From the NCBI GenBank assembly GCA_946408345.1, contig CAMJRR010000001.1, forward strand, positions 186,001-250,000: a stretch of 64,000 nucleotides of DNA, written 5' to 3'. Position 1 is the first letter of the stretch. Each line of letters opens with the position of its first letter. Below the pieces are notes generated by a model, which searched no databases, was not told the DNA's origin, and saw only the letters and a list, made by a program, of their open reading frames with translations. The translations under genes were made by a program, and so were the position numbers. Positions 1-64,000 of this stretch are shown one piece after another. This DNA comes from an uncultured Bacteroidales bacterium (GTDB lineage: Bacteria; Bacteroidota; Bacteroidia; Bacteroidales; F082).

Positions 1-656
1 GTGCCTTGCGTAGTAGGAGAAATAGGATCACCCCAAGCGCTTGTATTGATGATATCGCGCAAAACATGCATATGGCAATATTGATTGCCAATCACTTGCG
101 CAGGATTATCACCCATACCCGTTTGCGAACCGAGGATGCTATCCTGCAGCATGGCGACGGTCAAGAAGTTTTCATCAGCCGAGCTATTGCCTGTGTAATA
201 CACTTCGACCGTGATAGTAGCAACACGGGTCTCTGGGTTGACCACAGCCATACCACCGATATTGCATTCAGAGGGTTGATTCAATTGCGTATTCGACTGA
301 TTTGTCCATTGGTCACGACCGATGGCGGAAGCCGTCGAACGGTTCACTACGCCAGAAGGGAAACTGGTGACATTAAATCCAGCGCGGATAGTCTCACTGT
401 CAGGAGTGTTAAGGTTGGGATAAGTAGACGGCGAAAAACCTCCTGCGTGAACATTGATAGCCCAGAATCGACCAGGATTATTCGCCATAATTTGGTTGGC
501 GATCACATGGCCAGAAGGGCACCAAGTGCAGTTACGACCTGTGAACTCCTCAAGGATGACATTCCTATTGGCAGGATCAGTTGATACATACTGCTGGGCT
601 TTCAGCGAGAAGGTGAAGGCCAGCAAAGCCATTAAGGCAAAGGTAAATTTTTTCAT
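1..656 (-). CDS. Omp28-like secreted protein with CxxC motif (3' part cut off)
   Basis: Reading from the ATG at 656 gives a 218-codon open frame that runs off the window start, so the C-terminal part is missing. It begins with a signal peptide (MKKFTFALMALLAFTFSLKAQ), then NVILEEFTGRNCTWCPSGH, where the thioredoxin-like CxxC of Omp28-type outer-membrane proteins of Bacteroidetes sits (around residues 42-45). The rest, with FNVTSFPSGVVNR and repeated Asn/Thr-rich beta strands, fits that family. Export to the periplasm or cell surface is likely; the actual function of Omp28 proteins is unclear. Its own -7 box (694-701) and the terminator at 712-744 separate it from secDF. The assignment rests on motif recognition, not on a search. 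Confidence 0.75.
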   Translation of the reverse strand, partial: MKKFTFALMALLAFTFSLKAQQYVSTDPANRNVILEEFTGRNCTWCPSGHVIANQIMANNPGRFWAINVHAGGFSPSTYPNLNTPDSETIRAGFNVTSFPSGVVNRSTASAIGRDQWTNQSNTQLNQPSECNIGGMAVVNPETRVATITVEVYYTGNSSADENFLTVAMLQDSILGSQTGMGDNPAQVIGNQYCHMHVLRDIINTSAWGDPISPTTQG

Positions 657-693
657 AGTTGTACTATTAAATTGATTATTCTTTTTTCGGCTA

Positions 694-701
694 CAAAAAT
701 A
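694..701 (-). promoter_or_regulatory. -7 element TATTTTTG of the Omp28-like gene
   Basis: TATTTTTG on the minus strand matches the Bacteroidetes TANNTTTG -7 box and lies 38 bases upstream of the ATG at 656. No TTG is seen at the expected -33 distance, so only this half is supported. Confidence 0.5.
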
Positions 702-711
702 CACATTAATC

Positions 712-744
712 AAAAAAATGCGCCACTGAGTGACGCATTTTTTT
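712..744 (-). terminator. Hairpin terminator after secDF
   Basis: A 9-bp stem with a 3-base loop (718-738, one G-T pair) is flanked by A7 on one side and T7 on the other, so it can act on both strands. It lies 33 bases past the secDF stop codon and upstream of the Omp28-like promoter. Confidence 0.75.
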
Positions 745-776
745 CGAATTTTCAGAAAATTAGTCCAATGTTGGCT

Positions 777-3700
777 TTATTTCTTCTTTGAAGTGTTTTC
801 TTCGTCGATTTGCTTGTCTTTCTTGTCACCTTTCATCAGCACATAGGCGAACGGTGAGGACAGGAACACGGACGAGAAAGTACCAGCCAGCACACCGACC
901 AACAGGGCGAAGATGAAGCCGCGGATGGTGTCGCCGCCGAAGATGAAGATAGCGAGCAACACGACCAAGGTCGAACCCGAGGTATTGAACGAACGGGTCA
1001 AAGTGCTGTTCACAGCGCCGTTCATGTTGGTCTTCCAGGAGCTCTTCGGATGCAATCCGACGTTCTCACGGATACGGTCAAAGATAACCACAGTAGCGTT
1101 GATGGAGTAACCGATGACGGTCAGCACAGCAGCGATGAAGCTTTGGTCGACTTCCATGGTGAAGGGCAGCACGTTGTAGAACAAGGAGTACATACCCAAC
1201 ACAATGATGGTGTCTTGAGCCAAGGCCATGATGGATGCTACACCATACTGCCACTTCTTGAATCGGATGGCGATGTAGACGAACATCAGGGCCAAAGCCA
1301 CGATGATGGCCCAGATAGACTTACGCGTAACGTCGCTGGCGATGGTAGCACCCACTTTCTGAGTGCTCAAGATACCCACGGTTTCATCCTCTGAAGAGAA
1401 CTGGCTCATGGTCAAATCATTGTTGTAGAGTCCCTTCAAATTGTTGTAAAGGAGGACTTGGATGACGCTATCCACGGCGGGGCTGTCGTTTTTGATCAAG
1501 AACTTGGTCGTGACCTTCACTTGACCATTGGTACCATAGGTCTTCACTTCAGGTGTTGACCAGTCGTCAACCTCTTGGTCTTCTCTCATTTCGAGGGCGC
1601 TGTGGATGGCATTCTTGTCGAAGTTGACTTCGGACAAAGCATCACGCACTTGTTCAACCTTAATGCTCGGGTCATCGAATTGGACGACATAGTTACGGCC
1701 ACCCTTGAAGTCGATACCAAGGTTCAAGCCACGGAAGGCGAGTGAACCCAAGCTGACCACGAGGAAGCAGATGCAGATGATGAATGAGGTCTTGCGCATA
1801 CCGATGAAATCGTAGTGCTTGTCTTGCAGGAAGTCACGCGTCCAGTTGGTGCTGAAAGTGATTTCTCTTTCCTTATCCAGCATACGTTCGAAGATCAATC
1901 TTGAGATGAAGATGGACGTGGCCAGAGAGGTCAAGATACCGATGCAGAGGGTGACGGCAAAGCTGTGGACAGGACCTGTACCCAAGATGATGAGGATGAT
2001 ACCCGTGATCAAGGTGGTGACGTTACCGTCGATAATAGCGGAGTAAGCGTTTTTGTAACCGTCGGCGATGGCGAGCTTGATGCCCTTGCCAGCCTTAATC
2101 TCTTCCTTGATACGCTCGAAGATAATCACGTTCGAGTCAACAGCCATACCCAAGGTCAATACGATACCTGCGATACCAGGCAAGGTCAGCACGGAGCCGA
2201 GGCAAGCCAACACACCGAACAGGAAGAATACGTTGACCAACAAGGCGATATCGGCAACGAAACCGGCTTTCTTGTAGAAGAATACCATGTAGACCAGCAC
2301 GAGGATGAAGGCGAACACCATTGACCACATACCTTTCTGAACGGCTTCCTTACCGAGTGAAGGACCAACCACTTGCTCTTCCAGGATTCTGGCGGGAGCA
2401 GGCAGCTTACCGGCCTTCAGGATGTTGGCCAAGTCTTGAGCTTCTTCAATGGTCATGCCGCCACCAGAGATGGATGAACGACCGTTCGGGATTTCACCGT
2501 TAACGACAGGGTAGGAGTAGACGTAATCGTCAAGAACGATGGCGATTTGCTTACCGACGTTCTCTCCAGTGAGGCGCTTCCATGCCTTGGCACCTTCAGG
2601 GTTCATCTGGATGGTGACTTCAACTTGGTTGCCTTGGCCGTAGTCTTGACGGGCGTCAGTGATGACTTCACCACCGAGGGCGCACTTGTTGTCACGCGAC
2701 ATCTTTAAGGCCACAAGGTCGAGGACTTCGATGTTCTCGCCGTTTTCACCAGGATAGGTCTCAGGCTTCACTGTCCAAGCAAGTTTCAAGTTACGCGGGA
2801 AGATGCTCTTGGTCTCAGCCAGCATTTGGTTGATGGCAGCGGTATCTTTCACTTGGGCGATACCCACACGGGCAGAAGCACCGTTGATGGGTTGCAACTT
2901 GGCAAACAGAGGATGGTTCTGGGCAAATTGATCCATGTCTTCTTCTTCGGCCACTTGCTCTTCATCCTTGTTCTCTGCCAGTTGGTCGAGGAGGTCGCTA
3001 TTAGCAGCGCTGTCAGCAACGGCAGCTACTGTGCTATCAGCAACTTCGGCCACAACTTCCTCAGCGTTTTCTTCAGCGACAGGCTCTTCAACATTAGTTT
3101 CATCCAAAGCGCTCTTGGCTTTTCTGGTTTGAGCCAGTCTGGCATCAGCTTCGGTGAAGAATTGTTGCACTTCTGTGAAGTTGTAAGTCTCCCAGAACTC
3201 GAGTTGGGCAGTACCTTGGAGGAGTTTACGCACACGCTTCGGATCCTTGATACCAGGCAGTTCGACGAGGATACGGCCAGAGTTTTCCATCTTCTGGATG
3301 TTGGGCTGAGCCACACCGAAACGGTCGATACGAGTGCCGAGGATTTGGTAGGAACGGTCGATGGCTCCATCGCTTTCGCTCTTCAAGACCTTCAACACAT
3401 CGTCGTTGCTTGAATTGATGTTGATGCCTTTGTCCTTAAACTCATATAAGAAAATGGAGACAAGGCTTGCGTTGGGGTCAACTTCTTTGAAAGCTTCGCC
3501 GAAAAGTGTGACGAAATCGCCCTTGCTCTCTTCCTGTCTCTTGGTGGCCAGTTCCATAGCCTTCAAGAAGGTGGGGTCTTGAGAGTCGCCCGACAGGGCT
3601 TTGACGATGTCTTTCACTGAGACTTCGAGGGTGACGTTCATACCGCCCTTCAAGTCCAGACCCAAGTTGATTTCTTTTTCCTTTGCATCGCGATAGGTGT

Positions 3701-3944
3701 ACTTCTTGAACAACAAGTTATACACATTCACGTTGCTAATCGAGTCCAAATAATAAGTTTCCTTCTCATCCTTGATGAGGTTGAACTGTGACTCGTCTCC
3801 GTTTGCAAGTTTGGTAGCCTCTGCTTCTGCGTACTTTACTGCCTTCTTTTCCACACGCTTGGTCACCAAGGTGAAGGAAAGCTGGTAGAGAAAGATGAGC
3901 GCGAAGATAATGGCTATCGTCCTGATTGCTCCTTTGTTTTGCAT
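777..3944 (-). CDS. secDF: SecDF protein-export fusion protein
   Basis: This 1055-residue protein fuses SecD and SecF, the proton-driven RND-type helpers that pull exported proteins out of the SecYEG channel. The SecD half has an N-terminal membrane segment (about residues 8-28), the D1 motif LGLDLKGGMNVTLEV, GTRIDRFGVAQPNIQ, and a membrane domain with GMAVDSNVIIFERIKEE. The SecF half starts near residue 730 with LGIDFKGGRNYVVQF and contains GYSINATVVIFDRIREN. The fusion and its length are usual for Bacteroidetes. An acidic Ala/Glu/Asp-rich stretch (roughly residues 275-345) interrupts the SecD periplasmic domain. A full promoter lies upstream (4022-4053) and a terminator downstream, so it is probably a single-gene transcript. 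Confidence 0.97.
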   Translation of the reverse strand: MQNKGAIRTIAIIFALIFLYQLSFTLVTKRVEKKAVKYAEAEATKLANGDESQFNLIKDEKETYYLDSISNVNVYNLLFKKYTYRDAKEKEINLGLDLKGGMNVTLEVSVKDIVKALSGDSQDPTFLKAMELATKRQEESKGDFVTLFGEAFKEVDPNASLVSIFLYEFKDKGININSSNDDVLKVLKSESDGAIDRSYQILGTRIDRFGVAQPNIQKMENSGRILVELPGIKDPKRVRKLLQGTAQLEFWETYNFTEVQQFFTEADARLAQTRKAKSALDETNVEEPVAEENAEEVVAEVADSTVAAVADSAANSDLLDQLAENKDEEQVAEEEDMDQFAQNHPLFAKLQPINGASARVGIAQVKDTAAINQMLAETKSIFPRNLKLAWTVKPETYPGENGENIEVLDLVALKMSRDNKCALGGEVITDARQDYGQGNQVEVTIQMNPEGAKAWKRLTGENVGKQIAIVLDDYVYSYPVVNGEIPNGRSSISGGGMTIEEAQDLANILKAGKLPAPARILEEQVVGPSLGKEAVQKGMWSMVFAFILVLVYMVFFYKKAGFVADIALLVNVFFLFGVLACLGSVLTLPGIAGIVLTLGMAVDSNVIIFERIKEEIKAGKGIKLAIADGYKNAYSAIIDGNVTTLITGIILIILGTGPVHSFAVTLCIGILTSLATSIFISRLIFERMLDKEREITFSTNWTRDFLQDKHYDFIGMRKTSFIICICFLVVSLGSLAFRGLNLGIDFKGGRNYVVQFDDPSIKVEQVRDALSEVNFDKNAIHSALEMREDQEVDDWSTPEVKTYGTNGQVKVTTKFLIKNDSPAVDSVIQVLLYNNLKGLYNNDLTMSQFSSEDETVGILSTQKVGATIASDVTRKSIWAIIVALALMFVYIAIRFKKWQYGVASIMALAQDTIIVLGMYSLFYNVLPFTMEVDQSFIAAVLTVIGYSINATVVIFDRIRENVGLHPKSSWKTNMNGAVNSTLTRSFNTSGSTLVVLLAIFIFGGDTIRGFIFALLVGVLAGTFSSVFLSSPFAYVLMKGDKKDKQIDEENTSKKK

Positions 3945-4021
3945 TGTAAAACTGATTTAATTATTTGACTTTTAATTTATTAAATTTTCTAACTCGTCCT
4001 TTTTACTCAAATTCGAGCCTG

Positions 4022-4053
4022 CAAAAATAGGGTTTTTCTTTAAAAGTGCCAAA
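4022..4053 (-). promoter_or_regulatory. Promoter of secDF (TTTG-N20-TATTTTTG)
   Basis: On the minus strand TTTG (4053-4050) and TATTTTTG (4029-4022) are 20 bases apart, an exact match to the primary-sigma promoter of Bacteroidetes. Transcription should start near 4015, leaving a leader of about 70 bases. Confidence 0.8.
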
Positions 4054-4125
4054 AAATACTTTTTTTGACAACTTTTTTTGTCGCCATAAAATATGCTTGA
4101 ATTCTATTATTGTTCTGTCATTCAA

Positions 4126-5439
4126 TTATTTATATTTTAACCATTTAAAAATCTCTTTGTAAGAAAGTTTTTTCCCATACATCAGGATGCCCGTGCGATA
4201 GATTTTGGCAGCAAACCAGGTCATGAAAACGAAAGTGATGGCCAAAAGCAGTATCGATACCACGATTTGCCAAATGGGCACCCCAAAAGGTATCCTCACC
4301 ATCATCGAGATGGGAGAGGTGAAGGGAATCATAGAGAACCAAACAGATAGTGAACTGTCGGGGTTGTTGGGGATGTAGAACGTGGAAAAGAAGGCGACCA
4401 TCAAAGGTACGGTGACAGGCAGGGTGAACTGCTGTGAGTCGGTATTGTTGTCAACCAACGAGCCGATTGCGGCATAAAGGGTTGCATACAGCAAATAGCC
4501 AAGTATGAAGAAAATGAGGAAACAAGTGATGATGGTGCCAAAGTCGATGGACTGGACAATCTGGAGGATGTTCTGCACGCTTTCGTTGCTCATGATGTCG
4601 TTGGAGGTGATTTCCTGTGCCATAACGGTACCCTGTGACAGCATCTCGGGATTGCTGAGGCCCAAATAGGTAGAGAATCCAAGATAGAGCACTAGGGTGA
4701 GAACAATCCAAAGCACAAACTGGGTAAGGGCAACCAACGAAACGCCGATGATTTTGCCCATCATTAGCTGGAACGGCTTCACTGAGCTGATGATGACTTC
4801 GATGATGCGGTTGGTCTTTTCTTCCGAAACGCCTTGCATCACCTGGCCGCCGAAGAACATGATGAACATGTAGACCAGTATGGCTAAGATGAGGCCGAGC
4901 GCAAACTGCACCTCGGTAAAGGTCTCTTTTTCATTGCCTTTTTCGTCCATGCGCATAATTTGCAGGTTGACATCGGTCTTGACCGCGCTGACGATTTCTG
5001 GGTCGACGCCTTTGGCCATCAGCTTTTGGTCTTCTATTTCTTTTTCCATCACACTGCTGATGTAAGTCTCCACTTCCATCGGTACCTGTCGGATACTGTA
5101 GACGACAGCATTCGATGGGATGTTGAGCTGTGTGGGTGGAACATATAAGGCCATGTCGAACACTCCGGTTTTCACCATTTCCTTGACCGAGTCGATAGGT
5201 TGGCCTGGCATGGTGACGAAAGTGTGGTCTTTGGTATTGCTGAAGCTGTTTTCAAACCAACGGCTCTCGTCGACAACGGCAACACGCAAATGGTCGGTGC
5301 TCGAGTTGAGCGCGAGCATGATGGGGATGATATAAATGGCCGCCATCAAAATGGGACCGAGGAAAGTCAGGATGAGGAAACTGCGTTTGCGCACACGTGT
5401 CAGATATTCACGCTTGATGATGAGTCCGATCTTGTTCAT
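4126..5439 (-). CDS. ABC-2 type exporter permease (NatB-like)
   Basis: This 437-residue integral membrane protein starts with MNKIGLIIKREYLTRVRKRSF, the usual opening of NatB/ABC-2 permeases, followed by one membrane segment, a large extracytoplasmic domain (about residues 45-180) and five or six membrane segments in the second half. Its ATG overlaps the stop codon of the ATPase gene by four bases (ATGA at 5436-5439), so the two are translationally coupled and form one exporter. The substrate cannot be told from the sequence; relatives are annotated as sodium or drug exporters, but that is weak guidance. Confidence 0.88.
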   Translation of the reverse strand: MNKIGLIIKREYLTRVRKRSFLILTFLGPILMAAIYIIPIMLALNSSTDHLRVAVVDESRWFENSFSNTKDHTFVTMPGQPIDSVKEMVKTGVFDMALYVPPTQLNIPSNAVVYSIRQVPMEVETYISSVMEKEIEDQKLMAKGVDPEIVSAVKTDVNLQIMRMDEKGNEKETFTEVQFALGLILAILVYMFIMFFGGQVMQGVSEEKTNRIIEVIISSVKPFQLMMGKIIGVSLVALTQFVLWIVLTLVLYLGFSTYLGLSNPEMLSQGTVMAQEITSNDIMSNESVQNILQIVQSIDFGTIITCFLIFFILGYLLYATLYAAIGSLVDNNTDSQQFTLPVTVPLMVAFFSTFYIPNNPDSSLSVWFSMIPFTSPISMMVRIPFGVPIWQIVVSILLLAITFVFMTWFAAKIYRTGILMYGKKLSYKEIFKWLKYK

Positions 5440-6359
5440 GAGGCTTGGTTTTGGGATTGCACTTCTTGGATAAAGATGTCATTCATCGAGGGCAACACCT
5501 CTTTATAGGAGACGAGTTGCCCGATTTGTAGCAATTGACTCAACAATTCGTTGGGTGATTCGCTATAGGTGGTGAGTCTCATTTCGTCGGATACGTCGGT
5601 AGGTTCCACCTTTATATTATTATAGGTGTCACCAAGGGCGTAAAGCGGTTGCATATCATCGCAGCGGAGGATGATTTCCCTTTTGTGTGTGTCATGTTGC
5701 CGTTTGATGTCACCGACTTTGCCTTGAAGGATGCTCTTACCTTTATTAATTAAGGTAATGCTGTCGCAAAGTTCCTCGACGGAAGCCATGTTGTGAGTGG
5801 AAAGAAGTACGGTGGATCCTTTGTCACGCAATCCGAGGATGGATTCCTTTAAGAGATTGGCATTGATCGGGTCGAAGCCGCTGAAAGGCTCGTCGAAGAT
5901 AAGGATGTCGGGCTCATGGATAATGGTAGTGATGAACTGTATCTTCTGCTGCATGCCTTTACTAAGCTCTTCCACCTTCTTGTCCCACCAGCCACTGATT
6001 TCAAATTTGTCGAACCATTCCTTGAGTCGTTTTTGTGCCTCGGCTTTATTGATGCCTTTGAGCTCAGCGAGATAGATGGCCTGCTCGCCGACTTTCATCT
6101 TCTTGTATAGGCCACGTTCCTCGGGCAGGTAGCCGATGCGTGCGATGTGCTTTTGGCTGAGTTTTTCTCCATCGACAAGCACTTCGCCTGAGTCGGGCGC
6201 GGTAATTTGGTTGAGGATACGGATGAGGGTGGTCTTGCCTGCACCGTTGGGACCCAAAAGGCCGTATATGCAGTGCTCAGGTATGTCAAGGCATATGCGG
6301 TCTAAGGCAGTGTGGTCGGCATATTTCTTTGTGACCTCGTTGACGGATATTTTAGTCAT
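5436..6359 (-). CDS. ABC transporter ATP-binding protein
   Basis: This 307-residue nucleotide-binding subunit has Walker A GPNGAGKT (residues 36-43), the signature LSKGMQQK, Walker B ILIFDEPFSGFDP and the H-loop STHN. After the ATPase core, about 90 residues resemble the DUF4162 tail common in NatA-type ATPases. It powers the permease encoded just downstream. The gene lies 88 bases after dnaJ on the same strand, with palindromic repeat B1 in between and no recognisable promoter, so readthrough from grpE-dnaJ is possible. Confidence 0.92.
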   Translation of the reverse strand: MTKISVNEVTKKYADHTALDRICLDIPEHCIYGLLGPNGAGKTTLIRILNQITAPDSGEVLVDGEKLSQKHIARIGYLPEERGLYKKMKVGEQAIYLAELKGINKAEAQKRLKEWFDKFEISGWWDKKVEELSKGMQQKIQFITTIIHEPDILIFDEPFSGFDPINANLLKESILGLRDKGSTVLLSTHNMASVEELCDSITLINKGKSILQGKVGDIKRQHDTHKREIILRCDDMQPLYALGDTYNNIKVEPTDVSDEMRLTTYSESPNELLSQLLQIGQLVSYKEVLPSMNDIFIQEVQSQNQAS

Positions 6360-6367
6360 GTTTTATA

Positions 6368-6449
6368 GACTGCGGGACCACGGGACTACGGGACTGCGAG
6401 TCGTTGGGTCCAAAGTCCCGAAGTCTCGAAATCCCGAAGTCTCGAAGTC
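6368..6449. repeat. Octamer word palindrome, copy B1
   Basis: The left arm repeats ACGGGACT-like 8-mers about four times, and the right arm repeats the complementary AAGTCCCG/AAGTCTCG about five times, around a short centre. It fills the dnaJ-ABC gap and covers the dnaJ stop codon. Copies of the same words occur at 8565 and 35224. Confidence 0.85.
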
Positions 6450-7635
6450 AATTGAAATAATCCTTTATCTTACTGAAAAAACTTCTTTCCTCTGCTGTGG
6501 GATTAGGCTTGAAGTTCTCGGATTGTGCGAGTTGCTGCAACAGTTCCTCTTCCTTCTTGTTGAACTTCTTCGGAATCCAAACGTTCACATTGACAAGCAT
6601 GTCGCCACTGCCGTAGCCGTTGAGGATGGGTAGACCTTTACCTCTCAACCTCAATACCTTGCCGCTCTGCGTGCCAGGGGCAATCTTCACTCTCACCTTA
6701 CCATCGACGGTGGGGACTTCGGCTTGTGTTCCCATGATAGCCTCGGGAATAGTAATGAATAGGTTGTAAATCAAGGTGCTTTCATCGCGCTCGAAGTCGG
6801 GATGGGCTTCTTCCTCGATGAGAACGAGCAAGTCGCCGTTCACACCGTTGTGGGGTCCAGCGTTACCTTTGCCACGCACAGTAAGCTGCATGCCTTCGCC
6901 CACGCCTGCAGGAATGTCGATTTCGATGACCTCGTCGCCTTTCATGATGCCTTCGCCGCCACAGTGTGTACATTTTTTCTTGATGACAGTGCCCGTGCCG
7001 TTACAGGTGGGACACACCGATGCGGTCTGCATCTGTCCGAAGAAGCTGTTGACGGTCTGCACCACCTGACCACGACCGTGGCAGGTAGGGCAGGTCTCGG
7101 TGGAGCCGTCCTCTGAGCCGCTACCATGGCAATGCGTACAAGCCACGTATTTGCTCACCTTGATTTTCTTCTTCGTACCATGAGCAATTTCCTGAAGGTT
7201 TAGCTTGACCTTTACGCGCAGGTTGGAGCCACGTTGTTTGACAGTACCGCCACGACTGCCGCCACCGCCAAAACCGCTAAATCCACTGAAGCCACCGCCA
7301 AAGTCGAAACCGCGACCGAATACGCTGTTCAGGATGTCGTTCAGGTCGAAGTCACCGAAGCCGCTGAAGCCGCCACCACCAGTTGAACCACCATCCATGC
7401 CAGCGAAGCCATAGCGGTCGTAACGCGCCTTCTTGTTGGCATCGCTCAACACGGAATAGGCCTCCGAGGCTTCCTTGAAGTTCTCCTCGGCGGTCTTCTT
7501 CTCAGCGTCGGTGCCGTTCACCCACTTGTCGGGGTGCCATTTCAAGGCAGCCTTACGGTAGGCGCTCTTTATTTCATCGGGCGTGGAGTTCTTATTGACC
7601 CCCAGCACCTCGTAGTAATCTCTTTTTTCTGCCAT
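6448..7635 (-). CDS. dnaJ: Chaperone DnaJ (Hsp40)
   Basis: DnaJ stimulates the ATPase of DnaK and delivers unfolded proteins to it. The 395-residue protein has the J domain with HPD (34-36), a Gly/Phe-rich linker (about 75-125), and four zinc-finger repeats: [24 protein letters not shown] and CTHCGGEG. The C-terminal substrate-binding domain is complete. The start at 7635 gives the expected [13 protein letters not shown]. It follows grpE in the same direction, separated by about 146 bases filled by a word palindrome. dnaK itself is not in the window. Confidence 0.97.
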
Positions 7636-7660
7636 TCTTTACTCTCCTTATTATTTTTGT

Positions 7661-7784
7661 GGATTGCTTCGCAAGAAATCTTTCAAAAATCTCTTTTATA
7701 ATCTTTCAATATATAATCCATTGATTTTTATTAGATTTTATTACTATTTTTGATGGATTTCTTGTCCGCAGGACAATCCCATCA
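7661..7784. repeat. AAATC-word palindrome between grpE and dnaJ (family E)
   Basis: The left arm carries repeated AAATCTTTC-like words and the right arm repeated GATTTTTATTA-like words. Each end is capped by a small hairpin: GGATTGCTTCGCAAG on the left and a GTCC/GGAC hairpin on the right. Similar caps and words recur at 18712-18913. The right end reaches the grpE stop codon. Confidence 0.75.
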
Positions 7785-8408
7785 ATTACCGACTACGACT
7801 CGCGCAAAGCGTATCACCTTGCCGTTCAATTTGTAGCCTTTCTGGATGACATCTAAGACCTTGCCCTTCTTGTCCTCTTCAGGAGCGGGAATCATCGTCA
7901 AAGCTTCATGTTCATCGGTGTTAAATTCGACTCCCATTGCCTCGATTTCTTCCAAGCCTTTCTTCTTTAATGTGTCTTTCAACTTATTGAAAATCAATGT
8001 AACACCTTGCAGGTCAGCCTCGTTGCCGTTCTTTTCCATGTTCTGTAGGGCGCGCTCGAAGTCATCCAACACGGGCAGAATGTCCTTGATGACATTCTCC
8101 GAAGCCGTGACAGTGAGGTCAAGCTTTTCCTTTGCTGTGCGTTTGCGGAAGTTGTCGAACTCCGAGAACAGACGCAAATACTTGTCGTTCAGCTCAGCAT
8201 ATTTGGCTTTTTCTTCTTCCAAAGCCTTTTCCTGAGCATGACGAATCTTGAACCGTTTTGACTTTTTGTCCGAAACCTTGTCAGCGGGTTCTTCTTTTTT
8301 CTCGTTGTTGGGTTGCTCTTCGACAGGTTCTTGCTTGTTCTCCATGTCTGGATTGACGGTGTCTTTCAAGGCATCGTCTTGATTCTTAACGTTTTCGTTT
8401 TCTGTCAT
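7782..8408 (-). CDS. grpE: Nucleotide exchange factor GrpE
   Basis: GrpE releases ADP from DnaK so that the chaperone cycle can go on. The 208-residue protein has a long charged, low-complexity N-terminus (about residues 1-60, Glu/Lys/Asn-rich), a coiled-coil region with the family motif LRLFSEFDNFRKRTAKEK, and the beta domain ending in GYKLNGKVIRFARVVVGN. Length and order are normal. It is the first gene of a grpE-dnaJ pair. Upstream there is an imperfect TAATTTTG (8537-8544) and a TGCCATTTTGTCA element, but no clear full promoter. Confidence 0.95.
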   Translation of the reverse strand: MTENENVKNQDDALKDTVNPDMENKQEPVEEQPNNEKKEEPADKVSDKKSKRFKIRHAQEKALEEEKAKYAELNDKYLRLFSEFDNFRKRTAKEKLDLTVTASENVIKDILPVLDDFERALQNMEKNGNEADLQGVTLIFNKLKDTLKKKGLEEIEAMGVEFNTDEHEALTMIPAPEEDKKGKVLDVIQKGYKLNGKVIRFARVVVGN

Positions 8409-8479
8409 GATATGTATGTGTTTTTTATTTTCTCATTTTGCTGAACAGTTTATCAAATCTTTTGCCAGAACGCTATTAT

Positions 8480-8492
8480 TGACAAAATGGCA
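8480..8492 (-). promoter_or_regulatory. TGCCATTTTGTCA element upstream of grpE
   Basis: On the minus strand two TGNCA half-sites are spaced by three T in the leader of a heat-shock gene pair. It is not a CIRCE element. It may be an operator or part of an alternative promoter; that is inference only. Confidence 0.3.
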
Positions 8493-8564
8493 GGGTAAGA
8501 ATGGTTTTTCTTTTTCTCATTCCTTATGTAACTATTCAAAATTAATCTGCAATATCTTTCAACT

Positions 8565-8609
8565 TCGAGACACGGGACTTCGGGACAAATCAATGTCCCG
8601 TAGTCTCGA
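8565..8609. repeat. Octamer word palindrome, copy B2
   Basis: A short copy of the CGGGACT family. The left arm has TCGAGAC, ACGGGACT and TCGGGACA; the right arm has TGTCCCGT and AGTCTCGA. It lies between divergent grpE and the gene at 8681, directly upstream of the latter's -33 box. Confidence 0.8.
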
Positions 8610-8628
8610 TTCTTTTATGTAAACATAT

Positions 8629-8659
8629 TTTGCTCATCTACTTATTTGTGCTATTTTTG
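8629..8659 (+). promoter_or_regulatory. Promoter TTTG-N19-TATTTTTG
   Basis: TTTG at 8629-8632 and TATTTTTG at 8652-8659 are 19 bases apart. Predicted transcription start is near 8665, about 16 bases before the ATA codon at 8681 and 40 before the GTG at 8705. Confidence 0.8.
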
Positions 8660-8680
8660 CACCATATAAAAAACTGAAGT

Positions 8681-9142
8681 ATAAAAAAACGGTTTGTTTT
8701 CCTTGTGATGGCATTCATTGTATGCCATGGACTTAATGCGCAAAACTCAAATGAGATGAAGTATTTAAACCTCGTCTTGCCCGACTGTTCTTTGGTCAGT
8801 TATACATTGGCCGATGGCATTGACATACATTTCCAAGACTCAATTATGGTGGTGAACGACATGAACTTCTTTATGGATGACATGGTCAAATATTATTTTT
8901 CGGAGGAGGGAAACCTCGTTGTGAGTGAAAATGAATCCGACAATGTCAGTTATGTCAGTGGCGAAAGGCTGTTTGTCAAAAGTTATGGCGTGGGGAACAT
9001 CGTCATTTCTGACCTTTTGGGTCGTGTGGTTTACAACAAGCCGAATTGCAAGGAGTGCATCGTGGATTTGTCGTCATTTGAACGAGGCATACTTTATGTA
9101 ATCAAAGTCAATAGTCAAACCATCAAATTCATAAGAAGATGA
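8681..9142 (+). CDS. Small secreted protein with T9SS-like sorting domain; apparent ATA start
   Basis: From the GTG at 8705 (or ATG at 8708) the frame encodes 145 residues, but that cuts off the basic start of a signal peptide. Reading from the ATA at 8681 gives (M)KKRFVFLVMAFIVCHGLNAQ, a complete signal peptide; an in-frame stop lies just upstream at 8675. The mature part is short, and its last 55 residues (LFVKSYGVGNIVISDLLGRVVYN... to GILYVIKVNSQTIKFIRR) resemble the type A C-terminal sorting domain of type IX secretion. No catalytic domain is recognised. Its stop overlaps the next ATG (ATGA at 9139), so the two are cotranslated. Either ATA serves as a rare start or the copy carries a start-codon mutation. 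Confidence 0.7.
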   Translation: MKKRFVFLVMAFIVCHGLNAQNSNEMKYLNLVLPDCSLVSYTLADGIDIHFQDSIMVVNDMNFFMDDMVKYYFSEEGNLVVSENESDNVSYVSGERLFVKSYGVGNIVISDLLGRVVYNKPNCKECIVDLSSFERGILYVIKVNSQTIKFIRR

Positions 9143-9984
9143 AAAAGAATGCTTTACTCATAGTCTTACTTTTTTCGGGTGTTTTCTGTTCCGGTCAAAG
9201 TCATCGGCATTATACTATAAGGTACAAAACCCTTACAGACACAATTTGTCTCAGTACCCAATCAGTTATGGGCATTCATATTGATGACGTTGGACAAGAA
9301 TTGGTTCACGACGATGGTACAGAATGGTCGTTTTTGATGGATTTGGATACGATCTATGTGTTACGGGAGCCTGACACTTCCAATTGGGTCGACCTCGGTC
9401 TGCCCAGTGGTTTGTTGTGGGCAAACCGAAATGTGGGTGCCAGCGCCCCCGAAGACTATGGTGACCACTTTGCTTGGGCTGAAACCTGCCCAAAGAGTGC
9501 ATACGACTGGGATACTTACAGTTATTGTTGCAGTGGAACAGGCAGCTCTTTAACGAAATATTGCAACAAATCCAATTTTGGTTGCAATGGCTATACCGAT
9601 ACCTTAGACATCCTGCTGTCTGAAGACGACGCGGCCTCAGCTTTTTGGGGCAATGATGCCCGCACGCCTACGATAGAGGAATGGCAGGAGTTGAATAACA
9701 ATTGTACTTCGGTTTGGACAAATCAAAACGGAGTGAATGGACGGCTTTTCACTGGCCCCAATGGCAACAGCCTCTTTCTTCCTGCTGCTGGTATCCGCGA
9801 TGGGAACGGGCTTGTTTATGCTGGCACCGAAGGTGACTATTGGTCGAGTTCGTTAGAAATATTCAACCCAAGTGAGTCGTGGTATTTCCAATTGAACTCC
9901 GCCTATGCTAACACAAACCATTTCGACTTCCGTGACTGGGGCCGAACTGTACGGGCTGTGCGTTCAGTAAATAGGCAGAAATAA
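9139..9984 (+). CDS. FISUMP-domain secreted protein
   Basis: This 281-residue protein starts with a signal peptide (MKKNALLIVLLFSGVFCSGQ) and a short domain of about 70 residues. A single FISUMP domain (Fibrobacter succinogenes major paralogous family) follows, recognisable by WVDLGLPSGLLWANRNVG, GDHFAWAET, LLSEDDAASAFWG, PTIEEWQEL, GRLFTGPNGNSLFLPAAG and YWSSS. The function of these domains is unknown; they are abundant on the surface of gut Bacteroidales. It is coupled to the upstream sorting-domain protein. It shares the domain with the double-domain lipoprotein at 29949 but has more sequence drift. The convergent murA stop lies five bases away. Confidence 0.85.
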   Translation: MKKNALLIVLLFSGVFCSGQSHRHYTIRYKTLTDTICLSTQSVMGIHIDDVGQELVHDDGTEWSFLMDLDTIYVLREPDTSNWVDLGLPSGLLWANRNVGASAPEDYGDHFAWAETCPKSAYDWDTYSYCCSGTGSSLTKYCNKSNFGCNGYTDTLDILLSEDDAASAFWGNDARTPTIEEWQELNNNCTSVWTNQNGVNGRLFTGPNGNSLFLPAAGIRDGNGLVYAGTEGDYWSSSLEIFNPSESWYFQLNSAYANTNHFDFRDWGRTVRAVRSVNRQK

Positions 9985-9989
9985 TCTAA

Positions 9990-11288
9990 TTACAAACGCT
10001 CAATTTTTGCCCCCAGCGTGTTCAATCGCTTATCAATATATTGATAGCCGCGCTCGATCTGGTCGCTGTTGTCGATGATGCTGTCGCCATCGGCAGAGAG
10101 GGCGGCTATGAGTAGGGCTACACCAGCGCGGATATCGGGCGAGGCCATGCGAATGCCGCGCAGATTATGGGAATGGTCAAGGCCGATGACATTGGCACGG
10201 TGTGGGTCGCAGAGGATGATCTGTGCACCCATGTCGATGAGCTTGTCGACGAAGAACAGGCGGCTCTCGAACATCTTCTGGTGGATGAGCACGGTACCCT
10301 TGGCTTGCGTGGCCACCACCAATACGATGCTGATTAAGTCAGGTGTGAAGCCGGGCCACGGCGCATCAGCTACGGTGAGGATGCTGCCGTCCATGAAGGT
10401 TTGTACCTCGTAATGGTCTTGTGCTGGAATAAAGATGTCATCGCCACGGTATTCCATCTGGATGCCAAGCCTGCGGAACACGTCGGGGATGATGCCTAAC
10501 TGTGAGATGCCTGCATTCTTAATGGTGATTTCAGAACCTGTCATGGCAGCCATGCCGATGAAACTGCCCACCTCAATCATGTCGGCAAGCAGCGTGTGCT
10601 CCGTGCCGTGCAACCGACTGACACCGTTGATGGTCAAAAGGTTGGAACCAACGCCTTTGATATCGGCACCCATGCTGTTGAGCATGGTGCAGAGTTGCAC
10701 AAGGTAAGGCTCGCAAGCGGCATTGAAGATGGTGGTGGTGCCTTGTGCCATCACGGCGGCCATGACGATGTTGGCTGTGCCAGTTACTGAGGCCTCGTCG
10801 AGAAGCATATAGCAGCCTTTCAGACCACCGCGCTGTACTTCGACTTCGTAGGAGTTGAAATCAAAGATGGCACCGAGTTTTTGGAGACCGATGACATGGG
10901 TGTCCAATCTACGTCGACCGATCTTGTCGCCACCCGGTTTAGGCATATAGGCCTTGCCGAAGCGGGCCAGCATCGGACCAGTCATCATCACACTACCTCT
11001 TAGCTTTGAAGCGGTGTTTTGATAGGCAGTCAAGTGGAAGTAGTTGAAATTGATTTCCTTGGCTTGCAAAACGATGTCATGTCTCGTAGGACGTTCAACG
11101 GTTACGCCCATGCCTTCCAACAAGGCAATCAGGTTATTGATGTCGAGGATGTCAGGCAGGTTGTGGATGGTGACTTTCTCGTCGGTGAGCAGACAGGCAC
11201 ATAGAATCTGCATGGCTTCGTTCTTTGCGCCTTGCGGGATGATTTCGCCTTGCAGCTTGCAGCCGCCTTTGATCTTCAGAGATGCCAT
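9990..11288 (-). CDS. murA: UDP-GlcNAc 1-carboxyvinyltransferase MurA, Cys-to-Asp type
   Basis: MurA transfers enolpyruvyl from PEP to UDP-GlcNAc, the first committed step of peptidoglycan synthesis, in the cytoplasm. At 432 residues it has the full family length, with GGCKLQGEI, the substrate Lys/Asn pair (AKNEAM, residues 21-26) and GSVMMTGPMLARFG. In the active-site loop, where most MurA proteins have GGCxIG, this one has GGDKIGRRRLD, with Asp121 in place of the catalytic Cys. That replacement is known from fosfomycin-insensitive MurA of mycobacteria and chlamydiae. The gene lies downstream of the DUF4290 gene in one transcription unit. Confidence 0.96.
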   Translation of the reverse strand: MASLKIKGGCKLQGEIIPQGAKNEAMQILCACLLTDEKVTIHNLPDILDINNLIALLEGMGVTVERPTRHDIVLQAKEINFNYFHLTAYQNTASKLRGSVMMTGPMLARFGKAYMPKPGGDKIGRRRLDTHVIGLQKLGAIFDFNSYEVEVQRGGLKGCYMLLDEASVTGTANIVMAAVMAQGTTTIFNAACEPYLVQLCTMLNSMGADIKGVGSNLLTINGVSRLHGTEHTLLADMIEVGSFIGMAAMTGSEITIKNAGISQLGIIPDVFRRLGIQMEYRGDDIFIPAQDHYEVQTFMDGSILTVADAPWPGFTPDLISIVLVVATQAKGTVLIHQKMFESRLFFVDKLIDMGAQIILCDPHRANVIGLDHSHNLRGIRMASPDIRAGVALLIAALSADGDSIIDNSDQIERGYQYIDKRLNTLGAKIERL

Positions 11289-11310
11289 AGTGTTCTTTTT
11301 TTGGCTTTAA

Positions 11311-11380
11311 GCTATCAGCAGTCAGCAATCAGCTTGCTTCGACAGTGGCTGAAAGCTGATTGCTGAAAGCTGACGGCTGA
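11311..11380. repeat. Heptamer word palindrome, copy A1
   Basis: The left arm is TCAGCAG, TCAGCAA, TCAGCTT. The right arm is GCTGAAA, GCTGATT, GCTGAAA, GCTGACG. The centre is 12 bases. The element lies inside the DUF4290-murA transcription unit. Copies at 16629 and 57632. Confidence 0.88.
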
Positions 11381-11381
11381 T

Positions 11382-12089
11382 TTATAGTTTACCTAACTCT
11401 TGCATACGTTTCTTATACGCCGGATTATTGGGGTTGTTCATATTGGCCTTCAGGTTCGGCACTTTCTTCTTTTTCTTTTTGCCTTGCTGTTGTTGTTGCG
11501 GCTGTTTGGCTTGAGGTTGGACTTTTCCAAGGTCAGTGTTGCCGTTTAGCCTCGATTCGTCGGCAATGATGAGACGTCCTTTCGAAATGTTCTTCAAGTC
11601 GTCGATGATGACTTGGTCGTTAACGACACTCTTGTTCCATTCCAGGTAGTTGCGCTTCATTTGGCTGGCCAAGGAGTAGGCGAGGGCCTCGCGCACTTCG
11701 TCGTTCTCTTCCTGCGATGCGGCCTCAATCATCTTGATGAGATATTGACCGTAATGCCCATACTTGATATTATTATTCTGATAACCAATATGTTGTGGTT
11801 TGCTTTGCTTTTCCAACGGGACAGGAGGGGCGTAAGGACTATCCACATCAAGGTTATAGCCCGAAATCATGTAAAGATGATCCCATAGTTTGTGTTCATA
11901 GTCGCTCGACTGCTTGATGTTCGGGTTCATCTGCACCATTACGCTGATGATGTAACGTGCGGCTTCAGTACGCTGCTCGCGGTCTTCAATCTCAGACAGT
12001 TTTTTGATCATCTCTTGGACGCAGCGTCCGTATTCAGAAATGACAATCTGCTCTTTTTCTGTATTGTAGGTTAAACCTGGTTTGTTCAT
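11382..12089 (-). CDS. DUF4290 family protein
   Basis: This 235-residue cytoplasmic protein matches what is known of DUF4290 in Bacteroidetes: MNKPGLTYNTEKEQIVISEYGR at the start, a helical core (DYEHKLWDHLYMISGYNLDVDSPY, KYGHYGQYLIKMI) and a C-terminal low-complexity tail rich in Gln and Lys (about residues 195-215) before PNLKANMNNPNNPAYKKRMQELGKL. No enzymatic motif is visible and the function is unknown. The position directly upstream of murA suggests a link to cell-wall synthesis, as inference. A promoter at 12108-12139 drives the pair. Confidence 0.85.
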   Translation of the reverse strand: MNKPGLTYNTEKEQIVISEYGRCVQEMIKKLSEIEDREQRTEAARYIISVMVQMNPNIKQSSDYEHKLWDHLYMISGYNLDVDSPYAPPVPLEKQSKPQHIGYQNNNIKYGHYGQYLIKMIEAASQEENDEVREALAYSLASQMKRNYLEWNKSVVNDQVIIDDLKNISKGRLIIADESRLNGNTDLGKVQPQAKQPQQQQQGKKKKKKVPNLKANMNNPNNPAYKKRMQELGKL

Positions 12090-12107
12090 TATGATTCAAT
12101 TTTGCTG

Positions 12108-12139
12108 CAAAGGTACATGTTTTTCTGATGATAGCGCAA
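12108..12139 (-). promoter_or_regulatory. Promoter of DUF4290-murA (TTG-N21-TACCTTTG)
   Basis: On the minus strand TTG (12139-12137) and TACCTTTG (12115-12108) are separated by 21 bases. The start codon is 19 bases past the -7 box. Confidence 0.65.
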
Positions 12140-12192
12140 TAATAATGGAAAAAGGTATTGCCTTGTAATAAACTACATTTTCCTTGTTGCAA

Positions 12193-12522
12193 TTAGGCGT
12201 TATTATTGTGGGCAATGGTCCGATCAGCCTGTTTTTTCGGCTCGCGACGGCAGTCCCAGAAATCGACGATTTCTATCACATCGTTGTTTATCCAGTAGAC
12301 AAACTTGTTCAAGTGTCTCACGACGATACTTCTGTAGGGCACTGGGGCATCTGCAAGAAGAGGTTCCAAAGGACCAAGGAGTGGATTACTGCTCAAAAGT
12401 TTCACAACGCGATGGACTTCATTTCTGAATTCCACTCTCGCTTCTTTGCCAAACTGGTTTTGGATGTATCGAGCCGTTCGCAAGATTTTCTTCTTGGCCT
12501 CATCTTCAACTTTGATTCTCAT
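12193..12522 (-). CDS. RelE/ParE-family toxin
   Basis: This 109-residue protein shows the RelE/ParE fold: an N-terminal helix pair (EEAKKKILRTARYIQNQFGKEAR), a central strand region with YRSIVVRHLNKFVYWINNDVIEIVDFWDCRREP, and a basic tail. Such toxins cleave mRNA on the ribosome (RelE) or poison gyrase (ParE); the sequence does not decide which. The start codon overlaps the stop of the antitoxin gene (12519-12522), the usual arrangement. The toxin is intact. Confidence 0.82.
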   Translation of the reverse strand: MRIKVEDEAKKKILRTARYIQNQFGKEARVEFRNEVHRVVKLLSSNPLLGPLEPLLADAPVPYRSIVVRHLNKFVYWINNDVIEIVDFWDCRREPKKQADRTIAHNNNA

Positions 12523-12716
12523 AATGCCTCATAATGCAGCTCTTCCGCAGCTGTAAAAGATGATTTGTTAGCTTCTTCTTCAAAATCCTTGTCAAGCTCA
12601 CGGAGGAAATCTTCAACTTCAGTGTAGTTGCCCAAAGCAATTTGTCTACGGCCTTCCTCGGCTCTTTCCAAGAGCTCTTCAACGGTGTAAGGCAATAACG
12701 TCTCTTCTTCTTTCAT
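12519..12716 (-). CDS. Antitoxin partner of the RelE/ParE toxin
   Basis: A 65-residue acidic protein (PYTVEELLERAEEGRRQIALGNYTEVEDFLREL...) encoded directly upstream of, and overlapping, the toxin. It has no visible ribbon-helix-helix or HTH domain; the phrase EEGRRQIALGNYTEVEDFLREL resembles the short antitoxins of Bacteroidetes RelE pairs. A -7 box TATTTTTG lies upstream at 12744-12751. The pairing is supported by overlap and size more than by the antitoxin sequence. Confidence 0.75.
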   Translation of the reverse strand: MKEEETLLPYTVEELLERAEEGRRQIALGNYTEVEDFLRELDKDFEEEANKSSFTAAEELHYEAL

Positions 12717-12797
12717 GACATTTCCTTTCTTCTGTTACGAATGCAAAAATAGTGAGTTTTTTTTGATTTGAAGTTTTATAGCCAAAAAAACAAGAAA

Positions 12798-15104
12798 TCA
12801 CCTGATTATCCCCAATCGCGCAAACTTCAACATCAGCATTTTCACTCCAGCAGTGTCGAAGCGGACACTCGCCTTCTTGTTCGCTCCTGCACCTTCGATG
12901 CTGAGGATGGTGCCTGCACCAAACTTTTGGTGCATCACCCTCATGCCTTCTTGAAGAAGGTCAGGATTGGAAGGTTCAAAGTCTTGTGGAACAGTGGGTT
13001 GGTTGAAACTTGGCTTTGCAAGCGAAGGCGTTTCTTCTAGTAGTTTGCGGAATCCGTGATGCTCGGGCTCGTTGATGCGTCGACCGAAAGGTCGTCCGCT
13101 CATAGGCGAAGTGCCTCTGAACGATGCCTTCTGTGTCTGTTCGATGAGGCTGGCATCGATTTCATCAACGAAACGAGAGCGTTCGCTGAGGGTGAGGTTG
13201 CCGTAACGGTAGCGTTGCTCGGCATAACTCAAGGTGAGTTTGGTCATGGCGCGGGTGATGGCCACATAAAACAGGCGGCGTTCCTCTTCCAGCTCTTCTC
13301 TTGTGCTGAGGCTGAGGATGCCAGGGAAGAGGTTCTCTTCCATGCCGACGACATAGACATACGGAAACTCCAAGCCCTTCGCGCTGTGGATGGTCATCAG
13401 GCTGACGAAGTCTTCCTCAGGGTCGTCTTTCTTCATTTCGCTGTCGGTGAGCAAGGCCACGTCTTCCATGAACTGCACCAAGTCGACGCGGGCGGTCTCG
13501 CCCGTGGTCTCGTCTACCTGACGGTCGCTGAACTCCATGATGGCATTGAGCAACTCCTCCACATTCTCGACCCTCGAAACGCCCTCTGGTGAGTCGTCTT
13601 CCTTCAGCACCTTAATTAAACCAATGGTATTGGTGATGTGTTTGGCCAGTTCAAAGGCGTTCATCTTGGCTTGCAATGTTTGGAAACTCTTAATCATCAC
13701 CATGAAATCGCGGAACTTGTTGACGGTGCCCATGTTAAAGTCTTGTGGAAACACGTTGCTCTCCATGCACTTCCAGATGCTTGTGCGTTGTTCGTTGGCA
13801 GTGACCATCATGCGTTCGATGCTGGTCTTTCCGATACCGCGGGCAGGATAGTTGATGATGCGCAACAGGGCTTGCTCGTCCTCTGGGTTGATGACGACGC
13901 GGAAGTAAGCCAAGAGGTCCTTTATTTCCTTGCGGTCGTAGAAGGAGAGACCCCCATATATTTTATAAGGTATATTCTGCTTACGCAGGGCTTCTTCCAT
14001 CGATCGGCTCTGAGCGTTGGTGCGGTAGAGGATGGCAAAGTCCTTGTTGGCCAAGTGACGGCTCATCTTGTAGCCGAAGATGCTGTTGGCAACCATGGTG
14101 CCTTCCTCAGTATCGCTGTTAGCATGGATGAGGCCGATGAGCTCGCCTTTCTCCTTGTCGCTCCACACTTTTTTCTTGATTTGGTCCTTGTTGTGGGCGA
14201 TGACGGCGTTCGAGGCGTTGACGATGTTTTGCGTGGAACGGTAGTTTTGTTCCAACCTGATCAGCTTATAGTCAGGGTAATCGTTCTTGAAGTTAAGGAT
14301 GTTCTGGATATTGGCGCCACGGAAGGCATAGATGCTTTGGGCATCGTCGCCGACCACGCAAATGTTCTCAAACAAGGCAGCGATGCGCTTCACGATGAGA
14401 TATTGGGCGTAGTTGGTGTCCTGATACTCATCGACGAGGATGAACTTGAAGTGGTTCTGGTATTTGTAGAGCACGTCGGGGTTGTCGCGCAGCAGCACAT
14501 TGGTGAAGTACAAGATGTCGTCGAAGTCCATGGCATTGGCGCGGTGCAGGCGGTCGTTGTAGAGTTTAAAGAGCTGCGCGATGAGCGGCTTGTTGGCCTT
14601 GCGGTCGGCCTCTTGGACATCGGGGTTGTTGGCATAGTCCTCGGGAGAGAAGAGGCTCGACTTGGCCGACGAGATGCGCGACAGCACCTGCTTGGGCGGG
14701 TAGACCTTGGTGTCCAGGCTCAGGTCCTTCAGGATTTGGGTAATGAGTGCTTTCGAGTCGTCCGTGTCGTAAATCGAGAAATTGCTCGTGAAGCCGATTC
14801 TCTCCGCCTCGATGCGCAAAATTCTCGCGAAGATGGAGTGGAAGGTGCCCATCCACACGTTGCGGGCGTCGCTGGCGTTGACGAGTTGCATGATGCGTTC
14901 CTTCATCTCGCGGGCGGCCTTGTTGGTGAAGGTGAGGGCCATGATGCTGAAGGGGTCGACGCCCTCTTGGATCATGTAGGCGACGCGGTAGGTGAGGGCG
15001 CGGGTCTTGCCCGAACCGGCACCGGCAATCACCATCACGGGGCCCTCTATAGTGGTAACGGCCTCTCTTTGAGGCTCGTTCAAGTCTTTCAATAAGTCAA
15101 TCAT
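12798..15104 (-). CDS. UvrD/PcrA-type DNA helicase
   Basis: This 768-residue superfamily 1A helicase unwinds DNA 3' to 5' in nucleotide-excision repair, mismatch repair or replication restart. Motifs appear in order: Q motif LNEPQREAV, Walker A GAGSGKT (28-34), LTFTNKAAREMKERI, DEYQDTN, GDDAQSIYAFRGA, LEQNYRS, VSLMTIHSAKGLEFPYVYVVG, and VAITRAMTKLTLSYA. The C-terminal tail (about residues 650-768) ends in the Tudor-like region MRVMHQKFGAGTILSIEG typical of PcrA. It is intact and of normal length. It sits between two toxin-antitoxin pairs on the same strand. Confidence 0.96.
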   Translation of the reverse strand: MIDLLKDLNEPQREAVTTIEGPVMVIAGAGSGKTRALTYRVAYMIQEGVDPFSIMALTFTNKAAREMKERIMQLVNASDARNVWMGTFHSIFARILRIEAERIGFTSNFSIYDTDDSKALITQILKDLSLDTKVYPPKQVLSRISSAKSSLFSPEDYANNPDVQEADRKANKPLIAQLFKLYNDRLHRANAMDFDDILYFTNVLLRDNPDVLYKYQNHFKFILVDEYQDTNYAQYLIVKRIAALFENICVVGDDAQSIYAFRGANIQNILNFKNDYPDYKLIRLEQNYRSTQNIVNASNAVIAHNKDQIKKKVWSDKEKGELIGLIHANSDTEEGTMVANSIFGYKMSRHLANKDFAILYRTNAQSRSMEEALRKQNIPYKIYGGLSFYDRKEIKDLLAYFRVVINPEDEQALLRIINYPARGIGKTSIERMMVTANEQRTSIWKCMESNVFPQDFNMGTVNKFRDFMVMIKSFQTLQAKMNAFELAKHITNTIGLIKVLKEDDSPEGVSRVENVEELLNAIMEFSDRQVDETTGETARVDLVQFMEDVALLTDSEMKKDDPEEDFVSLMTIHSAKGLEFPYVYVVGMEENLFPGILSLSTREELEEERRLFYVAITRAMTKLTLSYAEQRYRYGNLTLSERSRFVDEIDASLIEQTQKASFRGTSPMSGRPFGRRINEPEHHGFRKLLEETPSLAKPSFNQPTVPQDFEPSNPDLLQEGMRVMHQKFGAGTILSIEGAGANKKASVRFDTAGVKMLMLKFARLGIIR

Positions 15105-15138
15105 TTATAGCTTGTTTAGAACTAAAGGTAATGTGTTT

Positions 15139-15438
15139 TTAAATAAAGGCTGCACCGCCTTGTCTGCAGTCCCATATAGAAGCGATGTATACGCCGTCAT
15201 CCTCAACAAAATAATACACTTTATAGGTTAGGACAATCAAATAGCGATAGGATCGGATATGTGTAAAGTCTTCGTCCATTCTTCCTAAGTAAGGCATAGT
15301 TTGAAGAAGATCGACGCTATGAATGATGATTCCAATCCTGCGCTTGGCCACTTGTTCGCTTGCAAATTCACTGTAGAATTGGTGAATGGCATCAAGTTCG
15401 TTGGAAGCCCTTCTCAGCCAATGGATTTCAAACGCCAT
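15139..15438 (-). CDS. ParE-family toxin
   Basis: This 99-residue protein belongs to the ParE/RelE toxin superfamily: FEIHWLRRASNELDAIHQFY at the start, then RIGIIIHSVDLLQTMPYLGRMDED, IRSYRYLIVLTYKVYYFVEDDGVYIASIWDCRQ. The closing phrase is typical of the ParE strand core. The start lies 11 bases inside the antitoxin gene. It is not closely similar to the toxin at 12193, so the two pairs are not a local duplication. Confidence 0.83.
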   Translation of the reverse strand: MAFEIHWLRRASNELDAIHQFYSEFASEQVAKRRIGIIIHSVDLLQTMPYLGRMDEDFTHIRSYRYLIVLTYKVYYFVEDDGVYIASIWDCRQGGAAFI

Positions 15439-15685
15439 AACGCTCGCAGATGGATGAGTGGCTTAAGTAGTTTCCGCTTTGGTAATCAGCTTCAGCTTCC
15501 CGAAGCGACATTTCCATCTGCTCATGGGTGTAAGCACATGGCAAAGGCCTTCCACTGAGAATGGCCACTGCTTCGGCTAGCAGTTCTTCACTCTCGGTCT
15601 GCGACACAAGCAACGACGCCCGTTGTCGCAAAGCAATAAGTGCATCATAATTCATCGAATGGGATCTTTCCTGTACAGTTTCCAT
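15428..15685 (-). CDS. Antitoxin partner of the ParE toxin
   Basis: An 85-residue protein upstream of and overlapping the ParE gene. The last part, YTHEQMEMSLREAEADYQSGNYLSHSSICERYGV, resembles antitoxins that wrap ParE with a C-terminal helix. The start at 15685 was kept because the -7 box (706-713) predicts a transcript start about 14 bases upstream; the Met at residue 11 is an alternative. No separate DNA-binding motif is obvious. Confidence 0.75.
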   Translation of the reverse strand: METVQERSHSMNYDALIALRQRASLLVSQTESEELLAEAVAILSGRPLPCAYTHEQMEMSLREAEADYQSGNYLSHSSICERYGV

Positions 15686-15705
15686 TTTGGAGTGTTTTAT
15701 AGCTG

Positions 15706-15735
15706 CAAAAGTACAATTTTTCCTTGAACTGCAAA
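15706..15735 (-). promoter_or_regulatory. Promoter of the ParE pair (TTTG-N18-TACTTTTG)
   Basis: TTTG (15735-15732) and TACTTTTG (15713-15706) on the minus strand, 18 bases apart, one short of the usual minimum. Confidence 0.55.
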
Positions 15736-15794
15736 AGGGATGAATGAAAAAGTCCTACCTGAAACATTATCAGATAGGACTTAAGGCTTTTTCG

Positions 15795-15867
15795 TGACCC
15801 GGCTGGGGCTCGAACCCAGGACCCCAACATTAAAAGTGTTGTGCTCTACCTGCTGAGCTACCGAGTC
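15795..15867 (-). tRNA. tRNA-Lys (anticodon TTT)
   Basis: The minus strand folds into a complete 73-base cloverleaf. The 7-bp acceptor stem is GACTCGG/CCGGGTC with one G-T pair, the D arm is GCTC/GAGC, the anticodon loop is CTTTTAA with anticodon TTT, and the T arm contains TTCGAGC. No CCA is encoded. A -7 box TACTTTTG lies upstream at 15888-15895. Confidence 0.96.
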
Positions 15868-15937
15868 ATCCTTGCTTTTTGCGGGTGCAAAAGTACGGCT
15901 TTTTTCGTTATCACGGACTTTTTCAGCCAATTTTTTT

Positions 15938-16555
15938 TCATTCGTCCAACAAACCTTTGCCTTGACGGATGATAACAATCTCATTGTCAGTGCAATCCAC
16001 GACGGTACTTTCCTCGTTTTCGCCCGCACCGCCGTCAATGACGATGTCCACCAAGTCCTTGTAACGGTCATGAATCTCCTCTGGGTCGGTGAGGTAGGGG
16101 TTGATTTCGTCTTCCTCGTCGGCCAACGAAGTGGTCATGATGGGTGCACCGAACTCCCTGACGATGTTCGTGATGATGGGTTGGTCGGGAATGCGGATAC
16201 CGATGGTCTTCTTCTTGCTCTGGAAGATGCGCGGAATGTTGTTGTTGGCCTCCAAAATGAAGGTGAACGGTCCTGGCAGGTTGCGCTTCATCATCTTGAA
16301 GACGTCGTTGTTGATGGGCTTGGTGAACTCGCTCAACATGCTGAGGTCGTGGAAGATGAATGAGAAGTTGGCCTTCTCCTTCTTGATGCCCTTGATTTGG
16401 CAGATGCGTTCGAAGGTGCGAGGGTTATTGATACAGCCTCCCAAACCGTACAAGGTGTCGGTAGGGAAGATGATGGTACCACCGTCGGCCAAGCATTCCA
16501 AAATCATCTTGACGTAACGCGGGTTGGGATTTGTTGGGTAGAGTTTGAGTATCAT
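15938..16555 (-). CDS. Sua5/YrdC-type threonylcarbamoyl-AMP synthase
   Basis: This enzyme makes L-threonylcarbamoyl-AMP from threonine, bicarbonate and ATP, the precursor of t6A37 in ANN-decoding tRNAs. The 205-residue frame from the ATG at 16555 (MILKLYP) has the YrdC fold: GGTIIFPTDTLYGLGGCINN, KGIKKEKANFSFIFHD, FKMMKRNLPGPFTFIL, TIGIRIPDQPI, GAPIMTTSLA. A longer frame back to 16645 exists, but its extra 30 residues only translate the intergenic repeat and lie upstream of the -7 box TATTTTTG (16576-16583). There is no extra C-terminal Sua5 domain, so it is the short YrdC/YwlC form. tRNA-Lys lies 70 bases downstream. Confidence 0.92.
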   Translation of the reverse strand: MILKLYPTNPNPRYVKMILECLADGGTIIFPTDTLYGLGGCINNPRTFERICQIKGIKKEKANFSFIFHDLSMLSEFTKPINNDVFKMMKRNLPGPFTFILEANNNIPRIFQSKKKTIGIRIPDQPIITNIVREFGAPIMTTSLADEEDEINPYLTDPEEIHDRYKDLVDIVIDGGAGENEESTVVDCTDNEIVIIRQGKGLLDE

Positions 16556-16588
16556 AGGCTTACAGAAAAATCGCGCAAAAATAGTAAA

Positions 16589-16701
16589 AATGTTTAATTG
16601 TTGAATGTTTAATTGTTGAACTGTTTTGCTTTCAGCGTTCAGCAATCAGCAATCAGCAGCGTTTGAATCGAGCTGATAGCTGACTGCTGATAGCTGACAG
16701 C
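16589..16701. repeat. Direct TTAATTGTTGAA repeats followed by heptamer palindrome A2
   Basis: Positions 16593-16622 hold two TTTAATTGTTGAA-like repeats (family F, also at 25862). Positions 16629-16701 hold TCAGCGT, TCAGCAA, TCAGCAA, TCAGCAG, a 12-base centre, and GCTGATA, GCTGACT, GCTGATA, GCTGACA. The element lies upstream of the Sua5 promoter. Confidence 0.85.
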
Positions 16702-16751
16702 CAAATCTTGAAATTTTTTCCTCTTCTTGTTCCAGCGAAATAAAAAAACCG

Positions 16752-16759
16752 TATTTTTG
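16752..16759 (+). promoter_or_regulatory. -7 element TATTTTTG upstream of the PurF-like gene
   Basis: TATTTTTG with a TTG 22 bases upstream (16727-16729), slightly too far for the consensus. The predicted transcript would begin near 16766, just before a terminator-like hairpin. Confidence 0.5.
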
Positions 16760-16763
16760 CAGT

Positions 16764-16801
16764 CCATCTACGGGACATCTCCCGCAGATGTTTTTTGTTT
16801 T
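16764..16801 (+). terminator. Terminator-like hairpin in the leader of the PurF-like gene
   Basis: CATCTACGGGA pairs with TCCCGCAGATG with one mismatch around a 4-base loop, followed by T6-G-T5. It sits immediately after a -7 box and about 245 bases before the coding sequence, so it could work as an attenuator or end a tiny leader RNA. Confidence 0.6.
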
Positions 16802-16864
16802 TATAAGGAATGAGCAACTTTGGTTTATATAAAAGACGCGAGACTATCAGACAATGACTGATTT

Positions 16865-16970
16865 TGGCTTCTAGCTTTTGGCCTCTGGCTTCTGGCAGCT
16901 TTTCGAAATGCTTAAGAGCTTACCTCAATCGTTGAGCTGCCAGTAGCCGGTGGCCAGTAGCCAATAGCCA
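16865..16970. repeat. Heptamer word palindrome, family H
   Basis: The left arm is TGGCTTC, TAGCTTT, TGGCCTC, TGGCTTC, TGGCAGC. The right arm is GCTGCCA, GTAGCCG, GTGGCCA, GTAGCCA, ATAGCCA. About 35 bases lie between them. The element lies in the leader of the PurF-like gene. Apart from it and the hairpin upstream, nothing else is seen in 16702-17044. Confidence 0.85.
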
Positions 16971-17044
16971 TTTCCAAAGTCAAAAACTCTATGTCAAAAC
17001 AACATATTATTTGAATACTTACATAACCTCAAATCGAAAACATT

Positions 17045-18454
17045 ATGGGCGGCTTCTTCGGCACTGTTTCCAAACAACCTTGCGTAAAGGATTTGTTCTA
17101 TGGCATTGATTATCATTCACATCTTGGTACCAAGCGTGCAGGTATGGTGACTTACGATGGTGAATTGTTTCATCGTTCCATCCACGACATCGAGAATTCG
17201 TATTTCCGTACGAAGTTCTGCGATGAACTGGGTAAGTTTGTAGGCAATATCGGTATCGGTGTCATCAGCGATACGGATGCTCAACCCATTGTGGTCAACT
17301 CGCATCTGGGTAAGTTTGCCATTTGTACGGTGGCTAAAATCAACAACTTGGACGAGTTGGTCGAGCATTGTTTGGACCAACGCCAGCATTTTGCTGAGCT
17401 GAGTTCAGGGGCCACCAATCCCACCGAGCTGATGGCCTTGCTCATTACCCAAGGTGAGGATTTTGTGGATGGCATCCGCAACGTATATAATAAGGTGAAG
17501 GGCTCCTGCTCCATGATTATCATGACTGCAGACGGCATCATCGCCGCCCGCGACTATTACGGTCGCACACCTATTGTGGTGGGTAAGAGCGATGCTGGCT
17601 ATGTGGTGGCTTCCGAAAGCCATAGTTTTATCAACCTCGACTACACGACTTGCTATAACGTCGGCCCGGGCGAAATCGTCAAGGTGACGCTCGACGGTGT
17701 GCAACAGCTGTTGCCGCCCAGCCCAAAGAAGCAGGTGTGTTCTTTCCTTTGGATTTATTATGGCTATCCTGCAGCCGACTACGAGAACGTCAACGTGGAA
17801 GAGGCGCGCTACAACGAAGGCCGCGAAATGGGCAAGCAGGACTATCTCGACCTCGACTACGTCTCCGCCATCCCCGACTCGGGTATCGGCATGGCCTTGG
17901 GCTATTCCAACGTGCGCAAGATCCCGTACCTGCGTGGAGTAGTGAAATACACACCTACTTGGTCGCGGAGTTTCATGCCCGTCAACCAAAGTCAGCGCGA
18001 GCATGTGGCCAAGATGAAGCTGATCCCCAACCGTGCCTTGCTCGAAGGCAAGAAAGTGGCCTTTTGCGACGACAGCATCGTGCGTGGCACCCAGCTGCGC
18101 GACAATGTAAAGATGCTCTACGACTATGGTGCCAAGGAGGTGCATGTGCGCATCAGTTGTCCGCCCTTGCTTTTCGGTTGTCCTTTCCTCAATTTCTCTG
18201 CTTCCAAGAACATCATGGAGCTTATCACCCGTCGTTGCATCGAAGAGATGGAGGGTGACGACAACCGTAACATCGAAAAATACTGCGACCCGACAAGTCA
18301 GGAATATGCCAATCTCATCGAAATGCTGCGCAAGCACGTCGGAGTGGATTCTTTGAAATTCAACACCTTGGAGAGCGTGGTACGTGCCATTGGTTTGCCT
18401 AAATGCGACCTCTGCACGCATTGCTTTGATGGGTCAAGCTACGGGCACGTGTAA
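17045..18454 (+). CDS. Amidophosphoribosyltransferase-like protein lacking the N-terminal Cys
   Basis: This 469-residue protein has the two-domain layout of PurF, which makes 5-phosphoribosylamine from PRPP and glutamine. The PRPP motif VAFCDDSIVRGTQLRDN is intact, as are SAIPDSGIGMALGY and YIKNPRYV-equivalent parts such as SRSFMPVNQSQRE. The glutaminase domain is present (HLGTKRAGM, GNIGIGVISDTD), but the chain begins MGGFFGTVS, with Gly where the processed enzyme has its nucleophilic Cys1. C-terminal CDLCTHCFDG resembles Fe-S ligands of Bacillus-type PurF. It resembles a second PurF-like clade of Bacteroidetes. It may use ammonia or have another role. The leader holds a possible attenuator. 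Confidence 0.85.
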   Translation: MGGFFGTVSKQPCVKDLFYGIDYHSHLGTKRAGMVTYDGELFHRSIHDIENSYFRTKFCDELGKFVGNIGIGVISDTDAQPIVVNSHLGKFAICTVAKINNLDELVEHCLDQRQHFAELSSGATNPTELMALLITQGEDFVDGIRNVYNKVKGSCSMIIMTADGIIAARDYYGRTPIVVGKSDAGYVVASESHSFINLDYTTCYNVGPGEIVKVTLDGVQQLLPPSPKKQVCSFLWIYYGYPAADYENVNVEEARYNEGREMGKQDYLDLDYVSAIPDSGIGMALGYSNVRKIPYLRGVVKYTPTWSRSFMPVNQSQREHVAKMKLIPNRALLEGKKVAFCDDSIVRGTQLRDNVKMLYDYGAKEVHVRISCPPLLFGCPFLNFSASKNIMELITRRCIEEMEGDDNRNIEKYCDPTSQEYANLIEMLRKHVGVDSLKFNTLESVVRAIGLPKCDLCTHCFDGSSYGHV

Positions 18455-18471
18455 AAATTTTCGATTTTCGC

Positions 18472-18501
18472 TTGCCAATCCAAGAAAAGTCCGTACTTTT
18501 G
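18472..18501 (+). promoter_or_regulatory. Promoter of the SRP RNA (TTG-N19-TACTTTTG)
   Basis: TTG at 18472-18474 and TACTTTTG at 18494-18501, 19 bases apart, placing the transcript start within a few bases of the RNA 5' end at 18506. Confidence 0.8.
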
Positions 18502-18505
18502 CATC

Positions 18506-18602
18506 GGGTAAGTCTTATACGACCAGCTCCCTCTGAAATCCCCCAGGACAGGAATGTAGCAAGGGTAGGAGGTTGTAGCGGTGCGATATGAGTAGCTTAC
18601 CC
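18506..18602 (+). ncRNA. ffs: Bacterial signal recognition particle RNA (4.5S type)
   Basis: A 97-base RNA whose ends pair (GGGTAAG with CTTACCC). The apical part has the conserved SRP domain IV: CCCAGGACAGGAATGTAGCAA, with a GGAA tetraloop closed by ACA/TGT and the asymmetric loop side AGCAAGGGTA. This binds Ffh. A good promoter lies directly upstream. Ends are set by pairing and may be off by a few bases. Confidence 0.92.
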
Positions 18603-18630
18603 TTCTTTGTTTTATGACGTGAGGTGATGG

Positions 18631-18913
18631 TATATTCCTTCGGAATAGAAATGCTTTTCATTGACTAACGTCGAATCTTCGATTTCGGCGGAGCTAAATC
18701 TTGTCAGAATATATATTCCTTCGGAATAGAAATCTATCAAAATCTAATCAAAAATCTATTGAAAAATCGATAAATAGGATTTTAGAAAGATTTTATAATG
18801 ATTTTGAATAGATTTCTTGCGAAACAATCCTAAAATGCAAACACAGAAAAACGGTAATGAGGATTTTAGAAAGATTTACGATGATTTTCATCAGATTTCT
18901 TGCGAAGCAATCC
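18631..18913. repeat. TTCG-capped hairpins and AAATC-word palindrome (family E)
   Basis: An identical 22-base unit with the hairpin TATTCC-TTC-GGAATA occurs at 18631-18652 and 18712-18733. The second unit opens an array of AAATCTATCA-like words that is answered by GATTTTAGAAAGATTTT words and ends in AGATTTCTTGCGAAACAATCC-type caps (18810-18830 and again 18893-18912). The same cap and words lie between grpE and dnaJ. No gene is seen in 18603-18948. Confidence 0.75.
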
Positions 18914-18948
18914 CATAATAGTATTATCTTTGCAAGAAATAACAAATC

Positions 18949-20304
18949 ATGAAAAAAGTTCATTTCATCGCTATAGGCGGAAGTGCCATGCACAACCTCG
19001 CCATTGCCTTGCACCGCAAGGGTTACGAAGTCACGGGTTCGGACGACGAGATCTTCGAGCCATCCAAGTCACGTCTCGCCAAAGAAGGCATCCTGCCTCC
19101 ACAATGGGGCTGGTATCCCGAGAAACTGGATAAGTCGTATGATGCCGTTATTCTGGGCATGCACGCCCGCATCGACAACCCTGAACTCGTCCGCGCCCAA
19201 GAATTGGGTCTGAAGGTGTATTCCTATCCGGAATACCTCTACGAACAGGGCAAGGACAAGACCCGCATCGTCATCGGCGGCAGCCATGGCAAGACGACCA
19301 TTACCTCCATGATTCTTCATGTGCTTAAACATGTTGGCATCGAGACCGATTTCATGGTTGGGGCACAGTTGGAAGGCTTCGATGTGATGGTGCGCCTTAG
19401 CGAGACAGCGAAATATATGGTGATGGAAGGCGACGAATATCTCACTTCGCCCATCGACCGTGTGCCGAAGTTCCACCATTATCATCCCCATATCGCGGTA
19501 ATTAGCGGCATCGGCTGGGACCATGTCAATGTTTTCCCGACCTTCGACAACTATCTCGAACAATTCCGCATTTTTGTCCGCACCATTGAGCCGGGTGGTT
19601 GCTTGATTTACGACCAGACCGATGTGGAAGCCGAAAAGATTGCCCAAGGCGCACAGTGCCGTACTTTCGGCTACGGCGTGCATCCTTTTGAGAGCAATGG
19701 CATCAAGACGACTTTGCTCTTGCCTGACGGCAGTAGGAGGGAAGTGGGTGTGTTTGGTAGCCACAACATGAAGAATATCAACGCGGCACGTTTGGTCTGC
19801 CAGCAACTCGGTGTGACCGATGCACAATTCTATGAGGCCATTGCGTCCTTCAAAGGTGCGGCCCGACGCTTGGAACTGTTGTTCGACAATGGCGATAACT
19901 TCGTCTTCCGCGATTTCGCCCATGCACCTTCAAAAGTGAATGCCAGCGTGAAGGCCTTGCGCGAGCAATTCCCTGAGAAACATCTGGTTGCGGTGTTCGA
20001 GTTGCACACCTACAGCAGCCTCAGCGAGGTTTTCATCGATCATTATCGTGATGCCTTGAAATTGGCTGACACGGCGATTGTCTTCTACGACCCGCATGCC
20101 GTGGCCATCAAGAAACTGGAACTTATGCCCGATTCACGTATCGTTGAGGGCTTTGGCCGTGTCGACTTGAAGGTCGTGCATAACAAGGCGGAGCTGGTTG
20201 CCTTATTAGAAAAAGGCCAACGACATAATGTCATTGGCGCTTTCATGAGTTCTGGCGACTTCAATGGCTTGACCACTGAGGATTTGAAGGCTTTGTACGA
20301 TTAA
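18949..20304 (+). CDS. mpl: UDP-MurNAc:L-Ala-gamma-D-Glu-meso-DAP ligase Mpl
   Basis: Mpl recycles peptidoglycan by joining the tripeptide L-Ala-gamma-D-Glu-meso-DAP to UDP-MurNAc with ATP. The 451-residue protein has an N-terminal Rossmann-like domain (VHFIAIGGSAMHNLAIALHRKGYEVTGSDDEIFEP), the central ATP-binding motif IGGSHGKTTITSMI, YMVMEGDEYLTS, and GIGWDHVNVFPT. The C-terminal domain includes FGSHNMKNINAA and DFAHAPSKVNASVKAL. Length fits Mpl rather than MurC. A -7 box TATCTTTG lies at 18925-18932. Its end overlaps the convergent LolA-like gene by four bases. Confidence 0.94.
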   Translation: MKKVHFIAIGGSAMHNLAIALHRKGYEVTGSDDEIFEPSKSRLAKEGILPPQWGWYPEKLDKSYDAVILGMHARIDNPELVRAQELGLKVYSYPEYLYEQGKDKTRIVIGGSHGKTTITSMILHVLKHVGIETDFMVGAQLEGFDVMVRLSETAKYMVMEGDEYLTSPIDRVPKFHHYHPHIAVISGIGWDHVNVFPTFDNYLEQFRIFVRTIEPGGCLIYDQTDVEAEKIAQGAQCRTFGYGVHPFESNGIKTTLLLPDGSRREVGVFGSHNMKNINAARLVCQQLGVTDAQFYEAIASFKGAARRLELLFDNGDNFVFRDFAHAPSKVNASVKALREQFPEKHLVAVFELHTYSSLSEVFIDHYRDALKLADTAIVFYDPHAVAIKKLELMPDSRIVEGFGRVDLKVVHNKAELVALLEKGQRHNVIGAFMSSGDFNGLTTEDLKALYD

Positions 20305-20903
20305 ATGTCGAAAATGCCCTCTTTGATTTTGGCGTTGTATTTCTCGTTTTCAAGGGTGTAGGTATCGATGGATCCCTTGTAGTCAATCAGCACAATTTCC
20401 TTGAGCAGAAGGCTGTTGATGTCATATCGGAAGATGGCTTGCTTGAGGCCTATTCCGATTAGTATCTTTTTCTTGGTGGTGAAAATGACCTGGTGATAGT
20501 TGTTGTCCGATTCCATCCGCAGGCTGAAGTTGTTTTCTTCGGCCAAGTCTTGGCAACGTCCTTGAAGCGCATAGAGAAAGGCTCGGGTCAATGAGCGGAT
20601 GGGGCCATTCCACATCCTGAAAGTGCCATGAAACATGCCGATGTCCACCTTGATATGGTCGCCATTGACAATCATGTAACTGTCGTTTTCGAAGACGGCC
20701 GAGAACTTATCGGAGAAGCTGTAATAGAAAGTCCCGTCCTTTTCGATGGTTTTGTCGGTTTTCTTGGTGTGGTTGTGTATGTCAGCCTCAAGAGTTATTA
20801 CATTGGCGTTGGCACTTTTTATGCTGTCCAAAAGGGGAAGCTTTTGTGCCTGCATCTGCAGGACAAAGAGAATCGTCGTTAGTAAAACAATGACTTTTTT
20901 CAT
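20301..20903 (-). CDS. LolA-like outer-membrane lipoprotein carrier
   Basis: A 200-residue secreted protein with signal peptide MKKVIVLLTTILFVLQMQAQ. The mature part resembles the LolA beta-sheet fold of Bacteroidetes: ITLEADIHNHTKKTDKTIEKDGTFYYSFSDKFSAVFENDSYMIVNGDHIKVD is the typical pattern in which a lipid-binding protein is predicted, followed by RSLTRAFLYALQGR and the closing VLIDYKGSIDTYTLENEKYN. A role in carrying lipoproteins across the periplasm is inferred from the family. The divergent rho gene follows the same direction 62 bases away, so it may be cotranscribed after rho. Confidence 0.7.
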   Translation of the reverse strand: MKKVIVLLTTILFVLQMQAQKLPLLDSIKSANANVITLEADIHNHTKKTDKTIEKDGTFYYSFSDKFSAVFENDSYMIVNGDHIKVDIGMFHGTFRMWNGPIRSLTRAFLYALQGRCQDLAEENNFSLRMESDNNYHQVIFTTKKKILIGIGLKQAIFRYDINSLLLKEIVLIDYKGSIDTYTLENEKYNAKIKEGIFDI

Positions 20904-20965
20904 GGGTCCGTGCCAAAAAGAAAAAATGGTGTCACAGAATTGTGCACCATTTTTTCAATATAGTT

Positions 20966-22813
20966 TTATTTGTCCAAACTCATTAAAAACTCTTCGTTGT
21001 TACGGGTCTTGGCCACACGATCCTTCAGGAATTCCATGGCCTCAACAGGTGTCATGTCAGAGAAGTGGTTGCGCAAAGCCCACACACGAGCCAGGGTGCG
21101 TTCGTCAACTAAGAGGTCATCGCGACGTGTACCCGAAGCGACGATGTCGATGGACGGGAAGATACGCTTGTTCGACAGGCGACGGTCGAGTTGGAGCTCC
21201 ATGTTGCCCGTGCCCTTGAATTCCTCGAAGATGACTTCATCCATCTTGGAACCTGTGTCGATGAGGGCCGTGGCCAATATGGTCAGTGAGCCGCCGTTTT
21301 CGATCTTACGCGCTGCACCGAAGAAACGTTTGGGCTTCTGCAAGGCGTTGGCTTCCACACCACCGGTAAGCACCTTGCCCGAGGCAGGTGAAACGGTGTT
21401 ATAGGCACGGGCAAGACGGGTGATGGAGTCAAGCAGGATGACCACATCGTGACCGCATTCGGTGAGGCGTTTGGCCTTTTCGAGGACGATGTTGGCAATC
21501 TGCACATGCTTCGAAGCAGGTTCATCGAAGGTGGAGGCAATGACCTCGGCATTCACGCTGCGTTGCATGTCGGTGACTTCTTCAGGACGCTCGTCGATGA
21601 GCAATATAATAAGGTACACTTCAGGGTGGTTGGCAGCGATGGCGTTGGCCACATCCTTCAGCAGGACGGTCTTACCAGTCTTAGGTTGTGCCACAATCAA
21701 ACCACGTTGGCCTTTGCCGATGGGGGCAAAGAGATCCATGATGCGGGTCGAGATGGTACAGCCTTGGTGCCCCGTGATGTTGAACTTCTCGTTGGGGAAT
21801 AGAGGTGTAAGGTAGTCGAAAGGAATGCGATCACGCACTTCCTCGGGTTTACGTCCGTTGATGAGGTCAGTCTTGATGAGGGGGAAATATTTCTCACCAG
21901 CCTTGGGAGGACGAATGACACCCATAATGGTGTCGCCAGTCTTCAGTCCCAACAGCTTGATCTGTGATTGCGATACATAGATGTCGTCGGGAGAAGGCAG
22001 GTAGTTGTAGTCGGAAGAACGAAGGTAGCCAAAACCATCTGGCATAATCTCCAACACGCCTTCGGCACGCACGGTGCTGTCGAATTTGGCCAACAAATCG
22101 TCGCGGCGAGGACGTTGCTCGAAGCGCTCTTTTTCGTTGCGCTCTTGTTTGGGCTGTGCAGGAATTTCTTCTGTCAAAGGAGTGGTTTCAACGATTTGTT
22201 GTTTTTCTTCTTCAACGGCTGCTGGTTCTTTTTGGACTTCTACTGACGGAGATTCTTCACCTGTGTTTTCGTGGACGCGTTTGCGTTTTTGTTTCTCTTT
22301 CTTTTCGCGGGTGGGTTTCGGTTCGGCTGGTCCTTCGGTAACAATAGTTATGGGTTTTTCTATGGTTTCCTCTACGACAGGTGCCACGGGCTCCTCAATT
22401 CTGGTTTTCTCTTTTTTTGGAGCTGGAGCCTGGGTGGGTTGGCTTATATTGTTGTTTTTTTGCCATTCAGAAACGTTGGCTTCGGCATCTTTGCTGATGC
22501 GTGGGCGTTTGCCTCGTTTGCCTTGAATTATATTCCCTTCAATGGGCTCTTTTACAGGCTCTTTCTTTTCTTCAACTATAGGCTTTTCGGGGGAAACGGT
22601 TTCTTTAGGTTCGTTTTTTTCAGCCTTGGGAGCTTTGGTTTTTTGTTTTTTGGGTTTTGCGGTTTTCTTGATGTCAGGATGGTCTACCTGATGGTCGATG
22701 ATGTCGTAAATCAGCTGGGTGCGGTCACGGTTTTCATCGTCAATACCCATCTCAGTAGCAATGATTTTGAGGTCATCTAAAGACTTCTCATTGAGTTCAA
22801 AAATGTTGTACAT
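20966..22813 (-). CDS. rho: Transcription termination factor Rho with long N-terminal insertion
   Basis: Rho is the hexameric RNA-DNA helicase that ends transcription. From the ATG at 22813 ([16 protein letters not shown]) the protein has 615 residues, against about 420 in E. coli. The Rho_N helices (1-45) are followed by a charged, Pro/Glu/Lys-rich low-complexity region (about 45-230). The cold-shock RNA-binding domain ([30 protein letters not shown]) and the ATPase follow, with P-loop AQPKTGKT near residue 375, [13 protein letters not shown], and RLARAYN. The longer frame back to 22948 is rejected because it starts upstream of the -7 box. Such insertions are common in Bacteroidetes Rho. Promoter at 22919-22949. 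Confidence 0.95.
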
Positions 22814-22918
22814 AAACAATTGGTGTGAAAATTCCAGATGGAATATAATAGTGATACAATAATTTCGGTTGGAACACTTTTCTTGAAAAAATCCTCGATT
22901 GGATTTGCAAAAGCGGTG

Positions 22919-22949
22919 CAAAGATAGGGCTTTTTTTCGGACTGGCAAA
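22919..22949 (-). promoter_or_regulatory. Promoter of rho (TTTG-N19-TATCTTTG)
   Basis: TTTG (22949-22946) and TATCTTTG (22926-22919) on the minus strand, 19 bases apart. It leaves a leader of about 100 bases before the ATG at 22813. Confidence 0.8.
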
Positions 22950-23001
22950 TTTTTGTTGAAAAAAATTGTATTTTTGCACCCTAAATTAAAAACGAGTTAT
23001 C

Positions 23002-23490
23002 ATGTCACAAAGATTGCAATCCATTTTCTTTTTTCTTTCGGCTTTGCTGTTTGCATTGCTGTTTTTCCTGCCTCTGGCTGAGTATCTTGGCGAGACCAAT
23101 ATCCTGAAATTTAATGTGTTCGGTATTGAATCTGGCATTCCTGGTGGAACAGTTCCCTATCCCAAAACCTTTAGCTTGCCTGTACTGATTTTGGCAGTTA
23201 CGGCAATTCTGTTGAGCGGTTATTTGGCCATGAGCTTGTTCCGAGCGATAAAATTGGCACAATTTGTCAAGCTATACAAGATAGCACGCATCGACATCAT
23301 TGTCATCGTGGCTTGGGTTGCTGTAGTGTTCGCCTATTATATTCGGGTGATTGGCAATCCCGTTGGTGCCGAACCAAGCTTCAAGGTAGGTGCATTTTTG
23401 CCTTTGGCAGCATTGCTGTTGACGATTGCCGCCACTATGGGATTGAAAAAGGATATTAAAAAGGTGCGCTCTACCGACCGTATCCGTTGA
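23002..23490 (+). CDS. DUF4293 membrane protein
   Basis: A 162-residue protein with four predicted membrane segments (about residues 8-28, 55-75, 93-113 and 128-148) and a basic C-terminal tail. The pattern fits DUF4293, a Bacteroidetes family of unknown function commonly found beside rho, as here, divergently transcribed. A -7 box TATTTTTG lies at 22969-22976. No catalytic residues are recognised. Confidence 0.8.
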   Translation: MSQRLQSIFFFLSALLFALLFFLPLAEYLGETNILKFNVFGIESGIPGGTVPYPKTFSLPVLILAVTAILLSGYLAMSLFRAIKLAQFVKLYKIARIDIIVIVAWVAVVFAYYIRVIGNPVGAEPSFKVGAFLPLAALLLTIAATMGLKKDIKKVRSTDRIR

Positions 23491-23515
23491 TTAGGAAAGA
23501 GTAAGAAAAACGAAA

Positions 23516-23562
23516 GACCCTCTGCTCATGTCATCCCCTTGGGAATCATTGAACAGAGGGTC
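23516..23562. terminator. Bidirectional hairpin between convergent genes
   Basis: A perfect 9-bp stem GACCCTCTG/CAGAGGGTC with an inner stem lies between the DUF4293 gene (+) and the phosphodiesterase gene (-). T-rich sequence follows on the plus side and A-rich, read as T, on the minus side. Confidence 0.7.
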
Positions 23563-23571
23563 ATTTGTGTT

Positions 23572-24075
23572 TTAGATGACCTTGTTTCGGTCAAGCTGGA
23601 AGATCTCCATGTCCTTAAAGGTCTTTCCGTCGATGACCATTCGGATAAAGGTAATTTGCTTGTGAAACCCCGAATTGCCTGCTGCGCCAGGGTTGACATG
23701 AAGCAAATCCAACTTTTTGTCGTATATTACCTTCAATATATGCGAATGGCCGCAAATGTAGAGGTTGGGTTTCTTGGTTTCGAGAATATACTTCACCTCA
23801 GGCATGTAATGGCCAGGGTAACCACCAATGTGGGTCATGTAGACGTCGACATCTTCGATATGGAAAAACAGATCTTCGGGATATTGCATGCGCACAATGT
23901 GGTCGTCGATGTTGCCATGTACGGCACGTAATGGTTTGAAGTTGGCCAAAGTTTCCGCTGTTTCAATGTTCCCAATATCACCCGCGTGCCACAACTCGTC
24001 AACATCCTTGAAGAAATTGAAAAGCTGTGGCACTAGGGTGCAATGCGTGTCCGACAAAATGCCGACTTTCAGCAT
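23572..24075 (-). CDS. YfcE/MJ0936-type metallophosphoesterase
   Basis: A 167-residue phosphodiesterase of the calcineurin-like superfamily with all metal motifs: GILSDTH (residues 5-11), HAGDIGN, VHGNIDD, MTHIGGYPGHY and CGHSHI. These coordinate two metal ions and cleave phosphodiesters; natural substrates of this subfamily are uncertain. The gene starts one base after the stop of the DUF3078 gene, so the two are likely cotranscribed. Confidence 0.9.
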   Translation of the reverse strand: MLKVGILSDTHCTLVPQLFNFFKDVDELWHAGDIGNIETAETLANFKPLRAVHGNIDDHIVRMQYPEDLFFHIEDVDVYMTHIGGYPGHYMPEVKYILETKKPNLYICGHSHILKVIYDKKLDLLHVNPGAAGNSGFHKQITFIRMVIDGKTFKDMEIFQLDRNKVI

Positions 24076-24076
24076 G

Positions 24077-24991
24077 TTATTTCAAGTTGATCATGAAACC
24101 AATAGCCAGCACTTCCTTGAATTGTACTTTTGAGCCTTTGATTTTCAGTCCGTCTTCACCGTAGAACGGGACGTCATAGTCATAGATGAGGTGTGTGGCA
24201 AGGTTGCAGTTAAGCCAATCGTTCACCTTCAGCACGAGCATGTTTTGCCAGTCCACATCGACGCGCTCGGGATGGTTGAGGTAGTTGGAAAAGAGTTCCA
24301 ACTTTGAGTTGAAATCGATGTTCTTTGCGAGAGGATATTGGAACTTGGCTACGGCACGGGCACCAAACTCGTAACGTATTTTGTCACCTTTGGCATGTTG
24401 TGTGGTGTCGTTGGCATCAAGCGAGTTGACACCGAAGGCACCGATGGAAGCCAGATAATCATCGTTCACAATGGTAATGCGGCCCGTAATGGGCGAGAAG
24501 TAAAGCGAGAAGTGCGGGTTAGGCACCCATTCGATACCCAAACCCAAGCTGATGTATGCAGGGGCAAGGAACTTGGAGATATATTGGGTGGAATCTTTCG
24601 TGTAGTCATAGCCATTGGCAAACTGGGAACGGAATGCCAACTCTGCGCCGTAGTTGAGGTGCTCAGTGGCTTTCAAAGTTGCCAATGAGGTGAACTCAAT
24701 CTTGTCGTCGGTCTTGATGGGCTTCTTGTGGAAGTCGTAGATGCTATAACCAAGAGCCATGTTCAAGGTGTTGTCCCATTTGAAGTTGCCATTCAAATAA
24801 TGGATCTCATAGTTGAAGATGCCTTGTCCGTTGATGGTGTTTTGTCCACCGGCAGCCCAATTGGTGTAGGAACTTTGTCCGAAATTGAGACCGAAATTGC
24901 CTTTGTGGCTCCAGCCTTGCGGCATTTCATCTTGTGCAAAAGAAACGATGGCTAATGATAAAGCCAAAACTGTAAATAAAACTTTTTTCAT
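24077..24991 (-). CDS. DUF3078 outer-membrane protein
   Basis: From the ATG at 24991 (MKKVLFTVLALSLAIVSFAQ) this 304-residue protein has a signal peptide and a beta-barrel-like mature part. Hallmarks of DUF3078 are GNFGLNFGQSSYTNWAAGGQNT near the start, alternating aromatic strands throughout, and the terminal strand VLAIGFMINLK ending in a hydrophobic residue. Function is unknown; outer-membrane location is inferred. The 12-residue upstream extension of the frame is rejected because it precedes the signal peptide and lies in repeats. Confidence 0.85.
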   Translation of the reverse strand: MKKVLFTVLALSLAIVSFAQDEMPQGWSHKGNFGLNFGQSSYTNWAAGGQNTINGQGIFNYEIHYLNGNFKWDNTLNMALGYSIYDFHKKPIKTDDKIEFTSLATLKATEHLNYGAELAFRSQFANGYDYTKDSTQYISKFLAPAYISLGLGIEWVPNPHFSLYFSPITGRITIVNDDYLASIGAFGVNSLDANDTTQHAKGDKIRYEFGARAVAKFQYPLAKNIDFNSKLELFSNYLNHPERVDVDWQNMLVLKVNDWLNCNLATHLIYDYDVPFYGEDGLKIKGSKVQFKEVLAIGFMINLK

Positions 24992-25008
24992 TTTATTGAT
25001 TGTTAAAT

Positions 25009-25057
25009 GGTTATTCTCAATTCTCAATTCTCAATTCTCTAAACTCTAAACTAATAA
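25009..25057. repeat. Heptamer direct repeats, one arm only (family J)
   Basis: TCAATTC is repeated three times in tandem, then TCTAAAC twice, flanked by TTATT and AATAAC. It fills the gap between the TonB-like and DUF3078 genes and covers the TonB-like stop codon. Confidence 0.7.
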
Positions 25058-25827
25058 CTATTCCCATCTTGGAAATTATGCGCGCCAATGCTGAAAGTGA
25101 TATCCTGCATCCCCGTACTACGCACATATTTTCCGTTCTTCTCGGCAGGAATCCAAATGGTCTCTTGAAGGAGTCGGATGGCCTCATTGTCGCAACCGCC
25201 TCCCACTGAGTTGACAACGACGATGTTTGACACACTTCCGTCAGTCTCCACCACGAAGCTCAGGCGTACTGTGCCTTGAATCTCGCGTTCCTTGGCTTCT
25301 GCGGGGAATTGTAGGTTTTTTTGGATGTATTGCGGCATGTTGATGCCATCAGTGAAATAGGGCCTGGCCACCTCTTCCAACTGTTTGTATTCGTATATTT
25401 TATAAGAGGTGTCAGCTTCCAAAGTGAGGGGAGCTGTATGACGCTCGTGGCGCTTCCAATACCGTTTGTAATTCTTGGCATTGTAATCCACTTCGTATTC
25501 CGTGTCGTAGTCAGTGGGTATGCCAACATCTAAGGCAGGTTTCCATAGGATGGTCCTCACCAAATGCAGTGCGTTTTGTGAGGCAGCTTCACTGAAACTC
25601 GACTTTACGGCATATTGGCTACCTGCTCCGTTGGCGTCAACGTGCAGACTGACAATCACTTTTCCATTATTGCCTTTCTGTAGGTCAGCTTCGGGGTAAA
25701 TCATGTTTTGCATGATGTATTCCTTGGTCAATGGTTTGCCCGCAAGGGGCTCTGGAGCCGTCACTTGGGCTTTCAGTTGCCATCCTGAAAAGAGGATGAA
25801 CATGGCGGTGATGAGTCTTGTTTTCAT
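25051..25827 (-). CDS. Secreted protein with two TonB C-terminal domains
   Basis: A 258-residue protein (ATG at 25827) with signal peptide MKTRLITAMFILFSGWQLKAQ. The first TonB-like domain spans about residues 40-125 (MIYPEADLQKGNNGKVIVSLHVDANG), the second about 165-258 (LQFPAEAKEREIQGTVRLSFVVETDGSVSNIVVVNSVGGGCDNEAIRLL). There is no membrane anchor beyond the signal peptide, unlike energy-transducing TonB, so it may be a soluble periplasmic protein or partner of an outer-membrane receptor. A -7 box TATTTTTG lies upstream at 25851-25858. Confidence 0.82.
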   Translation of the reverse strand: MKTRLITAMFILFSGWQLKAQVTAPEPLAGKPLTKEYIMQNMIYPEADLQKGNNGKVIVSLHVDANGAGSQYAVKSSFSEAASQNALHLVRTILWKPALDVGIPTDYDTEYEVDYNAKNYKRYWKRHERHTAPLTLEADTSYKIYEYKQLEEVARPYFTDGINMPQYIQKNLQFPAEAKEREIQGTVRLSFVVETDGSVSNIVVVNSVGGGCDNEAIRLLQETIWIPAEKNGKYVRSTGMQDITFSIGAHNFQDGNSY

Positions 25828-25861
25828 GATGTAATATTTTTTTGATGATGCAAAAATAATC

Positions 25862-25955
25862 AATTTGTTGAATTGTTGAACTGTTTTGTGTTTAATTGTT
25901 GGAAGTGGTGCTGTTTTTTCAACAATTCAACGATTCAACTCCCAACAATTGGCTT
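25862..25955. repeat. TTGTTGAA word palindrome (family F)
   Basis: The left arm has GTTGAATTGTTGAACTG and TTTAATTGTTGG; the right arm has CAACAATTCAACGATTCAAC and CCAACAATT. It lies between the divergent TonB-like and rlmB genes. Confidence 0.75.
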
Positions 25956-26008
25956 CGTCGAATCGTAGATTTCAACATAATTCCTATTTTTGCAGAAAAT
26001 TTAAGTTT

Positions 26009-26755
26009 ATGGAGGACAATTACAAGAATAATATGGTTTTCGGAATCCATCCTGTGCTCGAACTGATTCGATCACAAAAGGAAATCGAAAAGGTTTATAT
26101 ACAAGGTGGTACGCGCTCGCCCGAGATTGCAGAGATTGCCAACACCTGTCGCGCTAACGGCGTGCCCGTGCAGTTTGTACCCATTGAAAAGATGAACCGC
26201 CTGACACGCAAGAACCATCAAGGCGTGGTGGCCTTCATCTGCCCAATAGAGTATCAGCCGTTGGAGAAGGTGGTGCAAATGGTCTTCGAAGACGGCCGCG
26301 ACCCCTTCATCCTGATGCTCGACCGCGTGACCGACGTGCGCAACTTCGGCGCCATCGCCCGCACGGCCTACGCCGCAGGTGTGGATGCCATCGTCATTCC
26401 CAACCATGGCTCGGCCTCCATCAACGGCGACGCGATGAAGACCTCGGCTGGGGCCTTGTCGTTGATCAACGTGTGCCGTGTGGAGAATCTGAAGGACGCC
26501 ATAGATTTTTTGAAAGCCAGCGGCCTGCGTGTGGTGGGTTTCACCGAAAAGACGCAAGAGAGCCTTTGGAAATCAGACCTCACAGGTCCCCTTTGCGTGA
26601 TGATGGGCTCCGAGGAGGATGGCATCAGCCCCGCCTACCTCAAGCGCCTCGATGACCATCTGATGATTCCCATGCCTGGCGATATTGATTCATTGAATGT
26701 CTCGGTGGCCACAGGGGTGGTTTGTTTTGAAATCGTTCGACAGCGTCAGGGATAA
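26009..26755 (+). CDS. rlmB: TrmH/SpoU-type RNA 2'-O-methyltransferase (RlmB-like)
   Basis: This 248-residue methyltransferase probably methylates a ribose in 23S rRNA using SAM. The N-terminal substrate-binding domain (MVFGIHPVLELIRSQKEIEKVYIQGG) is joined to the SPOUT knot domain with the three motifs LDRVTDVRNFGAIARTA, VMMGSEEDGIS and IPMPGDIDSLNVSVATGV. The start at 26009 was chosen because the -7 box TATTTTTG (25985-25992) excludes the longer frame from 25886, which only translates repeats. The first REP-like palindrome begins five bases after the stop. Confidence 0.92.
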   Translation: MEDNYKNNMVFGIHPVLELIRSQKEIEKVYIQGGTRSPEIAEIANTCRANGVPVQFVPIEKMNRLTRKNHQGVVAFICPIEYQPLEKVVQMVFEDGRDPFILMLDRVTDVRNFGAIARTAYAAGVDAIVIPNHGSASINGDAMKTSAGALSLINVCRVENLKDAIDFLKASGLRVVGFTEKTQESLWKSDLTGPLCVMMGSEEDGISPAYLKRLDDHLMIPMPGDIDSLNVSVATGVVCFEIVRQRQG

Positions 26756-26759
26756 ATCT

Positions 26760-26892
26760 GTAGAGACGTAGCGTGCTACGTCTAATATCGAAAAATTTGA
26801 TGATTGTAGAGACGTAGCGCGCTACGTCTCCACATTGTTTATTTCGCAATTTGTTTTTTGCCGTTTTTAGACGTTGCACGCAACGTCTCTAC
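26760..26892. repeat. REP-like palindromes C1-C3 downstream of the transposase
   Basis: Three palindromes lie at 26760-26783, 26806-26830 and 26869-26892. C1 and C2 have the stem AGACGTAGC/GCTACGTCT with a GTAGAG tail on the left. C3 has AGACGTTGC/GCAACGTCT with the tail CTCTAC on the right, so C1 and C3 form an inverted pair. C3 ends six bases from the transposase stop. Confidence 0.92.
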
Positions 26893-26898
26893 AAGGTT

Positions 26899-27540
26899 TT
26901 ATGGCGTATAAAATTCATCGTCCTTCCAATTCGCCACATTGTTTTCGATATAATCCGCAATGCGGTTCATTTCTGGCGTGTCGCGGATGATGTGGTCGTG
27001 GAAACGGGGTTGCCAGGAAAAATCAAGGGTGTTTTCATTTGCATATTTTGTAACCGCAGATTTTAATCCACGAATGACGGCAGCCAAAGAACCTTGTTTT
27101 GGTGACCTTTCTGCCATGTATTCGTTTTTGTCCGTTGGGTTTGTAGAGACGTAGCGTGCTACGTCTTCTTTTGCATTTGTTTTCGTTGGCATAGAGACGT
27201 AGCGTGCTACGTCTTCTTTTGCAATTGTTTCCGTTGGCATAGAGACGTAGCACGCTACGTCTCTACATGCGGAAATTACGACGATGGCATGAACATGATT
27301 GGGCATTATTGTAAACAGAGGAATTTCCGCATACGGATAATGGGACGTAACGTTATTGAATTGTTCAACAGCGTATTTCCCGATATCAGACAGTACCATC
27401 TCACCATTCCCGATCTCACCGAAAAAATGTTCACGGTTTTTCGTGCAGATGGTGATGAAATATATACCACCGTCATAATCGTGCCATATTGCACGAGCGG
27501 ATTCAATGCGATATTTGTTTTGCCATCTGCCGTCTGCCAT
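26899..27540 (-). CDS. REP-associated tyrosine transposase (RAYT) with in-frame repeats
   Basis: A 213-residue single-strand transposase of the Y1/IS200-like group. It has YDGGIYFITICTKNREHFFG (about 22-41), the metal-binding HUH motif NHVHAI (HVH at 82-84), RGLKSAVTKYANEN, WQPRFHDHIIRD, and the catalytic Tyr197 in RIADYIENNVANW. RAYT proteins nick at REP palindromes. Residues about 93-140 are unusual: three 16-residue units (DVARYVSMPTKTNAKE and variants) encoded by a 48-bp tandem repeat that contains the same palindromes found outside the gene. They split the HUH motif from the rest of the domain. The reading frame is otherwise intact. Confidence 0.93.
   Translation of the reverse strand: MADGRWQNKYRIESARAIWHDYDGGIYFITICTKNREHFFGEIGNGEMVLSDIGKYAVEQFNNVTSHYPYAEIPLFTIMPNHVHAIVVISACRDVACYVSMPTETIAKEDVARYVSMPTKTNAKEDVARYVSTNPTDKNEYMAERSPKQGSLAAVIRGLKSAVTKYANENTLDFSWQPRFHDHIIRDTPEMNRIADYIENNVANWKDDEFYTP
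27143..27266. repeat. Tandem 48-bp repeat with REP palindromes C4-C6 inside the RAYT gene
   Basis: Palindromes at 27143-27166, 27191-27214 and 27239-27266 are spaced exactly 48 bases, a multiple of three, so the frame stays open. Spacers (TTTTGCATTTGTTTCGTTGG and close variants) are also repeated. C6 is extended on both sides (AGAGACGTAGC/GCTACGTCTCT). Confidence 0.93.
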
Positions 27541-27565
27541 GTGTGTTCGTTTTATGGTTTCGTTT

Positions 27566-27684
27566 GTAGAGACGTAGCGTGCTACGTCTATGCTACGCCT
27601 AATGATAGGTCATTTAGACGTTGCACGCAACGTTTTGGGCCATACCGTTTTTTGGCATTTAGACGTTGCACGCAACGTCTCTAC
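27566..27684. repeat. REP-like palindromes C7-C9 upstream of the transposase
   Basis: C7 (27566-27590) is the TAGC type with the left tail. C8 (27615-27636) and C9 (27658-27684) are the TTGC type, and C9 has the right tail CTCTAC. The order mirrors C1-C3 on the other side. C9 ends 10 bases from the DPP5-like stop codon. The 27541-27694 gap holds nothing else. Confidence 0.92.
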
Positions 27685-27694
27685 AAATTCCGCA

Positions 27695-29794
27695 TTATTT
27701 CAAATATTTATCCAACCAATTATAGAACCTGCGTTGCCATAACACGCCGTTCTGCGGTTTCAAAACCCAGTGGTTTTCATCCGGGAAATAGAGGAATTCA
27801 GCATCGAGGCCGCGTAGGATGGCGGCATTGTAGGCCTGCATGCCCTGCGTGAAGCAGATGCGGTAGTCCAATCCGCCGTGGATGACGAGGATGGGCGCGG
27901 TCCATTTGTCGACGAAGAGGTGGGGCGAGTTGGCGTAGGTCCTGCGCACGGTGGGGTTGTTCCAGTCCCAAAAGGGGCCGCCGAGGTCCCAATTCACGAA
28001 CCACATCTCCTCTGTTTCGAGGTATTGGGCGTCAAGGTTGAACATGCCGTCGTGGGCGATGAGAGCCTTGAAACGACCATCGTGGTGACCAGCTAACCAA
28101 TACACGCTGAAGCCGCCGAAGCTGGCACCCACGGCACCGAGACGGTTCTCGTCGATGTAAGGCTCCTTGGCCAGCTCGTCGATGGCGCTGAGATAGTCCT
28201 TCATGCATTGTCCACCATAGTCGCCGCTGATTTCCTCAAGCCATTCCTGACCGAAGCCGGGCAGGCCGCGACGATTGGGGGCAACGATGATATAGTCGTT
28301 GGCGGCCATCATTTGGAAGTTCCAGCGGTAACTCCAGAATTGGCTCACGGTGCTCTGCGGTCCGCCTTCGCAGTAGAGCAGGGCAGGGTATTGCTTGTTG
28401 GCATCGAAGTGAGGCGGGTAGATGACCCACACGAGCATGTCCTTGCCGTCGGTGGTTTTCACCCAACGTTCCTTCACGTCGCCCATGGTGAGTTGGGCAA
28501 AGATCTTGTCGTTCACGGTGGTGATTTGCTTGGCTTCGCCCGAGGTGGGGTCAACGCTGAAGAGTTCGGTCGGGTGGCTCATCGACTGGCGGCCTGCAAT
28601 CAGCTTGTCGCCGTTGTATTGCACCGAGATGTAGTTGTGCTTGCCTTCCGTCAGCTTCTTGATTTCGCCGTTTTCGATGTTCAAAGCGTAGAGTTGGTCT
28701 GTGGCGTAGGCATCGCTAATGAAGTATAAGGTCTTGCTGTCGTCAGCCCAGCTGAAGCCTGTGCAGCATTGGTCGAACTTGGCTGAGTAGTCAGTCTTCT
28801 CGCCCGTTTCGAGGTTCATCACGAAGAGGCGTTGCTTGTCGCTCTCATAGCCGTCGCGCTCCATGCTCTCCCAGGCCATGTATTTGCCGTCAGGCGAGAT
28901 GACGGGGTTGAGGTCGTAGCCCATCATGCCTTCGGTGAGGTTCTTGCACTCGCCGCTTTGGATGATGTATTGGTATATGTCGGTGTTGGTGGAGAGGGCG
29001 TAGTCCTTGCCGACTTTCTTGCGGCAGCAGTAGACGAAGCTCTTGCCGTCGGGCAGCCACTGCACCTGCTCCATGCCACCGAAGGGGCGCACAGGGGCTT
29101 CCCATTGCTCGCCCTTCATGGCGTCGAAGGCGTTTTCAATCTTGCCGTTGCTGAAGTTACCCACGAAGAGGTGACCGTAGGTATCTACCCAATGGTCCCA
29201 GTGGCGGTACATCAGGTCGTTGTTGATGCGGCCTGAGGATTTGTCAAGGTCGGGATAGATGTCGGCCACGGTCTCTTTCAGCTTCACTTCCTTGGTGAAG
29301 AGCACTTGGTTACAATCGGGTGAGTAGAGGAAGCCGTTGATGTCGTCGGCCTCGCTGGAGACGCATTGTCGGCCAGTGCCGTCGGGGTTGATTTCCCAGA
29401 GTTGCATCACGCCGTCATCGTTAGGGGCGAGGAAGCCGATCTTTTTGCCGTCGGGGCGCCATTGTGGGCTGTATTCACTGACGTTGGCATCCGACAGCAC
29501 ACGGTTGTTGGTGCCGTCAGCGTTCATAATATACAAGGTGGAGCCACTGCGGTTTTCGGGCACGCTGTAGTAGGTCACGTTGTAGACGATTTGCTGATGG
29601 TCGGGCGAGAGGCTGTATTCGCCGATGCGGCCCATGCTCCAAAGCACTTCGGGCGTCATGATGTCCGAAGTCAGGGTGAGTTCTTTTGGCCCGATTTTGT
29701 CTTTGCCTTTGGGCTCAGTCTCAGGCTTTTGTGTGTTGCACGATACGATTAGGCAGGTAATCATGGCTAACAAAAGTAAATTACATTTTCTCAT
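27695..29794 (-). CDS. S9-family dipeptidyl peptidase lipoprotein (DPP5-like)
   Basis: A 699-residue serine peptidase of family S9. The lipobox LIVSC (Cys around 19) marks a lipoprotein facing the periplasm or surface. An N-terminal WD-like beta-propeller (about 40-440, with repeats such as YSPQWRPDGKKIGFLAPND and ISPDGKYMAWESMERDG) precedes an alpha/beta-hydrolase domain with GASFGG (Ser558), GGLD (Asp643) and ENHW (His675) as the catalytic triad. Closest to the DPP5 type known from Porphyromonas, which removes dipeptides from peptide N-termini; that assignment is by overall layout. It would help in peptide feeding, like the DPP III protein at 35330. A -7 box TACCTTTG lies at 29853-29860. 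Confidence 0.9.
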   Translation of the reverse strand: MRKCNLLLLAMITCLIVSCNTQKPETEPKGKDKIGPKELTLTSDIMTPEVLWSMGRIGEYSLSPDHQQIVYNVTYYSVPENRSGSTLYIMNADGTNNRVLSDANVSEYSPQWRPDGKKIGFLAPNDDGVMQLWEINPDGTGRQCVSSEADDINGFLYSPDCNQVLFTKEVKLKETVADIYPDLDKSSGRINNDLMYRHWDHWVDTYGHLFVGNFSNGKIENAFDAMKGEQWEAPVRPFGGMEQVQWLPDGKSFVYCCRKKVGKDYALSTNTDIYQYIIQSGECKNLTEGMMGYDLNPVISPDGKYMAWESMERDGYESDKQRLFVMNLETGEKTDYSAKFDQCCTGFSWADDSKTLYFISDAYATDQLYALNIENGEIKKLTEGKHNYISVQYNGDKLIAGRQSMSHPTELFSVDPTSGEAKQITTVNDKIFAQLTMGDVKERWVKTTDGKDMLVWVIYPPHFDANKQYPALLYCEGGPQSTVSQFWSYRWNFQMMAANDYIIVAPNRRGLPGFGQEWLEEISGDYGGQCMKDYLSAIDELAKEPYIDENRLGAVGASFGGFSVYWLAGHHDGRFKALIAHDGMFNLDAQYLETEEMWFVNWDLGGPFWDWNNPTVRRTYANSPHLFVDKWTAPILVIHGGLDYRICFTQGMQAYNAAILRGLDAEFLYFPDENHWVLKPQNGVLWQRRFYNWLDKYLK

Positions 29795-29948
29795 AATGAT
29801 ATAGTTTAGAAATTTGCGGTAAAATTAGGGAATAATCTTGTTCGCGCCGAAACAAAGGTAAACAAATTCAAACATTTTGTTTCCAAAATTGAATAAATGT
29901 GCTATTTTTGCGGTATAAACTAATGAGAAAATCTCAAATCCAAACAGT

Positions 29949-31559
29949 ATGAAAAAAATTATGAAGGCAGTAGCAGCTTTAATGCTAATGACAGCGGTGG
30001 TTTGTGCCGCAGGATGTACGAAACCCGATGAACCGAACAACGATGGCAACCAGGGCAACCATGAATTTGTTGACCTTGGTTTGCCGAGTGGAACTTTGTG
30101 GGCGACATGTAATGTTGGCGCAAATGCTCCTGAAGAATGTGGCGACTATTTCGCTTGGGGCGAGACGGAACCGAAAACCACCTATTACTGGGACACCTAC
30201 AAGTGGTGCAACGGCGATTACCACAATTTGACCAAGTACTGCGACAACTCCGAGTACGGTTACAACGGCTTCACCGACAACCTGACCACCCTGCTGTCCG
30301 AGGATGACGCGGCCACGGCCAACTGGGGCAGCGGTTGGAGAATGCCCACCGCTGAAGAATGGCAGGAACTATGCCAAAACACTACCCACCGATGGACGAC
30401 CCAGAATGGTGTGAACGGCAGGCTCTTCACTGCGAGCAATGGCAACAGTCTCTTCTTGCCCGCAGCAGGCACCCGTGAGGAAGACGATCTCTTGGACGAT
30501 GGCTTGAACGGCTACTACTGGTCGAGGTCACTCATCACTGACGGCCCGAACGGCGCGTGGGACCTCACCTTCTGGTCGAACGACGCTTACGTCTACGTGG
30601 ACCTCCGCTGCCCCGGTTTCTCCGTTCGGCCTGTCCGCAACAAAGAGAACAACGATTCGGACGTGCGCGTGACGACATACACGCCGCAAGACATAACCCA
30701 AACTTCCGCAGTGTGTGGCGGCGACGTGATAGTGACGCAGGAGCTTTCGCTCAACGAGCTGGGCGTGTGCTGGGGCACAAGCTTTAACCCGACGGCGGCT
30801 GACTCCCACCTATCCACCACCAACTGGAGCGAGCCATACGTTTGCACCATAACAGGTCTTGCACCTGGGACGACGTATCACGTGCGTGCCTATGCCTTGC
30901 GTGGCTTGGAGTATTACTATGGCGAGGACAAGAGCTTCACCACCGAGTCCTCTGGCGGAGGCGGAGGAGGTGGTGGCTGGGGCAGCCACGACTACGTGAA
31001 CCTTGGCCTGCCGAGCGGCACCTTGTGGGCCGCCTGCAATTTGGGTGCCAATGCCCCCGAAGAATACGGCGACTACTTCGCTTGGGGCGAGACCCTGCCA
31101 AAGAGCACCTACAATTCGGGCACATACAAGTGGTGCAACGGCGGTTACGACAAGTTGACCAAGTACTGCAACAACTCCGATTACGGTTACAACGGCTTCA
31201 CCGACAACCTGACCACCCTGCTGTCCGAGGACGATGCGGCCTCGGCCAACTGGGGCAGCGGCTGGCGCATACCTACAAGAGAAGAGTGGGAGGAACTTCG
31301 CAACAACACGACGGATGCATGGACGACCCAGAATGGCGTGTACGGCAGGCTCTTCACCGCCGCCAACGGCAACAGTCTCTTCCTGCCTGCGGCGGGCGGC
31401 CGTTTTGACGGCATACTCGTCAACGCTGGCTACCGCGGCGGCTACTGGTCGAGTTCGCTCGACACCGACGATCCGCGCAGCGCGTGGCTCTTCTTCGGAT
31501 ACGTGTACGACGACGTGCGCGTTGGCGGTTTCTCCGTTCGGCCTGTCCGCGAGCACTAA
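29949..31559 (+). CDS. Lipoprotein with two FISUMP domains and an FN3-like spacer
   Basis: A 536-residue lipoprotein (lipobox VCAAGC, followed by TKPDEPNND). FISUMP domain 1 spans about 39-230 and domain 2 about 345-536; both have VDLGLPSGTLWA, GDYFAWGE, YNGFTDNLTTLLSEDDAA, NWGSGWR, RLFTA.NGNSLFLPAAG and a final GFSVRPVR. Between them lies a domain of about 100 residues (YTPQDITQTSAVCGGDV... TGLAPGTTYHVRAYALRG) resembling fibronectin type III, then a poly-Gly linker. DNA identity between the two domains is very high over 30210-30330 and 31120-31240, pointing to recent duplication or conversion. Function unknown; surface display inferred. -7 box TATTTTTG at 29903-29910. Confidence 0.88.
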   Translation: MKKIMKAVAALMLMTAVVCAAGCTKPDEPNNDGNQGNHEFVDLGLPSGTLWATCNVGANAPEECGDYFAWGETEPKTTYYWDTYKWCNGDYHNLTKYCDNSEYGYNGFTDNLTTLLSEDDAATANWGSGWRMPTAEEWQELCQNTTHRWTTQNGVNGRLFTASNGNSLFLPAAGTREEDDLLDDGLNGYYWSRSLITDGPNGAWDLTFWSNDAYVYVDLRCPGFSVRPVRNKENNDSDVRVTTYTPQDITQTSAVCGGDVIVTQELSLNELGVCWGTSFNPTAADSHLSTTNWSEPYVCTITGLAPGTTYHVRAYALRGLEYYYGEDKSFTTESSGGGGGGGGWGSHDYVNLGLPSGTLWAACNLGANAPEEYGDYFAWGETLPKSTYNSGTYKWCNGGYDKLTKYCNNSDYGYNGFTDNLTTLLSEDDAASANWGSGWRIPTREEWEELRNNTTDAWTTQNGVYGRLFTAANGNSLFLPAAGGRFDGILVNAGYRGGYWSSSLDTDDPRSAWLFFGYVYDDVRVGGFSVRPVREH

Positions 31560-31581
31560 TCCCAAAAGTGTCCATTTCCCG

Positions 31582-31629
31582 CTTGGCACTGGAAAAAGCT
31601 TTGTGCTGACCAGTGTCAAGTTTGTTTTG
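31582..31629 (+). terminator. Terminator after the double-FISUMP gene
   Basis: CTTGGCACTGG pairs with CCAGTGTCAAG with one G-T pair around a 17-base loop, followed by TTTGTTTTG. It lies 23 bases after the stop. The remaining 31630-31726 shows only a 12-bp palindrome GGTGGCGCCACC (31642) and no gene. Confidence 0.6.
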
Positions 31630-31726
31630 ATGATATGTATGGTGGCGCCACCTTCGAAAACTCCAGAAAAAACGGAGTGGATGGGTGGCTTTTTAGTGTG
31701 TCAAAATCACTTTTTTCAACATTTCC

Positions 31727-31757
31727 TTTGCCATTTCCCTGAAATACACTACTTTTG
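31727..31757 (+). promoter_or_regulatory. Promoter of efp (TTTG-N19-TACTTTTG)
   Basis: TTTG at 31727-31730 and TACTTTTG at 31750-31757, 19 bases apart; leader about 75 bases. Confidence 0.8.
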
Positions 31758-31834
31758 CACCTTCATTTCGTAATGTCGGAATTGAATTTTGAATTTTAAA
31801 TCTTTGAATCTTAAATAATTAAATCTGAAATACT

Positions 31835-32398
31835 ATGTTAAGTCAAGATGTAAAGATTGGAAGCGCCGTCCGTTTGGATGGAAAGATTTATTTCTGCATT
31901 GACTTCCAACATGTTAAGCCTGGTAAGGGCAACACTATCATGCGTATCAAACTGAAAGATGTGCTGAGCGGCAACGTTTTGGAAAAGCGTTTCGACATTG
32001 GCGTGAAGCTCGAGGATGTCCGCGTTGAGCACCGTCCCTATCAGTACCTCTACAAGGAAGGTGAGGACTATATCTTCATGCACACCGAGACCTACGAACA
32101 GATTCCGATTGCTGGCGACAACATCACGGGCGTGAAGTTCATGAAGGAAAACGATGTGGTTGACGTCGTCGTCGACGCCAGCACCGAGACCATCCTCTTT
32201 GCCGAAATGCCGGTGAAGACCGTCCTGCAAGTGACCTACACCGAGCCTGGTGAGAAGGGCAACACCGCCACCAACGCTCTGAAGGAAGCCACCGTCGAGA
32301 CCGGTGCCATGGTCCGCGTGCCGTTGTTCATCAACACCGACGACATGATCCGCGTCGACACCCGCACGGGCGAATACTGCGAACGCGTGAAGGCTTAA
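31835..32398 (+). CDS. efp: Translation elongation factor P
   Basis: EF-P rescues ribosomes stalled at consecutive prolines. The 187-residue protein has three beta-barrel domains. Domain I contains the loop FQHVKPGKGNTIMRIKL with the tip Lys in PGKG, the site that is modified in many bacteria or acts unmodified; domain III ends with TNALKEATVETGAMVRVPLFINTDDMIRVDTRTGEY, the conserved signature. Length is normal. It stands alone between a promoter and a terminator. Modification enzymes are not in the window. Confidence 0.97.
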   Translation: MLSQDVKIGSAVRLDGKIYFCIDFQHVKPGKGNTIMRIKLKDVLSGNVLEKRFDIGVKLEDVRVEHRPYQYLYKEGEDYIFMHTETYEQIPIAGDNITGVKFMKENDVVDVVVDASTETILFAEMPVKTVLQVTYTEPGEKGNTATNALKEATVETGAMVRVPLFINTDDMIRVDTRTGEYCERVKA

Positions 32399-32417
32399 GC
32401 AGACTTTGAAAACTTTA

Positions 32418-32455
32418 AAAAGCAGTTGTGATCCGAGTGATTGCAACTGCTTTTG
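32418..32455 (+). terminator. Terminator after efp
   Basis: AAAAGCAGTTG pairs with CAACTGCTTTT, 11 bp, with a 15-base loop and a T-rich tail, 20 bases past the efp stop. Confidence 0.8.
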
Positions 32456-32526
32456 TTTTGGATAATTGCAAAATTCAGTTGTAATTTGGTTTTTTTATTT
32501 ACCTTTGCGCTGAAAAACAATGAAAA

Positions 32527-32826
32527 ATGAGCGAACAAACTCTTATCTATATTATCGCCGACTACTTCAAGACCAAACCTGTCTTGAAAGCATGGTTGTT
32601 TGGCTCTTTTGCACGTGGTGAAGCCACCCCTGAAAGCGATGTGGACATTTTGGTCGAGTTTGACCACAGCAGTCCCATTGGATTGTTCGCCTACGCACAA
32701 ATGTGGAGAGAGTTGGAGGAACGCCTTGGCCGTCAAGTTGACTTGGTGGAGGAAGGCACCTTGCTTCCTTTTGCCGTGGAATCGGCTAATCGTGACAAGA
32801 AACTAGTTTATGAGAGAGCGAATTAG
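32527..32826 (+). CDS. MntA-type minimal nucleotidyltransferase (antitoxin)
   Basis: A 99-residue minimal nucleotidyltransferase with the motif GSFARGEATPESDVDILV (GSx10DxD, about residues 25-42), which binds metal and NTP. In MntA-HepT modules this protein adds AMP units to the HepT toxin and so neutralises it. It overlaps the HepT gene by 17 bases. TACCTTTG at 32500-32507 with TTG 18 bases upstream is the likely promoter. Confidence 0.88.
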   Translation: MSEQTLIYIIADYFKTKPVLKAWLFGSFARGEATPESDVDILVEFDHSSPIGLFAYAQMWRELEERLGRQVDLVEEGTLLPFAVESANRDKKLVYERAN

Positions 32827-33160
32827 GGATATTGAACGATTGGTTCACATTGAGGCGAGCATCGGTCATGTGATGGATTTCCTTGAAGGGAAGAATTTTG
32901 AGGAAATGAGGAGCGATGTGATGTGCTATCATGCGGTGGTTTACAACATTATGATTATTGGTGAAGCAGCCAATATGTTGACAAAGGAATTCCGTGAGGA
33001 ACATCCCCAAACGCCGTGGCGTAATATCATTGATATGCGCAATGTGCTTATTCATGGTTATTATACGGCCAGTCCGCTGTTTATTTGGGAAACATATTCC
33101 AAAGACCTTAGGCCTCTCCTTGAGCAGGTGAAAGGGTATATTTCGGAGTTGCAGAAATAG
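32810..33160 (+). CDS. HepT-like ribonuclease toxin
   Basis: A 116-residue all-helical protein of the HepT family (DUF86). The RNase motif RX4HXY is intact: Arg77, His82 and Tyr84 in MRNVLIHGYY. HepT cleaves RNA when not AMPylated by its MntA partner. The N-terminal helix bundle (ERLVHIEASIGHVMDFLEG, YHAVVYNIMIIGEAANML) fits. Overlapping genes and motif agreement make the toxin-antitoxin call firm; activity in the cell cannot be judged. Confidence 0.88.
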   Translation: MRERIRDIERLVHIEASIGHVMDFLEGKNFEEMRSDVMCYHAVVYNIMIIGEAANMLTKEFREEHPQTPWRNIIDMRNVLIHGYYTASPLFIWETYSKDLRPLLEQVKGYISELQK

Positions 33161-33267
33161 CGTAGTTTTCAATTCTTGTTGCTGTAATTGGCGGTTTAGT
33201 TTTTCAAACTTTATCTTGATTGAGAAAAAAATCCTATTTTTGCATCTTTATCAAAAGATAATTTCGA

Positions 33268-34209
33268 ATGAAAATCAAAAAAACTACTCTGAAAACTATT
33301 GCGGAACTTATTGACGCTAAGTATGTTGGACCAGCCAATTTTCCTATTACTGGCTTGAATGAAATCCATAAGGTGGAGGAGGGTGACATCACCTTTGTCG
33401 ACCATCCAAAATACTACGCTAAGGCGCTTAACTCAGCCGCCACGGTGGTACTTATTAATAAAGAGGTGGTTTGCCCTGAAGGGAAAGCACTGCTGCTTCA
33501 TGACGATCCTTTCGACGCCTTCTTGCGCATCATGCGCCATTTCCGTCCTTTCGAGCCGCAGACGCAGCCCATCAGCGACTCGGCCGAGATAGGGGAGGGC
33601 ACGCTTATTATGCCAGGTAGCTTTGTCGGTCATCACACCGTCATCGGGAAGAACTGCCTCATCCATCCCAACGTGACCATCTATGACCACTGCGTGATTG
33701 GCGACAATGTCATCATCCACTCGGGCAGTGTTATCGGAGCAGACGGTTACTATTTCCAACGCCGTAACGAAGGCTTCAAGAAGTTCGAGTCCTTTGGTCG
33801 TGTGGTCATCGCTGACGACGTAGAGATCGGTGCCCTGTGCAGCATCGACCGCGGCGTCACCTCCGACACCATCATTGAGAGCGGGACCAAACTCGACAAC
33901 CACTGCCAGATAGGCCATGACAGTTACATTGGCCACAACTGCCTCATCGGTGCTCATGCCGCCATCGCTGGCGTGACGCGCATTGAGGACGATGTGATTC
34001 TTTGGGGACGTGTGTGTGTCAATAAGGATTTGGTCATCGGCACGGGTGCTGTGGTGCTGGCCACCTCCGCTGTCGACAAGAACATTGAGCCGGGCAAGGC
34101 CGTCTTTGGCGTGCCAGCCCAAGAGGTGCGGAAGCAATGGCGCGAACAGGCTGCCTTGCGTCAGTTACCGGAGTTTCTGAAAGAATACTATAAAACACAT
34201 CAATCATGA
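33268..34209 (+). CDS. LpxD-type UDP-3-O-acylglucosamine N-acyltransferase
   Basis: A 313-residue acyltransferase of the LpxD family, which adds the second acyl chain during lipid A synthesis. An N-terminal uridine-binding domain (about 1-100, with ITGLNEIHKVEEGDITFVDHPKY) is followed by a left-handed beta-helix of hexapeptide repeats (IGEGTLIMPGSFVGHHTVIGKNCLI...), the motif DNHCQIGHDSYIGHNCLIGAHAAIAG with the catalytic His region, and a C-terminal helix. It is about 30 residues shorter than typical LpxD and lies away from other lpx genes, so it may be a second LpxD-like copy. -7 box TATTTTTG at 33235-33242. Confidence 0.85.
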   Translation: MKIKKTTLKTIAELIDAKYVGPANFPITGLNEIHKVEEGDITFVDHPKYYAKALNSAATVVLINKEVVCPEGKALLLHDDPFDAFLRIMRHFRPFEPQTQPISDSAEIGEGTLIMPGSFVGHHTVIGKNCLIHPNVTIYDHCVIGDNVIIHSGSVIGADGYYFQRRNEGFKKFESFGRVVIADDVEIGALCSIDRGVTSDTIIESGTKLDNHCQIGHDSYIGHNCLIGAHAAIAGVTRIEDDVILWGRVCVNKDLVIGTGAVVLATSAVDKNIEPGKAVFGVPAQEVRKQWREQAALRQLPEFLKEYYKTHQS

Positions 34210-34283
34210 CTTTGACTTGTGACAATGACTATGACCGCTTTAACATTGCGTAAATGCGGTCATAGTCATAGTCAGTGGTCATC
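34205..34283. repeat. Hexamer word palindrome (family I)
   Basis: The left arm is built of TGACTT/TGACAA/TGACTA/TGACCGC words, the right arm of GCGGTCAT, AGTCAT, AGTCAG, TGGTCA. It starts at the lpxD-like stop codon and fills the gap to the esterase gene. Confidence 0.82.
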
Positions 34284-34300
34284 GTCGAAATACAATAGCA

Positions 34301-35218
34301 ATGAAAAAACTAGTACTATTATTGACCATATTCCTCGTGGGCATGACAGCCTTCGCGCAGAATATGAAGACCTACCAGTATGCCGAGCGCGACACCCTTA
34401 ATCTATATCTTGATTTCTATATCCCTGAACATGTCCATGACAGCACAATTTGTATGGTGTATGTCTTTGGCGGAGGTTTCATTGGTGGCCATCGCGATGG
34501 CAAGTGGGAAAAAGCTTACTTCGAACAGCTTGTCGATGAAGGCTTTATGGTAGCCGCCATCGACTACCGTTTAGGCTTGAAAGGAGCGAAAAACCTCGGC
34601 ATATTCAATACAGAGCCTCTGGAGAAGGCGGTTTATATGGCCACGGAAGATGCCATCTCAGCCATCGCCTATCTGCTCGAACACGCTAAAGAGCTGAAGG
34701 TCAACAAGGATTATATTGTGATGATAGGTTCCAGTGCGGGTGCCATCACTTCTTTGCAGACCGATTATGCCTTGTGCAACGGCTATCTCAATTCCAATAT
34801 CCTGCCTGAAGATTTCCGTTTGGCGGGTGTGGTAAGCTATGCCGGTGCCATTTTCTCGCATGAAGGCAAGGTCCAATATCGCAATCGGGAGCCTGCTCCT
34901 ACGATGATGTTTCATGGCATGAGAGATAACTTGGTTTCATATAAGGGAATCAGTTTCATGAATGTTGGCTTCTATGGCACGGATGCTTTAGCGAAGCGTT
35001 TCGTAAAGTATCAATATCCCTATTTTGCACGTCGTTTTGAAGATTATGGTCACAGCATCGCCGTTGCAGGTCCGCTGACTGTGGACGATTTGCTTTGGTT
35101 CTGCCGTCATTACATCTATAACAAGGAAAGAATCCAAGTGGATGGGACCTACACGAATCTCGATCCTACCACCATGCCGCCGTATGACTATTATACGCCA
35201 GGCGATTTATACAAGTAA
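34301..35218 (+). CDS. Secreted alpha/beta-hydrolase esterase
   Basis: A 305-residue protein with signal peptide (MKKLVLLLTIFLVGMTAFAQ). The alpha/beta-hydrolase fold of the carboxylesterase type is seen in MVYVFGGGFIGGHRDG (oxyanion HGGG-like region, here FGGGF), the nucleophile motif GSSAGA near residue 147, MFHGMRDNLV for the Asp, and EDYGHSIAV for the His. No membrane anchor after the signal peptide. Substrate unknown; related enzymes remove acetyl or feruloyl groups from plant polysaccharides, which is only a suggestion here. Confidence 0.8.
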   Translation: MKKLVLLLTIFLVGMTAFAQNMKTYQYAERDTLNLYLDFYIPEHVHDSTICMVYVFGGGFIGGHRDGKWEKAYFEQLVDEGFMVAAIDYRLGLKGAKNLGIFNTEPLEKAVYMATEDAISAIAYLLEHAKELKVNKDYIVMIGSSAGAITSLQTDYALCNGYLNSNILPEDFRLAGVVSYAGAIFSHEGKVQYRNREPAPTMMFHGMRDNLVSYKGISFMNVGFYGTDALAKRFVKYQYPYFARRFEDYGHSIAVAGPLTVDDLLWFCRHYIYNKERIQVDGTYTNLDPTTMPPYDYYTPGDLYK

Positions 35219-35223
35219 ATTGA

Positions 35224-35286
35224 CACGAGACTGCGAGACTACGGGACTGCGAGACGGGTTTACCCGAAGTCCCGAAGTCCCGCAGC
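35224..35286. repeat. Octamer word palindrome, copy B3
   Basis: ACGAGACT, GCGAGACT, ACGGGACT, GCGAGACG on the left; CCCGAAGT, CCCGAAGT, CCCGCAG on the right. It lies between the esterase and DPP III genes. Confidence 0.85.
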
Positions 35287-35329
35287 CAAAAACATAACTT
35301 AGTATTGAAGAATTACATAACAGTCTAAA

Positions 35330-37387
35330 ATGAAAAAACTGATGATTTGCGTTGGAATGGCTGCCGCTTTGGTGGGTTGCGCTCCGAAACAACAGGAGGA
35401 AGTCGCCGAACAGCCCCAGCCTCAAGAGGAATTCAAGTATCTGGTGGACGAGTTCGCCGATTTGAGGATCATGCGTTATCAAATCCCGGATTGGGACCAG
35501 CTGACGCTGCAACAAAAGAGCTACATCTATTATCTCGGTGAGGCGGCCAAATGCGGTCGCGACATCCTTGCCGACCAGAACTTCAAGTACAACCTGGTGG
35601 TCCGTAAGACCATCGAGGCCGTGCTGAACTCGTATCAAGGCGACCGCGAGAGTGCTGATTTCCAGAACTTCGTGGTCTATGCCAAGCGTGTGTTTTTCAG
35701 CAATGGCATCCATCATCACTATGCCGAGGACAAGTTCTTCCCCGAGGTCAGCGAGGCCTATTTCGCCGACTTGATTAAGGGCAGCGACGCCAGCCTGCTC
35801 CCGCTCAACGAGGGCGAGACCGTCGACGACTTCATCGCCTTCCTGACACCCGTGGTCTTCGACAAGGAGCTCTACAAGATGCGCCGCAGCAGCGAGGACG
35901 ACATCATCGCCAACTCGGCGGTGAACTTCTACGAAGGCGACATCCGTAAAGCCGAAGTGGAAGCCTTCTATAACAAGATGCGCAAGCCCAACGACGAAAC
36001 TCCGATCAGCTACGGACTGAACTCCAAACTGGTGAAGGAAAATGGCAAGATCTATGAAGAAGTGTATAAAGCCGACGGACTCTATGGCGAGGCTATCCAA
36101 GCCATCATCGGCTGGCTGCAAAAGGCCAACGAGGTGGCGGAGAACGAAAGCCAACGCAAGTACATGCAGAAGCTCATCGACTATTACACCTCGGGCGACC
36201 TGAAGACTTGGGATGAATACAATACCGCCTGGGTGCAGGATTCTCTTTCGCATATTGATTTCGTGAACGGCTTCATTGAGGACTACAACGACCCGATGGG
36301 TATGAAGGCCACTTGGGAAGCTATCGTCGACTACAAGGATTTGGAGGCTACTGTGCGTTCCAACACCATCAGCGAGAACGCCCAGTGGTTTGAGGACCAC
36401 TCGCCCGTCGATCCGCGCTTCAAGAAAGAGGAATGCAAGGGCGTTTCGGCCAAGAGTATCATTGTCACCACCTTGGGTGGCGACTGCTTCCCCTCGCCTC
36501 CGATTGGCATCAACCTGCCCAATGCCGACTGGATTCGCAAGGACTATGGCTCCAAGTCGGTGACCATCACCAACCTGATGGAAGCCTACGACAAGGCTGC
36601 CGACGAATGCCCGAGGAGTGCCCTCAAGGAGTTTGCCTACTCGCAGGAAGAGGTTGACCTCTGCAAGAAATACGGTTCCGATGCCGATGTGGTGCACACC
36701 AACCTGCACGAGTGCTTGGGCCATGGTTCGGGCAAGCTGTTGCCTGGCATACAGCCCGGTGCTTTGAAAGAATTTAGCTCCACTTTGGAAGAAGCCCGTG
36801 CCGACCTCTTTGGCCTGTATTTCCTGGCTGAACCGAGGATGGTGGAGTTGGGCGTGATGCCTGATGCCGAGGCTTATAAGGCCGAGTATTGCTCCTATAT
36901 CCGCAACGGTATGATGTCGCAGCTCGCCCGTGTGGAACTGGGCAAGGACGTCACCGAGGCACACATGCAGAACCGCAAACTCGTCTCAGAGTGGTGCTAC
37001 GAGCATGGTAAGGATGCCAATGTCATCGAGAAGAAGGTGGAGAACGGCAAGACCTATTTCGTTATCAACGACTTCGAGGCCCTGCGTGGCTTGTTTGGCG
37101 AATTGTTGGCCGAAATCCAGCGCATCAAGAGCGAAGGTGACTATGCCGCGGGCAAGGCCGTCGTGGAAAAGTATGCTGTCAAGGTCGACCCCGAGCTGCA
37201 CAAGGAAGTCAGAGACCGCTACAACGCCCTGGGCCTGAAGCCCTATGGTGGTTTCATCAATCCCGAGATTGTCCCTGTCGTGGAAAACGGTCAGGTGGTG
37301 GACTACAAGGTCGAATATCCTTCCGATTTCGTGGCGCAGCACCTTAAATATGGTAAGGAATACAGCTTCTTGAAGGCGAAGCACTAA
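35330..37387 (+). CDS. Dipeptidyl peptidase III-like lipoprotein (M49)
   Basis: A 685-residue zinc peptidase of family M49, which removes dipeptides from oligopeptides. The lipobox ALVGC (Cys near 17) makes it a lipoprotein, whereas most DPP III enzymes are cytosolic. The zinc motif is HECLGH (460-465), matching the family HEXXGH, and the second motif EEARADLF follows about 28 residues later. Length is normal. Together with the S9 peptidase at 27695 it suggests a peptide-degrading periplasm or surface. A terminator follows at 37410. Confidence 0.93.
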   Translation: MKKLMICVGMAAALVGCAPKQQEEVAEQPQPQEEFKYLVDEFADLRIMRYQIPDWDQLTLQQKSYIYYLGEAAKCGRDILADQNFKYNLVVRKTIEAVLNSYQGDRESADFQNFVVYAKRVFFSNGIHHHYAEDKFFPEVSEAYFADLIKGSDASLLPLNEGETVDDFIAFLTPVVFDKELYKMRRSSEDDIIANSAVNFYEGDIRKAEVEAFYNKMRKPNDETPISYGLNSKLVKENGKIYEEVYKADGLYGEAIQAIIGWLQKANEVAENESQRKYMQKLIDYYTSGDLKTWDEYNTAWVQDSLSHIDFVNGFIEDYNDPMGMKATWEAIVDYKDLEATVRSNTISENAQWFEDHSPVDPRFKKEECKGVSAKSIIVTTLGGDCFPSPPIGINLPNADWIRKDYGSKSVTITNLMEAYDKAADECPRSALKEFAYSQEEVDLCKKYGSDADVVHTNLHECLGHGSGKLLPGIQPGALKEFSSTLEEARADLFGLYFLAEPRMVELGVMPDAEAYKAEYCSYIRNGMMSQLARVELGKDVTEAHMQNRKLVSEWCYEHGKDANVIEKKVENGKTYFVINDFEALRGLFGELLAEIQRIKSEGDYAAGKAVVEKYAVKVDPELHKEVRDRYNALGLKPYGGFINPEIVPVVENGQVVDYKVEYPSDFVAQHLKYGKEYSFLKAKH

Positions 37388-37409
37388 GCTGGAAGGAAGA
37401 ATAACAACG

Positions 37410-37445
37410 AGTCCTCGGTATCGATGATGTCGGGGACTTTTTTTT
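37410..37445 (+). terminator. Terminator after the DPP III gene
   Basis: AGTCCTCG pairs with CGGGGACT (one G-T pair), followed by T8, 22 bases past the stop. Confidence 0.75.
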
Positions 37446-37472
37446 GTTCTGTCAGTAAAAACACTACTTTTG
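37443..37472 (+). promoter_or_regulatory. Promoter of the gene at 37478 (TTTG-N18-TACTTTTG)
   Basis: TTTG at 37443-37446 and TACTTTTG at 37465-37472, 18 bases apart. The start codon at 37478 is only five bases past the box, so the mRNA could be almost leaderless. Confidence 0.55.
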
Positions 37473-37477
37473 CACCC

Positions 37478-38767
37478 ATGAACGGTAAAGACGAAATAAT
37501 CAAGAAAAAGCTCTATTTTGAGGGGCTGAAGCAGGCCATTGAAACACCTTTGGCTGGAGAGGCTATGAACGATGTGGAGGAGGTCATTCAGGATGATGAA
37601 ACTGAAGAGAAAATCAAAGAAACGCTTAGGTTGTGGAAGGAAGTGAACGGGCCTTTTGACAATGCCATTGTCTTTGTCCACAACAACCGCTTCCTCGTGG
37701 AGGAGAAGGAAAACATCATCAATGATGACTCGGAGGCTGTCTTTATGATGCCTGAGGAGATGTTCAACACCTTGAGCAAACTGCTCAAATCTACGGTCAT
37801 GGAGTTTCTTTCCGTTTTGGGAATACCATCAAACGAAAAGGCCCAACTGCTTGCATGTGTCGAAAATGGCGACAAGGAAGCTTTCGTTTCTGCGTTGGAA
37901 CATGCTCAATGCGACTTGACGGCTTTGGCCAGGTTGTGCTCCTGTTGTATGGACGACTCATCCACGGGTGCTGAGATGAAGGGCGACGACCTTACCTATT
38001 ATCTTGACTATATGGCGGGTCATCTTCATGAGAAGAACGGGGCCGATGACGGGCGGATGTTGGAAGCCATAAAACGATGGCAACCCTCCGCTGAGGTGCT
38101 TGACGATGATGACAGCGACGAAGCCTTGAACCGATATTTTTCCGACTATCGCCATTTCCTGGAGACGGACTTGGCCGCAAACCTTCATTACTATTGGGAT
38201 TGGTACGACGATTTCACGCTGAAGGAGCGCAATTTGATTGACCCGATTCTCGACAATCCCTTGGCCAAAGACCTGATAGACAGGATATGGGAAGAATACC
38301 AAAACCCAACGCCGCAGCACTCCGAGCCTTTCATTTTGCCCGATGACTATTTCGACTGGCAGCACAAGTCCAACACGCCGAAAGAGTTCTTCTACATGGA
38401 CGATACCTTAAAGAAGAAAGGCGTGGACACCTTTGTGGCCTTCATCGATTGGCTTGCGGAAAAGGGCTATATTGCCGACGACAACGAAGTGAAGGCTTTG
38501 TTTGCCTATCGCCTAACGGGAAGATGCCGTCCGGAAGGGGAAGAGCTGCCCGTGATAGAATGGCACGGAAAGAACGGCAAGTCGTATGAGTTGATCTACC
38601 TCGTCCGTTACCTCTCCGACTGTGGCGACTATCGAAAGATGCGCCGATTCTTCACCGGTCCCGAGTGGGTGAAAGACCGCGACAGCAGCTATGCCAACTC
38701 AGCCGATTCGGAGTTCAGGAGGAAAATGGCGGAGTTTTATCCTAGTATTTGTGAGCTTAAGAAGTAA
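37478..38767 (+). CDS. Uncharacterised acidic cytoplasmic protein
   Basis: A 429-residue protein without signal peptide or membrane segment; I do not recognise the family. It is acidic and rich in Asp/Glu, with a helical N-terminal half (KKLYFEGLKQAIETPLAGEAMNDVEEV) and a second half rich in aromatic residues (ANLHYYWDWYDDFTLKERNLIDP, FILPDDYFDWQHKSNTPKEFFY). The last 80 residues (CRPEGEELPVIEWHGKNGKSYELIYLVRYL... FTGPEW) look like a small separate domain. The ATG at 37478 was chosen over the frame start at 37424 because the -7 box lies between them. Nothing in the context gives a function. Confidence 0.7.
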   Translation: MNGKDEIIKKKLYFEGLKQAIETPLAGEAMNDVEEVIQDDETEEKIKETLRLWKEVNGPFDNAIVFVHNNRFLVEEKENIINDDSEAVFMMPEEMFNTLSKLLKSTVMEFLSVLGIPSNEKAQLLACVENGDKEAFVSALEHAQCDLTALARLCSCCMDDSSTGAEMKGDDLTYYLDYMAGHLHEKNGADDGRMLEAIKRWQPSAEVLDDDDSDEALNRYFSDYRHFLETDLAANLHYYWDWYDDFTLKERNLIDPILDNPLAKDLIDRIWEEYQNPTPQHSEPFILPDDYFDWQHKSNTPKEFFYMDDTLKKKGVDTFVAFIDWLAEKGYIADDNEVKALFAYRLTGRCRPEGEELPVIEWHGKNGKSYELIYLVRYLSDCGDYRKMRRFFTGPEWVKDRDSSYANSADSEFRRKMAEFYPSICELKK

Positions 38768-38787
38768 TTACAAAAGAGATATTTACC

Positions 38788-38818
38788 GCCAAACTTTGAC
38801 TTTTTTGGCAAGTTTGGC
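38788..38818. repeat. 31-bp inverted repeat, end 1 (downstream of the ATPase gene)
   Basis: GCCAAACTTTGACTTTTTT followed by GGCAAGTTTGGC. It matches the reverse complement of 40297-40327 at 29 of 31 positions and is itself an imperfect palindrome. It ends six bases from the ATPase stop codon. Confidence 0.88.
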
Positions 38819-38824
38819 TTAACC

Positions 38825-40249
38825 TTACTCGGTATTCTCAACAAACAAATTGTTTATTGTCAGTACTTTAGTAAAATCATTACTATGTTCACCTTGAGCC
38901 AATCCCTTAGTAGTTATGAGGATGGTCCGAATGGCTTTTGATGTCTTGGTTTCAGTCTGGAAGGTCTTGATTCGGTTTCCTAACTTTAGGCTCTCTTCTG
39001 CATCCTGGCTGTATTCATAGCGGGAGTATTTCATCTCGCAAATATCAATAACGCCATCAGCACGGTCTATGATCATGTCAATCTGTGCCCCTGGGGTGGA
39101 CTTGCGGCTACGCCAAGAATAGTAAGAGGTGAGGATGGTGTCCAATCGCAGGGATTGTATGATTTCCCAAATATGATACATACATAGGCGTTCAAACGCC
39201 AGTCCATACCAGTTGTTTTGGCTTGGTGTGTTGAGGGTGTGCCTCCAATAAGCGCGGTCGGTGATGGTTTCGGAGGCACAGAAAGTCTGGTAGAAGATGG
39301 TGAAGAAATCAATTAATCTGTAGATACCGGAGTTTTTTTTGCCTCCGTCACTATGGTGGATGATGAGGTCGCAATAAACCAAATCCTTGAGCATTTTGGT
39401 CAATTCCTCGCCCGAAGACATTTTGAGGGCAGTGGCAATCTGTCCCCTTGTCATCCCTTCCTTGCTCTTTGAAAGCAGGCGGATGATGTCCATGTATCGT
39501 TCAGGGGTTTTGAACAGGGAGGTGTACAAGCGTCGGAACTCGTTCTTGAATTCCGCATTGGTGGAGAAGAACAGCATATCGATGTTCTCAGCCGCACTCT
39601 TAGCTGGGTCAAGTAGGGAGAAATAATAGGGCACACCGCCCAGTGCCAAATAAAGTTGAAGGATGGTCATCCTGTCCCACCTGTAGTGTTTGGCCTTGAA
39701 GTACATCTCAGATTGGTAAAGGTTGAAGGGGTGCAGATGCATCTCGTGTGTGGTTCGCTTGTGCAACCCGCCCCGATTTTCGATGACGTTGCGAATCATC
39801 CACGAGGTGGCGCTTCCGCAGATGACCAAAAACACGTTGTCGTGCCACGAAGCGATGTTGTTCCAAAACCTACCCAGTTCTTTGACGAATCCGGAATACT
39901 CGAAGTCGAAGCAAGAGATTTCATCGATGAAAACCACACAACGTTTCTTGCGCTTGTTTTTCTCGATAATGGTTCCCAAAGCCTCAAAAGCCTGTTTCCA
40001 ATTCTTCGGTTCGGGGCCGTCGTAGCCATATTTGGTCAGGGCCGACAAGAAGGCATCCCTTTGGTCTTCACGGTTTCCTTCCAGCACGCCACTGGCAAAG
40101 AAGTCGAATTTGTCCTTGAAGAAATAACGAATAAGGGATGTTTTGCCAACGCGGCGCCTTCCATACAACGCGACAAATTCGCACTTTCCGCTTTGGTTGT
40201 AGGCCGACAGCTTCGCCAGTTCCGTATCACGTCCAATTATCTTATCCAT
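38825..40249 (-). CDS. ATPase_2/DUF234-type P-loop ATPase with nuclease-like tail
   Basis: A 474-residue protein of the archaeal-type ATPase family that is often present in many copies in Bacteroidetes. Walker A is GRRRVGKT (30-37), Walker B is CVVFIDEIS, and a sensor-like VICGSATSW follows. A winged-helix-like part (about 260-320, MTRGQIATALKMSSGEELTKMLKDL) and a C-terminal domain with PGAQIDMIIDRADGVIDICEMKYS, the D...ExK pattern of the PD-(D/E)xK nuclease fold, complete it. Function of the family is unknown. It is bounded by 31-bp inverted repeats at 38788-38818 and 40297-40327. The -7 box TACCTTTG lies at 40268-40275. Confidence 0.88.
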   Translation of the reverse strand: MDKIIGRDTELAKLSAYNQSGKCEFVALYGRRRVGKTSLIRYFFKDKFDFFASGVLEGNREDQRDAFLSALTKYGYDGPEPKNWKQAFEALGTIIEKNKRKKRCVVFIDEISCFDFEYSGFVKELGRFWNNIASWHDNVFLVICGSATSWMIRNVIENRGGLHKRTTHEMHLHPFNLYQSEMYFKAKHYRWDRMTILQLYLALGGVPYYFSLLDPAKSAAENIDMLFFSTNAEFKNEFRRLYTSLFKTPERYMDIIRLLSKSKEGMTRGQIATALKMSSGEELTKMLKDLVYCDLIIHHSDGGKKNSGIYRLIDFFTIFYQTFCASETITDRAYWRHTLNTPSQNNWYGLAFERLCMYHIWEIIQSLRLDTILTSYYSWRSRKSTPGAQIDMIIDRADGVIDICEMKYSRYEYSQDAEESLKLGNRIKTFQTETKTSKAIRTILITTKGLAQGEHSNDFTKVLTINNLFVENTE

Positions 40250-40290
40250 AGCGTTCTAATGTTTTTGCAAAGGTAGTGTTTTTCTTGAAA

Positions 40291-40333
40291 TGTTCCGCCA
40301 AACTTGCCAAAAAAAGCAAAGTTTGGCGGAACA
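40291..40333. repeat. Inverted repeat end 2 and 15-bp palindrome upstream of the ATPase gene
   Basis: TGTTCCGCCAAACTT pairs perfectly with AAGTTTGGCGGAACA around 13 bases. The inner 31 bases (40297-40327) are the inverted copy of 38788-38818. It lies just upstream of the -7 box, about where a -33 contact would be, so it may also be an operator. The rest of 40334-40457 shows no gene. Confidence 0.88.
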
Positions 40334-40457
40334 TTTGTTTCTTTTGTCTGACAAATTGAGGTATGCCAAACACTATCTTTCACTATAATTCACTATATTC
40401 CATGGCGTATCCATGGCGGTGCTATATTTTCGCGACCGTTATCAAAATCAACGCACT

Positions 40458-40643
40458 ATGGGATTCTTCATCTTTATTGATTGTCTTATCGGACTGATTG
40501 TCCTTATAAGAATTCATGCCCCGTGGTGGGCTTGGACTATCTATGTCGTCAGTGTTTTGGTGTGGCTTGTAATCGGAGTTTTAGGTGGAGGTGGTGGAAT
40601 TGAAAGTGACAACAAGGCAACAGACAGACCAAAACAGGAGTAG
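40458..40643 (+). CDS. Small two-helix membrane protein
   Basis: A 61-residue protein (MGFFIFIDCLIGLIVLIRIHAPWWAWTIYVVSVLVWLVIGVLGGGGG) with two hydrophobic segments and a polar tail. The ATG at 40458 gives a clean membrane protein; an in-frame ATG at 40413 would add 15 charged residues. It lies four bases before the zinc-ribbon gene, so they are probably cotranscribed. Family not recognised. Confidence 0.55.
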   Translation: MGFFIFIDCLIGLIVLIRIHAPWWAWTIYVVSVLVWLVIGVLGGGGGIESDNKATDRPKQE

Positions 40644-40647
40644 TATT

Positions 40648-41313
40648 ATGACAAAAAAGAAATCAAAAATAGCTGAGTTTTTCGGCAATGTCGGGATGGC
40701 GTTAGCCATCATTTGGATGTTGCCCGTTCTTGCTGTTGATGGAATCCAAGAACATTTCGAGAAGAAAAGGGAAGCTAAACAACCCAAGCCGGAACCCATC
40801 AAGTTTGTTTGCTCAGAATGCGGTGAAACCTTTGAGTCCGACAACGTCGAAAAGGAAATGAGAGACCATGCATCTTCTAATGGCGATTACACCTATTCAA
40901 AACCTCAACCTTGCCCGAAATGCGGTGGAATAAGGACGCGCCCGACCGAATCCGACAAGGCTTTTTACCAAAGGCTTTGGGATATAGAGGAGACGGCGAC
41001 GTTCATTTCGCACCTCTGGATAAATTGGGGCCCTAACGATAGCCCCGTCGACAAAGGTCAGCAGGAGTTCAAATGCACCCAGTGTGGAACAACGTTCTCC
41101 GCCATCGACATCAGGCCTCACCCTTATTCGGCCTCTTTGCCGTCGCGGTGTCCCCATTGCCAAGGCATCAGGACGCTGCCTGCCTCAGAGGAGAAACTCG
41201 CCCATCGCTATGAAAGCATCTGGCTGGTGATGGAACTGGCGGAAAAGGAGCGTAAGGAAAGCAAAACCGAAAAGCAATATGTTGATTTGAGGCTCATGGT
41301 CGGCGGCTTTTGA
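40648..41313 (+). CDS. Zinc-ribbon protein with N-terminal membrane segment
   Basis: A 221-residue protein starting MTKKKSKIAEFFGNVG, then one hydrophobic segment (MALAIIWMLPVLAVDGI). Two zinc-ribbon modules follow: FVCSECGETF ... CPKCGGIR and FKCTQCGTTF ... CPHCQGIR, separated by about 70 residues. The modules look duplicated (both end in GIRT.P). Zinc binding is likely; a nucleic-acid or protein partner is unknown. The upstream frame extension to 40585 overlaps the small membrane protein and is rejected. No homologue was recognised by name. Confidence 0.65.
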   Translation: MTKKKSKIAEFFGNVGMALAIIWMLPVLAVDGIQEHFEKKREAKQPKPEPIKFVCSECGETFESDNVEKEMRDHASSNGDYTYSKPQPCPKCGGIRTRPTESDKAFYQRLWDIEETATFISHLWINWGPNDSPVDKGQQEFKCTQCGTTFSAIDIRPHPYSASLPSRCPHCQGIRTLPASEEKLAHRYESIWLVMELAEKERKESKTEKQYVDLRLMVGGF

Positions 41314-41390
41314 CCTTCTTTTTATGGAAGTTTTTCAGCCGATTCCACTTTTTGCTTATCTTTACCGCCTCAAACAAATACTTTGAAGAA

Positions 41391-42029
41391 ATGAAAGAAG
41401 AAAAGGACAGAAAACTAAGCGAGAAGGAACAAAAACGTTTGGCTGTCTTCGAAGCGACCTGCGAGAGACTTCTCCAACAGGGTTATAAAATGACCAATTT
41501 GACCATTGGCATCGTCAAAGCCAATGTTGTTGTGTTGTTGCTTGCCATTCCGGTTGTGGCGATAGGCATGTTGCTTTTTGCTTGGAAGAATCCCATTTCG
41601 CTTTTAACGCCGACGCCGCAAGGGAGCCTTCTTTTTATCGTATTGTTCACCGTGCTCATCGTGGTGCATGAGCTCATTCATGGGCTGACCTGGAGCTTGT
41701 TTTCCGAACATCATTTCAAGGACATTGAGTTTGGGTTCATGAAAGAGTTTTTTACGCCGTATTGCACATGTATGGTGCCGCTGTCGAAAGGTCATTACAT
41801 CTTAGGGGCCTTGATGCCCTGCATTGTTCTTGGGATTCTTCCCACGGCTTTGGGAATTTTGCTGGGGTCGCATCTCCTGTTTTGGATTGGAATCGTCATG
41901 ATATTGTCGGCAGGAGGGGATATCATGATTGTAATGAAGGTCCTTGCCCATAAGAGGGAAGTTGGAACAAGTGAGGCTTTGGTCTATGACCATCCTACAC
42001 AGGCGGGTTCGGTGGTTTTTGAAAAGTAA
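41391..42029 (+). CDS. DUF3267-type membrane zincin
   Basis: A 212-residue membrane protein with four to five hydrophobic segments. The second segment holds LIVVHELIHGLTW, the HExxH-type motif (HELIH) of DUF3267 proteins, thought to be membrane zinc peptidases. The ATG at 41391 was chosen because TATCTTTA, a near-match to the -7 box, lies about 35 bases upstream and the frame extension to 41310 encodes only a hydrophobic run overlapping the previous stop. Substrate unknown. Confidence 0.78.
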   Translation: MKEEKDRKLSEKEQKRLAVFEATCERLLQQGYKMTNLTIGIVKANVVVLLLAIPVVAIGMLLFAWKNPISLLTPTPQGSLLFIVLFTVLIVVHELIHGLTWSLFSEHHFKDIEFGFMKEFFTPYCTCMVPLSKGHYILGALMPCIVLGILPTALGILLGSHLLFWIGIVMILSAGGDIMIVMKVLAHKREVGTSEALVYDHPTQAGSVVFEK

Positions 42030-42091
42030 GGGCTATATTGTTTTTGGTGACATGAGATGCCATAGACGAGAGGGCAAGTCATGTTCTGCTT

Positions 42092-42997
42092 CTATTTTGC
42101 TTTTATCGTTTCAACCAAATCATCGCTAATATTGTTTCCAGTCTGACGGCAGACGTCTTGGCTCCAGCGTTGTGCCATCGCAATGCGTGAGGCTTGGTCG
42201 TCAATGCCTTGCAGCATGGCATAGATGTAACCGGCATTGAAATTGTCTCCCGCTCCGACTGTGCTGACGGTTTCTGTCGTCTGTACGGGATAGGTCTCGC
42301 AGCCATCAGGCGTATAGACACGAATCGACCGAGGTCCGTCGGTCAGAATCAAGGTTTGGCAGTGGCGGCTCACGCGTTCATAGATGGCATCTCCATCTTG
42401 CAGACCCAACATATAGTCGAAATCCTCCATCGAGCCACGCACTACATTGGCCAGGCTCATGTTTTCCTCGATATTGGATTTCACCTCCGGCAAGTCGACG
42501 ATATGGTTTTTGCGGAAGTTCACGTCATAATAAAGCCATGCCCCCGCCTCATGTGCAGCACGCAACAAGCTACCCACAACAGGCCGTATGGCAGGGTTGA
42601 TGGCAAAGAACGAACCGAAAAGTACGACGTCATCTTTCCCCAGTTGAGGCACATTTCCGTCCAACCAAACTGACGCATGGTCTTTGTAAAACAGGTATTG
42701 TGCATCGTTGTGTTCGTTCAAGAAAGCCAGCGTGATATGCGATTTGGCATTCTCATGGCGGCAGACGTATTCCGATGACACGCCATTGTCGGTCAAAAAG
42801 CGGCAAATAATGTCGCCCACATGGTCACCGCCCACTTCGGTCAACATGGCGCAGGGCACGCCTGCCCGTCCAAGCGAAACAATGCTATTGAAGGTCGAGC
42901 CACCAGGAACGGCTTTCTGCGGCTGGTCGTTCTTGAACAGGATATCCAACACGGTCTCACCGATGCCTATTACACGTTTTTGGGTCATGTTATTCAT
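42092..42997 (-). CDS. PfkB-family sugar kinase (fructokinase-like)
   Basis: A 301-residue ribokinase-type kinase. Features are the N-terminal VIGIGETVLDILF, GGSTFNSIVSLGRAG, the sugar-binding region, and the C-terminal catalytic motif TVGAGDNFNAGYIYAML, with Asp in GAGD as the base. The likely substrate is fructose or a related sugar, but PfkB families are hard to tell apart. The ATG at 42997 was chosen: the frame reaches 43024, but the -7 box TATCTTTG at 43022-43029 overlaps that start. No sugar transporter is adjacent. Confidence 0.88.
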   Translation of the reverse strand: MNNMTQKRVIGIGETVLDILFKNDQPQKAVPGGSTFNSIVSLGRAGVPCAMLTEVGGDHVGDIICRFLTDNGVSSEYVCRHENAKSHITLAFLNEHNDAQYLFYKDHASVWLDGNVPQLGKDDVVLFGSFFAINPAIRPVVGSLLRAAHEAGAWLYYDVNFRKNHIVDLPEVKSNIEENMSLANVVRGSMEDFDYMLGLQDGDAIYERVSRHCQTLILTDGPRSIRVYTPDGCETYPVQTTETVSTVGAGDNFNAGYIYAMLQGIDDQASRIAMAQRWSQDVCRQTGNNISDDLVETIKAK

Positions 42998-43117
42998 GTT
43001 GTTGTCTCTTTCGTATGGCTGCAAAGATACAAAAAAAGCAGTTTTTTATAGGAGGAAGAAGGAAAAATAAAATCGGTATAACTTTGTGATGGTCACTTGG
43101 TTATACCGATCGTTTTG

Positions 43118-43203
43118 CGGAGAGAAAGGGATTCGAACCCTTGGAACGCAAAGCGTTCAACGGTTTTCGAGACCGCCCCGATCGACCACTCCGGCATCTC
43201 TCC
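43118..43203 (-). tRNA. tRNA-Ser (anticodon CGA)
   Basis: An 86-base cloverleaf with long variable arm (GAACGCTTTGCGTTC), acceptor GGAGAGA/TCTCTCC, anticodon loop CTCGAAA and TTCGAAT in the T loop. Class II structure and CGA identify serine. No encoded CCA. Confidence 0.96.
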
Positions 43204-43257
43204 TTACTGCCATTTTAGGCAGGGTCTTACACTATAAAGGCGACTTACGCCGCCTTG

Positions 43258-43342
43258 CGGAGACAGAGGGATTCGAACCCCCGAAGCCTTTCGGCTTAAC
43301 GGTTTTCAAGACCGCCGCTATCGACCACTCAGCCATATCTCC
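43258..43342 (-). tRNA. tRNA-Ser (anticodon TGA)
   Basis: An 85-base class II tRNA with acceptor GGAGATA/TGTCTCC (one T-T opposition near the end), variable arm AAGCCGAAAGGCTT, anticodon loop CTTGAAA. It lies 54 bases upstream of tRNA-Ser(CGA), probably on one transcript; a -7 box TACTTTTG is at 43347-43354. Confidence 0.95.
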
Positions 43343-43446
43343 GCTGCAAAAGTACAACAATTTTCGATAGGTTGAGATTTTTCTCGAAAAAAAACTTTTT
43401 TCCGCCGAAAACCCCTATCTTTGCAAACCTGAAAAACTGCGGTTTC

Positions 43447-45066
43447 ATGAAGGCAACGCGCGTTCCATTTCTTCTGTTTTTGCTCTGTGCAACACTGATT
43501 TGTGCTTGCTCAAAGCAGAAATCTGCGTTTAATGAAGCCGATGCACCACATCATTTCAAGGAACTGAAAACGGTTGAAGCCTTGCTGGAAACTCAACCTG
43601 AACAAGCTTTGGATAGCGTTATTGTGCTGAGAAAAAGAAGCTCGCAAATGCCTTTTTCTGCATTAGACGATAACGAATTGCGTCTTCGCGAGGTACAGGC
43701 GCAATACAAAAACCGCTGCTTGACGAAAGACAGCCCTGATTTGGCATCCGTGGTTGCTTTCTATGATAGCCTCGCCGCTTTATTTCCCGATGACGCCGAC
43801 CTGCAATTTCTACTCGCCAATGCCAATTATTATAAAGGTGTGGAAAGCGCTTTCGCCAATGAAGATGTGGAGGCCTTTACACATTACCTGAAAGCCTTGG
43901 ACGTGATGCAACAGCGTGATTCTTGGGATGATACACCTTATGCCAATCGTTTCATTGCCTTGACTTACACGCGTTTGTCGGAAATCCTATATCGCTATGG
44001 CATCCGTGATGCGGCTTTTGAGACCTGCCACAAAGCGGCTTCGTATTATGAGTCGGAGGCCGATCAGGCAGCCATGATGCGCTTCGAAGCGGCCATCTTT
44101 CAGTCGCAGAAGGACTATGACAAGGCCATGTCTTTGTTTGAAAAGGCAGAACAGCGTATGCCTGTGGGTGACGAGCCAATGCAACTTGTTGTAGGGGCAA
44201 AACTATTTGAGCTTCAGCAGTTGGATTCGGCAGTCCCGCATTTGGCACGGGCTTTTGCAAATGGCGACCGTTTCGCTCGTGTGGATGCTGCAGCCAAGTT
44301 GGCCGAAATCTTTCGCGATAAGGGCATGGCCGACCAAGAGTTGGCTTATACGCGTTATTATGTCGAGAACTCTTTGATGGAAACAAGGCTGACTTCGCAC
44401 AGGATGGAGATTGAGTACCTGTTTGATGAGTTCAGCAATCCCAAAGCCGAAGCGACACCTAAAGAAAGCAATAATTTCAGCTCTTTGCTGATGCTGTCTT
44501 TGTTTTTGCTTTTGGTTATCGCTTTCATGGCTTATATCATTTACCGCAACCGCCGCCGTATCAGTCATATAGAGAACAAGATTACGGACATTGTACAGAA
44601 ACATGAGCAGGAGAATGCGGATAAGGATTTGGAGATGGAACAGGTGACGCAACGGCTGAATGCTCCAAGTATTGATTTTGACGAAGCATGGAAGTCGTTT
44701 TCCGAGAGTGCCATAGTGAAGAAAATCCAACAATCGGTGGAGGGGAAGGACATCATGATCAAGAGCGTGGGTGTTTATCCCAAGCTGAAGCTGAAAGAGA
44801 TGGATTATATCGAACTGGTCAAGGAAGCCAACCGTTGTTTTCCGGATTTCTCTTCTCGTTTCTTGAAGGATTTCCCCGACTTGAATGTGGCTGACCTTCG
44901 TCATTCCTGCTTGGCCCTCTTAGGCTTGAACGATGCTGAAATAGCGGTGCTTGAAGGTATCTCCTATAGCGGAACCAACCGTAGGACGAAAAAGATTCTT
45001 ACGGTCATCGGGCAAGGTAATAATTTGGAACAAGCCTTGCTGTCATACTTGAATAATAACTATTAA
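43447..45066 (+). CDS. TPR lipoprotein-type regulator with membrane helix and C-terminal HTH
   Basis: A 539-residue protein. The start MKATRVPFLLFLLCATLICACS is a lipoprotein-like signal. About 300 residues of TPR-type helical repeats (for example FETCHKAASYYESEADQAAMMRFEAAIFQSQKDYDKAMSLFEKAEQ) face outward, one membrane helix follows (SSLLMLSLFLLLVIAFMAYIIY, about 365-385), then a coiled coil and a C-terminal helix-turn-helix-like domain (VADLRHSCLALLGLNDAEIAVLEGISYSGTNRRTKKIL). This is a known Bacteroidetes design for one-component membrane regulators. Ligand and targets unknown; the GWxTD gene downstream is a candidate. -7 box TATCTTTG at 43416-43423. Confidence 0.78.
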   Translation: MKATRVPFLLFLLCATLICACSKQKSAFNEADAPHHFKELKTVEALLETQPEQALDSVIVLRKRSSQMPFSALDDNELRLREVQAQYKNRCLTKDSPDLASVVAFYDSLAALFPDDADLQFLLANANYYKGVESAFANEDVEAFTHYLKALDVMQQRDSWDDTPYANRFIALTYTRLSEILYRYGIRDAAFETCHKAASYYESEADQAAMMRFEAAIFQSQKDYDKAMSLFEKAEQRMPVGDEPMQLVVGAKLFELQQLDSAVPHLARAFANGDRFARVDAAAKLAEIFRDKGMADQELAYTRYYVENSLMETRLTSHRMEIEYLFDEFSNPKAEATPKESNNFSSLLMLSLFLLLVIAFMAYIIYRNRRRISHIENKITDIVQKHEQENADKDLEMEQVTQRLNAPSIDFDEAWKSFSESAIVKKIQQSVEGKDIMIKSVGVYPKLKLKEMDYIELVKEANRCFPDFSSRFLKDFPDLNVADLRHSCLALLGLNDAEIAVLEGISYSGTNRRTKKILTVIGQGNNLEQALLSYLNNNY

Positions 45067-45186
45067 AATATTGCTAATCAAATAAATAAATTGAATTTGT
45101 TGAGATTTGTTGATAAATTACAAACGAAAAAATGAATCAATCAGATATTATGTGTATAATTTTGCCTTGTCAAAAAATCTAACATC

Positions 45187-46680
45187 ATGAATACATCAAC
45201 ATTTGCAAAAAGAACACTTGCGACCTTATTGGTTTTGTTGGTCGCATTTTCGGGTCAAGCCCAAGTGAAGTCGAAAAGACTCAAATCCTATCTTTCCACG
45301 ACTACCTATTGTGCACCAGGTGTATCGCCCTATGTGGAGAATGCCATTGCCTTCGACTGTCGCTCGGCAGTCTACAAGCAGTTTGAACCTGGCAAGTTCA
45401 AGTCGACCATTGAGGTTCAGACCATCTTCCGTCAAGGCGATAAAATCTGTAACTATTCCAAAATTGCTTTGGATAGCCCAGTGGTGAGCGATACCACGAA
45501 TCTCGACGGTGCTTTCATCGACCAGCAGCGATTCTCCTTGCCTAATGGTGAGTATGAGATGGAAATCAGTGTCACGGACATGAACAGCGGTGAGACTTTG
45601 CCGACAGCTAAAGTCACCGTTGAGGTTGCTTTTCCTGACGACACACCCGCTATTTCCGACATCTTGCTGTTTGATTCCTACACCAAAGCAGCAAAACCCT
45701 CGACTTGCACCAAAAGCGGTTACGACTTCTTGCCTCGTGTGTATCCATTTTATGGGGCAAAGGAGGATAAGCTGAATTTCTATGTCGAACTCTACAATAG
45801 CGACAAGCTGTATGATGAGGGTAAGTTCTTGGTCAACTACTACATCGAGACCGTCGAGTCATCGAACCGTATGCAGAACTATTCCTACAACAAGCGCTTC
45901 GATGTAAAAAAGGTCGATGTGTTGCTTAACACCATTGATATCAAGGATTTGCCTTCCGGCAACTATTACCTTGTCGTCGAGATGCATGACTGCAGCAATG
46001 CCTTGATTTGTTCCAAGAGCTGGTTTTTCCAGCGCAGCAACCCGAGCGTTACCTATGACATGTCCGACTTGGCCGGTGTGAACATCTCCAATACTTTCGT
46101 CAGCAATATTACCGAGATTGATACGCTGCGCAAATATATCCGTTATCTCGATCCTATTTGCACAGAAATAGAGCGCGACTATTCGGTGAATTTGGTAAAG
46201 ACTGATGATGTGAAAACCATGCAGCAGTTCCTCTTCAATTTCTGGAGTGCACGTTCGCCGATGAATCCCCAAAAAGGCTTTGACGAGTATTTGGCCGCTG
46301 TGCGTCGCGTCAACATGTCGTTCAAGACCTCTTCGTTCCCAGGCTATCGCACCGACCGTGGCTATGTTTTCTTGAAGTATGGCCAGCCTGACAAAATCAT
46401 GGAAAGTCCTAATGAACCAGGTGCCTATCCCTACGAGATTTGGCATTATTATACCTTGGCTAACCAACGCAACAAGCGTTTCGTGTTTATGTCGAAGGAC
46501 ACTGCCGCGAATGACTACCAATTGATCCATTCTGACGTGGTTGGTGAGGTGAATAACCCGCGCTGGCAGCTCGAAATCTATTCGCGTTACTTTGGTCAAC
46601 CTAGCGAAGGTATTGATCAGACCGAGTTTCAAAATAGTTGGGGCTCACATGCTGGCGACCTTTACAACAACCCGAGATAA
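45187..46680 (+). CDS. GWxTD domain-containing secreted protein
   Basis: A 497-residue protein with signal peptide (MNTSTFAKRTLATLLVLLVAFSGQAQ). The N-terminal two thirds are beta-rich. The C-terminal 130 residues match the GWxTD domain: FLFNFWSARSPMNPQKGFDEYLAAVRRVNMSF, YRTDRGYVFLKYGQPDKIMESPNEPGAYPYEIWHYY. Members of this family occur in Bacteroidetes and Acidobacteria and have no firm function; some lie near type IX secretion genes. The acyltransferase gene starts three bases after it, so they form a transcription unit. -7 box TAATTTTG at 45157-45164. Confidence 0.88.
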   Translation: MNTSTFAKRTLATLLVLLVAFSGQAQVKSKRLKSYLSTTTYCAPGVSPYVENAIAFDCRSAVYKQFEPGKFKSTIEVQTIFRQGDKICNYSKIALDSPVVSDTTNLDGAFIDQQRFSLPNGEYEMEISVTDMNSGETLPTAKVTVEVAFPDDTPAISDILLFDSYTKAAKPSTCTKSGYDFLPRVYPFYGAKEDKLNFYVELYNSDKLYDEGKFLVNYYIETVESSNRMQNYSYNKRFDVKKVDVLLNTIDIKDLPSGNYYLVVEMHDCSNALICSKSWFFQRSNPSVTYDMSDLAGVNISNTFVSNITEIDTLRKYIRYLDPICTEIERDYSVNLVKTDDVKTMQQFLFNFWSARSPMNPQKGFDEYLAAVRRVNMSFKTSSFPGYRTDRGYVFLKYGQPDKIMESPNEPGAYPYEIWHYYTLANQRNKRFVFMSKDTAANDYQLIHSDVVGEVNNPRWQLEIYSRYFGQPSEGIDQTEFQNSWGSHAGDLYNNPR

Positions 46681-46683
46681 GCC

Positions 46684-47571
46684 ATGTCAAAACTTGGATT
46701 TCATATCGTGAAGCTTTGGGTGCGCTTCCTGTCCATCCATCCCTACTGGCTTCTGTATCTGAAGTCCGACTGCTATTATTTTCTCGTGTATTATGTCTTG
46801 CGCTATCGGCGTAAGGTGGTCAGGCAGAATTTGTTACGTTCTTTTCCCGATAAGGATGCCAAAGAGATAAAGACCATAGAGAAACGTTTTTACCAAAACC
46901 TTTGTGATTTGTTTGTGGAGGCTCCTAAGATGCTGAACATGAAGCCCGACGGTTATAAAAGCCGCATCACTTATACCAATCCGGAGTTGGTGACTCAGCT
47001 TTACGAACAAGGCAAAAATGTGTTTTACGCCATACCGCATTCGGGCAACTGGGAGTGGTTCGGCAAGATGATACCTGAACTCACCCAACATAAGAGTCTG
47101 GCCGTGTATAAGAGGGTGGAGAACCCTGTTTTTGAAAGGCTTATGTTGTATATCCGCACTTGCGACAGCACTTTGGAGATGGTGGAGTCGAATTCAGTGT
47201 TGCGGCGGTTGGCCCAGTTGCGCGACAGCCAGACTGCAGTGCTGATGATGGCCGACCAAACTTCCCACGGCTTGGCCTCAGACTATTGGACAGAATTTTT
47301 GCATCAGGACACCTGTTGGTTCACTGGAATCGAGCGCATCGCCAAGAAACTGGATTATGCCGTAGTCTTTGTCAGCATGGTGCGACAGGGTAGGGGACGC
47401 TATGAAGTGACTTTTGAGCTGGTCACCGACCGTCCGAAAGATGCGGGCACAGGAGAAATCATGGAGCCTTATGTGCGATGCGTGGAACGTTTCATCGAAG
47501 CCAATCCCGACAACTGGCTGTGGTCGCACCGACGTTGGAAACACGAAAGACCTAAAACGGAAGAAGCATGA
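46684..47571 (+). CDS. LpxL/HtrB-type lipid A acyltransferase
   Basis: A 295-residue acyltransferase of the lysophospholipid/lauroyl family that adds secondary acyl chains to lipid A. The HX4D/E motif is PHSGNWEW (about residue 119), with RRYR-type membrane anchoring at the start (LRYRRKVVRQNLLRSFPDKD) and MMADQTSHG and FFTGIERIAKK-like segments (WFTGIERIAKKLDYAVVFV). It overlaps the glycosyltransferase gene by four bases (ATGA), pointing to a joint envelope-glycolipid role. Confidence 0.88.
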   Translation: MSKLGFHIVKLWVRFLSIHPYWLLYLKSDCYYFLVYYVLRYRRKVVRQNLLRSFPDKDAKEIKTIEKRFYQNLCDLFVEAPKMLNMKPDGYKSRITYTNPELVTQLYEQGKNVFYAIPHSGNWEWFGKMIPELTQHKSLAVYKRVENPVFERLMLYIRTCDSTLEMVESNSVLRRLAQLRDSQTAVLMMADQTSHGLASDYWTEFLHQDTCWFTGIERIAKKLDYAVVFVSMVRQGRGRYEVTFELVTDRPKDAGTGEIMEPYVRCVERFIEANPDNWLWSHRRWKHERPKTEEA

Positions 47572-48590
47572 AGGTGGCCGTCGTCATATTGAATTACAAT
47601 GGGCGGAAATTCCTTGAAGAGTTTCTGCCCAATGTCATCGCCAACTGCGACCCTGCATTGACTGAAATCGTAGTGGCTGACAACGCTTCCACTGACGATT
47701 CTGTGGCCTTGATGAAAGAGCGATTTCCGGAAATCCGTTTGATTGAAAACGGTAGCAATGGTGGCTTTGCTACGGGCTACAATATGGCTTTGAGGCAGGT
47801 CGAGGCGCAATACTATGTGCTGCTCAATTCTGATATTGAGGTGACATCGCATTGGATAGAGCCAATTATCGAGATGATGGATGCTGACTCGCAGATTGCC
47901 GCCTGTCAGCCCAAGATATTGTCCTATTACCATAAGGAACAGTTTGAGTATGCAGGTGCCTGTGGCGGCTTCATCGACAAGTATGGCTATCCGTTCTGTC
48001 GCGGACGCGTGTTCCAGAACTTGGAAACCGATATGCACCAGTACGACGAGCCTAAAGAGGTGTTTTGGGCAACGGGAGCTTGCCTTTTCGTCCGCGCCGA
48101 TTTGTACCATCAGATTGGCGGATTGGACGACAGCTTCTTCGCCCACATGGAGGAAATTGACTTGTGCTGGCGGCTGAAGAACGCAGGATACAAGGTATAT
48201 TGTTGCCCGCAGTCGTGGGTCTATCATATCGGTGGGGGCACCTTGCCCAAAAACTCGCCGCGCAAGACCTATCTGAATTTCCGCAACAACCTCTCGCTGC
48301 TGGTGAAAAACCTTCCCAAGCATCGTGTGCATCGCATCATCTTCTATCGCATCCTCCTCGACTGGGTGGCGGCGTTCAAGTTCCTCTTCGAGGGCTGCCC
48401 GAAGGACTTCCAGATGGTCTTCAAGGCGCATTGGGATTTCTACAAAAGGTTGAAAGACTTGCGCAAAAAACGCAGCTACAATGAACACAAACTGGTCAGT
48501 TGCATCTATCGGAAGAACATCGTCTTCGAGAGCATCATTCGCGGAAAAAAGAAATTCAGCGATTTGAAAGAAAGCGATTTCACCTTGTAG
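47568..48590 (+). CDS. Family 2 glycosyltransferase
   Basis: A 340-residue GT-A fold enzyme with KVAVVILNYNGRKFLEEFLPNV, VVADNASTDDSVALMKE, NGGFATGYNMALRQ, YYVLLNSDIEV (the DxD-type motif, here NSD) and a C-terminal part with GGLDDSFFAHMEEIDLCWRLKNAGYKVYCCPQSWVYHIGGGT. The family includes rhamnosyl- and other surface-polysaccharide transferases; donor and acceptor are unknown. It is translationally coupled to the LpxL-like enzyme. Confidence 0.9.
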   Translation: MKVAVVILNYNGRKFLEEFLPNVIANCDPALTEIVVADNASTDDSVALMKERFPEIRLIENGSNGGFATGYNMALRQVEAQYYVLLNSDIEVTSHWIEPIIEMMDADSQIAACQPKILSYYHKEQFEYAGACGGFIDKYGYPFCRGRVFQNLETDMHQYDEPKEVFWATGACLFVRADLYHQIGGLDDSFFAHMEEIDLCWRLKNAGYKVYCCPQSWVYHIGGGTLPKNSPRKTYLNFRNNLSLLVKNLPKHRVHRIIFYRILLDWVAAFKFLFEGCPKDFQMVFKAHWDFYKRLKDLRKKRSYNEHKLVSCIYRKNIVFESIIRGKKKFSDLKESDFTL

Positions 48591-48664
48591 AGATGTGATT
48601 ATCTACGTCGAATTTGCATTTCATTGCGTTGTAATCTCGTATTTAAGGCCTTCGGATGTCAACA

Positions 48665-48773
48665 AAAAGTTGTAATTTGTTTTGTTAATGGATTGATTTT
48701 CAGATGTAAGCGTTTTCAAAAGTTTGTAATGACACGTTTATGCGTGAAAAAGATGGTTTTATTCATACTTTTG
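48665..48773 (+). promoter_or_regulatory. Promoter region with AAAAGTTTGTAAT site, copy 1
   Basis: A degenerate AAAAGTTGTAAT at 48665-48676, the exact 13-mer AAAAGTTTGTAAT at 48718-48730 (53 bases further), and TACTTTTG at 48766-48773. The same site pair and spacing recur at 49426-49537. The remaining 48591-48854 shows no gene. Confidence 0.65.
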
Positions 48774-48854
48774 CAGTGGAAAATCGGACAAACCAAGTGC
48801 CACGTGGTTTGAAGTTTTTCATGTCTAATATGTAAACTACTAATTCTGTTCTTA

Positions 48855-49355
48855 ATGAAAAAAGTAATTCTTCTTGTGGTTGCCGTTATGGGTTTGGCCT
48901 TTGCTGCAAAGGCACAAAACAATGCTATAGGTGTGCGCTTTAGCGGAGGCAATCAATGGTATTGCGGAGAAATCTCTTATCAGCGAAGTTTAGGTGCCCC
49001 CTACCGCTTTGAGGCAGACCTTGGTTACAGGGTTGATGATTATTTTGACATAGGGTATTTGTTTTTAACGGGCGTCTATCAATTGCATTTTGATATTTCT
49101 TCCGCTAAAAACCTTGGGTGGTATTTTGGTTTTGGTCCCAGATTAGAAATATTATACTATGATGGTCACTCCGGTTATGATAATCCAATTAACTTTGCAG
49201 GCGCGGTAGGTGTAGTGGGTCAAGTTGGTATGGACTATCATTTCAATGCAATTCCTCTCCAACTTGCATTGGACTTCCGTCCCTGCTTATATCTTGTCCC
49301 TACCACTGTATTCCGGTGGGCTGATTTCGGTTTAAGCATCCGATATAAATTTTAA
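48855..49355 (+). CDS. Small outer-membrane beta-barrel protein
   Basis: A 166-residue protein with signal peptide (MKKVILLVVAVMGLAFAAKAQ) and alternating hydrophobic and aromatic strands: AIGVRFSGGNQWYCGEISYQRSL, DIGYLFLTGVYQLHFDI, GWYFGFGPRLEILYYDG. The final ADFGLSIRYKF has the C-terminal aromatic of barrel proteins. About eight strands are expected. It is flanked by a promoter with the shared 13-mer and by a terminator. Function unknown. Confidence 0.75.
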   Translation: MKKVILLVVAVMGLAFAAKAQNNAIGVRFSGGNQWYCGEISYQRSLGAPYRFEADLGYRVDDYFDIGYLFLTGVYQLHFDISSAKNLGWYFGFGPRLEILYYDGHSGYDNPINFAGAVGVVGQVGMDYHFNAIPLQLALDFRPCLYLVPTTVFRWADFGLSIRYKF

Positions 49356-49381
49356 TTTCGGCACTTCAAGCCGAAAAATCG

Positions 49382-49409
49382 AAAAACCGCACAATGTTGC
49401 GGTTTTTTT
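49382..49409 (+). terminator. Terminator after the small beta-barrel gene
   Basis: AAAAACCGCA pairs with TGCGGTTTTT around a 6-base loop, followed by further T, 27 bases past the stop. Confidence 0.85.
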
Positions 49410-49425
49410 ATGTCAGGCAATAATC

Positions 49426-49537
49426 AAAAGTTTGTAATCAAAAATCGTAATCCATTGATTGTCAATATTTGACTTTTGTAAAAGTTTGTAATGGTCTATT
49501 CAGTTGTATTTTTCATCGAAATTTTGTAATACATTTG
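49426..49537 (+). promoter_or_regulatory. Promoter region with AAAAGTTTGTAAT sites, copy 2
   Basis: Exact 13-mers at 49426-49438 and 49480-49492 (54 bases apart) and TACATTTG at 49530-49537. The second site lies 37 bases before the -7 box, against 35 at 48718. This is the likely promoter of the regulator operon at 49559. Confidence 0.65.
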
Positions 49538-49558
49538 CACCGAAAAACGGAACACGCA

Positions 49559-51145
49559 ATGAATTGTGAATCGGTGAAAATAAAAACAGGTATTTTGCTC
49601 CTCCTCGCGGCGGTTCTGCTCCTCCCTGCTTGCAACACAAAAAGCAAGTCGGAAAGGATGCAAGCTGTGGTCGACGAGGTGCGTACCAAATACAAGGCCT
49701 ACGAGGACATCAGCCAGGACGACCAAATCTTTGAGGCATACGATTTCTTCGTGAAGCAAAAAGACTATGGCAACGCTGCGCCTGCTGCCCTCTATAGCGG
49801 CTGTGTGCGCCAAGCCAAAAAGGAATACGAGTCGGCTATGAACTGCTACAAGGAAGCCGACAAGTACGGCCGAATGGTTGGCGACTCGGTCAGTGCAGCC
49901 TTCGCTCAATATTATATAGGTGACCTGCTCAACAACAGCGGCAACGAGGCCGAAGCTATTGACAACTACAAAGCCGCTGCCGAATTGTGGGGCGACAGCC
50001 TCTCGCGCAAAGCCAAATGCCTCAATGCGGTAGCGATGATGCACATCGTCAACGATGACTACGACAGCGCGTTTGTCTATCTCGAACAAGCCTTGAATCT
50101 TGCCCAAACCGCGGAGGACAAAGTCACTGAAGCCTCGGTTTGGAACAACTATTCCGTTGCCTATCAGTTGCTTGATAAAAACGATGCTGCCAAAGAATGC
50201 TTGCGTAAAGCCTTACCTTTGACCGACCAAAAACGCCGCCCCATCGCCTTGCTCAACCTTGCCAAAGTGCATTTGGCCATGGAAGAGCGTGACTCGTTGG
50301 AATACTATAAAACACGTATGCTCAACGCGATAGAGGAAGTGGAATGTAGACCCGAAACGCAAGCCGCCGTTTATGGTTTCCTGATTAAGGATGCGCTTGC
50401 CGTGGGTGACTACGAAAAGGCCTATCAGTTTGAAAAACAGCATGAACAAGTGGCACTAGACATTCTCGGCGACCAAACACAAAGCTCCGTCCTCGAAATC
50501 CAGAAAAAATACGACTTCGAGGCGCAGGCCAACCAGCACAACCGCCAAATGCTCTCGCGGCAAAGGCTCATCATCGTGCTCACCATCGTCTTGATTGCCG
50601 CCTTGGTTTTGGTCACCATCTTGATTCTCAACGCTTTGAAAAAGAAGCGCATTGAGGCCGAAATCAATGCGAACCTGCTGGAACTGAAAAAACGCAACGC
50701 GCAGCAACAGCAAGAACAGACTGCAATGCGAGCACAATACGATGAGCTACAGAAGCAGAACGCGCAGCAAAGTGAACTACAAGCAGAATTTGGCGACAAG
50801 CTGAAAGATGAATACTTGCAGAAATGCAACATCATCCGTTGTTTCGAAGTATTGTCGCGTGACAGAAGCAATCCGATAGCTTTCAAAGACTTGGAGAAGT
50901 CACTCTTTGAAGGCGAAGACCATTGGGCTGGTTTTGAGGCCGCTTTCGAAGGGGTGCATCCGGGCTTCATCTCCTTTGTGCATAAACAGTATCCCGACTT
51001 GACCGATTTGGAGTTCCGCTACTGCCTGCTCTCGCATTTCAAACTTTCGCGTCAGGAATACGCCGATGTGCTCGGTTGCAGTGTCTATAATGTGGACAAA
51101 ATCCGCGCAAGCCTCAACACAAAAATGAAAAGTACTGCAATATGA
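49559..51145 (+). CDS. TPR lipoprotein-type regulator with coiled coil and HTH
   Basis: A 528-residue protein with the same layout as the one at 43447: lipoprotein-like signal (LLLLAAVLLLPACN), TPR repeats to about 330 (NAAPAALYSGCVRQAKKEYESAMNCYKEADKYG, AEAIDNYKAAAELWGDSL), one membrane helix (RLIIVLTIVLIAALVLVTILIL), a Gln-rich coiled coil (about 360-410), and a C-terminal HTH-like domain (PDLTDLEFRYCLLSHFKLSRQEYADVLGCSVYNVDKIRASLNTKM). The start 49559 was chosen because the -7 box at 49530 excludes the longer frame. Its stop overlaps the next ATG. It may respond to an envelope signal and control the genes downstream and its own promoter; this is inference. Confidence 0.78.
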   Translation: MNCESVKIKTGILLLLAAVLLLPACNTKSKSERMQAVVDEVRTKYKAYEDISQDDQIFEAYDFFVKQKDYGNAAPAALYSGCVRQAKKEYESAMNCYKEADKYGRMVGDSVSAAFAQYYIGDLLNNSGNEAEAIDNYKAAAELWGDSLSRKAKCLNAVAMMHIVNDDYDSAFVYLEQALNLAQTAEDKVTEASVWNNYSVAYQLLDKNDAAKECLRKALPLTDQKRRPIALLNLAKVHLAMEERDSLEYYKTRMLNAIEEVECRPETQAAVYGFLIKDALAVGDYEKAYQFEKQHEQVALDILGDQTQSSVLEIQKKYDFEAQANQHNRQMLSRQRLIIVLTIVLIAALVLVTILILNALKKKRIEAEINANLLELKKRNAQQQQEQTAMRAQYDELQKQNAQQSELQAEFGDKLKDEYLQKCNIIRCFEVLSRDRSNPIAFKDLEKSLFEGEDHWAGFEAAFEGVHPGFISFVHKQYPDLTDLEFRYCLLSHFKLSRQEYADVLGCSVYNVDKIRASLNTKMKSTAI

Positions 51146-51588
51146 AAAAAATATTCTCAATCATCATCCCATTAACTTTCAGTTTTTTATGCATATCTTC
51201 ATGCAATAAGGAGCCAGAACCTTCCTATCAAGAGCTGTCGTACCAAGAGTTGTTTTATCAAAACTACCTTGCTGGCAACGATGAAAAAAAGATTGACGTG
51301 AAAGGCTCACTCAGCAATGGAGACATGCGGCACCCCAACTTTGAGGCTTATCTTGTCGGCAACACGCTCTATGTGTGTTTTTACGAAACCATTGAGAACT
51401 GCATGACGCTCCTTACCAACGATAATGGCGATGTGTTGTTTTCGCGGAGGATGGAGAAACAATATCCTGCGCCTGTAAGAATCTATATGGGCAATGAGCC
51501 TACGGGCACTTACCGTGTCTATATCACCGACGGCATTGATGAGGCAGAAGGCACGTTTCTATTTGAAAATCAACAATTAAATCCATAA
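51142..51588 (+). CDS. DUF3244-like lipoprotein, copy 1
   Basis: A 148-residue lipoprotein (FLCISSC, then NKEPEPSY, an acidic stretch that often marks surface export in this phylum). The mature part has IDVKGSLSNGDMRHPNFEAYLVGNTLYVCFYETIENCMTLL and YMGNEPTGTYRVYITDG, a single immunoglobulin-like beta domain resembling DUF3244. The protein at 52782 is a close paralogue sharing KGSLSNGDMRHPN.EA. Near residue 28 two ELSYQEL-type heptads repeat. Coupled to the regulator upstream by ATGA overlap. Function unknown. Confidence 0.72.
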   Translation: MKKIFSIIIPLTFSFLCISSCNKEPEPSYQELSYQELFYQNYLAGNDEKKIDVKGSLSNGDMRHPNFEAYLVGNTLYVCFYETIENCMTLLTNDNGDVLFSRRMEKQYPAPVRIYMGNEPTGTYRVYITDGIDEAEGTFLFENQQLNP

Positions 51589-51591
51589 ACC

Positions 51592-52209
51592 ATGAACAAG
51601 AAATTCATCATCTTAAGTTTGGCGTTAGCACTATGTCTGCCAACCTTGGCACAAAAAGAGGAGCAAACACAAGACTTCCGTCGCCACGAAATCAGCCTCG
51701 GCTACGGATTTCTTCCCGTAAGCAGCGAAAGTTTCCTCCCAAAAGTGTATTTCCCTTATTGGATTGACAAGGTAGGGGCCATTAGCGGCGCCTACACCTA
51801 CTTTTTCAACCCACATGTCGGTGTGGGCGGCACCTATTCCTTTGACCCAAGGGAAATCGACTACAGGTATAACGGCCCGCTCACCAACAACCCTATGGTG
51901 GCCAATCTTTACGAATCGTGTCATAGCATAATGGGGCATGTCAAATTCAACTGCATCAACAAGAAGCACTTTGTCCTCTACATCAAGGCCGACGCAGGTG
52001 TTTGCTTTTGGGACTATCGGCTCAAGGAATACCAGCCCGAATTGTTCGGCGTCAACTTGCCCGATCAACACTGCTGCTTCGCATGGCAAACCGCTGCCGG
52101 CATCGAAGTGGGCAACGACCGCATCGCCGGTTTCGCCCAATGCGGTGTCGGCATGGAAGGCAATTTCAGCTTAGGAATCAGATACGAATTTAACAACAAA
52201 GCACAATGA
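51592..52209 (+). CDS. Outer-membrane beta-barrel protein
   Basis: A 205-residue protein with signal peptide (MNKKFIILSLALALCLPTLAQ). Strand pattern: RHEISLGYGFLPVSSESFLP, AISGAYTYFFNPHVGVGGTYSF, HVKFNCINKKHFVLYIKADAGVCFWDY, and the closing strand FSLGIRYEF. Probably eight strands in the outer membrane. It begins three bases after the first DUF3244-like gene and overlaps the next lipoprotein gene by four bases, so it belongs to the same operon. Family not named. Confidence 0.72.
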   Translation: MNKKFIILSLALALCLPTLAQKEEQTQDFRRHEISLGYGFLPVSSESFLPKVYFPYWIDKVGAISGAYTYFFNPHVGVGGTYSFDPREIDYRYNGPLTNNPMVANLYESCHSIMGHVKFNCINKKHFVLYIKADAGVCFWDYRLKEYQPELFGVNLPDQHCCFAWQTAAGIEVGNDRIAGFAQCGVGMEGNFSLGIRYEFNNKAQ

Positions 52210-52769
52210 AAAAGTTATTGATATTAGGCATGACGCTCCTTATGATGAGTTCATGCGTCAAGCACGCACAAGTCTATTTGCTGCTTTCCGAGGAAGAAGC
52301 TGCAGCCATCCCATACCAGATGGGGCAAACCGTTAAATTCCTCAACCAAAACGGTGATACAGTGACCTATGAAGTTACCCGCGAGGATACCTATCCCTAC
52401 AATTACGAACAATACATCAACGCCATCCATGGTGGAGACGTAATGCACCCTGCACCTCATTCGACGGAGTGCTATGCCCGCACGGTAATACTCTATGAGC
52501 AATCATACGCAAACCACATGTGCTTCACCGTGAAGCCTGGGAAGGAGTTCTCATTCTACTTCATATCCAACGAAGGCGAACTCAATTTGGACATGTATCT
52601 GCCGTCCGTCAGTTCCTATACTATCAATGGCATAGACTATGAACACGTCCATCACGAAATTCTATACAGCCAATACACCGGAGAGTTGCTCTACGATTGG
52701 TATTACAACGAAGAGTTTGGACTGCTCTATTTCGAGAAGGGTGATTTCTCATTGACAAGGATTCCATAA
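52206..52769 (+). CDS. Uncharacterised lipoprotein
   Basis: A 187-residue lipoprotein (LLMMSSC, then VKHAQ). The mature part is predicted mostly beta, rich in Tyr (YEVTREDTYPYNYEQYINAIHGGDVMHPAPHSTECYARTV; YSQYTGELLYDWYYNEEFGLLYFEKGD). No catalytic motif. The gene overlaps the beta-barrel gene and lies 12 bases before the second DUF3244-like gene. Not recognised as a named family. Confidence 0.6.
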   Translation: MKKLLILGMTLLMMSSCVKHAQVYLLLSEEEAAAIPYQMGQTVKFLNQNGDTVTYEVTREDTYPYNYEQYINAIHGGDVMHPAPHSTECYARTVILYEQSYANHMCFTVKPGKEFSFYFISNEGELNLDMYLPSVSSYTINGIDYEHVHHEILYSQYTGELLYDWYYNEEFGLLYFEKGDFSLTRIP

Positions 52770-52781
52770 ATCACAAAAAAC

Positions 52782-53189
52782 ATGAAAACCAAATACTTAT
52801 CATTATTCGCAGTCTTGTTTGTTGCTTTGATTACGGCTTCTTGCCACAAGGAACCCAATACTAACGACCTCATTGACGACAAAGACAAAATCGACATCAA
52901 AGGCTCGCTTTCCAACGGCGACATGCGCCATCCGAACATCGAGGCAGGCTATTGGGGGAAGACCGTCTACGTGTACTTCCACGAGTATATAGGTGAGTGC
53001 ATCATTAGCATCAGCAACAGACAGGACCATGTCGTCTTTTGCGACACCGTTACTTCAGGTTACAACAAAGAAACGCGATTCTATATGGGCGACCAACCCT
53101 TGAGTCGCTACCATCTCGTCATCAGTAACGGCACGGATGAGGCTGAAGGATGGTTCAACAACTTCCGTATCGTGGCGCACAAGCCTTAA
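52782..53189 (+). CDS. DUF3244-like lipoprotein, copy 2
   Basis: A 135-residue lipoprotein (ALITASC, then HKEPNTND). It shares KIDIKGSLSNGDMRHPNIEA and the FYMGDQPLSRYHLVISNGTDEAEG region with the protein at 51142; the two match over most of the mature length, so they are tandem paralogues separated by two other envelope genes. Such families are often surface-attached and may act in complex. Function unknown. Confidence 0.72.
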   Translation: MKTKYLSLFAVLFVALITASCHKEPNTNDLIDDKDKIDIKGSLSNGDMRHPNIEAGYWGKTVYVYFHEYIGECIISISNRQDHVVFCDTVTSGYNKETRFYMGDQPLSRYHLVISNGTDEAEGWFNNFRIVAHKP

Positions 53190-53233
53190 TAGAGGATTTA
53201 AGATTCAAGATTCAAAGATTTAAAATTCAAATA
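53190..53233. repeat. GATTCAA heptamer direct repeats
   Basis: GATTTAA, GATTCAA, GATTCAAA, GATTTAAA, ATTCAAA in tandem between two lipoprotein genes. Only one arm is present. Confidence 0.65.
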
Positions 53234-53236
53234 GTT

Positions 53237-53725
53237 ATGAAAAGATTTGTTGTTTTTGCGATGCTGCTTGCCGTCGTTTCAATGAGTTCGTGCATCAAAT
53301 GGAAATGTTGCATCAATGGTGACTTTGTACAAGTCTATAAAACCAAAGGCGACTATACCAATAATGCGTACGTCCTTTATAACAAAAACAAAGACTACAT
53401 TTACGGCTACTATGACGACGTCGACACCACGCTATTTCCCATGCCGCTGTATGGAGGCTATTATCTTCATCATGAAATGCCGTCCAATGCCGCGTTTCTT
53501 TCCATCAGTCCAAAGGAATACAATGAAAACGTAATGAATTATTCGATTGATACTTTGAAGCAAATGATTATTGATGACGACCCTTTCATTGAGTTTTTTA
53601 GTGCCACTGACAACTACAATCTTTATGACAACAATAGCAGCAATCCGATGGGCATCGATACGGCCTACATCAACCAACTTATCAAGCAAGGTAATTTGAA
53701 AAAGGAATTCAAGAAGGTGAAGTGA
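53237..53725 (+). CDS. Uncharacterised lipoprotein
   Basis: A 162-residue lipoprotein from the ATG at 53237 (MKRFVVFAMLLAVVSMSSC, then IKWKCCING). Features are Tyr/Asp-rich strands (VYKTKGDYTNNAYVLYNKNKDYIYGYYDD) and a helical end (NQLIKQGNLKKEFKKVK). The 29-residue extension in the frame translates the heptamer repeats and is rejected. It follows the second DUF3244-like gene and may be the last gene of the operon. Function unknown. Confidence 0.6.
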   Translation: MKRFVVFAMLLAVVSMSSCIKWKCCINGDFVQVYKTKGDYTNNAYVLYNKNKDYIYGYYDDVDTTLFPMPLYGGYYLHHEMPSNAAFLSISPKEYNENVMNYSIDTLKQMIIDDDPFIEFFSATDNYNLYDNNSSNPMGIDTAYINQLIKQGNLKKEFKKVK

Positions 53726-53767
53726 AGCCTCCGTTGGTCGGATTTGCAAATCCATCGGAACTTTAGA

Positions 53768-53796
53768 TTGTTCTTCCGAAAATTTTTGTACTTTTG
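53768..53796 (+). promoter_or_regulatory. Promoter of the T9SS cargo gene (TTG-N18-TACTTTTG)
   Basis: TTG at 53768-53770 and TACTTTTG at 53789-53796, 18 bases apart. Confidence 0.55.
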
Positions 53797-53840
53797 ACGC
53801 ACCAAATAGCAATCGTCTAACAATTAAAACATCAATTACT

Positions 53841-55211
53841 ATGAAAAAAGCATTACTATTCGCAGTGGCCCTGTGTTGCATGTTATCGGCCTCTGCACAA
53901 CAATTCAAGAGAGAACCAAAAACTCAAAAGTCATGGCAGGATAAAACTAAAACGATAGAACAACTGAATCGTAACAAGAACAATTTCACCGAGAAGTTGG
54001 ACAGCATCACTGCCGAGGATACAAGGATATTGTTCGATTATGACAGCCATTTCAACTGCACTCAAATGTATAGTTATTATTATTCAGAAAATAGCTGGCA
54101 GTTAGATATGGGCTATGACTATACCTATGATGAACAAGACCGGGTCACCTCTATGGTAACCTACTCCTACAACGAGTCACCTTCAAAGGAAGAATACGCC
54201 TACAATGAGCAAAACTTGATTAAGGAACAGCTTTACTATGATTGGTGGAGCGATACCTGGCATCTCACCGGAAAAGAAGTTATCGAGTACGACGATTTCG
54301 GCAATATTCTTTCATCTCAGGGATTTAGCTTTGAAAATGACATTTGGACAGCATTCGAAAAGACAATCTATGAGTACGAAAACGGGCTCCTCGTATTGGA
54401 AACTTCCTACCTTCTTCAAGTGGAAATGGAACCTTACCATCGGATTGAGTACAATTATAATTCCTTAGGTCTTTGTTCGGAAAGAATCGAAAGCCATTGG
54501 TTTGGCGAATGGGATCCATGGGAAAAAGTTGAGTATTATTATAACGAGCAAGCCCTTTGCTCGGAGGAAATTGCATATGGCAGGGCTGATGACGATTGGG
54601 TGAGTATCCGCAGATACACTTACGAATATGACAATAGAGGAAACTGTGTCCTTAGGACATTTTACAATCATTACGAAAATTCATCAGACTGGATTAACTC
54701 AGATAAGGACGAGTACTTATATGATGACAATGATAATTGTATCAATCATAATTCTTATTACTATGACCACTTCTCTGAAGAATGGGAGTTGGATTATTGG
54801 GACAATTTAACTTACGATTTAACTTCGGATGCGAACTCTATCGCGGGGCTACTGCTAATTTGGGAAGAAATAAAAGAAGAATTTTTATTAGAGACCATAC
54901 ATAACAAGCTCAAGCAAATAGTTATGGATGGAGATTATCCCATTGATTTTCACTATTCCTCAACTCTGGGCCTGAACGAATCTGTCGGGTCAAAACTGGC
55001 TTTATGGCCTAACCCAACGACTGGATCACTAAACCTTAACGGCGACGGTCTTCAACAAGTGGAAATCTTCAGCATAGACGGCAAGCAGTTGATACACGTT
55101 GAAAACAGCGTTGAAACCATCAATGTAAGCGCCTTGGCCAAAGGTTGCTATCTGCTGAAAGCCACTTTCGTTGACGGCAGCAAGGCTATGCAGAAATTTG
55201 TGAAGGAATGA
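53841..55211 (+). CDS. T9SS cargo protein with Tyr-rich repeats and type A sorting domain
   Basis: A 456-residue protein with signal peptide (MKKALLFAVALCCMLSASAQ). About residues 60-310 contain 10 to 12 short repeats resembling Y-Y-N-E-x-x-L-C-S-E, such as YNYNSLGLCSERIESHWFGEWDPWEKVEYYYNEQALCSEEIAYG, similar to YD-type repeats. The last 72 residues, LWPNPTTGSLNLNGDGLQQVEIFSIDGKQLIHVENSVETINVSALAKGCYLLKATFVDG, are a type A C-terminal sorting domain, which directs type IX export and anchoring. PorQ of that system is encoded at 59426. A terminator follows. The binding partner of the repeats is unknown. Confidence 0.85.
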   Translation: MKKALLFAVALCCMLSASAQQFKREPKTQKSWQDKTKTIEQLNRNKNNFTEKLDSITAEDTRILFDYDSHFNCTQMYSYYYSENSWQLDMGYDYTYDEQDRVTSMVTYSYNESPSKEEYAYNEQNLIKEQLYYDWWSDTWHLTGKEVIEYDDFGNILSSQGFSFENDIWTAFEKTIYEYENGLLVLETSYLLQVEMEPYHRIEYNYNSLGLCSERIESHWFGEWDPWEKVEYYYNEQALCSEEIAYGRADDDWVSIRRYTYEYDNRGNCVLRTFYNHYENSSDWINSDKDEYLYDDNDNCINHNSYYYDHFSEEWELDYWDNLTYDLTSDANSIAGLLLIWEEIKEEFLLETIHNKLKQIVMDGDYPIDFHYSSTLGLNESVGSKLALWPNPTTGSLNLNGDGLQQVEIFSIDGKQLIHVENSVETINVSALAKGCYLLKATFVDGSKAMQKFVKE

Positions 55212-55246
55212 TTTTCTCACACAACAAGTGTAGACCATAAGAATTG

Positions 55247-55283
55247 AAAAAGTCGGGGGAGCGGAATGCTTTTCCGACTTTTT
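55247..55283 (+). terminator. Terminator after the T9SS cargo gene
   Basis: A perfect 10-bp stem AAAAAGTCGG/CCGACTTTTT with a 17-base loop, 35 bases past the stop. Nothing else is seen in the 55212-55351 gap. Confidence 0.8.
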
Positions 55284-55351
55284 ATAGCCTAATTGGTTTT
55301 TATGTCGAAAAAATTATTGCTTTTCCATAATTCTTTCTACATAATACCTCT

Positions 55352-55783
55352 TCATTTTTCCGTCTGAGGTAGAACTATTGACTCAACCGCCTTGGCATAC
55401 CCTTCCATTCCTAATCCCGAGATGCACTTCACGCATGCCTCGGCCGTAAAGGAATGTCTGCGGTAAGGCTCCCGTTTCGAAATGTCGGAGATGTGAACCT
55501 CAATCACGGGGATGCTGATAGCGCGGATGCAGTCGGCAATAGCGATGGAAGTATGGGCATAGCCCCCTGGGTTCATGATCACAGCATCATATTGACCATC
55601 AGCCTCTTGCAGCTTGTCAATCAAAACGCCTTCGTGGTTTGACTGGAAATAGAAAAGCTCGTGCTGTGGAAACCTCTCGCGGAGTTGTGGCAGGTATTCT
55701 TCAAACGAGATACGGCCGTAGATTTCGGGTTCGCGTCTGCCTAAAAGGTTGAGGTTGGGACCGTTGAGGATTAGAATCTTCAT
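55352..55783 (-). CDS. aroQ: Type II 3-dehydroquinate dehydratase
   Basis: AroQ turns 3-dehydroquinate into 3-dehydroshikimate in the shikimate pathway. The 143-residue protein has KILILNGPNLNLLGRREPEIYG, with the catalytic Tyr in EIYG, then FFQSNHEGVLIDKL-type YFQSNHEG, MNPGGYAHTSIAIADCI and EVHISDISKREPYRRHSF with the catalytic His and Arg. The ATG at 55783 (MKILILN) is preferred; the ATG at 55786 is equally possible. -7 box TATTTTTG at 55799-55806. Confidence 0.95.
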   Translation of the reverse strand: MKILILNGPNLNLLGRREPEIYGRISFEEYLPQLRERFPQHELFYFQSNHEGVLIDKLQEADGQYDAVIMNPGGYAHTSIAIADCIRAISIPVIEVHISDISKREPYRRHSFTAEACVKCISGLGMEGYAKAVESIVLPQTEK

Positions 55784-55847
55784 CATATAGATTTTTTGCA
55801 AAAATAACGTTTTTCGTCGGGTTGTAGAATTTTTTCCCGTTGAAAAG

Positions 55848-55878
55848 TTGGTGTGTATCAATTATTTTTCTATTTTTG
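55848..55878 (+). promoter_or_regulatory. Promoter of the aldo/keto reductase gene (TTG-N20-TATTTTTG)
   Basis: TTG at 55848-55850 and TATTTTTG at 55871-55878, 20 bases apart, divergent to the aroQ promoter. Confidence 0.75.
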
Positions 55879-55896
55879 TGCAAAATTCAGGTAGAT

Positions 55897-56928
55897 ATGA
55901 AGATTATCACTTTAGGGAAGACCAACTTGAAGGTGAACAAGAATGGCTTCGGTGCGTTACCCATTCAACGAATCAGCGAAAAGGAAGCCGTGTATTTGTT
56001 GCATAAGGCTTACGACAATGGCATCAATTTCTACGACACAGCCCGATTTTATACCGACAGTGAGGAGAAGATAGGTGCTGCCTTTGGAGACCGACGCAGC
56101 AAAGTGCTGATTGCCTCCAAAACAGCTGCAACCAGCATTGAGGAGTTTTGGAAAGACCTTCATACCACTTTGAAGAACTTGAAGACTGACTATCTCGACC
56201 TTTACCAATTCCATAACCCCGACTATTGCCCGCGTCCTGGCGATAAGGAAGGCCTCTATGATGCCATGAAAGTGGCCAAGCGTCAAGGCAAGGTGCGTTT
56301 TATCGGCATCAGCAACCACCGTCAGAATGTGGCTATGGAAGCCATCGAACGCGATTGCTACGATACACTGCAATATCCGTTTTCATATCTCTCATCGGAA
56401 GATGATCAAAAGATTGTGGAAGCCTGTTACAAGCACAACATGGGCTTCATTTGTATGAAGGCTATGGCAGGCGGACTCATCAATGACTCAGCCTTGGCTT
56501 ATGCCTTCCTCAACCAGTTCGACCATGCCTTGCCCATTTGGGGCATACAGCGCGAGAGCGAGTTGGACGAGTTTATCTCCTATCAGGAGCATGAACCGGA
56601 ATTGTCGTCTGCCTCGTGGCGCAAGATTGAAAAGGAACGTGCTGAATTCTCAAGTGAGTTCTGCCGTGGTTGCGGCTATTGCCAGCCCTGTTCGGTCGGA
56701 ATCGAGATAGAGAACTGCGCCCGTATGAGTCTTTTCTTGCGTCGTGCCCCGCTGAGCGTCTACCTTACCGAGGAATGGGCCGAGAAGATGAAGCTCATTG
56801 AGAAGTGCAAGCACTGCAACGCCTGCCGTTCAAAGTGCCCGTATGGTCTCGACACACCGACATTGTTGGAAAAGAATTACGAAGATTTCAAGGTCTTTTG
56901 GGCTAAGAAACAGGCTGGGGAACTATAA
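55897..56928 (+). CDS. Aldo/keto reductase with two 4Fe-4S clusters
   Basis: A 343-residue protein starting MKIITLGKTNLKVNKNGFGALPIQRI. The aldo/keto reductase barrel has NFYDTARFYTDSEEKIG (Asp and Tyr of the tetrad), LYQFHNPDY and VRFIGISNH. The C-terminal third holds ferredoxin-like Cys clusters: CRGCGYCQPCSVGI and CKHCNACRSKCPYGL. This Fe-S type is frequent in anaerobes and probably reduces sugars or carbonyls with electrons from ferredoxin; substrate unknown. The ATG at 55897 follows the promoter; the extra 19 residues in the frame are upstream of it. Confidence 0.9.
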   Translation: MKIITLGKTNLKVNKNGFGALPIQRISEKEAVYLLHKAYDNGINFYDTARFYTDSEEKIGAAFGDRRSKVLIASKTAATSIEEFWKDLHTTLKNLKTDYLDLYQFHNPDYCPRPGDKEGLYDAMKVAKRQGKVRFIGISNHRQNVAMEAIERDCYDTLQYPFSYLSSEDDQKIVEACYKHNMGFICMKAMAGGLINDSALAYAFLNQFDHALPIWGIQRESELDEFISYQEHEPELSSASWRKIEKERAEFSSEFCRGCGYCQPCSVGIEIENCARMSLFLRRAPLSVYLTEEWAEKMKLIEKCKHCNACRSKCPYGLDTPTLLEKNYEDFKVFWAKKQAGEL

Positions 56929-56937
56929 TCTTTAAAC

Positions 56938-57011
56938 ACGAATTATCATGTAATTGACCACGAATTTCCCATAAATTATTCATGGATAATTCGTGGTTAA
57001 TTTTGGGAAAT
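56938..57011. repeat. 11-bp word palindrome (family K)
   Basis: CACGAATTATC, ATGTAATTGAC, CACGAATTTCC on the left and CATGGATAATT, CGTGGTTAATT on the right, with the arms matching at most positions. It lies between the reductase and ferritin genes. Confidence 0.75.
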
Positions 57012-57025
57012 TATATGTGAAAAAA

Positions 57026-57054
57026 GAAAGGCGCGTCGATATGATGCGCCTTTC
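57026..57054 (-). terminator. Terminator after the ferritin gene
   Basis: A 9-bp stem GAAAGGCGC/GCGCCTTTC with 11-base loop, followed by T5 on the minus strand, 22 bases past the ferritin stop. Confidence 0.75.
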
Positions 57055-57075
57055 GGTTGATTAACATTGTTGTTT

Positions 57076-57588
57076 TCATTTCAGCGGGCTGGGTGTGTGG
57101 TATTCACGTGCACCAAGTTCCTTATCGAGCATAATCATGCCACCGATATGGTCGCCAATCATAGAGGCTTGACGTACAAGGTCACGGGCGTTCTCTTCTT
57201 CTTCCACCTGCTCGTCGATGAACCAGGCGAGGAAGTTGGCAGCGGCGCGGTCTTTGTCCTCGTCAGCGATGTCGCACAAGTTGTTGATCATGGCGGTCAC
57301 CTTCTTTTCGTGCTCAAGGGTGTCTTCGAAAGCGGCCAAGACGCTCTTCCACTCGGTCTGAACCTTGGCGATGGGGGCAAGGACGACCTTGGCATCTTGC
57401 GAATGCATGTAGTTGATCATGATGGCGGCATGGGCCTGTTCCTCAAGGAACTGCACCTTGAACCAATGGGCGATGCCTTTGTAGCCTTTGGCATAGATGT
57501 CTTGCGACATGCTCAGATAGAGATAAGCCGACCACATCTCAGCGTTGATTTGGTCGTTGATGGCTTTTGCTAATTTCTTGCTAATCAT
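57076..57588 (-). CDS. ftnA: Non-haem ferritin
   Basis: A 170-residue iron-storage ferritin of 24-mer type. The ferroxidase ligands are visible: Glu in INAEMWSAYLYLSM, the pair in FLEEQAHAAIMINY, and Glu in FLAWFIDEQVEEE. No haem-ligand Met motif of bacterioferritin was seen. It oxidises Fe(II) and stores it as mineral, lowering Fenton damage. The rubrerythrin gene lies 120 bases upstream in the same direction, separated by heptamer palindrome A3, so the two form an iron/oxygen defence cluster. Confidence 0.94.
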   Translation of the reverse strand: MISKKLAKAINDQINAEMWSAYLYLSMSQDIYAKGYKGIAHWFKVQFLEEQAHAAIMINYMHSQDAKVVLAPIAKVQTEWKSVLAAFEDTLEHEKKVTAMINNLCDIADEDKDRAAANFLAWFIDEQVEEEENARDLVRQASMIGDHIGGMIMLDKELGAREYHTPSPLK

Positions 57589-57631
57589 TTTGTTTAGTTA
57601 TTAGTTGTTCAGTTATTCAGTTGTTTAGTTG

Positions 57632-57704
57632 GCTTTCAGCAGTCAGCAATCAGCTTTCAGCTTGGTTCAAGCGAGCTGACGGCTGATTGCTGATAGCTGA
57701 CAGC
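57632..57704. repeat. Heptamer word palindrome, copy A3
   Basis: TCAGCAG, TCAGCAA, TCAGCTT, TCAGCTT on the left and GCTGACG, GCTGATT, GCTGATA, GCTGACA on the right. It follows CAGTTATT-like direct repeats (57598-57628). It lies between the rubrerythrin and ferritin genes. Confidence 0.88.
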
Positions 57705-57707
57705 TAC

Positions 57708-58253
57708 TTATCCAAAATACCGTTTATACAATCCCTCAAAGCCTTTTCCATGGCGGGCTTCGTCTTTGGCCATCTCGTGGACGGTGTCGTGGATGGCGTC
57801 GAGGTTACGCTCCTTGGCCACGCGGGCAATGCGCATCTTGTCTTCACAGGCACCGCATTCGGCGATCATGCGCTTGTAGAGGTTGGTCTTGGTGTCCCAA
57901 ACCACGTCGCCCAGCAGTTCGGCAAACTTGGCGCAGTGCTCGGCTTCTTCAAAAGCGTAACGCTTGAAAGCCTCTGCAATCTCGGGATAGCCTTCGCGGT
58001 CGGCCTGGCGACTCATGGCCAGATACATGCCGACTTCGGTGGCTTCGCCCATGAAATGTGCGTTCAAGTCCTTGATCATGTCTTCTCCTGTGCCTTTGGC
58101 GATGCCGACGACGTGTTCGGTGACAAAGTTCAGGGCAGCGCTCTCGTCAACGACTTTCCATTCGACGATTTGCTTGCATTGAGGGCAACGTTCAGGGGCT
58201 TCTTCTCCTTCGTGCACATACCCGCAGATGGGGCAGATGAATTTTTTCTTCAT
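57708..58253 (-). CDS. Reverse rubrerythrin
   Basis: A 181-residue peroxide-reducing protein. The rubredoxin domain is at the N-terminus ([20 protein letters not shown], residues 7-26), so it is of the reverse type, and the four-helix diiron domain follows with Glu in [21 protein letters not shown] and [10 protein letters not shown]. It detoxifies hydrogen peroxide in anaerobes using NADH-derived electrons. It is transcribed with ferritin. -7 box TATCTTTG at 58298-58305. Confidence 0.94.
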
Positions 58254-58414
58254 GATTGTTCTTGTTTAATGAGTTAGTTTAACGAAAAATGTAAATGCAA
58301 AGATAGACATTTTCTTTCATATCCATAGTGTTGATGAAAAATTATCTTTATGTGGATTTGAATGGATTTTTTGCTACTTTTGCATTTTGTTTCAATGCTA
58401 AACAACCCGTTTTT

Positions 58415-59368
58415 ATGTTGAATAGAAGATTTTTGAGAGTCAAGGCATTGCAATCCATTTATGCCTACCACCAATCCGAGAGTTCTAACCTGTCTCAAGC
58501 TGAACGTCAGTTGCTTGAAGGGGTCGATGACTTATACAAGCTTTTTGTCTACCAGCTTTCCTTCTGGGTTGAGCTGAAGCAGTTCGCCGAACGTCGTATC
58601 GATGAAAACAAGCATAAACATTTTCCGACAGAGGAGGATCTGAATCCCAACATGAAGTTCGTCAATAATAGGATTCTCAAGGCACTGGATGACAATAAGC
58701 ATTTGATGAAGCTTGAGGAACAGTATAAAATCAACTGGGCCGATTCCCGTGAGGATTTCATTCGCAATATGTTTACGAAGCTGACGGAGACTCCAGAGTA
58801 TCAAGAATATATGTCCAATGGAAAAGATAGTTTCAGTGATGACAAGCGTTTTTTGGTTGCGGTGATTGACACTTACATGGCGGAGAACGGTTTGCTTTAT
58901 GACTATTATTCCGACCGCGAACTTTCGTTTAATAGCGATTATCAGTTGGCCATCTATCTCCTCTGGAAATTCATCAGCGAACTGCCGGCTAGTTTTGATG
59001 AGTTCAGTATATTGCCCCCGGTGTATAAAGATGAAGATGAAGATAAACAGTTTGTCGTCAAGCTGTTTGAGAAGACCGTTCTTCATGCCGATGAGTACAT
59101 GGAGTTGGTAAAAGCCAACATCTCGAATTGGGATTACGATCGTTTGGCGTTGATGGACAAGATTTTGATTTTCATGGCTTTGACGGAATTTATCGAGTTC
59201 CACTCCATTCCCGTGAAGGTCACCATCAATGAATATATTGAGATTTCAAAATTCTATAGCACACCTGAAAGCCGCCGTTTTGTGAATGGCATGCTCGACC
59301 GTCTCTCGACAGAGTTGAAAGAGGATGGTAGGTTGGTGAAGACAGGCTTGGGGCTGGTTGATAAATAA
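58415..59368 (+). CDS. nusB: Transcription antitermination factor NusB, long form
   Basis: A 317-residue NusB-type protein starting MLNRRFLRVKALQSIYAYHQ. The family core is divided: an N-terminal helix with RRFLRVKALQSIYAY, an insert, and the C-terminal half with NWDYDRLALMDKILIFMALTEFIEFHSIPVKVTINEYIEISKFYSTPESRRFVNGMLDRL, containing the usual INEYIELAKKY-like phrase. The length, about double the E. coli protein, is typical of Bacteroidetes. The ATG at 58415 lies after the -7 box TACTTTTG (58375-58382); the frame start at 58328 is upstream of it. It supports rRNA transcription. Confidence 0.93.
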   Translation: MLNRRFLRVKALQSIYAYHQSESSNLSQAERQLLEGVDDLYKLFVYQLSFWVELKQFAERRIDENKHKHFPTEEDLNPNMKFVNNRILKALDDNKHLMKLEEQYKINWADSREDFIRNMFTKLTETPEYQEYMSNGKDSFSDDKRFLVAVIDTYMAENGLLYDYYSDRELSFNSDYQLAIYLLWKFISELPASFDEFSILPPVYKDEDEDKQFVVKLFEKTVLHADEYMELVKANISNWDYDRLALMDKILIFMALTEFIEFHSIPVKVTINEYIEISKFYSTPESRRFVNGMLDRLSTELKEDGRLVKTGLGLVDK

Positions 59369-59425
59369 TTGCACATCATCGCAATAATAATTAAATAGGT
59401 GCCGTTATCCTAAAAATATGGAACT

Positions 59426-60475
59426 ATGAAGCGAACAATCTACATGATATGCTCTTTGGTGCTGTCAATCATCGCTTTGCAAGCCCAAGCACAAGTTAAT
59501 AATGGCTTGTATCGTGCCTTGACAGATGCCAACTCGGCCCGTGTGGTGGCCTTGGGTGGACTGCCTTTGCCGGTGCATGATGGTGACTTGCAGACAGCTG
59601 TTTTCAATCCATCTGCCATCTCGCCTGAGATGAACAACCAGATAGCCTTGTCCTATGTCGGTGATTTCAATTTGGGAACGAATTTTGGTTCTGCACAATA
59701 CAGCCATACCTTTGAGAAATTGGGTAGTTTTGCCACTTCGGTGCAGTATTACAATTACGGCAAGATGCAGTATGCTTCGGAAAGCGGCCATACCGATGGT
59801 AGCACTTTCAATGTGTCGGACTACGCTGTCACCTTGGGTTGGGGTCGTGAGCTGACCGACAAATGGAGCATTGGTGCCAACTTGAAATATGCGGGCGTTC
59901 AGTATGAAAGCGGTCGTGCAGGTGCCTTGGGTGTGGATGTGGCTGCTACTTATTGGTCGTATACCAATTGGGCTTTTACGCTTGCTGCACGCAATATTGG
60001 ACGACAAATTTATTGTCAGGAATTGAATGTGAACAATAAATGGTTGCCGTTTTCCGTGGATTTTATGGCTTCCAAAAAGCTTGATCACCTTCCACTGACT
60101 ATTATTATGGGTTATAAGGACATCCAGCTTTGGAACAAGCTTTATGAGGATCCGCTTGATTTGGCAGGTTATTATGACCCCATCACAGGAGAATATCAGG
60201 AGCCATCAAAGGTCGCCAAGTTTTTCACCAATTTGGGCTGTCATCTGGTGGTTGGAGGAGAAATGGCTTTGGGCAAGAACTTGTTCTTGAGAGCGTCATA
60301 CAATTATGAGGCATATCGCAACATGGGTGTGCCGAAAAGGCGTAGTTTGGTAGGCTTCTCAGCTGGGTTTGGCATTAGAATCAAGGCTTTCCAGATTGAT
60401 TATGCCCGTTCAAGAAACAATATCGTTGGCTCGCCCAATTTCCTGACACTCCGAGTAGATTTAAGTAAACTATGA
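59426..60475 (+). CDS. porQ: Type IX secretion system protein PorQ
   Basis: A 349-residue outer-membrane barrel protein of the PorQ family, part of the PorQUVZ attachment complex that anchors type IX cargo. Signal peptide MKRTIYMICSLVLSIIALQAQAQ, then ALTDANSARVVALGGLPLPVHDGDLQTAVFNPSAISPEMNNQIALSYVGDF, the family signature, followed by strands to the end (GFSAGFGIRIKAFQIDYARSRNNIVGSPNFLTLRVDLSKL). It supports the presence of T9SS in this organism, matching the sorting domains at 8681 and 53841. Not in an operon with other por genes here. Confidence 0.9.
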   Translation: MKRTIYMICSLVLSIIALQAQAQVNNGLYRALTDANSARVVALGGLPLPVHDGDLQTAVFNPSAISPEMNNQIALSYVGDFNLGTNFGSAQYSHTFEKLGSFATSVQYYNYGKMQYASESGHTDGSTFNVSDYAVTLGWGRELTDKWSIGANLKYAGVQYESGRAGALGVDVAATYWSYTNWAFTLAARNIGRQIYCQELNVNNKWLPFSVDFMASKKLDHLPLTIIMGYKDIQLWNKLYEDPLDLAGYYDPITGEYQEPSKVAKFFTNLGCHLVVGGEMALGKNLFLRASYNYEAYRNMGVPKRRSLVGFSAGFGIRIKAFQIDYARSRNNIVGSPNFLTLRVDLSKL

Positions 60476-60477
60476 AA

Positions 60478-60557
60478 ATGCTGAATGCTGAATGTGGAAT
60501 GCTGAATGTAGAATAATCCCATCATTCAGCATTCATCATTCAGCATTCATAATTCAA
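60478..60557. repeat. Heptamer word palindrome (family G)
   Basis: GCTGAAT, GCTGAAT, GTGGAAT, GCTGAAT, GTAGAAT, then a 9-base centre and ATTCAGC, ATTCATC, ATTCAGC, ATTCATA, ATTCAAC. It exactly fills the gap between the porQ stop and the recF start. Confidence 0.9.
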
Positions 60558-60561
60558 CAAT

Positions 60562-61689
60562 ATGTATCTCCACGAACTCAAACTGGCCAACTTCAAGAAT
60601 TGTGAATCAGCGGATTTGCAACTATCGGAGAATGTCAACTGTTTCGTGGGCTTGAATGGGGCAGGGAAGACCAATATTCTTGATTCCATTTATTACCTTT
60701 CGTTTTGCAAGAGTTTCTTTAGCGCCACCGACAAGCAGAACATCCGGCATGAACAGGATTTTTTTGCTATTCATGGTGTATATTCGCATGACGGTAAAGA
60801 CGATGAGTTGGTGTCGTGTGTGCAAAAGCGTGACCAGAAGAAGTCGTTCCGTTTCAATAAAAAGGAATACGACCGCCTCAGCGACCATATCGGCAAGTTT
60901 CCTTTGGTGATGATTTCGCCTTACGACCGCGACCTCATCAATGAGGGCAGCGATCTACGCCGCAAGTTCATCGATGGCGTGATTTCGCAGTTTGACCCTT
61001 TGTATCTCAACGCCTTGCTGAAATACAACAGAGCCTTATTGCAGCGCAACATGCAGCTGAAACAGTTTGCTGAAAGTCGTTACTTTGACCGTGAGTTGCT
61101 TCGCCTTTGGGAAGACCAACTGGCACAACATGCCGATGACATCCATGCCAAGCGCCACCAGTTTTTGGAAGAGTTTCTACCTATTTTCCAACATTATTAT
61201 GAAATTGTCTCGGGTGGCACAGAAAAGGTGAATGTGGTATATCAATCTCGCTTGGATGAAAAGCCTTTGAATGAACTTTTGGACGAGAGCTTGCAGCAGG
61301 ACCGTTATTCAGGTTATACCAACGTGGGCATCCACAAGGACGACTTGGAGTTCACCTTGGATGGTCATCCGTTGAAGCGTTTCGGCTCGCAGGGCCAGCA
61401 GAAGTCGTTTGTGGTCTCGATTCGATTGGCGCAGTTCGAGTTCAATTACCAGAAAATCGGCTACAAGCCCATTTTGTTGTTGGACGACATCTTCGACAAG
61501 CTCGATGACCAGCGCGTGATGAAACTCGTCCGTTTGGTCGGTGATGAACATTTCGGTCAGGTGTTTATCACTGACACACAACAGGGTAGGGTAGAGAAAC
61601 TGTTTGAGAATACCAACATCGACCACAAGATTTTTGAGGTGGTCAAAGGCCAAGTCAAGGAGATAGGAGGTGAATATGGTGTACTTTGA
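60562..61689 (+). CDS. recF: DNA repair and replication protein RecF
   Basis: RecF is an SMC-like ATPase that loads RecA at gaps with RecOR. The 375-residue protein has MYLHELKLANFKNCESADL, Walker A GLNGAGKT (30-37), the signature RFGSQGQQKSFVVSIRLAQ and Walker B PILLLDDIFDKLDDQR. Length is typical. The DUF721 gene overlaps its end. Confidence 0.96.
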   Translation: MYLHELKLANFKNCESADLQLSENVNCFVGLNGAGKTNILDSIYYLSFCKSFFSATDKQNIRHEQDFFAIHGVYSHDGKDDELVSCVQKRDQKKSFRFNKKEYDRLSDHIGKFPLVMISPYDRDLINEGSDLRRKFIDGVISQFDPLYLNALLKYNRALLQRNMQLKQFAESRYFDRELLRLWEDQLAQHADDIHAKRHQFLEEFLPIFQHYYEIVSGGTEKVNVVYQSRLDEKPLNELLDESLQQDRYSGYTNVGIHKDDLEFTLDGHPLKRFGSQGQQKSFVVSIRLAQFEFNYQKIGYKPILLLDDIFDKLDDQRVMKLVRLVGDEHFGQVFITDTQQGRVEKLFENTNIDHKIFEVVKGQVKEIGGEYGVL

Positions 61690-61966
61690 CGTGAAGCCTC
61701 TTGGCGACCTCATAAAGGAATTCTATGAGCAACATCGAGGTGCAGAGTATTTGGACGAAGTCAAGCTCATCAATTCATGGCCACAAGTTGTAGGTCCATT
61801 CATAGCCTCGCACACTATTGATCTTTCCATTAAAAACGGAGTGCTTTTTGTCCGCGTCGATAGTGATGCGCTTCGCAGTGAATTGAGCTATTCCACGTCT
61901 TTGTTGTTGAAGAACTTGAATGAGATGGTGGGGAAGGAGCTTGTCAATGAGATTGTGTTGAATTGA
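61676..61966 (+). CDS. DUF721 (DciA-like) protein
   Basis: A 96-residue protein starting at ATG 61676 (MVYFDVKPLGDLIKEFYEQHRGAEYLDEVKLINSWPQVVGPFIASHTIDLSIKNGVLFVRVDSDALRSEL). DUF721 includes DciA, which helps load DnaB at origins; proximity to recF is common. A GTG at 61670 would add two residues. It overlaps recF by 14 bases and converges on the nuclease gene three bases away. Confidence 0.85.
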   Translation: MVYFDVKPLGDLIKEFYEQHRGAEYLDEVKLINSWPQVVGPFIASHTIDLSIKNGVLFVRVDSDALRSELSYSTSLLLKNLNEMVGKELVNEIVLN

Positions 61967-61969
61967 CCA

Positions 61970-64000
61970 TCACCGCTTGCAAATCAGCCTAAACTCGCAG
62001 TAGCTGCATCTTTTGTCGTCTTCAGCTTGCACAAACGGAATCTCGGTGTCTAGCATTTCGCTTACGACGGCCTCAAGCATGGCTTCCATGTCACATACGA
62101 AAGAATTATCCTCCAAAAAGTTAGGGTCGGCATTCTTGTCGTCTTTCTTTGGAGTCGCTTTTGATAGGCCAAATTCGATGTCGTGTGCGTACTTTAGACC
62201 ATGTATGGCTGCGGTCACCTGATTGGGCATGATGCTCGGATTCTCTTTGACATACAAATACTTATAAAGTAGTAATTGAAGTGCTTTTTCGGGAATTTGT
62301 TTCAGATAATCGAGGTCGCTTTCACTTTGATGGCGCACAGGAACCTTGAGGTCGGTGCTGCTCACATGCCCCGTCTTATAGTCGATGACTCGGATAAGAC
62401 CACCAAATTGGTCGATGCGGTCGGTGCGGCCATAGAAAATGCAATCTCCATGAGAGGTTGGCAGGCTTGACCTCAACTCGCCTTCGGTTTTCAATAGTAT
62501 CAAAGTGTTGTTTTCCAATTGTTTGGAAGTGTAGCTGAGATAGTTCTTCTGTTGTTGCTCAATGGTGACACGGTTCAAGTAGTTGAAGCCCACATCGGGA
62601 AGGCCATTGGGCAAGTTTTTAGCTATTGAAAGGGCTAGTTTTTGTTCCCATTGAGGCTTGATGACTTTGTCAAAAAGTTCTTTGTCAATGAGTTGTGTTT
62701 TTCCGTCTTTCGGGAGATAGTCGGCAAACAGAAACTCTAGTGTGTCGTGGATGATGGTGCCTATGACATTGACGCCCGTGTCTTCCTCAACGCTATTGTC
62801 TTCAATTTGGGCGATATACCGCAGATAATACTTCAAAGGACAATTCAGATAGGTGGACAAAGCGGAAGGGGAGAGGCCTTTCTCTTCGATGAGGTAGTGG
62901 AGACGGTCTAAGGCATTGGATTTCTGTGCGCTAAGAGATTTTGCTTCCAATGAGGACTTGGCCGTGCTGCTGAACGATTCTTCCTCAACCTTGATGTTGG
63001 TGTTCTTGGCCAGCTCGTGCTTGATTTGCAGGATGAATCGGCTGGCCTCGCCACCTGAGGTGTCGCCCAGGTTGTTGTAGTACAAGTAAATCTCTTTGCC
63101 GTTCTGAAGCAGGTGATAGAAGTGATAAGCCACTACAGCTTGGCTTTCGGTATAGCCCGGAAGGCCGCAGGCACGACGGATGAACTGGGGAATGAAGCTG
63201 CCTCGCGACTTGTCGGGCGGCATGATTCCTTCGTTGACACTAAGGAGGTGCAACTGCTCGAAGTCAAGGTTACGGGTTTCGAGTATGCCCATGATTTGTA
63301 GACCATCAGTTTCGCTGCTGTTCATCTTCAGGCTTGTTGCCGATGACAGCACCCGATAAAGGGCTTCAAGGCTATGCAAGTCTTTGATGTATCTTGAATT
63401 CTGCTCCACGACTTTTTGCAATCGACTAACGATTTTCCCGATTTCGCTGACTTGGTTGAGTAGGAACAAGTTCTCGTTTTGCTCTTGTTTCGATTGGATC
63501 AACTGCGCGATGAAAGCCAGCACTTGGTTGACGTTTTCCAGTAAGATGGCAGGTGAAGGTTTATCTTTATGGGTTAAGATAACCCTCAGAAACGCTTGGA
63601 TGTTGGGTGCCTCTTGTAATGCATCAATATCCCTGTCCTCAAAGATGAACTTGCCGTCGTTTACCGCCTTGTATTTCCATCGGTTGAAAGCCTCAAGCTC
63701 GTTTGTGGGGAAGATGATTTTGATGATTTCGAGGTCCGTCAAGTGCAGGACGGTCCAAATGTACCAACCCTCGGCAAGGCGCTCCATGCCATTTTCGGTA
63801 ATCTTTCGGGAGATTCTGCTATGGCGATATAGGGCAAAATACTCCTTGACCAGTTGGTTGACGGGTGTTTTAGCTATCGGATAACCCATCGAGACTTTGA
63901 AACCCGAGTAAGACTTTGGAATGCCGTTCAATACGGGAATCAACAGGCTTTCATCAGCAAGGATGACGGCTTGTTTTTCATCATTCGTTTCTTCGAGTTT
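61970..64000 (-). CDS. AddB-like PD-(D/E)xK nuclease, 5' part outside the window
   Basis: The frame is open to the window end (677 codons visible), so the N-terminus is missing. The visible part has a degenerate helicase region with QIMGILETRNLDFEQLHLLSVNEGIMP and FIRRACGLPGYTESQAVVAYHFYHLL, then a RecB-type nuclease domain: LSTYLNCPLKYYLRYIAQI (first Cys), GTIIHDTLE, YGRTDRID, IRVIDYKTG and CSYCEFRLICKR. The four Cys fit the 4Fe-4S nuclease of AddB. It belongs to the double-strand-break repair branch, together with RecF nearby. A TTG-initiated start near 63943 is not needed. Confidence 0.9.
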   Translation of the reverse strand, partial: KLEETNDEKQAVILADESLLIPVLNGIPKSYSGFKVSMGYPIAKTPVNQLVKEYFALYRHSRISRKITENGMERLAEGWYIWTVLHLTDLEIIKIIFPTNELEAFNRWKYKAVNDGKFIFEDRDIDALQEAPNIQAFLRVILTHKDKPSPAILLENVNQVLAFIAQLIQSKQEQNENLFLLNQVSEIGKIVSRLQKVVEQNSRYIKDLHSLEALYRVLSSATSLKMNSSETDGLQIMGILETRNLDFEQLHLLSVNEGIMPPDKSRGSFIPQFIRRACGLPGYTESQAVVAYHFYHLLQNGKEIYLYYNNLGDTSGGEASRFILQIKHELAKNTNIKVEEESFSSTAKSSLEAKSLSAQKSNALDRLHYLIEEKGLSPSALSTYLNCPLKYYLRYIAQIEDNSVEEDTGVNVIGTIIHDTLEFLFADYLPKDGKTQLIDKELFDKVIKPQWEQKLALSIAKNLPNGLPDVGFNYLNRVTIEQQQKNYLSYTSKQLENNTLILLKTEGELRSSLPTSHGDCIFYGRTDRIDQFGGLIRVIDYKTGHVSSTDLKVPVRHQSESDLDYLKQIPEKALQLLLYKYLYVKENPSIMPNQVTAAIHGLKYAHDIEFGLSKATPKKDDKNADPNFLEDNSFVCDMEAMLEAVVSEMLDTEIPFVQAEDDKRCSYCEFRLICKR

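Follow-up and report, generated by a model that had tools for sequence, protein, structure and literature searches.

A subclass 2.4 REPtron of an uncultured Bacteroidales bacterium and the putative exchange of a specificity cassette that carries its own REP sequences

Introduction

Inverted pairs of REP sequences are termed REPINs, and RAYT proteins have been proposed as the agents that spread them. Exchange of DNA specificity is known from type I restriction systems, in which HsdS combines a conserved frame with an exchangeable target recognition domain that changes the DNA specificity of the enzyme. HsdS is unrelated to RAYT, and we know of no case in which its exchanged block contains copies of its own target.

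Two described systems stand closest to the locus studied here. In REPtron Ec of E. coli (Corneloup et al. 2021, PMC8266576), the Y1 HuH enzyme TnpAREP is paired with REPs that possess a GTAG foot, form inverted pairs and come in more than one stem type; the stem is bulged, and the enzyme has a C-terminal extension. According to the accessible part of that paper, helix alpha-3 of TnpAREP (structure 4er8), in which K82 is located, contacts the REP at its bulge, and residues near beta-1, beta-4 and the C-terminus contact GTAG. A Trp, a Gln and a downstream Arg have been named for GTAG recognition in the E. coli protein in the accessible text of PMC6006769. The second system is subclass 2.4 of TnpAREP, which Quentin et al. 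(2018, PMC6006769) place in Cyanobacteria, Bacteroidetes and other phyla. As described in the same portions of their paper, this subclass has double-foot REPs as well as in-frame REPs between HuH and Tyr, the latter given as unique to it, and its HuH-Tyr loop is viewed as peripheral. Rickettsial RPEs and other palindromes are also kept in frame within genes (PMC3733652, accessible part); the hosts described there are mostly unrelated genes, in contrast to the cognate enzyme that hosts the palindromes here.

Here, we describe a RAYT locus in a 64-kb stretch of DNA (the window) from an uncultured Bacteroidales bacterium. Judged by its sequence features, the locus belongs to subclass 2.4 REPtrons, an already-described kind, and shares with the accessible description of that subclass HuH and a single Tyr, WQ, GTAG REPs on both sides (some double-foot), in-frame REPs and Bacteroidetes hosts. 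Measured against the subclass motifs NH[IFV]H, WQ and YIxNNP, as given in that same accessible text, the window has NHVH and WQ but YIENNV; YIQNNP is present in some relatives, e.g. L061. The original prediction, made from the window sequence, had hinted at a couple undescribed in Bacteroidales. For the kind of system this does not hold, since subclass 2.4 covers Bacteroidetes and in-gene REPs (PMC6006769, accessible part). We present evidence from relatives that a central block of the gene has been replaced along with the type of REP that it carries.

Results

A RAYT gene that is flanked by REPs and contains them

The transposase gene had been predicted to have three palindromes to its left, three to its right and three within it, and this layout is right. 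Nine matches to AGACGTNGCNNGCNACGTCT (up to 3 mismatches allowed; eight exact) lie at 26764-27680, and the 64 kb outside this interval contain zero matches at up to 3 mismatches. Shuffled sequence gave a mean of 0.18 and a maximum of 2 such palindromes, and ten simulated 64-kb sequences gave 0-2 matches each. With their feet these palindromes are REPs, that is, GTAG followed by a hairpin, and GTAG-footed plus and minus copies flank the gene as inverted, BIME/REPIN-like pairs. Folding of three single copies as single-stranded DNA yielded a 4-nt GTAG foot and an 8-bp hairpin. The features of the locus, which is bracketed and marked by rlmB and dpp5, are as follows.

25886-26755, plus strand: neighbour rlmB (23S rRNA methyltransferase), start codon provisional; NCBIfam TIGR00186, 204.3 bits, cut-off 160.15
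26760-26783, plus strand: REP with GTAG foot and TAGC stem; pattern match, folding
26806-26829, plus strand: REP with TAGC stem; read on the opposite strand, the hairpin carries GTGG as its foot, nearly a double foot
26869-26892, minus strand: REP with TTGC stem; pattern match, folding
26899-27540, minus strand: RAYT/TnpAREP gene, intact open reading frame of 213 codons plus stop (213 aa)
26950-26952, minus strand: codon of Tyr197, the expected catalytic tyrosine, aligned to a Tyr of 4er8, with Asn four residues on
27043-27096, minus strand: helix alpha-C, expected to bind DNA; approximately residues 149-166, a guessed extent
27061-27270, minus strand: putative minimal exchange cassette, about residues 91-160 (linker with REPs and most of helix alpha-C), from breakpoints in relatives; borders approximate
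27143-27166, plus strand: in-gene REP 1, TAGC stem; pattern match, folding
27144-27239, minus strand: 48-bp in-frame tandem duplication of the linker, copies 96% identical
27191-27214, plus strand: in-gene REP 2, TAGC stem, foot degraded to ATAG (27191-27194)
27243-27266, minus strand: in-gene REP 3, TAGC stem, inverted relative to REPs 1 and 2; pattern match, folding
27289-27300, minus strand: HuH motif NHVH, residues 81-84, aligned to the HuH of 4er8
27566-27589, plus strand: REP with TAGC stem
27616-27635, minus strand: degenerate REP, TTGC stem, one mismatch, footless
27661-27684, minus strand: REP with TTGC stem
27695-29794, minus strand: neighbour dpp5 (dipeptidyl-peptidase); NCBIfam NF053518, 1060.7 bits, cut-off 900

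Two stem types, TAGC/GCTA and TTGC/GCAA, are related by paired changes on their arms, as the original prediction had said; its further statement that one type occurs in each orientation is true of the flanks but not of the inner copies, all three of which are of the TAGC type. Two of the three in-gene palindromes sit within the tandem duplication, and in-gene REPs 2 and 3 together form a long hairpin as DNA (z -10.8). The palindromes of the window are perfect and some of them are in-gene, in both respects unlike the REPs of E. coli TnpAREP. A structured RNA at the locus was considered and rejected because an Rfam scan of 26400-28000 returned no family at gathering score. The search for scattered palindromes proposed with the prediction did find them at low copy number: the full assembly, 3.07 Mb long at 85.7% completeness, contains 11 exact palindromes, 8 at this locus and 3 outside the array, and more at 1-3 mismatches. 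Such a low number, and the presence of pairs inside the RAYT gene itself, set this system apart from REPINs.

The best NCBIfam match of the encoded protein is NF047646 (REP_Tyr_transpos; E 5.6e-16, 58.7 bits, below the cut-off of 80), and Pfam Y1_Tnp matches at E 4.6e-4 and 20.7 bits, below the cut-off of 23; an insert that splits the domain probably costs the protein its family scores. A profile built from the family recovers E. coli TnpAREP 4er8 at E 6.6e-9. In an alignment of 55 sequences, H82, H84, W176, Q177, Y197 and N201 are invariant and R186 is nearly so; W176, Q177 and R186 of the window protein align with W94, Q95 and R104 of 4er8, and residue 164 aligns with K82. By simple NG86 estimates, dN/dS is 0.06-0.12 in three pairs of the window gene with close relatives, and six gene pairs have dN of 0.05-0.15 and dS of 0.49-1.48; on these values the RAYT protein is under purifying selection. 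Profile matches and repeat layout support the prediction of a RAYT whose cognate REPs form inverted pairs, as in REPINs and BIMEs. The window REPtron is best explained as a TnpAREP/RAYT single-strand-DNA nuclease with cognate GTAG hairpins, which lie on its flanks and in its HuH-alpha-C linker, and by analogy with its E. coli counterpart the protein would cleave these palindromes.

The window's genome has further Y1-type transposase matches at G000:C8:58035, C39:11857, C23:22442, C10:83904 and C5:132929 (L035-L038, L040). The C10 match is inside a 1427-aa open frame, and a comparable 1352-aa frame on G067:C10 has one stop within its Y1-type match.

Linker REPs in relatives

At E <= 1e-10, a protein search had matches in 91 of the family's 173 genomes. 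Named genomes, when scanned, contributed 29 loci, of which the closest come from uncultured Bacteroidia and Bacteroidales; the named relatives are uncultured or metagenome-assembled. The 141 loci considered yielded 106 genes in which both motifs are present. Counting the window's gene, 88 of these are distinct, and the N-terminus is incomplete in six of the 88. A REP is present between HuH and Trp, in the linker, in 62 of the 88 distinct genes, the window's included, and elsewhere in the gene in only one (L052, in the C-terminal tail near the 3' end). By the detector used, 26 of the 88 have no linker REP, which indicates that linker REPs are dispensable for persistence of the gene. Of 61 plus-oriented linker REPs, 0 place the foot's TAG in the reading frame, as the open frame demands anyway. 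With a looser detector, GTAGGGGCG-type linker REPs were seen in two distant genes, L091 (Chloroflexi MAG) and L092 (Deltaproteobacteria MAG), and the downstream flank REP of L092 is of the same type as its linker REP. In genome G077, contigs C113, C46, C90 and C115 have GGACGCATCG-type REPs every ~103 bp, in apparent tandem arrays.

Linker and flanking REPs of the same locus agree, with a mean edit distance of 1.43 versus 7.37 when permuted (51 genes; kinship uncorrected); 0 of 10000 permutations were as low, and 30 of the 51 genes were at distance 0 (kinship likewise uncorrected). Strong mismatch, at a distance of at least 6, was found in six of the 51, which we take from the individual rows to be L058, L061, L130, L180, L080 and L163. 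L058, L061, L130 and L180 all combine GGACGCA in the linker with GGCTGTC at the flanks, and are candidates for recent exchanges.

An ordinary subclass 2.4 REPtron might account for such genes if REPs had landed by chance in a tolerant loop, if REP and helix had changed together by point mutation and descent, and if exchange of the central part did not set specificity. The in-frame HuH-Tyr linker REPs published for the subclass, in a loop seen as peripheral (PMC6006769, accessible part), are compatible with this account, as are the HuH-to-Trp distance, which ranges from 36 to 148 residues among relatives, and the 26 genes that lack a detected linker REP. Chance residence does not sit well with the window's clade, in which linker REPs are 98.5% identical versus 66% at third codon positions, a difference that implies renewal or selection of linker REPs at the DNA level. 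The contrast is smaller in the GGCTGTC group, at 89% for linker REPs versus 79% for third codon positions.

Conservation at the DNA level could mean instead that the in-gene hairpins mainly control the gene, self-cleavage or transcript hairpins limiting the transposase and selection keeping its own target inside. The strong long DNA hairpin of in-gene REPs 2 and 3 is in keeping with such control, and so is the occurrence of both orientations in the linkers of 41 of the 88 genes (a double-foot hairpin counting for either orientation). The 26 genes with no detected linker REP argue against it, however, and it leaves unexplained that REP type changes with helix alpha-C. As the main role of the hairpins we consider gene control distinctly unlikely; as a second role it is compatible with the explanation that we favour, an exchangeable block that sets specificity.

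Exchange of the central block at a fixed site

The predicted palindromes around and inside the RAYT gene are real, but cassette exchange is invisible in the window alone and emerges only from the relatives. Compared at the codon level, some gene pairs diverge strongly in the centre and are similar, or nearly identical, at the ends. Among 128 gene pairs at an N-segment distance below 0.15 (82 genes), the distance exceeded 0.35 in 55 pairs for alpha-C and in 50 for the HuH segment, and in 0 for the C segment. Two or three cassette clusters, differing in REP type, are found in 5 of 12 background groups (groups of at least two genes), a tally that hinges on the distance limits chosen. The exchanged centre consists of the linker and helix alpha-C, and at times of the HuH segment too. 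Each of the five mosaic groups includes one or more pairs with collinear neighbouring DNA, which indicates that exchange occurred in place.

L184 and L132 are 98.3% identical over 1633 bp from inside the gene into neighbouring DNA, and on the opposite side of the centre a stretch of 205 bp is 93.7% identical. The 344-bp centre itself, from codon 51 to 16 codons before Trp, has zero blastn match. Identity of 98% beside such a centre is beyond point mutation, and together with the conservation of linker REPs it makes the ordinary-REPtron account unlikely in our judgement. Further pairs are L080/L081 (95.6% over 1882 bp), L053/L137 (95.1% over 1373 bp upstream), L136/L139 (85.3% over 1628 bp) and, in the window's own group, L039/L055 (~91%) and L044/L069 (~89%; range of the two 88.6-90.8%), each over about 1350 bp. 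Within the gene, L053/L137 and L136/L139 mismatch in linker and alpha-C only and keep the HuH segment, so that linker plus alpha-C is the smallest block exchanged. In 44 of the 79 discordant pairs, a script places the 3' border 17 codons ahead of Trp; the corresponding 5' breakpoint script fails where HuH positions differ by a codon, and 5' borders were taken from pairwise comparisons.

The dpp5-rlmB site of the window is occupied by three cassette and REP types among the relatives: TNGC (L039, L042-L045), GGTG (L055, L057, L060, L076) and CGCC (L069, L079, L134). A CGCC REP adjoins L044, a TNGC gene, and two TNGC-like REPs adjoin L076, a GGTG gene. These off-type REPs look like relics of earlier occupants, and could also be ordinary dispersed copies. 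No cassette at >85% DNA identity was found in a distant background (83 pairs with alpha-C distance <0.15, 0 with N or C >0.35), and the donors were thus not caught.

Mosaic genes may also arise as chimeras of metagenome assembly, promoted by repeats, and both the uncultured or metagenome-assembled state of the named relatives and the tendency of repeats to disturb assembly are reasons to consider this. Nevertheless, the largest background group has nine genes with one cassette and five with the other, no two of these genes coming from one genome; the mosaics also stay in frame, and the recurrent 3' border is outside the REPs. We regard assembly chimeras as very unlikely. Whole-tree AU tests are weak alone, as even the halves of one partition disagree, each rejecting the tree of the other (deltaL 232-282, compared with 485-654 between partitions), and the case for exchange therefore rests on pairwise identity and collinear flanks. 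As read from these alignments, the central block has been exchanged in place along with the REP type.

REP type follows the alpha-C segment

Among pairs of genes that share a background (identity averaged over N and C at least 0.8), the mean REP distance was 1.0 when alpha-C was the same (79 pairs) and 8.2 when it was another (67 pairs). In pairs from different backgrounds (57 genes; 'same REP' defined as distance <=2), alpha-C identity was 0.65 in 42 same-REP versus 0.39 in 1130 different-REP pairs; the corresponding values were 0.58 and 0.45 for HuH, 0.54 and 0.50 for N, and 0.58 and 0.56 for C. A test across different backgrounds with 20 representatives ('same REP' at distance <=3) gave p 0.0002 for alpha-C, 0.011 for HuH, 0.059 for N and 0.68 for C; single linkage had fused several of the cassette types found in the background to which the window belongs, and L055 and L069 had no representative of their own. 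Partial Mantel correlations over 59 genes were strongest for N (-0.317), followed by HuH (-0.141) and alpha-C, at only -0.113. Post hoc, we put this rank of N down to the first stem pair, which follows the N-terminus: it is GG in 16 of 16 KSPRA genes and AG in 31 of 32 YRI genes, 14 of the 62 genes being unclassed. A comparison of the 11 pairs that share a cassette but not a background was dropped as unreliable, since 8 of the 11 involve L190, whose N segment is apparently truncated, and 2 involve L049, with REP distance 8; the two analyses across different backgrounds given above take its place.

The contacts described for E. coli fit a division of labour in which the ends of the protein read the foot and alpha-C reads the stem. 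From the distances above we infer that the linker-alpha-C block would set REP specificity.

REP copies across genomes

Copy counts take in matches on either strand, with a score of two for a double-foot REP, and a RAYT was called absent when it was absent among the fetched loci. Of the 173 family genomes, 46 contain the footed TNGC pattern, and all 46 belong to the window's genus. The GGTG type occurs in 40 of the 173, in the window's genus only, and the CGCC-ATGG REP type, in 70 of the 99 genomes of that genus, is broader than either. The CGATTC pattern matched 8 of the 173 genomes and was left out of the association tests.

Copies had been expected to go with presence of the matching RAYT. 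Six TNGC-RAYT genomes have 4-29 TNGC copies outside the RAYT locus versus a median of 0 in 93 genomes (p 7e-4; kinship uncorrected). G067 and G105, however, exceed these numbers with 65 and 58 TNGC matches, and the loci fetched from them include no matching RAYT. GGTG copies outside the locus number 25-60 in four genomes with the type versus 0 in 95 (p 8e-5; kinship uncorrected), and CGCC copies 4-66 in six genomes versus 5 in 93 (p 0.03; kinship uncorrected), so that CGCC copies track RAYT type weakly. When genomes are sorted by the occupant of the dpp5 site, TNGC copies exceed GGTG copies in 5 of 5 TNGC-type genomes and GGTG copies exceed TNGC copies in 4 of 4 GGTG-type genomes; CGCC counts ignore the site type, at 9, 14 and 19 in CGCC-type versus 12-23 in TNGC-type genomes. 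The genome with the most GGTG copies, G097, nevertheless has a RAYT with an inner stop. Among genomes with mismatched genes, G080 (assembly 92% complete) has a sole exact GGACGCA match, the copy inside the mismatched gene L180, as expected if a new type arrives first within the cassette; the other such genomes have 28 (G100), 16 (G063) and 8 (G132) GGACGCA matches.

Discussion

These observations favour, with a probability of roughly 0.7, a REPtron with a portable linker-alpha-C specificity cassette that carries its own substrate and is replaced at a fixed site. As inferred from E. coli TnpAREP, the protein would bind a REP hairpin in single-stranded DNA, cleave and join it by means of HuH and Tyr197, and so spread REP pairs. 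The conserved ends would handle catalysis, the foot and the base of the stem, and the linker-alpha-C segment would read the body of the stem, a contact suggested by the correlation of segment and REP type. Sequence comparison shows that recombination at a fixed chromosomal site replaces the linker-alpha-C block whole, in some cases together with the HuH segment upstream of it. In the genes compared, the REP type switches with the block, and the new block mostly comes with copies of the new REP type already in its linker. Mismatched and relic flanks suggest that the new REP type would then spread from these seeds to the flanks and the genome as the old type decays; linker REPs may in this manner seed new REP families.

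Cassette exchange is perhaps best read as somewhat like the exchange of recognition domains in restriction enzymes. In the accessible part of the subclass 2.4 paper (PMC6006769) there is a variable insert, and not an exchange of a linker and alpha-C block with change of REP type. Our literature search, which reached part of the literature, found no earlier report of RAYT cassette exchange, and none is contained in the accessible portions of PMC3686654 and PMC8049555.

We see about an even chance that these RAYTs are modular, a cassette swap at a fixed locus changing the target and bringing seed copies, and linker REPs labelling the specificity of each helix and thereby giving a readable protein-DNA recognition code. 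Such a code could be read from sequence alone, because in most of these genes the linker spells out the target, and in the natural pairs L184/L132, L053/L137 and L136/L139 the cassette is the main difference. REP families vary from one species to another, and with target change and seed copies arriving together a new family could be founded in one step. If this is true, one event would move both the recognition helix and copies of its target, and enzyme and hairpin would change type without losing each other.
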